Positions 1-32,908 of a DNA stretch of 32,908 nt are shown in pieces. Each line of letters opens with the position of its first letter. Within the stretch, counting starts at the first letter, position 1. Both the position numbers and the translations under genes were made by a program. Location: the NCBI GenBank assembly GCA_012735315.1, contig JAAYHS010000140.1, positions 1 to 32,908 on the forward strand, given 5' to 3'. The notes beneath the pieces were generated by a model that made no database searches, was not told the DNA's origin, and saw only the letters and a list, made by a program, of their open reading frames with translations. The DNA is from Bacillota bacterium. Its GTDB lineage: Bacteria; Bacillota; UBA4882; UBA8346.

Positions 1-144
1 CCTGAAAAGGAGCATAATCCCTATATTTTTACCATTTTTTAAGACCAATTTTTTATACTGATATTTTGTTGTCAAGGTTCGATAAATCAAGGTTTTTATG
101 ATTTACTTGCCGGATGCAAGTTTAAATTAATCATCGACCAATCA

Positions 145-2505
145 TCAGCTTACCGAGATCGAATGAATCTTATCGGAAACCAAAGCCTCATGCCAAACTT
201 CATCCATGGACTCCACCATCTCGATCTTAATCTTCCGAGTCACATTAGCCGGGATCTCTTCCAGATCCTTAGCGTTCTCTTTCGGAACCAGCACCTTTTT
301 GATCCCGCTCCGGTTGGCGGCCAAGATTTTTTCTTTCAGCCCGCCGATGGGAAGCACCCGCCCCCGGAGCGTGATCTCACCGGTCATCGCCACATCCTTC
401 CGAACCGGCCGGTTGGTCAAAGCGGAAACGATGGCGGTGGCGATGGTAATCCCGGCAGATGGGCCGTCCTTGGGAATCGCTCCTTCGGGAATATGAATAT
501 GCAGATCATATTTTTCGTGAAAATCTTCCTCGATCCCGAGTTCCTTGGCGCGGGACCGGATATAACTGAAGGCGGCCTGAGCCGACTCGCGCATCACTTC
601 ACCCAGCTTACCGGTTAAGATTAATTGCCCCTTGCCTTTCACCGGGGTAACCTCGATCATCAAAATATCCCCGCCCACTTCGGTCCAGGCCAATCCGGTG
701 GCGACGCCGGTTTGATCGCTCTCTTCCGCCATATTATACCGGTATTTGGCAACCCCCAAATATTTGACCAACTTGGTCTTAGTCACCCGCACCGGTTTTT
801 TCGAAGTTTTGACGATCTCCAAAGCGGCTTTCCGGCAGATGGTGGCCAGTTGCCGTTCGAGATTCCGGACTCCCGATTCCCGGGTATAGCCGTTGATCAC
901 CTGTCTGAGGATTGTTTCCGTTATCACCAGGTCTTCCTTTTCCAAGCCGTGCTCCTTGCATTGTTTGGGCAGCAAATGCCGTTTGGCGATCTCCAACTTC
1001 TCCTCCTCGGTATAACCGGAAATATTGATCACTTCCATCCGGTCCAAAAGCGGCCGCGGGATTCCATGATAGGTATTGGCCGTGGTAATGAACAAGACCT
1101 TCGAAAGGTCGAAGGGAACTTCCAAATAGTGATCCCCGAACATATAGTTCTGCTCCGGGTCCAATACTTCAAGCAAAGCCGAAGACGGATCCCCCCGGAA
1201 ATCGGCGCTCATTTTATCGATCTCATCCAAGAGTACGACCGGGTTGCGGGAACCGGCCTGTTTCATTATTTGAATGATCTTTCCGGGCAAAGCGCCCACA
1301 TAAGTGCGGCGGTGCCCCCGAATCTCCGCCTCGTCTCTTACGCCGCCCAATGAAAAACGGACGAACTTCCGGTTCAAAGCGCGGGCTACCGATCTGGCGA
1401 GGGAGGTTTTCCCGACACCCGGAGGTCCGATTAAACAAAGGATCGGCCCCTTCAACTCCTTAGTCAATTGGCAAACCGCCAAATATTCAAGGATCCGCTC
1501 CTTGACCTTCTCCAAACCGTAGTGATCCTCGTCTAAAATCGACTCGGCCACCTTCACGTCCAAACGGTCCTCAGTCAGCGTATTCCACGGCAAAGACAAG
1601 ATCCAATCAAGATAATTCCGGACCACCACCGCTTCGGCTGCTAAAGGCGGCATTTTGGCCAAACGATCAATTTCTTTGAGAACCTTTTCTTCAATATCCT
1701 TTGCTAGCGTCAACTTGGACAGCCGGGAACGAAGCTCTTCGATCTCCGCGGTTCGCTCGTCGGCATCGCCGAGTTCTTTCTGAATCGCCTTGATTTGTTC
1801 CCGGAGATAATATTCTTTTTGAGTTTTCTCCATCTGTTTTCTGACCCGGAAGTGGATCTTGCGTTCCATTTCGAGGATCTCGATCTCTTTAACCAGAAAA
1901 GAACAGAGGAGCTCCAGCCGGTCATGGGCGGAGATCGCTTCCAAGATCTCTTGTTTCTCCTCAACTTTTAAATTCAAGTGAGAAGTGATAATGTCCGCCA
2001 AGCGTCCCGGATCTTCGATGTTATTGACCGACACCAATACCTCGGGCGGAACTTTCTTGCTTAATTTGATAAGCTGCTCAAACTGATACAGCACCGAGCG
2101 CATCAAAGCTTCGGTCTCATTATCGCTTTCACTGATCTCTTCAACAGCGGCGACCCTTACCTGATAATGAGGTTCCACCTGGAGATATTCGACCACGCGA
2201 ATCCGGCGCAGACCTTCCACTAAAACCCGGATTGTGCCGTCGGGTAGTTTCAATAATTGTTTAATCTCCGCCAAAGTCCCAATCTCATAAATATCCTCTT
2301 GAGTCGGTTCATTAATCTTGGCTTGGCGTTGGGCGGCCAGCACAATCAAACGTTCATTTATCATCGCCTCTTCAAGAGCGCTGATTGATTTATCCCTGCC
2401 GACATCGAGCGGCACGACCATATAAGGAAAAACGATTACTCCCCGCAAAGGCAACAGAGGTAATATTTCTTTAAAAGAAGCGGCCTCACGTTTTTCCGAT
2501 TTCAA
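145..2505 (-). CDS. lon: ATP-dependent protease LonA
   Basis: This is a 786-aa LonA serine protease that unfolds and degrades damaged or regulatory cytoplasmic proteins. Visible domains in order are the N-terminal substrate-binding domain (about 14-205), a coiled-coil linker (about 210-290), the AAA+ module with Walker A GPPGVGKT near residue 360 and Walker [11 protein letters not shown], and the C-terminal protease domain. The catalytic serine lies in PKDGPSAG near 682 and the lysine in GGLKEK near 725, so the Ser-Lys dyad is intact and the length is normal for LonA. The start is TTG, chosen because AGGGGG stands 9 nt upstream and the protein begins as the family does. It lies 151 bp downstream of the ABC-F gene. 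I saw no CtsR or CIRCE operator upstream, so heat-shock control cannot be claimed. Confidence 0.97.
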
Positions 2506-2656
2506 CTTCGGCTACCCCCTCAGATTTAATAAAAACATAAAGTAATTTTAACGAACATCCCGTGGTTAGACTCCCTAAACTTCTCTATCTGATAATAATC
2601 TCCTTTCAGCAAAAAATGGAGAAGAATCCGTAATTGCCTATCCCTATTTCAGGCCG

Positions 2657-4570
2657 TTAGCCTTGGTTAAAAGCGGTCAATTCCAGGCTGAGTTCTTCCC
2701 AAACCCGATAAGCTTCGGCTAATCTGGTTTCAACCGCCTCCAATTCTTGCGATAAGGATGCGCTCTTATTATAATCGGCATAAACCGCCGGGTCGCTTAA
2801 GAGTTTAGTAAATTCCCGCTTGTCATTTTCCAATTGTCCAATTTCAGCTTCGAGCCGTTCCAATTCGCGTTGTTTCCGTTTAAACTCCCGCTGCAGCGCT
2901 TTATTTTGCTCCCGTAGGAGTTGGACTTGATTCTTCGATTTGGAAGCCGCTTCCGTTTGGGCTTCGGAATTGAAAAGGCTTAGATAATCCTGAAAAGACG
3001 CGAATGGTATTAAAGATTTATTATATAAGGCCAAATACCGGTCGACAATCTTATTCAAAAAATAACGGTCATGGGAAACAACCAAAATTGTTCCGTCGAA
3101 TTCGCTTAAAGCTTTCTCTATGGCCTCAATCGATTCCAAATCAAGATGATTGGTGGGCTCGTCCAAAATTAAAAAATTCGCCTTGGAAAGCATCAATTTA
3201 ATCAAGTTTAAACGTCTTCGTTCCCCGCCGCTTAAAACGGACACATTTTTAAAGACATCGTCGCCGTAAAATAAAAACCGCGCCAATAAGGTGCGAGCCT
3301 CGGTATTGTCGAGATCCGCCATTCCCATAACCACATCGAACGGCGTGCCGGATAAACCGGAGTCGTCCGCCAGCTGTGGAAAGTAGCCGGGGTAAACCTC
3401 ATACCCCAAGCGAATCCGTCCGGCATCGGGAGAATCCAACCCCAAGATCATCTTTAGCAACGTCGTTTTTCCGGCCCCGTTCGGTCCGATTAAGCCGATC
3501 CGCTCGCCATACTCCACCCGGAGTTCGATATTATTAAATAAAACTTGGTTCCCAAAACTCTTGGATACTCCTTCAAACACCAATACTTCCCTGCCGCCGG
3601 CCTCGTGTCCGGAAAATGAAATCTTTAGCGCCTTTTGCTCTGCGGCCGGTTTCGCGATCCGCGCCGCCTTTTGAAGGCGTTTTTCGATGCTGTGCGCTTT
3701 CCGTTTGCTTTTTTCGGAAGCGTCGGCCTCACGAATGAATTTTTCCTGCTTTTGCAAGTATTTTTGTTGGACTTGATAGGCCTTGGCCTGGGCTTGGAGG
3801 TTAAATTCCTTTTGGTTGCGGTATTCCGTATAATTACCGCGGTACTTAAGGCAATTAGCGGACGCCAGTTCATAAATTCCCCGGACCACCCGGTCGAGGA
3901 AAAGCCGGTCATGGGAGATAATTAAGATCGCGCCTTTAAACTTTTCCCGCAAGTATTCTTCCAACCATTCTATGGCCGACATATCAAGATAATTGGTTGG
4001 TTCGTCCAATAGCAATAAATCATAGGGAGCCAACAGGATCTTTGCCAAGGCCAACCGGGTCCTTTCGCCGCCGCTTAAGACGGCGGCGGGATCACCCCAG
4101 CGCTCCTTGGCGAATCCCAATCCCCGCAGAACCCCCTGAATCCTGCCTTCAATTAAAAAACCGCCTTTTTGCTCGTATTCCTCACTCAAATGATAGTGTT
4201 CCTCCACTAATGAGTCAAGCCGTTCCCGGCTGAGCGAGGGATCCGACATTTGAACTCGAACCCGTTCAATTTCGGCGTACAGCTTGTCCAATTCCGTAAA
4301 GAGGTTTCTTAATTCTTGGTAAACGGTAATTCCCGGTTCGAACTCCGGCTCTTGTTCCAAATACCCAATCCGGCAGTTTTGGGACTTCTGAATCCGGCCC
4401 CCATCGTAATCCTCGATGCCGGCCAGGATCTTCAATAAAGTGGTTTTTCCGCTGCCGTTACGGCCGACCAGCCCCCATTTCTCACCGGGATGAATCTCTA
4501 AATTCAAGTTTTGAAAGATCAGTTCCGCTCCGTAAAACTTGGTCAAATTTTCAACTTGAATAAGTGACAT
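2657..4570 (-). CDS. ABC-F family ATPase (Uup/YfmR-like), ribosome-associated
   Basis: This 637-aa soluble protein has two ABC ATPase domains and no membrane segments, which is the ABC-F arrangement. Known members bind the ribosomal E site and help translation or antibiotic resistance. The first domain has Walker A GRNGSGKTT at 36-44 and signature LSGGERTRLALAKILL near 165. The second has GPNGAGKTT near 363 and LSGGERRRLNLIKLML near 445, each followed by LDEPTN. A charged linker (about 255-310) with repeated K/E/R lies between them, the position of the family's P-site tRNA-interaction motif. A C-terminal coiled coil (about 545-637) favours the Uup/YfmR subgroup over antibiotic-resistance factors. 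It lies between lepB (36 bp upstream) and lon, probably co-transcribed. The exact subfamily is inferred. Confidence 0.92.
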   Translation of the reverse strand: MSLIQVENLTKFYGAELIFQNLNLEIHPGEKWGLVGRNGSGKTTLLKILAGIEDYDGGRIQKSQNCRIGYLEQEPEFEPGITVYQELRNLFTELDKLYAEIERVRVQMSDPSLSRERLDSLVEEHYHLSEEYEQKGGFLIEGRIQGVLRGLGFAKERWGDPAAVLSGGERTRLALAKILLAPYDLLLLDEPTNYLDMSAIEWLEEYLREKFKGAILIISHDRLFLDRVVRGIYELASANCLKYRGNYTEYRNQKEFNLQAQAKAYQVQQKYLQKQEKFIREADASEKSKRKAHSIEKRLQKAARIAKPAAEQKALKISFSGHEAGGREVLVFEGVSKSFGNQVLFNNIELRVEYGERIGLIGPNGAGKTTLLKMILGLDSPDAGRIRLGYEVYPGYFPQLADDSGLSGTPFDVVMGMADLDNTEARTLLARFLFYGDDVFKNVSVLSGGERRRLNLIKLMLSKANFLILDEPTNHLDLESIEAIEKALSEFDGTILVVSHDRYFLNKIVDRYLALYNKSLIPFASFQDYLSLFNSEAQTEAASKSKNQVQLLREQNKALQREFKRKQRELERLEAEIGQLENDKREFTKLLSDPAVYADYNKSASLSQELEAVETRLAEAYRVWEELSLELTAFNQG

Positions 4571-4572
4571 CA

Positions 4573-4601
4573 GGCTTCCGTCTCCCGACTTCCAAACTTC
4601 C
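4573..4601. repeat. Degenerate heptamer repeat between lepB and the ABC-F gene
   Basis: Read on the plus strand, four near-identical heptamers follow each other: GGCTTCC, GTCTCCC, GACTTCC, one extra A, then AACTTCC. The consensus is GACTTCC. The repeat fills almost the whole 36-bp spacer and, on the minus strand, supplies GGAAG-type tracts close to the ABC-F start. Related heptamers occur near 18914-18937 and 19103-19127. Confidence 0.6.
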
Positions 4602-4606
4602 GATTA

Positions 4607-5185
4607 TTATTTAATGACTCCCATCCGGCGGATCGGCCAAAAACGCCACCAAGCTTCGCCTTTAATATTTTTAAGCGGGAGCGGCCCCCAATAGCGACTG
4701 TCTTGGCTATTATTACGATTATCGCCCATCACAAACACATGCTCATCGGGGATGATGAACGGACCAAACTCGCTGATCGGGGCCCGATCAGGAGTGATAT
4801 ACGGCTCCGGCAGCGGCTGGTCATCGATATAAACCACGCCGTTGTGAATTTTGATGATCTCCCCTGGTAAACCGATGATTCGTTTGACAAAATCGTCTTT
4901 AATACCGGCTTGAGCCGGGGGCTTGAAAATGACAATTTGATAACGTTCGGGTTCTTTAAACCAATAAGCGGTTTTATTCAACAAAAACCGGTCTTGAACT
5001 TGAATCGTGGGAACCATTGACGGTGAAGGGACAAATCGTGATTCAAGAAAAAAAGTCCGAATTATCAAAAATAAGATTACGGCCGGAACCACCACTTCGA
5101 TAACGTCTTTTATAAACCGGGACATGGTGTATGATTCCGGAGCTTTGGATGAAGCGCGCGATGTTTTTGACGGTTTCTTCGGCAT
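4607..5185 (-). CDS. lepB: Signal peptidase I
   Basis: This is a 192-aa type I signal peptidase that removes signal peptides from secreted proteins at the outer face of the cytoplasmic membrane. A basic N-terminus (1-25) is followed by one transmembrane helix (about 28-46). The catalytic serine is Ser56 in PSPSMVPT and the general-base lysine is Lys101 in FVKRIIGLPGE. The VMGDNRNNSQDSRYWG box is present near 150. The single membrane anchor and length match the Gram-positive SipS type. The start ATG has GAGGTGA 6 nt upstream. A promoter is seen about 115 bp upstream, so lepB probably leads a lepB-ABC-F-lon unit. The N-terminal tail of about 25 Ser/Lys-rich residues before the helix is somewhat long. 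Confidence 0.96.
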   Translation of the reverse strand: MPKKPSKTSRASSKAPESYTMSRFIKDVIEVVVPAVILFLIIRTFFLESRFVPSPSMVPTIQVQDRFLLNKTAYWFKEPERYQIVIFKPPAQAGIKDDFVKRIIGLPGEIIKIHNGVVYIDDQPLPEPYITPDRAPISEFGPFIIPDEHVFVMGDNRNNSQDSRYWGPLPLKNIKGEAWWRFWPIRRMGVIK

Positions 5186-5299
5186 AATGTCACCTCGAAT
5201 CTTTTTTAAAAGCGGAATAAATCCGGCGCTCTAAACCTGCTTGACTTGAAAAGCGTTTCATTATCAACCAGGATGCAGACGTAAGATTTCGGCAGGTCA

Positions 5300-5328
5300 A
5301 TTATAACATATCGGCGGCTTAAAAAAAA
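5300..5328 (-). promoter_or_regulatory. Putative sigma-A promoter for lepB (extended -10)
   Basis: On the minus strand a perfect TATAAT (5300-5305) is preceded by TG-T, giving an extended -10. The -35 region at 17-bp spacing is only a T tract (TTTTTT). The box lies about 115 nt before the lepB ATG, just past the end of the pdaB-like gene. The -10 element is good and the -35 weak. Confidence 0.5.
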
Positions 5329-5354
5329 CTTTTTAAAGAAACGGTAATTTATAA

Positions 5355-6107
5355 TTATCGCGGATCATTTCTGGCAAAAGACCCGCCCTGCGCCAGTTCG
5401 GATAAAGTGACCAACCGGTATCCTTTGCTGCGCAGTCCGGAAATGATCCCCGGAAGGGCTAAATGAATTTGTTTGCTGGAGTCGCTGGCATGACAAAGGA
5501 TAATCGCCCCCGGAAAGACTCGTTTCAGGACCCGCTCGATCATGTATTCCGGCCCGGGGTTCTTCCAATCAAGGGAATCTACCGCCCAGATAACCGTTTC
5601 AAATCCCAATTCTCTGGCGGTGTCAATTACCAAATCGTCATAATCCCCGTTGGGCGGCCGGAAAAAAGGAGCGACTTTTTCGACAATAGCGGACAAATCT
5701 TGGTGCGCCTTGCTGATATTCTCTTTAACCACCGCTTTAGGGTACTGGCTCAGATTTAAATGACGGTCCCCGTGACTGGCGATTTCGTGACCTTTATGAT
5801 AAATCTCCTTTACGGCCTCGGGATGCCTGACCGCCCAGGGACCGGATATAAAAAAACTCGCCGGTACTTGATGTTCTTCCAGCACCTTTAAAACCAACGG
5901 CCAGGTTTTCTCGCCCCAACTGATATCAAAGGTAAGGCAAACCTCAGGCGCTTTTTTCTTTACGTAAAAAATGGGCATCTCCCGGGCTAGTAGCCCCATC
6001 GTAGGCAAATCATCCTTGGAAATCATTCCGGTCCAATAACCCAAACCGAAAACTATCGATAAAAGCGCTATTAAGATGATGGTTCTTTTAATTATCAAAA
6101 TTTTCAT
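5355..6107 (-). CDS. pdaB: PdaB-like sporulation polysaccharide deacetylase
   Basis: This is a 250-aa NodB-fold (CE4) deacetylase with an N-terminal membrane anchor or uncleaved signal (about 7-27), so the catalytic domain faces outside. Family motifs are TFDISWGE (59-66, first metal-binding Asp61), SHGDRH (111-116, metal His112 and His116), RPPNGDYDD (150-158), DWKNPG and CHASDSSKQ with His206. FDISWGE, DWKNPG and the HASDS-KQ segment are characteristic of PdaB, a deacetylase involved in spore cortex or mother-cell wall modification in Bacillus, rather than of generic chitooligosaccharide deacetylases. The start ATG has AAGGA 6 nt upstream. It lies 120 bp downstream of hup behind a terminator. 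Family membership is clear; the specific PdaB assignment is inference. Confidence 0.85.
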   Translation of the reverse strand: MKILIIKRTIILIALLSIVFGLGYWTGMISKDDLPTMGLLAREMPIFYVKKKAPEVCLTFDISWGEKTWPLVLKVLEEHQVPASFFISGPWAVRHPEAVKEIYHKGHEIASHGDRHLNLSQYPKAVVKENISKAHQDLSAIVEKVAPFFRPPNGDYDDLVIDTARELGFETVIWAVDSLDWKNPGPEYMIERVLKRVFPGAIILCHASDSSKQIHLALPGIISGLRSKGYRLVTLSELAQGGSFARNDPR

Positions 6108-6173
6108 GGCGGTCCTTCACCCTCCCCTGATAAACTTATTCCTTGTTAGCGAGGGTAAGAACCGAATCGAACT

Positions 6174-6210
6174 TAAAAAAAGAATGGACCCCGCGGACGG
6201 GATCCATTCT
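6174..6210 (-). terminator. Rho-independent terminator of hup
   Basis: On the minus strand an 8-bp perfect stem (AGAATGGA with TCCATTCT) is extended by four more pairs inside, with a CGGA loop, and is followed by a run of seven T. It begins 17 nt after the hup stop codon. It is one of the strongest terminators in the window. Confidence 0.92.
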
Positions 6211-6227
6211 CCTCAGTTTGGATAATA

Positions 6228-6506
6228 TTACTTCTTGGCAACGGCGTCTTTTAAAGCTTTTCCAGCTTTAAACACCGGCACCTTACGCGCGGCAATTTTG
6301 ATCTCAGCTCCGGTTTGAGGATTACGACCTTTCCGCGCCTCTCTTTTACGGACTTCAAAACTACCGAAACCAACTAATTGTACTTTCTCACCTTTAGACA
6401 AAGCTTGAGTCATGGCGTTAATGACTGCGTCAATGGCTTTGCCGGAATCTTTTTTAGTTAAGCCACTCTTCTCGGCAACTTTATCGATGAGTTCGGTTTT
6501 GGTCAC
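6228..6506 (-). CDS. hup: HU-type nucleoid DNA-binding protein
   Basis: This is a 92-aa HU family protein, a homodimeric nucleoid protein that bends DNA. The full family pattern is visible: the N-terminal helices with [16 protein letters not shown], the core [18 protein letters not shown] (about 46-63) that forms the saddle and DNA-binding arm, and the closing [15 protein letters not shown] helix. The start is GTG, supported by a near-perfect AAGGAGGTG 7 nt upstream. Its position directly after spoIVA matches the spoIVA-hbs arrangement of Bacillus. It has its own terminator and a long upstream region, so it is probably monocistronic and strongly expressed. Confidence 0.97.
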
Positions 6507-6770
6507 TATTAATCACCTCCTTCCGAAAAAAGTGGAATTTTTTTCTTGGGCATCTTGGTTAACCTTGGTAAAAACTACTAGTAAGATTTATTCTAGATTT
6601 TTCCCCTATTTCCTGCTTTCCAAACCAAAAAATCATAACTTTTTTCAACCCACCACTGGGTTTGAAACATTTTCACAGCTAGAGGGGTTTTTAAACCTCT
6701 CTAAAGCCCTAAAAAATTATAAGTTCACACTTTAATATAGCCCGAAAGCCGGAAAATAGGCTTATTCAAA
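6507..6770 (-). other. Long hup upstream region with hairpins, no gene
   Basis: This forms most of the 321-bp gap between spoIVA and hup, and I see no credible ORF. On the minus strand it holds a TATAAT (6716-6721) without a convincing -35, an imperfect hairpin (TAGAGAGG pairing with CCCCTCTA around TTTAAAAA), and a 6-bp hairpin AACCCA-GTGG-TGGGTT. Nearer the gene is a GGTTAACC palindrome within a direct repeat of ACCAAG. If the TATAAT is the promoter, the hup leader would be about 200 nt and structured. Confidence 0.4.
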
Positions 6771-6803
6771 TAAAACAAAAAATGGCCTTAATAGACCATT
6801 TTT
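6771..6803 (-). terminator. Rho-independent terminator of spoIVA
   Basis: On the minus strand AAAAATGGTC pairs with GGCCATTTTT (10 bp, one G-T pair) around a TATTAA loop and runs into a T-rich tract. It begins 24 nt after the spoIVA stop. The A/T-rich lower stem could also work weakly in the other direction. Confidence 0.85.
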
Positions 6804-6827
6804 ACTGTATATCGAAAAATCAATTCG

Positions 6828-8306
6828 TTAGAGAATAATACAGATCAAACCGCCGCTTCCCTCGTTCAAAATCTTGGTCAAAGTCTCTTGAAGTTTCTCT
6901 TGAGCATTTTCAGGCATGCGCGTCAATTTCGCCTGGATTCCTTCCTTAACCAAATCATGCATTGACTTTCCAAAGAAATCGGTCTGCCAGATCCGGGAGG
7001 GGTCTTTCTCAAATTCACTGGTCAAGTACTTAAGGAATTCCTCCCCTTGCTTTTCAGTCCCGACAATCGGCGATATTTCGGTCATTATATCCACCTTGAT
7101 CATATGAATCGACGGGGCGCTGGCTTTTAACTTAACTCCAAAACGATGCCCATGTCTGATTAGTTCCGGTTCAGCGAAGGTTAACTCATTTAATAGCGGT
7201 TGAACCACGCCGTATCCCTGACTTTTCACCTGTTGTAGGGCAACGGCTACTTTGTCATATTCCCGTTTCGCCACCGAAAGTTCCCGAACCAGGCGCATCA
7301 AGTGATGATCGCCGCCGATAGTGAAACCGGAAATCTCCTCCAAAACCCGGTAAAAAAGATCCGGCGGTGTTTCCATCGTAATCTGAACCGAACCGTCGCC
7401 TAAATTTAAGTAATCCAATCGAACATTCCGGACATCTTCCAATTGACGCAAGGAATTAACGGACGATTCCACGTCGCGCGCCAGGTTTATGCCGGAAACG
7501 GCAGCCAACGCTCCATTTTCAAACCGGGATCGGAGCCAGTGATCGCCGGCCAATTCCTCCACCCATCTTGGAAAATCGATTTTAATTTCCCGAACCGGAA
7601 ACATATAAAGCAGTTCTTGGAGCACACTTTCAATATTCGCGGAACTCATTTGTAAACAGTTTACGGCCAAAACAGACGTCTGATATTTGTTTTGCAACTC
7701 GGCGGCCAATTCTTGGGTTTCGTAATCTTCCGGATGAGTCGAGTTTAAAATTATCACAAACGGTTTCCCCAAGGCCTTCAGTTCGTTAATCACCCGTTCT
7801 TCCGCCGGAAGGTAATCGGCTCTCGAAATCTCGGTAATACTGCCATCGGTGGTGATTACCAGCCCAACAGTTGAATGATCGGTGATCACTTTCGCAGTCC
7901 CCATTTCAGCCGCTTCCACAAAACTTACCGGTTCGGCCAGCCACGGGGTAAGCACCATCCGGGGACCATTGACGTCTTCATAACCAACCGCTCCTCCAAC
8001 CGCATAACCGACACAGTCCACCAAGCGCACCCGGAAGTGAATGTTGTCCGCCATCTTAACTTCAACTGCCTCACTGGGGACAAACTTGGGTTCGGTAGTC
8101 ATGATAGTCCGTCCGCTCCCGCTTTGAGGAAGTTCATCTTGGGCGCGTTCCCGATCATAAACATTACTAATGTTCGGTATAACCAACATTTCCATAAACC
8201 GTTTAATAAAAGTCGACTTCCCTGTCCGTACCGGACCGACTACCCCGATATAAATATCTCCACCGGTACGTTCGGCGATATCTTGGAAGATATCATACCT
8301 CTCCAT
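6828..8306 (-). CDS. spoIVA: Stage IV sporulation protein A (spore coat basement ATPase)
   Basis: SpoIVA is the mother-cell ATPase that polymerises on the outer forespore membrane to form the base of the spore coat. The protein is 492 aa, the same as the Bacillus subtilis protein. It shows the TRAFAC-like Walker A GPVRTGKST (24-32), the family segments DELPQSGSGRTIMTTEPKF and VRLVDCVGYAVGGAVG, the middle domain, and the conserved C-terminus GGLICIIL needed for localisation. The start ATG has a GGGGGG tract 6 nt upstream. It lies between gpsA and hup as in Bacillus. In known spore formers it is under mother-cell sigma-E; I could not find a convincing sigma-E promoter by eye. Its presence is the best evidence that this organism can sporulate. 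Confidence 0.98.
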   Translation of the reverse strand: MERYDIFQDIAERTGGDIYIGVVGPVRTGKSTFIKRFMEMLVIPNISNVYDRERAQDELPQSGSGRTIMTTEPKFVPSEAVEVKMADNIHFRVRLVDCVGYAVGGAVGYEDVNGPRMVLTPWLAEPVSFVEAAEMGTAKVITDHSTVGLVITTDGSITEISRADYLPAEERVINELKALGKPFVIILNSTHPEDYETQELAAELQNKYQTSVLAVNCLQMSSANIESVLQELLYMFPVREIKIDFPRWVEELAGDHWLRSRFENGALAAVSGINLARDVESSVNSLRQLEDVRNVRLDYLNLGDGSVQITMETPPDLFYRVLEEISGFTIGGDHHLMRLVRELSVAKREYDKVAVALQQVKSQGYGVVQPLLNELTFAEPELIRHGHRFGVKLKASAPSIHMIKVDIMTEISPIVGTEKQGEEFLKYLTSEFEKDPSRIWQTDFFGKSMHDLVKEGIQAKLTRMPENAQEKLQETLTKILNEGSGGLICIIL

Positions 8307-8617
8307 CTGTTTCCCCCCTTTAATAATAATTGAAACTTATTGCTACTTTGTTTACTTCCATTGGAAATTCGGCGCTTAAAACGGTTATGAAATCGAAATC
8401 TTCGTCATCCGCAACTTGATTTAACAAAGTAGTCTATTTAATGGGAACTGAGTCACCCCCCCTTGGCGCCGCTGTCCATAATTAACAATATATATATATT
8501 GGTAGTCTACTCTCAATATAACTAATATTCCGAAGCAAGCCGATAAATCACAAAAATAAAGATCAAAATCGAGTAATTGGAAAAACAACTTAAAATCTTC
8601 CTTCAATTGAACCAATC
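8307..8617 (-). promoter_or_regulatory. spoIVA upstream region with inverted and direct repeats
   Basis: This forms most of the 364-bp gap between gpsA and spoIVA and has no credible gene. It contains a perfect 10-bp inverted repeat (CTACTTTGTT at 8343-8352 and AACAAAGTAG at 8423-8432) that would close a loop of about 70 nt just before spoIVA. It also holds an 8-bp direct repeat GTAGTCTA (8429-8436 and 8502-8509) and a perfect 16-bp AT-rich palindrome CAATATATATATATTG (8486-8501). Small hairpins CGAA-GAT-TTCG and TTCC-AAT-GGAA lie within the large loop. The sporulation promoter should be here, but I cannot place it. Confidence 0.4.
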
Positions 8618-8648
8618 AAAAAAGAGGCTCCTCCGGGAACCTCTTTTT
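8618..8648 (-). terminator. Rho-independent terminator of the der-plsY-gpsA unit
   Basis: On the minus strand AAAAAGAGG pairs with CCTCTTTTT, with an inner TCC-CGGA-GGA helix after one mismatch, and ends in six T. It begins 23 nt after the gpsA stop. Confidence 0.92.
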
Positions 8649-8670
8649 ATTCGGCGTTTAATAACCGCGT

Positions 8671-9699
8671 TCATTTCCAGGAATAAGTCGCGAAGACCAC
8701 TTCTTCCATCTCATGGGTCTTCATCCGTCCCATCAGTTGACTGACGCCGTCATGGGGCGATAGCCCCTCAAATAAAATTTGATGCGTGATAAAAGTGATC
8801 GGCATTTCCACATTATTTCGTTTGGCTATTTGATAAGCCGCCTTGGTGGTGGCAACTCCTTCCACCACCATTTTCGTGGAAGCAAGAACTTCATCCAAGG
8901 TCTTTCCCTTGCCGATTTCTCGACCGGCCCAGGCATTGCGGCTGTGCTTACTGGCAGCGGTCACAAACAGATCGCCCATTCCGGAAAGACCGGAAAAAGT
9001 AGGCGACTGCGCGCCCAAAACCATGCCGAACCTGGCCATTTCGGCCAGCCCTCTGGTGATCAAGGCAGCTTTACTGTTATCACCAAAGCCTAAACCGTCG
9101 GAAATCCCGGCGGCAAGCGCAATTACGTTTTTAAGCGCTCCCCCCAGCTGCACGCCGATCCGGTCCGGGTTGGTATAAACTCTGAAAAACGGAGAAATTA
9201 ACAAATCTTGCACCTCTTCGGCATATTTCAAGACCGGAGTGGCCACCACCGTAGCCGACGGAATCCTCCGGGCCACCTCCTCGGCGTGATTCGGACCGGA
9301 CAAAGCGACAATTGCATTAGGGTCAACCATGGGCAGCTCTTTCGCCAATACGGAGGTTAACAACTCCAGGCTTTCAATATCGATACCTTTGGAAACGCTA
9401 ATCACGATCGTTTCCGGTTTTACATAAGGGGCCATTTGTCTAGCTACACTCCGGAGATGCTGACTCGGCACCGCCGTAAATAGATATTTTTTCCCGGAAA
9501 CCACTTCCTCCAGTGAATTACTGGCACGAATCAAATCAGGCAATTCCACGCCGGGTAAAAAGGTGTGGTTGATGTGCTGCTGATTAATCGCTTGAGCCAC
9601 CTCGGGTTCGTAAGCCCACATTTGAACGGGGCGACCTTTGTCCGCCAAAACCTTTGCCAAGGCGGTACCCCAACCACCTGCGCCAATAATCCCAATCAT
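8671..9699 (-). CDS. gpsA: NAD(P)-dependent glycerol-3-phosphate dehydrogenase
   Basis: This 342-aa enzyme reduces dihydroxyacetone phosphate to sn-glycerol-3-phosphate, the substrate for the acyltransferase PlsY encoded just upstream. The Rossmann nucleotide motif GAGGWGTA is at 6-13. Further family blocks are VSKGI, ALSGPNHAEEVARRIP (about 138) and the catalytic-lysine region GALKNVIALAAGISDGLGFGDN (about 186). The ATG overlaps the plsY stop codon as ATGA, indicating translational coupling. The unit ends in a terminator directly after this gene. Together plsY and gpsA supply the first two steps of phospholipid synthesis. Confidence 0.97.
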   Translation of the reverse strand: MIGIIGAGGWGTALAKVLADKGRPVQMWAYEPEVAQAINQQHINHTFLPGVELPDLIRASNSLEEVVSGKKYLFTAVPSQHLRSVARQMAPYVKPETIVISVSKGIDIESLELLTSVLAKELPMVDPNAIVALSGPNHAEEVARRIPSATVVATPVLKYAEEVQDLLISPFFRVYTNPDRIGVQLGGALKNVIALAAGISDGLGFGDNSKAALITRGLAEMARFGMVLGAQSPTFSGLSGMGDLFVTAASKHSRNAWAGREIGKGKTLDEVLASTKMVVEGVATTKAAYQIAKRNNVEMPITFITHQILFEGLSPHDGVSQLMGRMKTHEMEEVVFATYSWK

Positions 9700-10322
9700 C
9701 GTTTTTCAGCGCCCTTTCCTTTATTGTATAAAAACCGGTTCTCTTTTCCTTGCAACAACCTTTGGATATTGGCCTTATGCCTATATACGGCTAAAATAGC
9801 GATTATCAACGCAAAACCCAGTTTATAAGCGTCACCCGGGTAACTGTAAAAGACCGAAACCGGGTAAAAGATCGCGGCCAAAAGCGAGGCCACGGAGACA
9901 TACCCTGAAGCCAAAAAGGAAACCACCCAAACCGGTAAAATCAATAACAGGCTCTTCGAAGTCAACCCGATGATAACCCCCAGCGAGGTGGCGATTCCCT
10001 TGCCTCCTCTGAACCTGGTGTAAACCGGCCAATTATGACCGATAATCGCCGCGATTCCGGTAAGGATCGCCAAATCAAAGCCACCGGTATTTTCAACTAA
10101 ATTCCCCAGTAAAACGGCGATCACTCCCTTAAGGGCATCCCCGGCTAAAACTATACCGGCCCAGAAAGATCCCATCGCCCGAAAAACATTGGTTGCTCCG
10201 ATACTGCCGCTGCCTTGGCCCCGTAGATCCACTTTTTTGAAAAAAGCCACGATGTCACCGGTAGTAACCGACCCAACCAGATAACTGAGAAACAAGACTA
10301 AGATTGCCTTTAAGAGAAGCAC
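9696..10322 (-). CDS. plsY: Glycerol-3-phosphate acyltransferase PlsY
   Basis: PlsY is an integral membrane enzyme that transfers an acyl group from acyl phosphate to glycerol-3-phosphate. About five membrane segments are visible. The three conserved active-site loops are GSGSIGATNVFRAMG, GHNWPVYTRFRGGKGIATSLG and the later cytoplasmic loop around YRHKANIQRLLQGKENR. I chose the GTG start at 10322 (208 aa) because GGGAG stands 8 nt upstream and the family normally starts just before the first helix. An upstream in-frame ATG at 10355 would give 219 aa but has no Shine-Dalgarno sequence. The stop overlaps the gpsA start by 4 bp. Confidence 0.93.
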   Translation of the reverse strand: MLLLKAILVLFLSYLVGSVTTGDIVAFFKKVDLRGQGSGSIGATNVFRAMGSFWAGIVLAGDALKGVIAVLLGNLVENTGGFDLAILTGIAAIIGHNWPVYTRFRGGKGIATSLGVIIGLTSKSLLLILPVWVVSFLASGYVSVASLLAAIFYPVSVFYSYPGDAYKLGFALIIAILAVYRHKANIQRLLQGKENRFLYNKGKGAEKR

Positions 10323-10385
10323 TTCCTTCACTCCCAGAAATAATAATATGATCATCCGAGGGGTTCATTGCTTTAACAGCTCGTC

Positions 10386-11693
10386 TCAATCACCCTTGGC
10401 CTTTAATTGAAACCGAAGCGGCGTACCGACGAATCCGAAATAATCCCGTAATTGGTTCTCCAAATAACGTTGGTAGGAAAAGTGCATGCCTTCCGGATCA
10501 TTAACGCTAAACTGAAAGGTCGGCGGCTTTACTTTTATCTGTTTGGTATAATATATTTTCAACATTCTCCCCTTTACCGAAGGAGGTTGATGTAAAGCGG
10601 TAATCTCTCCGACAACCTGATTAAGCCGATTGTTGGAAATCCTCAAGGTATAACTTTCCATCACTTTATTGGCCATTATTAGAATTTTTCCTAGTCGTTG
10701 GCCGGTTTTCGCGGAAACGAACAACACCGGCGCATAATCAAGGAAGTGAAGTTCGCGGCGGATTTGTTCCTCGAACTTCGCGGCCGTTTCACTATCCTTT
10801 TCAATCAAGTCCCATTTGTTGACTAAGATGAAACAGGCTTTACCGGCATCCTTAATAATTCCGGCAATTTTCAAGTCTTGTTCGGTAATTAGCTCGGCAG
10901 CGTCCAATACCAAAATAACTACATCCGAACGCTCCACCGCCCGGATGGCCCTTAAAACACTATAATACTCCACCGCTTCTTCAACTTTCGCCTTGCGCCG
11001 AATACCGGCGGTGTCGACCAAGAGAAAATTACTTCCATTAACATGTAACGGAATATCGATCGCGTCACGGGTGGTACCGGGACGTTCGCTGACGATCACC
11101 CGTTCTTTCCCCAAGAGAGCATTCACTAAAGAAGATTTACCCACATTGGGACGACCGGCAAAAGTCACTCTGATCAAATCGTCTTCCTCGGCTTCCGGCT
11201 CCATTTCAATCCGGGACAGTGCCAATTCCAATAAATCTCCGATATTTAAACCGTGTTCGGCCGATATCAGAACCGGTTCTCCCAGGCCCAAACCGTAAAT
11301 CTCGGGATCGGGAGTAGCCGGATGGGATTCAATTTTATTGACCGCCAAAGCAACCGGTTTTTTGGTTTTACGGAGTAATTCGGCCACTTGATAATCGGAA
11401 ACGGTCAAAGGTTCCCGTCCATCAACCACCATGATCACCGCGTCCGCCTCTTCCACGGCTAATTCTACTTGTTTCCGGATCTGGGTTTGAATCGGGTCCC
11501 GCTGATCAGTCAATCCTCCGGTGTCAACCACTAAAAACTCCCGATTCAGCCAATTACTCTTAGCATAGAGCCGGTCCCTGGTAACGCCGGGAGTATCTTC
11601 AACAATCGCCAACCGTTGTTTAACGATCCGGTTAAATAAAGTCGACTTCCCCACATTAGGCCTGCCGACTATGGCTATTACCGGCCGCGCCAA
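10386..11693 (-). CDS. der: Ribosome-assembly GTPase Der (EngA)
   Basis: This is a 435-aa essential GTPase with two tandem G domains, acting in 50S ribosomal subunit assembly. G1 motifs are GRPNVGKST (10-18) and GRPNVGKSS (near 181). DTPG and DTAG, NKIE and NKWD mark the rest of the two G domains. A C-terminal KH-like domain (about 350-435) contains the family pattern KIYYTKQ and FSYQRYLENQLRDYFGF. The start is TTG, overlapping the end of the DUF512 gene by 16 bp. AAAGGA lies 11 nt upstream, rather far, but no in-frame alternative fits the conserved N-terminus. The DUF512-der-plsY-gpsA order is common in spore-forming Clostridia. Confidence 0.97.
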   Translation of the reverse strand: MARPVIAIVGRPNVGKSTLFNRIVKQRLAIVEDTPGVTRDRLYAKSNWLNREFLVVDTGGLTDQRDPIQTQIRKQVELAVEEADAVIMVVDGREPLTVSDYQVAELLRKTKKPVALAVNKIESHPATPDPEIYGLGLGEPVLISAEHGLNIGDLLELALSRIEMEPEAEEDDLIRVTFAGRPNVGKSSLVNALLGKERVIVSERPGTTRDAIDIPLHVNGSNFLLVDTAGIRRKAKVEEAVEYYSVLRAIRAVERSDVVILVLDAAELITEQDLKIAGIIKDAGKACFILVNKWDLIEKDSETAAKFEEQIRRELHFLDYAPVLFVSAKTGQRLGKILIMANKVMESYTLRISNNRLNQVVGEITALHQPPSVKGRMLKIYYTKQIKVKPPTFQFSVNDPEGMHFSYQRYLENQLRDYFGFVGTPLRFQLKAKGD

Positions 11694-13036
11694 TCGTTAA
11701 CACATCCTTTGTTTATGATCCAATTCAACCAAGCCGAGGCTCGCGTGGGAACAACCGCCACCTTTTTAGGTCGACAAGCCTCGCGCAACTTGTCCATGGT
11801 TATTCCGTCCAAGAACAAGGATTCTCCTTGTTTCAAAGTTATCTCGGGAATTAAATAGAGGACTTCCCCCGCTTGCCGATGGTTTTGAATCGCCGCAATC
11901 AGATCTCGGCCGCTTAATAACCCGGTAACCGTGACCGATGGGCCAAAAAAGCGATTCGGCGCCGTGAGAATCTCTAATCCAAGTTTGGGGAAGCGCTCTC
12001 TAAAAACCCGTTTCACTTCCTCCCAAAGCCTGGCTGTGGCTTTTCCGGTAACGATCACCAGTTGTTGATCGATATTTTGTAATAATGAAGATACCCGCGG
12101 CAGCGATTCGTACAAATCCTCCAAAAACCAACGGATTAAACCGACTCCGTTATCAAGCTGCGGATATCCTTCATACTCGGCTGCGGATGGAAAGGTTGCT
12201 TCCGCTATAATATACCATTCATCGGCGGCAAATACAAACCTGGATTTATATTTTTTGAAAAAAATTTGTTGATAACGATGTATCGTTTCGATAACCTCTC
12301 GGGCTTCTCTTTTGTTAAAGGGCCGTAATTGATAAAGCCTTTGCCGGTGGCCGGTCAACCCCACCGGCACGATCGCCAAAGAGAGCACTTGAGGCCGGAG
12401 CGCCGCCAAATCCTGAATGGTTTTTTCCAAAATTGGGCCGTCGTTAATTCCCGGACAAATAACCGCCTGGGTATGGAGAGTGATTCCGGCCGCGGCCAAC
12501 CGCTTTAATTGGTCGATTATCGGAACGCTTGCTTTGGAGCCTAACAATTTTTGACGCGTCGGCGGATCAGTGGCATGAACCGAAATATACAACGGACTTA
12601 AATGTAACTCTTCGATTCGCTCCCAATCCGCCGCGGTCAAGTTGGTCAAAGTAATATAACTGCCTTGCAAAAACGAAAGCCGGTAGTCATCGTCTTTCAC
12701 ATAAAGGGTGGGGCGTTGACCGGGCGGAAGCTGGTTTACGAAACAAAAAATACAATGATTGTTGCAAGTTCGAATGCCGTCGAAGACAACCGAGTCAAAT
12801 CCCAAACCCAGATGATCCTCCGGTTCTTTTTCGATCTCGAACTCCATAAGATCTCCGGACTGCTTCCGGATTTTCAAATTGACAAGCGTTTCAGCGGTTA
12901 ATCTTAAATAATCGATATAGTCAACCGGTTTAACTCCGTTAATTTCCAGTAAGCGATCTCCCGGTTTCAACTGAAGTTCGGCGCCGATACCTTCGGGGTC
13001 AACTTGAACGATTAAAACTCCTTCGGTCGTTGTCAT
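11678..13036 (-). CDS. PDZ and radical SAM DUF512 protein
   Basis: This 452-aa protein has an N-terminal PDZ-like domain (about 1-70, with LQLKPGDRLLEING), a radical SAM iron-sulfur site and a C-terminal DUF512 domain. The cluster motif is CNNHCIFC with Cys91, Cys95 and Cys98, a CX3CX2C spacing that fits a 4Fe-4S radical SAM site. The family is conserved beside der and spoIVA genes in many Clostridia, but its substrate is not known to me. The start ATG has GGGGAGG 7 nt upstream. It overlaps der by 16 bp and follows the 150-aa gene by 42 bp. A link to ribosome or membrane-lipid biology can only be guessed from neighbours. Confidence 0.9.
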   Translation of the reverse strand: MTTTEGVLIVQVDPEGIGAELQLKPGDRLLEINGVKPVDYIDYLRLTAETLVNLKIRKQSGDLMEFEIEKEPEDHLGLGFDSVVFDGIRTCNNHCIFCFVNQLPPGQRPTLYVKDDDYRLSFLQGSYITLTNLTAADWERIEELHLSPLYISVHATDPPTRQKLLGSKASVPIIDQLKRLAAAGITLHTQAVICPGINDGPILEKTIQDLAALRPQVLSLAIVPVGLTGHRQRLYQLRPFNKREAREVIETIHRYQQIFFKKYKSRFVFAADEWYIIAEATFPSAAEYEGYPQLDNGVGLIRWFLEDLYESLPRVSSLLQNIDQQLVIVTGKATARLWEEVKRVFRERFPKLGLEILTAPNRFFGPSVTVTGLLSGRDLIAAIQNHRQAGEVLYLIPEITLKQGESLFLDGITMDKLREACRPKKVAVVPTRASAWLNWIINKGCVNDWRGR

Positions 13037-13078
13037 CTGAATTCCTCCCCGGAATTGGTATCAATTCGCTTTCATTAT

Positions 13079-13531
13079 TCATAACTCCTCCCTTTTTTCC
13101 GCAAAAAAAGTGATCTCCGCGCCTTCGCTTTGCAAAATAGTCTTAATTTTACCGCTGAGTTCAGCGGCGACTTCCATGATCGCCACTACCCTGTTCTTTT
13201 TCAAATCCGCAGCGGTTAATTCCGGGTTAACCGCCGGCCAATGATTATACCGGTTAACGTCATCCGGCCGAAAGCTTGCCGCCAGAAAAACTTTTCCAAG
13301 ACCTTCAATCTCCTGTTCCTTTAAAACCGGCCACTGGGTTTCACGGCGAGTAACCGGAGAATCCAAAAAATGTTCATCCGCGAATTCATACCGGGCGGCG
13401 CCGGGATCGACTCCGGGTTCACTGGAAGCAAGTACGACTATCTCGGCCCGGTTCCAACTCGCTTTCTTGATTCGACCCACCGCTGCTTTAGCGTTTTCAA
13501 GTCTCTCAAAAGAAGCATAAATTCTCGGCAT
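13079..13531 (-). CDS. Uncharacterised 150-aa protein, weakly YflT-like
   Basis: I do not recognise this protein with confidence. It is soluble and 150 aa, with no signal peptide or membrane helix. The N-terminal part (1-36) has a beta-alpha-beta look (MPRIYASFERLENAKAAV, then AEIVVLAS), recalling the YflT/general-stress fold that senses or binds small ligands. The C-terminal half repeats a similar pattern (VVAIMEVAAELSGKIKTIL then GAEITFF). The middle is proline- and charge-rich. The gene is real: ATG with AAGGAGGAAAT before it, its own TTGACA promoter, and codon use like its neighbours. It leads the DUF512-der-plsY-gpsA unit with a 42-bp gap to DUF512. The YflT resemblance is by eye only. 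Confidence 0.75.
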   Translation of the reverse strand: MPRIYASFERLENAKAAVGRIKKASWNRAEIVVLASSEPGVDPGAARYEFADEHFLDSPVTRRETQWPVLKEQEIEGLGKVFLAASFRPDDVNRYNHWPAVNPELTAADLKKNRVVAIMEVAAELSGKIKTILQSEGAEITFFAEKREEL

Positions 13532-13554
13532 ATTTCCTCCTTATTATCAAAAAA

Positions 13555-13583
13555 ATTCAAAGTGATGAACAGCCTAATGTCAA
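13555..13583 (-). promoter_or_regulatory. Putative sigma-A promoter of the der operon
   Basis: On the minus strand a perfect TTGACA (13578-13583) is separated by exactly 17 bp from TTGAAT (13555-13560), a 4/6 match to TATAAT. It lies 24 nt upstream of the start codon of the 150-aa protein. It would drive the 150-aa gene, DUF512, der, plsY and gpsA. Confidence 0.6.
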
Positions 13584-13608
13584 GGCTTCCCTATTTTCCG
13601 TTCCCTGC

Positions 13609-13776
13609 TTAAGTAAGTTCGATTTCCTTTGCCGGTTTTAATTGTGCCCATTTTAAATCGAAAATTACCGGGGCGGCGCTTCTTTTTCCGCTATCTTTTT
13701 GATATAAAATAACTTTGAATCCAATCATTAGCTTTTTTAGGGATATTTTACCCGCCGGGAAGTCGAATACTTGCAT
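13609..13776 (-). CDS. Doubtful 55-aa small ORF
   Basis: This is an open frame of 55 codons from ATG, encoding a basic product that begins MQVFDFPAGKISLKKLM and ends KPAKEIELT. Codon choice looks like that of neighbouring genes and it occupies an otherwise empty minus-strand stretch. Against it, there is no usable Shine-Dalgarno sequence (AGCAGG sits directly against the ATG), and the frame runs on open upstream into the opposite-strand gene. I recognise no family. It may be chance. Confidence 0.2.
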   Translation of the reverse strand: MQVFDFPAGKISLKKLMIGFKVILYQKDSGKRSAAPVIFDLKWAQLKPAKEIELT

Positions 13777-13828
13777 ACCTGCTGGAGAAGATATTAACGG
13801 ATTAATTTGGGCGAAGGGGGTGAAATAA

Positions 13829-14161
13829 ATGGATTGGCTAAGAACTATCGTAAGATTCATCGTAGCGGCGCTGGTATTGATGCTTATCGGAGTGATTGTC
13901 CCGGGTTTCAAAGCCATTGGATTTGGAAGCGCGCTTTTGGCCGCATTGGTAATCGCCGGAATCAGTTATTTGATCGAACTGGTCCTCGGACGCGATATTT
14001 CACCTTATGCCCATGGAGTAGTGGGTTTCCTGGTATCAGCGGTGGTAATTTACATCACTCAATTTATCGTCCCCGGAATGTCGGTTTCACTGGTTGGCGC
14101 ATTATTAGCCTCTCTGGTGATTGGTTTAATTGATTTGTTTGTACCCACCAAAGTAAAATAA
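13829..14161 (+). CDS. Small membrane protein of the phage holin 4_2 / YvlD family
   Basis: This 110-aa, very hydrophobic protein has four predicted membrane helices (about 5-25, 30-50, 62-82 and 84-104), with the family-typical segments VPGF near 24-27, YLIELVLG and FIVPGM. It resembles the PF04020 group, called phage holin family 4 superfamily II, which includes Bacillus YvlD. Most members are chromosomal, without phage neighbours, and of uncertain function, possibly in envelope stress. The ATG has AGGGGGTG 6 nt upstream. It is the only plus-strand gene in the window, with no phage genes nearby, and is followed by a hairpin. A lytic role is not supported by context. Confidence 0.85.
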   Translation: MDWLRTIVRFIVAALVLMLIGVIVPGFKAIGFGSALLAALVIAGISYLIELVLGRDISPYAHGVVGFLVSAVVIYITQFIVPGMSVSLVGALLASLVIGLIDLFVPTKVK

Positions 14162-14183
14162 AAACGCTAAAGTTTTAAAATTT

Positions 14184-14217
14184 AACAAGAGGCTGCTTGA
14201 GAAGGTAGCCTCTTGTT
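14184..14217 (+). terminator. Strong hairpin after the holin-like gene
   Basis: A perfect 11-bp stem (AACAAGAGGCT with AGCCTCTTGTT) with a 12-nt loop stands 23 nt after the stop of the plus-strand gene. The T tract on the plus strand is limited to TTGTT within the stem; on the minus strand it is followed by AAATTTTAAAA. It may work as a weak terminator in either direction. Confidence 0.6.
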
Positions 14218-14219
14218 GA

Positions 14220-14590
14220 TATTCGCCAATCCCCGCCCGCCGGGATGCGTGAAAACCGCCTCACCCCCCCACGCTGTCCGATCATTCTTAGTTATTCAAC
14301 AGCAACGTCCCTCTCCGCGAACGCAACTGATTCTGAAGGTTCGGAGAGGGACTGCATGCCTGATTCGTGGTTTTTCGTTTTGCAGTCGGATTTACGCCAC
14401 AGATTAAAATGCGCGGTAGGCTCCGAAGCACCACGGATCCCGGTAAAACCGGGCTTTGGAATGATTTTTTATTACTAGCCGTGGGTTTTAACCCGCGGCG
14501 GGCATCCATTATTCGTACTCGTGCTCGTGCTCAGCGAAGCGGTGCTCGTAATCGTCTTTTATGATGCGCGCCACTTGAGAAATAAACCGA
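14220..14590. repeat. Gene-free mosaic of palindromes between the holin-like gene and polC
   Basis: No credible gene lies here. It holds a perfect 11-bp inverted repeat GTCCCTCTCCG / CGGAGAGGGAC (14307-14317 and 14342-14352), a hairpin CCCGGT-AAA-ACCGGG (14439-14453), a hairpin CCGTGGGTT / AACCCGCGG (14479-14498), and a CGTRCT hexamer repeated three times (about 14514-14531). A run of seven C lies near 14264-14270. This looks like stacked interspersed repeat elements rather than a regulatory region. I see no clear polC terminator, although CCCGGT-AAA-ACCGGG could serve on either strand. Confidence 0.6.
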
Positions 14591-17500
14591 TTAAAACAAA
14601 GCCAATTGCGCGGACTCCGACATTCCATCCAAAGAACCGTGTTTCTGTAAAACCTCGATTACGGCTGAACTCAAGCGGGCCCGGCTCTTTAAATCCTCGA
14701 TCGACAGAAAAGCGCCCTCCTCCCGCGCCGCCGCGATATACCTGGCTGCGTTGTCTCCCAACCCCTGAAGGGAGGCCAAGGGCGGCAGCAGACCCTGATC
14801 GGTAATGATAAATCTTTGGGGATCGGATTTATAAAGATCCACCTTTAGAAACCGGACTCCCCTTAGCATTGCCTCCAAAACCAATTCGAGGATCGTCTCC
14901 AAATTTTTCTCTTTTTGGGTGGCGTCATTCCCTTTGAGCCGGATTTGCTCCAAGGCTTTCTTTACCGCCTCTTCACCGTGAACGACCAGTTCGGCGTCGA
15001 ATTCATCGGCCCGCACGCTGAAATAAGTGGCGTAAAAGGCCAGCGGATAATGGACTTTAAAATATGCGATCCGGAAAGCCATCATCACATAAGCGACCGC
15101 ATGCGCTTTGGGAAACATATATTTGATTTTCCGACACGAATCAAGATACCAGTCGGGAAGATCATGGCTTTTCATGATTTCGACGTCTTCAGGCTCCAGC
15201 CCCCGGCCTCTTCTGACTCTTTCCATGATTTTAAAAGCGGTTTTGGGCGGGAGACCCTTAAAGATCAAAAAATTCATAATATCGTCACGGGTGGAAATAA
15301 CCTCCGCCAATTTGGCTTTGCACGTTTTGATCAATTCCTGGGCGTTGCCGAGCCAAACCCCGGTTCCGTGTGATAACCCGGAAATATAAATCAGTTCCGA
15401 AAAAGTGGTCGGCCGGGTTTCGGACAACATCTGACGGACAAAACCCGTCCCAAACTCCGGTATCCCTAAAGTTCCCAAATCAAACCCGAGGCTCTCGGCG
15501 GAAATTCCAAGGGGCTCGACTGTTGAAAAAAGCTTCATGGTCTCCGGATCATCCAAAGGAACCGTTCTCGGGTCAACCCCGGTCAAGTCATGCAACATTC
15601 TGATCACTGTGGGGTCGTCATGCCCGAGGATATCGAGCTTGACCAACCGCCCCTCGAGAGCGCTGTGAAAATCGAAGTGGGTGGTAATCCATTCCGCATT
15701 GCGATCATTGGCCGGATATTGAATCGGCGTAAAATTATAGATTTCCTGATCTTTGGGCACGACGACCATTCCGCCGGGATGCTGACCGGTGGAACGCCGG
15801 ACCCCGGTACAGCCTTTTACGAGGCGGTTTATTTCCGCTTGTCTTAACTTTAACCCCTTTTCCTCCATATATCCCTTAACGAACCCGAAGGCCATCTTCT
15901 CGGCTAAACTGGTGATGGTCCCCGCTCTAAAAACATAACCCTTACCGAACAGCTCTTCGGTATAACGGTGAACCAGCGGTTGGTATTCTCCGGAAAAGTT
16001 GAGGTCGATATCGGGTTCTTTGTCCCCTTCGAATCCCATAAAAGTGGCGAACGGAATATCCTGGCCGTCTTTGATTAAAGGATGGCCGCAACGGGGGCAA
16101 TCCTTGGCCGGCAAATCATATCCCGACCCAATCGACCCGGTTTTCATAAATTCACTATACTTGCAATCCGGACAAAGATAATGGGGCGGCAACGGATTAA
16201 CCTCGGTGATCCCGCACATGGTGGCTACGAATGAGGACCCCACCGAACCCCGGGAACCCACCAAATAACCGTCATCCAATGATTTTTTCACTAATTTGTG
16301 AGCAATCAAAAATAAAACCGCATAACCGTGTCCGATGATACTCTTTAATTCCCATTCCAACCGGTCTTTGATCAGCTGCGGCAGCGGCTGACCATATAAT
16401 TCCTCAGCCCGTTGGTAAGCCATTTTCCGGATTTCAAGATCCGCACCCGGGATCTGCGGCGGATAAAAACCTTCCGGAACCGGGCGGACATCCTCAATCT
16501 GATTGAAGACCCAAGTAGGATTGGTAATTACGATTTCCTTGGCCAGCTCCGCCCCTAAAAATTCGAACTCGTCCAGCATCTCCTCGGTAGTCTTCATATA
16601 CAGTAATAATTCCCGGTCGGCGTCTTCATAGCCTTGGCCTATTTGCAAAATCCGGCGAAAAATCTCTTCATGAGGATGTAAAAAATGAACATCTCCCGTA
16701 GCCACAACCGGTTTCCCCAGTTGCTGCCCTAAACGGCATATTAAACGGATATGATCCCGTAATTCTTCGCTGGACTTCACTCTTTGGGAGTCGATCAAAA
16801 ATTGATTATTGGATAAGGGTTGAACCTCCAAAAAATCATAAAAACCGGCAATCTCGATCAACCGCTCTTCCGGCGCCCCGTCGAGAATCGCTTGATAAAA
16901 TTCGCCGGATTCACAAGCGGTCCCGATCAGTAAACCCTCGCGCAACTCCATCAACAACGAACGGGGAATCCTCGGATGCCTATGGAAATAACGGGTGTGC
17001 GAATCGGAAACCAAACGGTATAAGTTTTTGAGTCCGATCTGGTTCCGGACCAAGATTAACACATGAAAAGTTTTGAGGTGTTCGACGCGGGCTTCTTTAA
17101 TTAAAGTATTCAAATCGGTTAACTTAGTAAAGTTTCTCGACTCAAGCCGTTCAAAGGCTTTCAACAAAATTTGAGCGGCGCACCGGGCGTCATCCACCGC
17201 GCGATGGTGTTGTTCCAGATTGATATCCAACTCTTTGGCGAGCACATTCAAACGGTAACTCTTCAAATCGGTCCATACCGAGCGGGCCAATCCCAAGGTG
17301 TCGAGAAAAACCGGTTCGAAGCTCTCTCCGAAAAAAAGCTGATGTTTGGCTTTGATAAAATTCACATCAAACTGGGCATTATGAGCCACCAACACCGATC
17401 CGGCCGCAAATTCCAGGAAGGCTTTTAAGGCGACTTCCGGCGCCGGCGCGTCGCTTACCATCTCCGGAGTGATTCCGGTCAATTTCGTGATTTCTTCGGA

Positions 17501-18889
17501 AATCTCTTTGCCCGGTTTGACAAGGCTTTTAAACTCCTCAATTATTTTACCGCCCCGGATTTTGACGGCTCCGATCTCCAACAAATCTTCCTTTTGGGGA
17601 TTAAAACCGGTAGTCTCGATATCAAAAACCACATAAGCGGAATCGGCGATTGATTCCTCAACCGCGTTGACCACGATCGGAACCCCGTCGTCCACCAGAT
17701 AACCTTCAAGGCCGTAAATCACTTTAATCCCGGCTTTTTGAGCGGCTTGATAGGCCTCGGGAAATGCTTGCGCCACGCCGTGATCGGTGACGGCGATCGC
17801 CGGATGGCCCCAGGCGGCGGCCAATTTAACGGCTTCCGCCACATCAACCGTTGCGTCCATGGCGCTCATTTTAGTATGCAGGTGCAATTCAATCCTTTTT
17901 TCCGGAGCCTGGTCGGTACGGGTAAAGATGGACTTGCCGGGTAAGATATCCGCAACCATCAAATTTAATTCCTTGGAATAAGAGTCAAATTGAAGATCGC
18001 CCCGGATCACCACCCAGGAACCTTCATGGAGAAGTTCCTCCAACGGAACGTCTTTACGGGGAAAAATCTTAAAACTAAGGGAATCGGTATAATCGGTAAG
18101 ATCGCCCAAATAAAACTTTTTACCGCTCCTGGCGACCCGGGATTCGAAACGAAATATTTCCCCGGCGACGATCACGTTTTCCGTCTCTTCGGTCAATTGT
18201 TTGATGGGAACGGGCTCTCCGCTAAATTTTTTACCGTAGATGACCTCCTGACTTTGGGAAGTCCGGTTTTTCGGGGCCGAAGCGGGGCGGGCCACAGCGG
18301 CTAATGCTTGTAGTTCGGCTTCTTCTCGTTCTTTCCGCAATTGCTCCTCAATCATCGGTTCGCTAAAAACCCCCACCGCAAAACCGAGGTTAAGCTCCTC
18401 CAGCAAGATACTCCCGAATATTTCCTTCAATTCTTCGGCGCGCCGGCTCAAATATTCGACCCCGGCTTTGTTCCTGACCAAGATCTCCACATTTTTAGCG
18501 CCGGTTATCTTGTATTTAGCCTCATTCAACCACCCGTTAATACCGGGGAATTTATTGCCCGCAGCCGCCAAGAGCCGATCCCAATTGCGCTCGAGCCGCT
18601 CATCAAGGGGAGGCAGGTCTTTGCGATAAATAAGTTTCAAGCTGACCCTGGAAGGGCCCAAGGACAAGGAACCGATTGCCTCCTCCAGTTCCCGGATCTG
18701 TTCCGGAGTCAATTCGTTTTGCGACAATAAGGTAATCCGCCAAGTCCCCTCGGCCGTATCAACTAAGATTTCTTGAATTTCGGCCTCTTCCAGTATAGGA
18801 GCGATCGGAAAAGAAAAGGAGATCTCTTCAATCCCCTGAAATACCTTTAATGAACGATTATCGGGTTTGATAACATATTGCTCGGCCAT
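14591..18889 (-). CDS. polC: DNA polymerase III alpha subunit, PolC type
   Basis: This 1432-aa replicative polymerase is of the low-GC Gram-positive type with built-in proofreading. Domains in order are an N-terminal region (1-230), an OB fold (about 240-330), the PHP domain beginning HLHTKMSAMD (near 338), the DEDDh 3'-5' exonuclease beginning FDIETTGFNP (near 420) that splits the PHP domain, and the polymerase core. The core includes GSRGSVGSSF (near 880), a CX2C/CX2C zinc site (near 905-945) and the catalytic PDIDLNFSG (near 958). The length matches Bacillus PolC (about 1437). The ATG has GGGGTG close upstream. It follows proS in the order usual for Bacillota, separated by a 279-bp repeat region. 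All key catalytic acids appear present. Confidence 0.98.
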   Translation of the reverse strand: MAEQYVIKPDNRSLKVFQGIEEISFSFPIAPILEEAEIQEILVDTAEGTWRITLLSQNELTPEQIRELEEAIGSLSLGPSRVSLKLIYRKDLPPLDERLERNWDRLLAAAGNKFPGINGWLNEAKYKITGAKNVEILVRNKAGVEYLSRRAEELKEIFGSILLEELNLGFAVGVFSEPMIEEQLRKEREEAELQALAAVARPASAPKNRTSQSQEVIYGKKFSGEPVPIKQLTEETENVIVAGEIFRFESRVARSGKKFYLGDLTDYTDSLSFKIFPRKDVPLEELLHEGSWVVIRGDLQFDSYSKELNLMVADILPGKSIFTRTDQAPEKRIELHLHTKMSAMDATVDVAEAVKLAAAWGHPAIAVTDHGVAQAFPEAYQAAQKAGIKVIYGLEGYLVDDGVPIVVNAVEESIADSAYVVFDIETTGFNPQKEDLLEIGAVKIRGGKIIEEFKSLVKPGKEISEEITKLTGITPEMVSDAPAPEVALKAFLEFAAGSVLVAHNAQFDVNFIKAKHQLFFGESFEPVFLDTLGLARSVWTDLKSYRLNVLAKELDINLEQHHRAVDDARCAAQILLKAFERLESRNFTKLTDLNTLIKEARVEHLKTFHVLILVRNQIGLKNLYRLVSDSHTRYFHRHPRIPRSLLMELREGLLIGTACESGEFYQAILDGAPEERLIEIAGFYDFLEVQPLSNNQFLIDSQRVKSSEELRDHIRLICRLGQQLGKPVVATGDVHFLHPHEEIFRRILQIGQGYEDADRELLLYMKTTEEMLDEFEFLGAELAKEIVITNPTWVFNQIEDVRPVPEGFYPPQIPGADLEIRKMAYQRAEELYGQPLPQLIKDRLEWELKSIIGHGYAVLFLIAHKLVKKSLDDGYLVGSRGSVGSSFVATMCGITEVNPLPPHYLCPDCKYSEFMKTGSIGSGYDLPAKDCPRCGHPLIKDGQDIPFATFMGFEGDKEPDIDLNFSGEYQPLVHRYTEELFGKGYVFRAGTITSLAEKMAFGFVKGYMEEKGLKLRQAEINRLVKGCTGVRRSTGQHPGGMVVVPKDQEIYNFTPIQYPANDRNAEWITTHFDFHSALEGRLVKLDILGHDDPTVIRMLHDLTGVDPRTVPLDDPETMKLFSTVEPLGISAESLGFDLGTLGIPEFGTGFVRQMLSETRPTTFSELIYISGLSHGTGVWLGNAQELIKTCKAKLAEVISTRDDIMNFLIFKGLPPKTAFKIMERVRRGRGLEPEDVEIMKSHDLPDWYLDSCRKIKYMFPKAHAVAYVMMAFRIAYFKVHYPLAFYATYFSVRADEFDAELVVHGEEAVKKALEQIRLKGNDATQKEKNLETILELVLEAMLRGVRFLKVDLYKSDPQRFIITDQGLLPPLASLQGLGDNAARYIAAAREEGAFLSIEDLKSRARLSSAVIEVLQKHGSLDGMSESAQLALF

Positions 18890-18913
18890 TACGCACCCCA
18901 GAATTATAATAGT

Positions 18914-19070
18914 GATCAGGAGTTGAGAAGTCAGGAGCCGGCATAAAGGCAGTGGTCAGCACAGCAGCCAGTGGTCGGCAGTGAGCATAAAAGCATCCGT
19001 CGGGGGTTGAGGAGTTAGGAACCGGTATAAAAGCAATCGTCGGGGATTGAAAAACAAACATAAAAGGGTG
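18914..19070. repeat. Degenerate 40-bp tandem repeat upstream of polC
   Basis: A core ATAAARGCA recurs at 18943, 18987 and 19027, with a weaker copy at 19060, spaced 44, 40 and 33 bp. The segments at 18918-18956 and 19003-19041 align over 39 bp with about 31 identities, and nearly all differences are transitions. A second direct repeat, CAGTGGTCRGC, lies at about 18950 and 18968. Between and around the cores are GACTTCT / GGCTCCT-like heptamers read on the minus strand. There is no ORF with a ribosome binding site. Confidence 0.6.
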
Positions 19071-19132
19071 TTAAGATTTTTGATATTGAAGCTTAGCTTA
19101 TGATCTTCCGACTCCTAGCTCGTCTCCAAATT

Positions 19133-19160
19133 ACTGACTACTGACCACTGATCACTGACA
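19133..19160. repeat. Heptamer tandem repeat ACTGAYN between proS and polC
   Basis: Four uninterrupted heptamers are visible on the plus strand: ACTGACT, ACTGACC, ACTGATC, ACTGACA, followed by a degenerate CCTGTCT. It lies just downstream of the proS stop. Just before it (19103-19127) is a GACTTCC-like stretch related to the heptamers at 4573-4601. Confidence 0.75.
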
Positions 19161-19168
19161 CCTGTCTC

Positions 19169-20872
19169 TTATATCCCGGCATTTGCCAGATATTCCTTCA
19201 CCTTTGCCACCACTTCATCTAAGGGCCAACGTTCCTCGGCGCCGTTTTGACGGTATTTAACTTCCACTTCGTCTTGGGCCAGTCCCTTGGGACCGACAGT
19301 GATCCGGATCGGGATCCCGATCAAATCGGCGTCTTTAAATTTCACACCCGGTCTTTCGTCCCGATCATCCAGTAATACTTCAATACCGGCGTCGTTGAGT
19401 TTCCGGTAAAGATCTTCGGCCACCGGTAATTGAGCGGCGCTTACCGCTATGAGATGGACCTGAAAGGGAGCAATGGAGATTGGCCATTTGATCCCGTTTT
19501 CATCATAATGCTGTTCAATGGCGGCGGCCATCGTCCGGCTGACTCCGATTCCATAACAACCCATGATCATAAACCGGCTTTGGCCTTGAGCATCAAGGAA
19601 AGTAGCTCCCAACGCTTTGCTGTACTTGTCCCCCAACATAAAGATCTGACCGACTTCGATACCCCGGGCGCTACAGAGCCGTCCTTGGCAGCGCGGACAT
19701 TGTTCGCCCGGTTTTACGGTCCTTAAATCGGCATAGGTAATCGCGGGGAAATCACGTGAGGGTTCAACATTAATGAAATGGTAGCCTTCTTGATTGGCTC
19801 CGACTACCGCCTGATGCATTTCTTTCACCAAATTATCGCCGAAAATTTTAATCTCGGGAATCAGCCCGATCGGGCCGACAAATCCGACGGGCAACCCGAA
19901 TTGCTGATGAATCTCCTCCGGCGACGCCAAGTATAACTTATTGCCGCCGACCAGGTTTCCAAGCTTAATTTCGTTCACCTGATCGTCGCCCCTGACCAAC
20001 ACGGCCACATAACCCTGATCAGTTCCGTAAAAGAGCGTTTTGATCGTCTGTTCCGGTTTAATCTTTAAAAACGCGGCTACTTCATCAATGGTCTTTTGAT
20101 TGGGGGTGGCCGTCTTTTCCAGTTCCCGGACCGGACCGGCGCCCTCCACTTTAACATCGGAGGTGGCTTTTTCAATATTAGCCGCATAATCGCAGCTATC
20201 GCAATAAACAATCAAAGCCTCGCCGTTCTCGGCCAAGACCATAAATTCCTGGCTGACGTTTCCGCCGATCGCTCCGGAGTCGGCTTCCACCGCGCGAAAT
20301 GTCAAACCGCAGCGGGTGAAAACCTTGGTGTAGGCCCGGTACATCGCCTGATAGCTCTCATCTAATCCGGCCTCGTCGACATCAAAGGAATATAAATCCT
20401 TCATAATAAATTCACGGCCGCGCATCAAACCGAACCTGGGCCGGATTTCATCACGGTATTTATTTTGAATCTGGTAGAGTCTTAAGGGTAAATCACGGTA
20501 GGAACGGACATCGCCCTTAACGATGGTAGTCACGATCTCCTCATGGGTCGGCCCGAGGCAAAACTCCCGCTGATGGCGATCCTCCAGCCGGAACATCTCC
20601 GCGCCGTAAACATCCCAGCGTCCGCTTTCTTTCCAAATTTCCGCCGGTTGAATAATCGGCAGCGCCAGTTCCTGGCCTCCCTCCCGGTCCATTTCCTCCC
20701 GGATGATCGTCATTATCTTTTTTAATACTCGTTGCGCTAAAGGCAAATAGGTATAAACACCCGCGGCCGATTTGCGAATCATTCCCGCCCGGAGCATTAA
20801 TTGATGGCTGACGATTTCCGCTTCCGCCGGCGTCTCCCTCAAAGTCGGCGCAAATAGATTGGATTGTCGCAT
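19169..20872 (-). CDS. proS: Prolyl-tRNA synthetase (bacterial type with editing domain)
   Basis: This 567-aa class II enzyme charges tRNA-Pro. Class II motif 1 lies around [15 protein letters not shown] (about 70), motif 2 is [21 protein letters not shown] (about 140-160) and motif 3 is [15 protein letters not shown] (about 440). Between motifs 2 and 3 is the YbaK-like insertion (about 225-390) that hydrolyses Ala-tRNA-Pro. The C-terminal anticodon-binding domain starts near 470. Length and insertion mark the bacterial ProS1 type rather than the short archaeal type. The ATG has GGAGGAG 5 nt upstream. I searched the upstream region for a T-box and saw none; it instead holds repeats. It lies between ispG and polC as in most Bacillota. 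Confidence 0.97.
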
Positions 20873-20893
20873 TAAAACTCCTCCAGTTATAAA

Positions 20894-20914
20894 GTTAAAA
20901 GTTAAAAGTTAAAA
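20894..20914. repeat. Heptamer tandem repeat GTTAAAA upstream of proS
   Basis: Three exact copies of GTTAAAA stand in a row, flanked by partial copies, 22 nt before the proS start codon. The 7-bp period matches the other heptamer arrays in this window although the unit differs. Confidence 0.7.
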
Positions 20915-20967
20915 ATCAAACGTGTAAAATCAATAGTCAATTTGCAAATACTTTTGTTATTATCTTT

Positions 20968-21022
20968 CTCTGTGTCTCTGTGGCCAATAATAATTTAGCC
21001 ACGGAGACGCAGAGACACAGAG
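20968..21022. repeat. Palindromic intergenic element between ispG and proS
   Basis: A 13-bp arm CTCTGTGTCTCTG (20968-20980) pairs perfectly with CAGAGACACAGAG (21010-21022). An inner TGGC / GCCA helix (20981-20984 and 20998-21001) is offset by 8 extra nt on the right. The sequence resembles the CCACAGAGACACAGAG-type dispersed repeats I have seen in many bacterial genomes. No T tract makes it a clear terminator. Confidence 0.6.
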
Positions 21023-21080
21023 TTAACGAGATTAACGGGATTTCTTTATCAACTTGAGATTATCAAACAGACAGAACAGC

Positions 21081-22157
21081 TTAAATTAGCTTTTTCAGCT
21101 CTTCCTCCAACACCGAAAGGACTTCCGCTTCCGGGACCTTCCTCAGGATCTCGCCTTTACGGAAGATGAGAAATTCACCCTTGCCGCCGGCCACACCCAG
21201 ATCGGCTTCCCTGGCTTCGCCGGGTCCGTTTACGGCGCATCCCATCACGGCGATCTTAATCGGCTTGTCGATTCCGGCGGCCATCCCTTCCACTGCTTGG
21301 GCCAATCTTTCCAAGTTTACCTGGCAACGGCCGCAGGTTGGACAAGATACCACCGTTGCTCCGAAGCGCCGCAACCCCAGGCTCTCAAGGATTACGCGCC
21401 CGGCCTCAACTTCACGGATAGGATCGCCGGTCAGAGAGACCCGCAGGGTGTCCCCAATGCCCTCCCATAATAAAATGCCGAGACCAACGGCGGAACGAAT
21501 CGACCCCTTAAACCAAGTCCCGGCTTCGGTAATCCCGATATGGAGCGGATACGGGCATTGTTCGGCCAACAAACGGTAAGCGGCGATCGTCACCGGAACC
21601 GAGGAGGCTTTTAAGGAGATTATGATATCCGTAAAATCGGCCTCTTCCAATAACCGGACATGCCGCAAAGCGCTTTCCACCATAGCCTCGGGAGTGGGGC
21701 CGGCATATTTGGCCAACAAGTCGCGTTCCAAAGAACCGGCGTTGACTCCGATCCGAATTGGAATGCCGCGTTCTTTAGCGCGGTTGGCCAGTAGTTTGAC
21801 CCGGGAACCGGCTCCGATGTTCCCCGGGTTGATGCGTAACTTGGCGATTCCGGAATCGATCGCCTCCAAAGCCAACCGGTAATCGAAATGGATATCGGCT
21901 ACCAGCGGAACCGGGGAATTAGCGACAAAATACCGTAAATTGGCGGCCGCCTCCCGGTCGGGCACGGCCAATCTCACGATTTCACAACCGGCTGCGGCGA
22001 GAGCCTTGATCTGTTCCAAAGTCGCTTTTTTGTCCCTGGTGTCGGTATTGGTCATTGATTGGACGCTGATCGGATAACCGCTTCCGATCATTACCGGGCC
22101 CACCGCCACCGGCCGACAAAAACGGCGCGACTGTTTCTGATAATCGGTGGTCATCAT
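21081..22157 (-). CDS. ispG: 4-hydroxy-3-methylbut-2-enyl diphosphate synthase (flavodoxin)
   Basis: IspG is the 4Fe-4S enzyme that converts methylerythritol cyclodiphosphate to HMBPP, the sixth step of the MEP isoprenoid pathway. The 358-aa protein has the short bacterial architecture: a TIM barrel starting with GYPISVQSMTNTDT (about 27-40) and a C-terminal cluster domain. Cluster ligands are SCPTCGRC (near 268-271) and GCAVNGPGEA (Cys near 304, Glu near 311). It follows dxr and rseP as in most Bacillota. The start ATG-ATG is chosen because the conserved RRFCRPVAVG must be included. No Shine-Dalgarno sequence is present, and a promoter ends about 9 nt upstream, so translation may be leaderless. 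Confidence 0.97.
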   Translation of the reverse strand: MMTTDYQKQSRRFCRPVAVGPVMIGSGYPISVQSMTNTDTRDKKATLEQIKALAAAGCEIVRLAVPDREAAANLRYFVANSPVPLVADIHFDYRLALEAIDSGIAKLRINPGNIGAGSRVKLLANRAKERGIPIRIGVNAGSLERDLLAKYAGPTPEAMVESALRHVRLLEEADFTDIIISLKASSVPVTIAAYRLLAEQCPYPLHIGITEAGTWFKGSIRSAVGLGILLWEGIGDTLRVSLTGDPIREVEAGRVILESLGLRRFGATVVSCPTCGRCQVNLERLAQAVEGMAAGIDKPIKIAVMGCAVNGPGEAREADLGVAGGKGEFLIFRKGEILRKVPEAEVLSVLEEELKKLI

Positions 22158-22166
22158 TCTTTTAAG

Positions 22167-22195
22167 ATTATACCATTCATCTTAGGAGAAGTTAA
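22167..22195 (-). promoter_or_regulatory. Promoter placed directly before ispG
   Basis: On the minus strand TTAACT (22190-22195) and a perfect TATAAT (22167-22172) are 17 bp apart, and TGG precedes the -10 to form an extended element. The -10 ends only 9 nt before the ispG ATG, so transcription would start about 3-5 nt before the start codon. Confidence 0.55.
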
Positions 22196-22237
22196 GGCTG
22201 GTTTCGGAAATTTTTATACTTTTATAGAGCCGATACC

Positions 22238-22269
22238 CAAACAAAACCGGGATTAAGAGCATCCCGGTT
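22238..22269 (-). terminator. Rho-independent terminator of the pyrH-rseP run
   Basis: On the minus strand AACCGGGAT pairs with ATCCCGGTT (9 bp) around a GCTCTTA loop and ends in TTTTGTTTG. It lies about 75 nt after the rseP stop and separates rseP from ispG. Confidence 0.85.
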
Positions 22270-22343
22270 TCTTAAAATATAGACATAATCGGAACGAACA
22301 GAATTATTATGACCAATCGGAAATCCCTGAAACCGCGGCCGCT

Positions 22344-23429
22344 TCAAAGGTACATCCGGACAAACCTTAAAATATCGTTATAGGTGACCATTACGCCCAA
22401 AATCAGCATTGCCAGCAACCCCACCATTTGAGCGGCGGCCTTTTGCTCCGCTGAAAACTCCCTCCGCAATAATTTTTCCAACAAGAGAATTACGATCCAA
22501 CCTCCGTCCAACAAAGGCAACGGAATCGGCAACATATTAAACACGAATAAAAACAGACTGATCTGAATCAGTAAGAAAAACAGATGATAGAGAGGCAATC
22601 CGGAACTCCGCTCGATAATGGTCACCATTCCCAGCGGTCCCATCACTCCTCCTTTAAAAGCCAAAGAAATTATTTGCCAGAATGATTTGAAAAATTGCCA
22701 AATGAATTCCCCGGTGTAGACAACGGCGATTTTAGCGGCCTCGCCGATCGGCAATCTTTCATAATTGACCATCGGGCTGATCCCAATCTGATACCGCTGA
22801 TCAACCGGGTTGAAAAACGGAGTGATCTCCTTTTCGATTATCTGTTCCTGACGTTCGATGGTTAATTTAAGCGTTTTTCCCTTGGAGTCGCCGACTATTC
22901 GCGGAATATCCATCCATTCCTTTACCGGTTCGCCGTCGATGGCGATGATCCGGTCACCGGTTTTGAGACCCGCTTCGAAAGCGGGAGAACCGGGAGAAGC
23001 CTGTTCGATAACGGGCGCCGGGCTTTTGATGCTGCTTGGAAGTCCCACAAATGCCGCCATCAAAAAGATTAACACCACTGCAAGCACCAGATTGGCGAAA
23101 GGTCCGGCGCCAATTACCACGATCTTTTTCCAGAGAGGCAAATGATTAAAGGATTCCTTGGGGTCAACCGGGGGTTCTCCCGGTTCGCCCTCCAAAGCGA
23201 TATCCATTCCGGCGATTTTACAAAAACCTCCCAGCAGTATCCAACGGAAGGAATACTGCACGCCTTTCCAATTGATTTTCCCGATTAAAGGTCCGAACCC
23301 CACTGAAAATTCGTGCACTTTGACACCAAAAAGACGGGCGGAGATAAAGTGACCGAATTCGTGAACCACCACTAAAAAACTTAACAATAAGAGTGTTTTC
23401 CAAATTGCGTTAAAATCAAATCCCCCCAA
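22344..23429 (-). CDS. rseP: Site-2 zinc metalloprotease RseP
   Basis: This is a 361-aa intramembrane protease that cleaves membrane-bound regulators such as anti-sigma factors. The zinc site HEFGH (His23, Glu24, His27) lies in the first membrane helix, one PDZ domain is at about 125-210, and the second zinc ligand is in the LLDGG motif near 307 within a later helix. Three to four membrane segments are visible. The start is TTG with GGGAGG 7 nt upstream, a strong signal. It overlaps the dxr end by 14 bp, so coupling is likely. Adjacent dxr, cdsA and uppS match the Bacillota order. The substrate cannot be read from here. Confidence 0.96.
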   Translation of the reverse strand: MGGFDFNAIWKTLLLLSFLVVVHEFGHFISARLFGVKVHEFSVGFGPLIGKINWKGVQYSFRWILLGGFCKIAGMDIALEGEPGEPPVDPKESFNHLPLWKKIVVIGAGPFANLVLAVVLIFLMAAFVGLPSSIKSPAPVIEQASPGSPAFEAGLKTGDRIIAIDGEPVKEWMDIPRIVGDSKGKTLKLTIERQEQIIEKEITPFFNPVDQRYQIGISPMVNYERLPIGEAAKIAVVYTGEFIWQFFKSFWQIISLAFKGGVMGPLGMVTIIERSSGLPLYHLFFLLIQISLFLFVFNMLPIPLPLLDGGWIVILLLEKLLRREFSAEQKAAAQMVGLLAMLILGVMVTYNDILRFVRMYL

Positions 23430-24603
23430 GAAATTTCCTCCCTTGCTCGATTATTTCGTTGGCCTGAAGCCGCGCCCAGGAATCAACGGCTAATATTTCT
23501 TCCAAATCGGGAGCCGCGGCGAAACTTTCCCGGTGATAGCGGGCCACTACTTCGGAAACCACGCGAATGATATCGACGAATCTTATTTTACCCTTTAAAA
23601 AGGTTTTAACCGCTTCTTCATTGGCCGCATTTAAAGCCGCCGGCAGGCTTCCTCCGAATCGTCCCGCCTGATACGCCAACTCAATCGCAGGAAATAGTTT
23701 CGAATCAACCGGCTGAAAGTTTAATTGAGCGCCCTTTAAAAGATCCAACTTGGGAAAAGAATTGGGCAAATGTTTCGGATAAGTCAACGCGTATTGAATC
23801 GGCAGCCTCATGTCGCAAAGCCCCATCTGAGCCAAGTGGGAACCGTCCGCCAAAACCACCAGCGAATGAATGATGCTTTCCGGGTGAATCACCACGTCGA
23901 TCCGGTCGAACTCCAATCCGAAAAGCCAATGAGCCTCGATAATTTCCAAACCTTTGTTAAACATGGTGGCCGAATCAATGGTAATTTTCCCGCCCATATC
24001 CCAATTCGGGTGATTTAAAGCCTGTTCCAGAGTCACCTTCTCCAAATCCTCGGGACGATACCCCCGGAAGGGACCTCCGGAAGCGGTTAAAACTAACCGT
24101 TCGACATCGCCGGGGCTTACTCCTTGCAAACATTGAAAGATGGCGCTGTGCTCGCTGTCAACTGGGATTATTTTAACGTTATTGCGAAGCGCGGCCGGCA
24201 TAATAATCGAACCGGCCGCCACCAAGGTTTCCTTATTCGCCAGCGCCACCCTTTTTCCGGCGTTAATCGCCGCCAAGGTCGGTTCGATCCCCACCGCTCC
24301 CACAACCGCCGTTAAAACCAGATCAACTTCGGGCAATGCGGCAACCTCTTTCATGCCTTCGATCCCCGTTAAAACTGTCGGTTTGATGCCGGAGAGCAGT
24401 TCTTGAAGTTTCGCAATCCGGTGCGCCGAATCGATTACCAGATATGAAGGCCGATATTTCCGGGCTTGTTCGGCCAGGAGTCGGATATTTGATCCTGCCG
24501 CCAGAGCCTCCACCTTAAAAAGTTCCGGGAATTCATCGACGACCTCCAAGGTTTGGCGTCCGATGGAACCGGTTGATCCTAATAGCGTTATTTTTATTGC
24601 CAT
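23416..24603 (-). CDS. dxr: 1-deoxy-D-xylulose-5-phosphate reductoisomerase
   Basis: Dxr rearranges and reduces DXP to methylerythritol phosphate with NADPH, the committed step of the MEP pathway that also uses IspG, encoded further down. The 395-aa protein has the Rossmann motif GSTGSIG (9-15), metal ligands Asp149, Glu151 and Glu220 in VDSEHSAIFQ and MFNKGLE, TASGGPFRGY (173-182) and the NHPNWDMGGKITIDSATM block (198-214). The ATG has GGGTG upstream. It starts 18 bp after the YtvI-like gene and overlaps rseP by 14 bp. The order cdsA, (ytvI-like), dxr, rseP places isoprenoid precursor synthesis beside uppS, its consumer. Confidence 0.98.
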   Translation of the reverse strand: MAIKITLLGSTGSIGRQTLEVVDEFPELFKVEALAAGSNIRLLAEQARKYRPSYLVIDSAHRIAKLQELLSGIKPTVLTGIEGMKEVAALPEVDLVLTAVVGAVGIEPTLAAINAGKRVALANKETLVAAGSIIMPAALRNNVKIIPVDSEHSAIFQCLQGVSPGDVERLVLTASGGPFRGYRPEDLEKVTLEQALNHPNWDMGGKITIDSATMFNKGLEIIEAHWLFGLEFDRIDVVIHPESIIHSLVVLADGSHLAQMGLCDMRLPIQYALTYPKHLPNSFPKLDLLKGAQLNFQPVDSKLFPAIELAYQAGRFGGSLPAALNAANEEAVKTFLKGKIRFVDIIRVVSEVVARYHRESFAAAPDLEEILAVDSWARLQANEIIEQGRKFLGGI

Positions 24604-24621
24604 ATTTTCACCCGATGATCG

Positions 24622-25683
24622 TTATGATATCGTCGCTGATAATTCTTTCATCGACCGCCCGGCTTTGATCGACCGGATGACGGCCCGAAGCGTTATCACT
24701 AAAATCGGTCCGAATAAAATTCCGGCTAACCCGAAAAGTTTGATGCCCAAATATACTAAAAAAATTACCGCCAACGGATGAATTCGGAGATTTTCGCCCA
24801 GCAATTTGGCTTCCCCAAGTTGCCGCAAGAATAACGCTAAAAAATAAAACAGGAACAGCCACAGCGCTTGCTGGTATTTTTGAAACAAGCAAAAAATGAT
24901 CACTAACGGCAAAAAAAGCAATCCCGGACCGATCACCGGAATAAAATCCAACAACCCGGCCAAAAACCCGTAAGCGATCGCCCCGGGAATTCTTAACAAC
25001 CAAAAAATTAAAACCGTCAAACCAGCGGTTAAACCGGCCAATAAAATTTCGGTTCGGATAAAACTAAAAAAAGCGGCGATCACTTCCTCTTTTACTTGGA
25101 TGGTAAGGGGCCGCCAATCTTGAGGCATTATTTGATAAAATAATCCGCTGAAAAATAGTTTATCCCGACTGATAAAAAAAGCGGTCACCCCGCCTAAACT
25201 CAAAGCCAACACTACTCCGGGGAAAGCGGGAACCAAGTTAATAACCTTGAGCGCTACTGAGCGAAACAGTCCCTCGAGTGCGCCCGGCTGGACCAAATAG
25301 CTTTGAAAAAAACCATCCGGGATTTGAAGCTGAGTTTCCAAAAAAGCGGACAATCCTTGAGCCAAGCTAAGTAATTTTGCGGTTAAAACCGGTATTTTCG
25401 GAAGAATCCTCACCGCTTCCCGGTAAGAAACTAAAAATACGACCCCGGTAAAAGCCAAAATTGAACAAAGGGTGGTTGTCAAGACTAAAACCACCGCCAA
25501 TTTGCGATTGATTCCCCAAACCTTTTCCGCTCTTTTAAGCAGCGGTTCGATAAGACAAGCCAAAAAAATTCCCATCAAGAACGGGGTCAATATCGGAAAA
25601 AGGTATCGAAAACCCAACCATAAACCCAAACAGGTTATGCCAATCCGGATAAAATCCTTGAAACCGTTATTCACCGTTAACAC
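24622..25683 (-). CDS. AI-2E family transporter / YtvI-like membrane protein
   Basis: This 353-aa polytopic membrane protein has about seven hydrophobic segments. The family fingerprint lies in the C-terminal half: DFIPVIGPG (about 252-260), RQLGEAKLLGENLRIHPLAV and LGIKLFGLAGILFGPI (about 313-328). It belongs to the AI-2E/UPF0118 superfamily. The HPLAV and GIKLFGLAGILFGP pattern resembles the sporulation protein YtvI more than autoinducer exporters, but this is by eye. The start is GTG with a weak ribosome binding site, and a second GTG three codons on is equally possible, so the N-terminus is uncertain. It lies inside the usual cdsA-dxr interval, 18 bp before dxr. Confidence 0.85.
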   Translation of the reverse strand: MLTVNNGFKDFIRIGITCLGLWLGFRYLFPILTPFLMGIFLACLIEPLLKRAEKVWGINRKLAVVLVLTTTLCSILAFTGVVFLVSYREAVRILPKIPVLTAKLLSLAQGLSAFLETQLQIPDGFFQSYLVQPGALEGLFRSVALKVINLVPAFPGVVLALSLGGVTAFFISRDKLFFSGLFYQIMPQDWRPLTIQVKEEVIAAFFSFIRTEILLAGLTAGLTVLIFWLLRIPGAIAYGFLAGLLDFIPVIGPGLLFLPLVIIFCLFQKYQQALWLFLFYFLALFLRQLGEAKLLGENLRIHPLAVIFLVYLGIKLFGLAGILFGPILVITLRAVIRSIKAGRSMKELSATIS

Positions 25684-25788
25684 CGCTTGAAATTAAATAA
25701 CTAACCGTCGGACCGACTTTTCTTAAACTTGGTCATTCAAAAAAATCAAGCTTACCGCCCCGATGCTCGACTCCGGTTCCAATTAGGT

Positions 25789-26637
25789 TTAAACACTTAA
25801 AAAATATGGTTTAAAATAGATTACGACGTAATATACTACCGGCGCGGTAAGCAGCAAACTGTCAAAACGGTCTAAAACCCCACCGTGTCCGGGCAAAAAA
25901 TAACCGGAATCCTTTACGCCGGCATTGCGCTTAATAATCGATTCAATCAGGTCGCCGAACTGACCGGCGGCCACCACTAAAAATCCTAAGATTAACATTA
26001 AGATCATGTCTTTATCGAAAAACAGCCCCAAAATAACGGCTATGATCAAACCTCCGGCGAACCCGCCGATGGAGCCCTCAATACTCTTTTTAGGACTGAT
26101 TTTGGGACAGAGTTTATGTTTTCCAAAATTAATACCGATGAAGTAAGCGGCCGAGTCGTTGGCCCAGGTGACTAGAATGGCAAACAGAACATAAAACAGT
26201 CCGTCGATTCCCGGAATAAATCTTAACAATAAGATATATGCGAACATGAAGCCGATATAGACCGTTCCGAACAAATTGGCGGCGGCATTGATCAATCCTT
26301 GTTCGGGATTGCCCCTCGAAAGTTCGTTAATGAAAATAACGGCAAAGATTATTATCAACATCAACGGTAAAGTCCGTTCGCCGATCCACAACGCCTCGAA
26401 GGGGTTAATTCCGGTATTAGCGGAGCTTACATGGATTAATCCCAATAGAAACAAGGAACCGCCCAGCATCACTTGCGTTTGAGAGCGAATCTTTTGTTTT
26501 TTTAATAATTCGGCATACTCTAAAATACCCAGTGTAGTTAATAAACCAACCGCCAAGGTAAAAGGGAGTCTGCCAAAACCGATCAAGAATAATAATAAAG
26601 CTCCACCCAATACTCCCGAAATCAATCGTTGGATCAT
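25789..26637 (-). CDS. cdsA: Phosphatidate cytidylyltransferase (CDP-diglyceride synthase)
   Basis: CdsA makes CDP-diacylglycerol from phosphatidate and CTP, the branch point for all phospholipids. The 282-aa protein has about eight membrane helices. The C-terminal family signature is intact around 230-262: KRNAGVKDSGYFLPGHGG followed by VLDRFDS, containing the catalytic aspartates. The ATG overlaps the uppS stop by 4 bp (ATGA), so it is translationally coupled. GGAGGAAAGGG within the end of uppS serves as ribosome binding site. The gene matches the family in size. Confidence 0.97.
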   Translation of the reverse strand: MIQRLISGVLGGALLLFLIGFGRLPFTLAVGLLTTLGILEYAELLKKQKIRSQTQVMLGGSLFLLGLIHVSSANTGINPFEALWIGERTLPLMLIIIFAVIFINELSRGNPEQGLINAAANLFGTVYIGFMFAYILLLRFIPGIDGLFYVLFAILVTWANDSAAYFIGINFGKHKLCPKISPKKSIEGSIGGFAGGLIIAVILGLFFDKDMILMLILGFLVVAAGQFGDLIESIIKRNAGVKDSGYFLPGHGGVLDRFDSLLLTAPVVYYVVIYFKPYFLSV

Positions 26638-27395
26638 CGACCCTTTCCTCCTCCCTTGACTTGTCCATAGCGGCGTTCACGTCGGCTAAAAGATTCAAAA
26701 GCGGCCAACAGATGTTCTTTGGAAAAATCCGGCCAATAATGCTTGGAAAAATATAATTCGGTGTAAGCCGCTTGCCAAATCAAAAAATTACTGATCCGCC
26801 ATTCCCCGCCGGGACGGATTAAGAGATCGGGATCGGGTTGTCCGGTGGTAAATAACCGTTTCGTAAAGTCCTCTTCTTGAAACTGTTCCGGATCTAGTTT
26901 ACCGTCTTTAACCTGACGCAAAACACCCTTGATAGCCGCCAGAATTTCAGCGCGTCCTCCGTAGTTAATCGCGATGTTAAGGGTTAATAAGCGGTTGGCG
27001 GCGGTAAGTTTTTCGGCTTCCTCCATCAACGTTACCAATTCAGGCTTGAGGTTCTCTTTAAGTCCGATGAATCTGACTCTTATTTGTCTTTGATGAAGTT
27101 TCGGAACTTCGTTTTGAAGCGCTTCCAAAAAAAGGCCCATTAAATAGTCGACTTCTTCGGGTGGACGACGCCAGTTTTCAGTGGAAAAGGCATAAACTGT
27201 AAGATACTTAACGCCATATTCCAGACAGGTTTCCAGCAGATCACGCAACCGCTCCAAGCCGGCCCGGTGACCGGCGGAACGTGGCAAACCTCTTTTTTCG
27301 GCCCAGCGCCCATTGCCGTCCATGATTATCGCCAAATGTTCGGGAATTGTTAAAGCGCTCTGCTTCTTTTTCTTAAACCAATTTATGATCTTCAT
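26634..27395 (-). CDS. uppS: Undecaprenyl diphosphate synthase
   Basis: UppS is the cis-prenyltransferase that builds the C55 lipid carrier for cell wall and, here, possibly for the mannosyl lipid of the genes at the right edge. The 253-aa protein shows IIMDGNGRWAEKRGLPRSAGH (23-43) with catalytic Asp26, NIAINYGGRAEI and DLLIRPGGEWRISNFLIWQ, all standard. The ATG has AAGGAGGG at 13 nt, a longer gap than usual. CCCTCC 31 nt further upstream can pair with that GGAGGG and could hide it. A preceding ATT at better spacing is possible but rare. It ends coupled to cdsA. Confidence 0.97.
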   Translation of the reverse strand: MKIINWFKKKKQSALTIPEHLAIIMDGNGRWAEKRGLPRSAGHRAGLERLRDLLETCLEYGVKYLTVYAFSTENWRRPPEEVDYLMGLFLEALQNEVPKLHQRQIRVRFIGLKENLKPELVTLMEEAEKLTAANRLLTLNIAINYGGRAEILAAIKGVLRQVKDGKLDPEQFQEEDFTKRLFTTGQPDPDLLIRPGGEWRISNFLIWQAAYTELYFSKHYWPDFSKEHLLAAFESFSRRERRYGQVKGGGKGR

Positions 27396-27408
27396 AATAA
27401 GCGGGAAG

Positions 27409-27451
27409 CCCTCCTTGGAAACGCCGGTAGTTGCGATGAATATGCGGAGGG
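27409..27451 (-). promoter_or_regulatory. Possible hairpin hiding the uppS ribosome binding site
   Basis: On the minus strand GGAGGG (27409-27414), the uppS Shine-Dalgarno, is exactly complementary to CCCTCC (27446-27451) with 31 nt between them. The two lie in the 64-nt frr-uppS spacer. Chance pairing is quite possible for six bases. Confidence 0.3.
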
Positions 27452-27459
27452 AAGGTCCT

Positions 27460-28017
27460 TTAAACTTCCAAAATCTCCTTTTCTTTTTGAGCCAACAATT
27501 TGTCGATTTCAGCGATGTATTTATCGGTTAATTTTTGAATATCCTCCAAACCTCTCTTTTGTTCATCCTCAGTTATCTGGCCCGCTTTTTCCAAGTTCTT
27601 GATTTTATCGTTGGCGTCACGACGGAGATTTCGAATAGCCACTCTTTTTTCCTCCGCCTCTTTCCGAACCACTTTAACCAATTCTTTGCGGCGTTCCTCG
27701 GTTAATTGCGGTATCGGCACCCGGATTACCGAGCCGTCGTTAACCGGATTTAAACCTAAATCCGCTTTTAAGATCGCCTTTTCAATGGCGGACAAGATCG
27801 ATTTGTCCCAGGGCTGAACTACGATGGTTCGGGGATCCGGGACCGTAATCCCGGCGACTTGATTTAAGGGGCTGGGAGTACCGTAATATTCAACTACTAC
27901 CCGATCCAAAATGCCGGCGTTCGCCCTCCCGGTCCGGATTGCTTGAAATTCTTTTTTTGTTGCTTCAATCGTCATCTTCATATGGCTTTCAGTTTCTTTA
28001 AGAAGGTCTTTAACCAT
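27460..28017 (-). CDS. frr: Ribosome recycling factor
   Basis: Frr splits the post-termination ribosome together with EF-G. The protein is 185 aa, the standard length, with the triple-helix signature ending in [25 protein letters not shown]. The motif [19 protein letters not shown] is present near 28-46, including the tRNA-mimic tip residues. The ATG has GGAGGAG 9 nt upstream and the gene starts only 4 nt after the pyrH stop codon. The pyrH-frr-uppS-cdsA order is typical. Confidence 0.98.
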
Positions 28018-28021
28018 AATC

Positions 28022-28816
<795 letters not shown>

Positions 28817-28963
28817 TAAATTTGAGCAGTCGCTCATCCCGGTTCGCCTGGGCGCTTAGGCGCTTATAAAGATGAAAACCGGTTTTAACTCTATGTCTCT
28901 TCACGGCGGCCGATTCATCATCCGCCGCCGCGACACAAAGGCCCGAAGAAAGATCTAATTACA

Positions 28964-28988
28964 GAAAAAAGGAACACTTGCGTGTTCC
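28964..28988 (-). terminator. Rho-independent terminator of tsf
   Basis: On the minus strand GGAACAC pairs with GTGTTCC (7 bp) around a GCAA tetraloop and is followed by six T. It begins right after the tsf stop, so pyrH needs its own promoter or read-through. Confidence 0.92.
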
Positions 28989-28992
28989 CAAC

Positions 28993-29925
28993 TTATCTAT
29001 TGATCTGGGTCATTACTTCGGATGCGAAGTCGTCTTGTCTTTTTTCGAGGCCTTCACCTTTCTCAAAACGGGCAAACTTGGTAATCGTAATATTCTCGCC
29101 CAATTTGCCGTTGTACTCTTGGAGCAATTTAGAAATGGTCTGGTTCGGATCCTTAATGAACGCTTGCTCCAGAATACAAACTTCTTTATAAAACTTATCC
29201 AATCTGCCGATCATGATTTTTTCGGCGATCGCCTCCGGTTTGCCTTCATTCATCGCTTGAGCCTTATAAATAGCCTTCTCGCGCTCCAATACTTCGGCGG
29301 GAACCTCTTCCCTGCGGACATATTCCGGCTTGGCGGCGGCCACTTGCATCGCCAGATCCTTGGCCAAGTTTAGAAATTCCGGATTGGTAAGGGTTTCTTT
29401 TTTAGAAACCGCGCACTCCAACAGGACGCCGATTTTACCGCCCATATGGATGTAAGAATCGATCAACCCGTTTTCACCGGTTTCAAAGCGGGCAAATCTT
29501 CGCACATTGATATTTTCTCCAATCTTGGCGACCAAACCGGTAATAGTATCAGCCACGGTATTACCGTCGGCAAGCGCAACCTTGGCTAGGGCTTCGTTGT
29601 CGGCGGGGTTCTTGGCGGCGACAGCCACGGCAAGATCTTGTACGAACCTCTGAAAATCGGGGTTTTTAGCGACAAAGTCGGTTTCACAGTTAACTTCAAC
29701 CAGAACTCCTACTTTTTTGTCGGCGGCGATATGAGCGCCGACCAAACCTTCGGCCGCAGTCCGTCCCGCTTTTTTAGCGGCGGCGGCTAAGCCTTTTTCT
29801 CTTAAAAACGCGATCGCTTTTTCAAGATCGCCACCGGTTTCAGTCAAGGCTTTTTTACAATCCATCATGCCCGCTCCGGTGCGTTCGCGCAGTTCTTTAA
29901 CAATCGCGGCGGAAATCTCAGCCAT
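28993..29925 (-). CDS. tsf: Elongation factor Ts
   Basis: EF-Ts exchanges GDP for GTP on EF-Tu. The 310-aa protein has the N-terminal UBA-like domain with [15 protein letters not shown] (about 13-27) and the invariant [13 protein letters not shown] (about 75-87) that contacts EF-Tu, followed by the two core subdomains. It is slightly longer than the Bacillus form. The chosen start is ATG at 29925, with GGAGG upstream and the family-typical MAEISAA; an earlier in-frame start would add seven residues that overlap the ribosome binding site. A promoter precedes it and a terminator follows, so it can be transcribed alone. Confidence 0.97.
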
Positions 29926-29966
29926 CTTCCTTCCTCCTTTAATCACCCATCATCTATCAAAAACTA

Positions 29967-29996
29967 TTTAAAAACAACAACCCATGACGATGTCAA
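29967..29996 (-). promoter_or_regulatory. Putative sigma-A promoter of tsf
   Basis: On the minus strand a perfect TTGACA (29991-29996) is 18 bp from TTTAAA (29967-29972). It lies between the rpsB terminator and the tsf start. Confidence 0.45.
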
Positions 29997-30050
29997 CCGT
30001 TTTGTTTTCAACCGAGGTTAACGCGGTCCGACTTCAGCTCAGTCTTGGTT

Positions 30051-30086
30051 AAAAAAGGGTGGGCTAGGTTCCCCTGGACCACCCTT
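30051..30086 (-). terminator. Terminator between rpsB and tsf
   Basis: On the minus strand AAGGGTGG pairs with CCACCCTT (8 bp), with a possible inner AGG / CCT helix, and ends in six T. It starts 8 nt after the rpsB stop. The GGGTGG of the stem superficially recalls a T-box but the position excludes that. Confidence 0.88.
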
Positions 30087-30093
30087 TCGGAAA

Positions 30094-30864
30094 TCAGGCT
30101 TCTTCCATTAATTCCAACTCGGCAAGGTTTTCTTCTTCGACGGTTTCCGCGTCGGTATCGGGAGTGGTATCCGTCATTTGTTCGCCTTGCTTGGCTTCGA
30201 TAACCGCATCGGCGATCTTCCCGGCTAATAATTTAACCGCTCTAATAGCATCGTCATTTCCCGGGATCACATAATCGATTTCGTCCGGGTCACAGTTAGT
30301 ATCGACGATTCCAACCAAGGGAATTCCCAATTTCCTGGCTTCGGCTACGGCAATTCTTTCTTTACGGGAATCGACGATAAAAACCGCGCCTGGTAGTTTA
30401 TGCATATTCCGAATACCGGATAAAAATTTCATCAAACGGGCTTTTTCTTTCTGGAGTTGCAGTACTTCTTTTTTGGGGAGGGAGTCAAAGGAACCGTCTT
30501 GTTCCATCTGTTCGATCTTACGCAGCCGGTCAATTCGGGAACGGATGGTTTTAAAGTTGGTCAATGTTCCGCCCAGCCAACGTTGGGATACATAAGGCAT
30601 TCCGCAACGTTCGGCTTCTTCCTTAATTGCGTCCTGAGCTTGCTTTTTGGTCCCGACAAACAAAACCGTCTCTCCGTTTTCAACGATGGAACGGATAAAG
30701 TTATAAGCTTCATCGACCTTTTTAACGGTTTTTTGAAGGTCGATAATATAGATACCGTTCCTTTCAGTGAAGATGTACTGAGCCATCTTCGGGTTCCAAC
30801 GTCTTGTCTGGTGACCGAAATGCACGCCGGCTTCCAATAATTGCTTCATGGAAATCACAGCCAC
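30094..30864 (-). CDS. rpsB: Small ribosomal subunit protein uS2
   Basis: This is a 256-aa S2 protein of the 30S subunit, with the hallmark [17 protein letters not shown] near the N-terminus, followed by [17 protein letters not shown], the coiled-coil insert, [19 protein letters not shown] and an acidic C-terminal tail. I placed the start at GTG 30864, giving [10 protein letters not shown] as in related Clostridia, because AAAGGAGG lies 8 nt upstream; an earlier GTG at 30873 overlaps the Shine-Dalgarno sequence itself. A promoter about 140 nt upstream gives a structured leader. A terminator directly follows the gene. Confidence 0.97.
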
Positions 30865-30999
30865 ATTAGCCACCTCCTTTCTCCGGTTTTTTCTCCTCCG
30901 CCTTCGTCGTCTCTCGCGCGGACCCCCAAAGGGGGACCTCCGTCGAAATCGGAAGGCGTGTGTAATATCTACCGTTTAAAGGTAGAAAAAAATACACCG
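30865..30999 (-). promoter_or_regulatory. Structured 5' leader of rpsB
   Basis: The untranslated region of about 135 nt can fold into several helices on the minus strand. The first is a hairpin CTACC / GGTAG enclosed by GCGGTGTA / TACAC(A)CGC. The second is CCCCC-TTT-GGGGG. The third is a closing helix CGCCTTC / GAAGGCG around the second. An alternative hairpin CTTCCG / CGGAGG would compete with the closing helix. Many r-protein operons are controlled by their own product binding such leaders; S2 autoregulation here is inference. Confidence 0.45.
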
Positions 31000-31005
31000 C
31001 TAAAT

Positions 31006-31034
31006 AGTATAACATAGGAATCGAAGGTTGAAAA
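31006..31034 (-). promoter_or_regulatory. Promoter of rpsB (extended -10)
   Basis: On the minus strand TATACT (31006-31011) is preceded by TG-T, an extended -10, with a weak -35 TTTTCA (31029-31034) at 17 bp. Runs of A and T lie upstream, resembling an UP element. Confidence 0.6.
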
Positions 31035-31081
31035 GCTTTTTTTGCAAGTCTTTCAGTTTCATTCGCCTTATTTCTCGCCAA

Positions 31082-31235
31082 GATGAATGTTCAAAAATAA
31101 GAGCTGTCCCCAAATAGACTTTCGGCCGTTCTGTCCGCCCAAATCTAAAAATCCCGAACCATGCCATAACAGGACCTGGTGGAGATGAGCGGATCCGCTT
31201 GTTGTCTATTTGGGCAACAGCCCCGGACGTTCATC
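31082..31235. mobile_element. MITE-like palindromic element between trx and rpsB
   Basis: Two outward-facing arms form imperfect terminal inverted repeats. The outermost is GATGAAYGT (31082-31090 and 31227-31235). Inside are GAGCTGTCCCCAAATAGAC (31101-31119) and the inverse of GCTGTTGCCCAAATAGAC (31204-31221), matching at 16 positions with one extra base. The middle contains a perfect 12-bp palindrome AGCGGATCCGCT (31188-31199). There is no ORF that could be a transposase, which suggests a non-autonomous element of about 154 bp. I see no clear target duplication. With the rpsB leader it accounts for most of the 431-bp gap between trx and rpsB. Confidence 0.55.
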
Positions 31236-31295
31236 GGATTATTCATTATATTTTCTTATCTTACCGGATTTTATATTTAAAGGGTTTAATCTCAA

Positions 31296-31613
31296 TTAAT
31301 GAATCCAATTTTCCAAACGGCTGATAATAGCCGGTTTCGGCAATGCGCCGACAAATTGATCCACCGGTTTCCCCTGCTTAAAAATGATCATTGTCGGAAT
31401 CGACATCACATTGTATTCCGCGGCCAAATTGGGATTCTCGTCGACATTTACTTTAACGATCTTCACTACCCCATCATATTGGACGCTCAACTCTTCCAAT
31501 ACCGGCGCCACCATCCGGCAAGGGCCGCACCAGGGAGCCCAAAAATCAACCAAAACAACGCCTTCGGAATCCAATACTTCTTTTTTAAAATCGGTTTCCG
31601 ATAAATTCACCAT
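31296..31613 (-). CDS. trxA: Thioredoxin
   Basis: This is a 105-aa thioredoxin, a cytoplasmic disulfide reductase. The active site WCGPC has Cys29 and Cys32, the cis-proline is Pro74 in SIPTMIIF, and Asp23 of the buried pair is present in VDFWAPW. Length and fold are canonical. The ATG has GAGGTGA 7 nt upstream. It has its own consensus promoter with a palindrome over the likely transcription start. The MITE-like element lies just downstream, and I see no clear terminator. Confidence 0.98.
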   Translation of the reverse strand: MVNLSETDFKKEVLDSEGVVLVDFWAPWCGPCRMVAPVLEELSVQYDGVVKIVKVNVDENPNLAAEYNVMSIPTMIIFKQGKPVDQFVGALPKPAIISRLENWIH

Positions 31614-31670
31614 TTAGAATCACCTCTCAAATACTTTTCCTTAATTAGTTTAACCGGAATTAAGAATCTA

Positions 31671-31687
31671 ATTACCCTACTGGGTAT
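31671..31687 (-). promoter_or_regulatory. Operator-like palindrome at the trx transcription start
   Basis: A perfect 5-bp inverted repeat with a 4-nt core, TACCC-TACT-GGGTA on the plus strand, sits immediately downstream of the trx -10 and would cover the start of transcription. Its G/C tract flanked by TA resembles sites of CsoR/CstR-type repressors. No such regulator is encoded in the window, so the match is only by pattern. Confidence 0.45.
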
Positions 31688-31716
31688 AGTATATCAGTTC
31701 CGAGAAACTTCGTCAA
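31688..31716 (-). promoter_or_regulatory. Consensus sigma-A promoter of trx
   Basis: On the minus strand TTGACG (31711-31716) and TATACT (31688-31693) are exactly 17 bp apart, with TG-A before the -10. It starts 10 nt after the stop codon of the glycosyltransferase gene. This is the best-formed promoter I found. Confidence 0.8.
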
Positions 31717-31726
31717 GTGGCTTTTT

Positions 31727-32470
31727 TTAGCGCTTATTCCCGGGATAATTTTTTATCCTCCCGTAAAGCTTGAAGGATTCTTGAAAAGCCTTTAAAATTA
31801 CCCTCAACTTGGCTCCGGTCTGGACGCCGGCTTTCCTTGGATAATGATGGACCCCGCATTCAACGACTTTAGCGCCGCTCTTCATAATTTTAGTAAGAAT
31901 TTCGACACTAATCAACGCCCCGCTTGATTCGATGGTGATATTCTCAATTAATTCCCGCTTAAACAGTTTAAAAGCGCAATCAACATCCTTAACTTTTAAC
32001 CCGAATAAGACCCTCGCCCACATTTTCCAACCGAAGGCGTTGAGCTTCCGGATTAAAGGATCGGCCCGTTTGATACGGAACCCCAATACCGCATCAATAC
32101 TGGGATCTTCTTTCATCAAATCAATGAAGGTAGTCAATTCTTGCAAATCAAATTGCAGATCGCAATCGGAGAAAAAGATCAAACCGTACCGGCAACTCTT
32201 AAATCCGGTTTGCAAAGCTCCGCCATAACCCTGATTCTGAAGATGGCGTTTTAAAACGACGCGCTCATTTTTGCGGGCATATTCCTCGACAATAGCCGCG
32301 GTCCGGTCCTTACTGCCGTCATCTACGATGATAATTTCATAATCGCAACCGAGCGGTTCCAAAACAGCGATACTCTTCTCAATTGTTTCCCCTACGTTTT
32401 CTTCTTCGTTGTAAGCCGGGAAAAACAAGCTGATTCCTCTTTCCAACGGATCCCCGTTTTTTTGACTCAT
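31727..32470 (-). CDS. GT2 glycosyltransferase, polyprenyl-phosphate mannosyltransferase-like
   Basis: This 247-aa cytoplasmic family 2 glycosyltransferase (GT-A fold) is of the dolichyl-phosphate mannose synthase type. It has PAYNEEENV (18-26), IIIVDDGSKD (46-55) and the metal-binding DCD (102-104) in FFSDCDLQFD, and lacks C-terminal membrane helices. Enzymes of this group transfer a sugar from a nucleotide sugar to polyprenyl phosphate. The ATG has AAGGAGGATTG upstream. The gene immediately before it encodes a PMT-type mannosyltransferase that would use such a lipid-linked sugar, so the two probably act in sequence. The exact sugar is not readable from the sequence. Confidence 0.9.
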   Translation of the reverse strand: MSQKNGDPLERGISLFFPAYNEEENVGETIEKSIAVLEPLGCDYEIIIVDDGSKDRTAAIVEEYARKNERVVLKRHLQNQGYGGALQTGFKSCRYGLIFFSDCDLQFDLQELTTFIDLMKEDPSIDAVLGFRIKRADPLIRKLNAFGWKMWARVLFGLKVKDVDCAFKLFKRELIENITIESSGALISVEILTKIMKSGAKVVECGVHHYPRKAGVQTGAKLRVILKAFQESFKLYGRIKNYPGNKR

Positions 32471-32528
32471 GTCAATCCTCCTTAAAATATCGATTCATGG
32501 AATCCTCCAAGCCGAAGCAATCCTAAAC

Positions 32529-32908
32529 TTAAAAAGACCAATCCCGCGGAAACCATCTTAAGATGTTGATATATCCTTGAGGAACTTCCAATCCGGATAA
32601 GGCCGGGTAAAAGACGATTAATAATACTAAAGAGGCGATCAAAAAACCGTATATCAGCCTTTTACCCTTGATGCCCAGCTTCCAAAGGGGTTCCAGAATG
32701 AAAGCGGACATCACCAGTACAAAAGGCAAAGGGGGATAATAATGATAGATATAGGTAATCCGACTTACCAGCACCCACGGCAAATATAACGACAAGTAAC
32801 CGGCAAAGACCAAATGCATCAATGAAAAGCCTTTGAAAGTCAGTAATTGATAGCCTAAAACCACCACGGCCAAAAGACCCAGCAACCAAATGAGAGGATT
32901 ACCCATAC
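32529..32908 (-). CDS. PMT-family protein O-mannosyltransferase, C-terminal part (cut by window edge)
   Basis: The frame is open at the right edge of the window, so only about 125 C-terminal residues are visible. They contain four hydrophobic segments and fit the C-terminal membrane domain of dolichyl-phosphate-mannose protein mannosyltransferases (PMT_4TMC). Hallmarks are GNPLIWL, PWVLVSRITYIYHYYPPLPF, FYPALSGLEVP and the closing RWFPRDWSF. Such GT39 enzymes move mannose from a polyprenyl lipid to Ser/Thr of exported proteins or other acceptors on the outer side of the membrane. The first visible Met is probably internal. It is 58 bp upstream of the GT2 gene and co-directional. Confidence 0.85.
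   Translation of the reverse strand, partial: MGNPLIWLLGLLAVVVLGYQLLTFKGFSLMHLVFAGYLSLYLPWVLVSRITYIYHYYPPLPFVLVMSAFILEPLWKLGIKGKRLIYGFLIASLVLLIVFYPALSGLEVPQGYINILRWFPRDWSF

Follow-up and report, generated by a model that had tools for sequence, protein, structure and literature searches.

A palindrome at the thioredoxin promoter of a Bacillota-like lineage is probably the operator of a CstR-like repressor

In the stretch of DNA analysed here (the window, 32,908 nucleotides, contig C73 of a 2.95 Mb genome in 216 contigs, hereafter G000), the promoter of the thioredoxin gene trxA carries the palindrome TACCC-TACT-GGGTA, which is very probably recognised and bound by a repressor akin to the sulfur-sensing CstR. 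We assign it with high confidence to the one CsoR-family protein that was found in this genome, as its operator, and consider it quite likely that this operator belongs to a trxA regulon from which a CstR-like repressor is released by sulfane sulfur or another thiol oxidant, a combined reading that stands this high because it allows an oxidant other than persulfide. If true, thioredoxin, a general disulfide reductase, would be tied directly to a sulfur-sensing repressor via a site that can be recognised in sequence. The features on which the argument turns are the following.

31673..31686, no strand assigned: proposed operator of a CstR-like repressor, TACCC-TACT-GGGTA (exact in the sequence, conserved in relatives)
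31711..31716, minus strand: predicted -35 element TTGACG of the trxA promoter (consensus scan)
31688..31693, minus strand: predicted -10 element TATACT with TG extension (consensus scan)
31620..31626, minus strand: ribosome-binding site GAGGTGA of trxA (sequence reading)
31296..31613 including the stop codon (31613-31299 without it), minus strand: trxA, thioredoxin of 105 aa with WCGPC active site (PF00085, TIGR01068)

A sequence-only reading of this region had described the trxA promoter as near consensus and the palindrome as lying over the expected start of transcription, and both descriptions hold. The promoter agrees with 10 of 12 consensus positions and has TG before the -10, with 17 bases between the -35 element (31716-31711) and the -10 element (31693-31688); promoter-like sites of this quality number 4 in the window against 3.6 expected in the scan. 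The palindrome, TACCCTACTGGGTA at 31673-31686, combines perfect 5-base arms with a 4-base spacer (N4 below), begins one base past the -10 element and covers the expected trxA transcription start. The gene product belongs to the thioredoxin family by its active site and by profile (TIGR01068, 130.6 bits, above the cut-off of 96.8; PF00085, E 8.4e-34), and trxA is flanked downstream by the genes for ribosomal protein S2 and EF-Ts and upstream by a family 2 glycosyltransferase gene. A structured RNA was also considered for the window and set aside, with no Rfam match at gathering scores. The trxA promoters of relatives keep the site: it reads ATACCCTGTGGGGTAT in G001, of the same genus, and ATACCTAGTAGGGTAT in G002 and ATACCTATAGGGGTAT in G007, both of the same family, each time directly after a TATACT or TATTCT -10 element, the succession of TATACT or TATTCT and then ATACC recurring in all three. 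The palindrome thus occupies the same position in four species of three genera; the second close trxA of G007 (L064) is without it.

The same reading had staked itself on the presence of a CsoR-family gene, and one was found in G000, at G000:C44:7462-7701 (PF02583, E 2.3e-21), whose protein matches PF02583 with E 7.1e-22 and 78 bits (cut-off 22.8). It has the cysteine pair of a CstR: Cys42 and Cys71 stand at a distance of 29, and all 14 aligned homologues keep both. Four residues before Cys71 it has Gln, where the solved copper CsoR 4m1p has His. In copper CsoR that His is a copper ligand. Among solved chains the position is His in 4m1p, 5fmn and 4adz, Asn in 7mq1 and Ala in 7mq3; 7mq1, the second-best solved chain, shares the two cysteines, and we take it to be a CstR despite its PDB name of copper-sensing csoR. 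The G000 protein accordingly reads C/Gln/C rather than the Cys-His-Cys of copper CsoR, and we call such proteins, with no His at that position, CstR-type. None of the curated NCBIfam subfamilies reaches its cut-off for this protein, the nearest being the copper regulator RicR at 56.3 bits (cut-off 175). The csoR gene does not adjoin trxA and is preceded by a presumably glutamate-synthase-like gene. All five CstR-type rows of the family have a further Cys close to the N-terminus (Cys9 in G000, whose own csoR lies in locus L079, 7453-7743), which is absent from the alignment's 9 other rows.

Linkage between csoR and trxA was followed in the window's family (G000-G009, including G000), at class level (G010-G028) and at phylum level (G029-G060). 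Of the 19 class-level genomes 15 have a csoR gene immediately ahead of trxA, as against 0 of 10 within the family, and in 13 of these 15 the palindrome (≤1 mismatch) lies just before csoR; of the other two, G013 has a version with 2 mismatches and G027 an assembly gap there. In the CsoR tree, which is built on a short alignment with about half of its forks unresolved, the G000 protein sits in a 5-row family clade (SH-aLRT 96) nested in a 22-row group with the class csoR-trxA proteins (support 83). The simplest reading of these sequences is that csoR-trxA was once an autoregulated operon and that in the window's family the repressor gene would have moved away while the operator was kept at trxA. 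A copy of the palindrome at csoR's own promoter, which the sequence-only reading had recommended looking for, did not materialise within the family: five genomes were searched, with an uncertain csoR start codon in G007, and none has a site with ≤1 mismatch, so csoR autoregulation there was set aside. The sequence ATACGGGGTAA near the csoR ribosome-binding site is common to G000 and G001.

Presence of the site follows presence of the regulator. In a hand count over the 29 family and class genomes, taking the best trxA match in each, a site with ≤1 mismatch at trxA or csoR-trxA was found in 17 of the 18 readable genomes that have a CstR-type gene and in 0 of the 7 that have trxA and in which no such gene was found (Fisher p 1.7e-5, relatedness ignored). 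Four genomes were left out: G003, whose promoter is cut by a contig end, G027, with its assembly gap, and G009 and G012, in which even the best trxA match is not close (E 2.1e-7 and 1.6e-9). Farther out, at least 9 of the 32 phylum-level genomes have a thioredoxin gene with a CsoR-family gene no more than about 325 bases upstream of it (G029, G030, G031, G032, G034, G039, G040, G041 and G043; example loci L030, L040, L043, L045, L047, L051 and L082). Some csoR-trx pairs outside the class (L040, L045, L047, L051) have a C/His/C regulator and sites with spacers of 5 or 6 bases (N5, N6), and linkage to trx alone does not therefore mean persulfide; the csoR-trx link seems to be old and to extend beyond the CstR type. 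G033 has two CsoR-family proteins, each of them C/His/C, and its trx promoter (L026, G033:C4) carries at 1891-1905 the N5 palindrome TACCC-TTGCG-GGGTA, read on the + strand of that locus; the thioredoxin gene may have a copper-type site here. None of the titles and abstract openings listed in searches of open-licence papers names a trxA-csoR operon, and we make no claim to be the first to report the link.

The operator is not confined to trxA. G000 has 7 sites that fit the extended pattern ATACCCN4GGGTAT (≤1 mismatch), a reversed control 2, and three of the seven sites are both promoter-like and conserved between genera: the one at trxA, one on C183 before a ResA-like redoxin gene followed by a DsbD_TM (CcdA-like) gene, and one on C100 before a gene for a Fer4_5 NapH-like Fe-S protein. 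We say "like" because the best NCBIfam models for ResA and NapH stay below cut-off (125.4 of 170 and 45.8 of 213.05 bits). Elsewhere in the genome, C98:656 and C204:59937 lie inside open reading frames and C175:2322 is intergenic. Within the window itself a near-match, ATAACCGCCTGGGTAT, stands at C73:12459 (window 12459-12474) inside a 452-aa open reading frame and is probably due to chance.

Both additional targets were followed across relatives. With the best homologue per genome and the pattern ATACC-n6-GGTAT (≤1 mismatch), the ResA-like site is present in 14 of 18 readable genomes that have a CstR-type gene and in 0 of 5 that do not (p 0.004), leaving out G003 (gap) and G002, G012, G014, G015 and G019 (no match at threshold); its second arm reads CCGTAT in many class genomes and is thus only partly kept. 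At the NapH-like gene the site is found in 5 of 5 genomes with a homologue of at least 48% identity (G000, the query itself, G003, G007, G008 and G013), in 0 of 2 at 31-34% identity (G004, G009) and in 0 of 9 with weaker matches, G001 and G002 having no match to the gene. G008 has the site, yet no csoR was found in its assembly, which is 72% complete. Paralogues in G000, a second ResA-like gene (L281) and a second NapH-like gene (L254), are without the site. In two genera it heads a pair of short Sulf_transp genes (L142, G022:C10, from 3290 onward; L298, G020:C149, 2006), followed in G022 by a rhodanese gene; across 29 Sulf_transp and TusA loci the site occurs at 4 only, all belonging to these places in G020 and G022. 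The sequence-only reading had made its case depend on further copies near sulfur or copper genes, and the ResA-like/CcdA-like and NapH-like genes of G000 and the Sulf_transp genes of G020 and G022 supply such copies near sulfur or redox genes. Genome-wide motif counts were tried as evidence and dropped: over six family genomes N4 sites number 65 against 36 in the reversed control and N5 sites 34 against 41, G000 having 6 N5 sites, with N4 counts of 8 against 12 for the control in G001 and of 15 in G006, in which no CstR-type gene was found.

In light of these observations we propose the following mechanism. With its thiols reduced, the CstR-like dithiol repressor encoded on C44 would occupy the palindrome, its operator, and there cover the -10 element and transcription start of trxA, which would stop RNA polymerase. 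Sulfane sulfur (as persulfide or polysulfide), and perhaps some other oxidant of thiols, would link or modify Cys42 and Cys71, whereupon the repressor would let go of the operator and trxA expression would follow. This repressor would also control the ResA-like/CcdA-like operon and the NapH-like Fe-S membrane protein. In cytochrome c maturation of Bacillus, TrxA feeds CcdA and CcdA feeds ResA; by analogy with that relay, cytoplasmic thioredoxin, membrane relay and outer thiol reductase would rise together, and a single sensor of sulfur or thiols may govern the entire reducing chain.

As to what releases the repressor, our moderately favoured candidate for the main signal is persulfide or sulfane sulfur. 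That thioredoxin would be a sensible target of such control, as the sequence-only reading had argued, fits the finding that TrxA and TrxP of Staphylococcus reduce protein persulfides (PMC6196236; this and the papers below are cited from excerpts). The most serious alternative retains the same CstR-like repressor and operator and takes general thiol or disulfide stress for the signal, with oxygen, reactive nitrogen or electrophiles acting on the repressor and the regulon restoring thiol balance. It is prompted by a search that found no rhodanese, TusA or Sulf_transp gene in G000 (for rhodanese, 0 matches there and control matches in 13 of 14 named genomes), because of which the usual CstR targets are missing and the signal could be general thiol oxidation; control of sulfurtransferase or sulfide-oxidation genes, usual for a CstR though perhaps not defining, is to that extent lacking in G000, where the conserved promoter sites head thiol or electron-transfer genes only. 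Furthermore, the Thermus regulator TTHA1953 binds DNA more weakly once Cu(II) or H2O2 has induced its disulfide link, and it gave no response to NaHS in the test reported in the excerpted text (PMC10318464). Against this stand the Sulf_transp genes headed by the site in G020 and G022, with the rhodanese gene of the latter, and the company that N4 sites keep elsewhere with cst-like genes, as at a Planococcus locus with DsrE, rhodanese, TusA-rhodanese and MBL-rhodanese genes; N4 sites also lie by MBL-rhodanese genes at two actinobacterial loci. We therefore regard thiol stress in place of persulfide as unlikely, while granting it an appreciable share of the probability.

The persulfide reading has also to be weighed against control of trxA by copper or another metal via a metal-sensing CsoR, which would belong to the same protein family, is encountered beside trx in the phylum-level C/His/C loci with N5 or N6 sites named above, and has in RicR the nearest, if far too weakly matching, NCBIfam model. 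Spacer length bears on this choice. Copper CsoR of Streptomyces has an N5 spacer (PMC3902906), and the ScCsoR of Streptomyces coelicolor that polysulfide releases binds ATACC-n6-GGTAT, the same register as the window's site, a point weakened by the two copper-type sites that were included in its motif search input (PMC7533328). We compared the best upstream site of 128 distinct CsoR-family proteins identified by profile, a sample drawn from the loci analysed here and from the best 80 matches of a named-genome scan, with one C/His/His protein (L205, N5) left out of the count. Of the 54 C/His/C regulators with an upstream site 50 have N5, two N6, one N4 and one N2, whereas N4 accounts for 20 of the 21 sites of C/non-His/C regulators and N5 for the remaining one; a site is absent upstream of 35 of 89 and 17 of 38 regulators, respectively. 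Spacer and His were associated with Fisher p 5e-15 in a first, narrower set. A phylogenetically independent test was given up with too few pairs available (1 on starred branches, 2 on all branches), and the proposed N4/N5 rule thus has large counts behind it but few independent origins. One C/His/C regulator, in L203 on a Gemmatimonadetes MAG contig, has an N4 site, TTATACCCCCAGGGGTATAA, and is an exception to the rule.

By this yardstick the window's site has the spacing TACCC-N4-GGGTA of a predicted CstR operator and not the N5 of copper CsoR, and since the sole CsoR-family protein found in G000 also has Gln in place of His, copper control is unlikely and was set aside with only a very slim probability. 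The two types coexist in G007, where an N5 site precedes a C/His/C csoR and N4 sites are found at trxA and at the ResA-like and NapH-like genes. Of the persulfide or metal control offered by the sequence-only reading, the CstR-type half is thus favoured by the absent His and the N4 spacer and the copper half falls away, with persulfide as the signal we infer.

The weakest alternative, that the inverted repeat arose by chance and no regulator binds it, draws on the fact that 5-base inverted repeats of any sequence are unremarkable in the trxA promoter (2 seen, 1.2 expected); we give it next to no probability. First-order Markov resampling of the 113-bp promoter yields the specific motif with a probability of 0.00015 when exact and 0.0046 with ≤1 mismatch, and the exact motif occurs at 2 places in the whole G000 genome, the other within an open reading frame on C18. 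It is nevertheless the same promoter position kept in G001, G002 and G007, and not the motif count, that argues against chance, and together with the copies before csoR-trxA in 13 class genomes and at the ResA-like and NapH-like genes this conservation makes a chance origin very unlikely on sequence grounds.

There is a broader scenario to which we would give an even chance: in this Bacillota-like lineage a CstR-like repressor would have been rewired to switch a transmembrane thiol-reducing chain of TrxA and the CcdA-like, ResA-like and NapH-like proteins, with thioredoxin rather than sulfurtransferases answering sulfane sulfur and the repressor, having left the csoR-trxA operon, acting in trans. 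If this is true, reactive sulfur would be answered by thioredoxin and membrane relay reduction and not by sulfur transfer or oxidation. Likewise, should the correspondence of N4 with CstR-type and N5 with copper-type regulators be upheld in more independent lineages, spacer length would offer a simple means of telling persulfide from copper control in genomes not yet studied.

Several characterised systems resemble the one proposed here in part. CstR of Staphylococcus aureus and Enterococcus faecalis is likewise a CsoR-family protein with a cysteine pair, and in those species a persulfide-sensing repressor; the likeness in operator comes from the N4 TACCC/GGGTA sites of the Planococcus cst-like locus and not from the S. 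aureus or E. faecalis operators. Copper CsoR, as in Streptomyces lividans and chain 4m1p, shares family and half-sites with our case and differs in the His at the ligand position and the N5 spacer (PMC3902906). ScCsoR (SCO0620) of S. coelicolor has the same ATACC-n6-GGTAT register and needs both cysteines for polysulfide sensing, whereas its targets are a persulfide dioxygenase, a rhodanese, a sulfite transporter and itself, with no thioredoxin among those given in the excerpted text (PMC7533328). In the YrkD cluster of Bacillus licheniformis a CstR-like repressor is again found with a thioredoxin, the hypothetical YdfQ, although as part of an 11-gene sulfide-oxidation cluster and not of an unlinked thioredoxin regulon (PMC9918477). 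TTHA1953 of Thermus thermophilus is also CstR-like, represses the thioredoxin SoxW and has targets far from its own gene, but it uses a different operator, TACNNTACNNNNGTANNGTA, and controls the Sox pathway, and the CcdA gene that ends a TTHA1953-controlled cluster showed no response (1.15-fold) in the excerpted results (PMC10318464). Where the CstR regulators described so far in these excerpts control sulfurtransferases, CoA-persulfide reductase, sulfite exporters or sulfide:quinone oxidoreductase (PMC9405070, PMC5480029, PMC10318464), the repressor of G000, a genome in which neither rhodanese nor TusA was found, would instead control trxA, the ResA-like/CcdA-like pair and the NapH-like gene.
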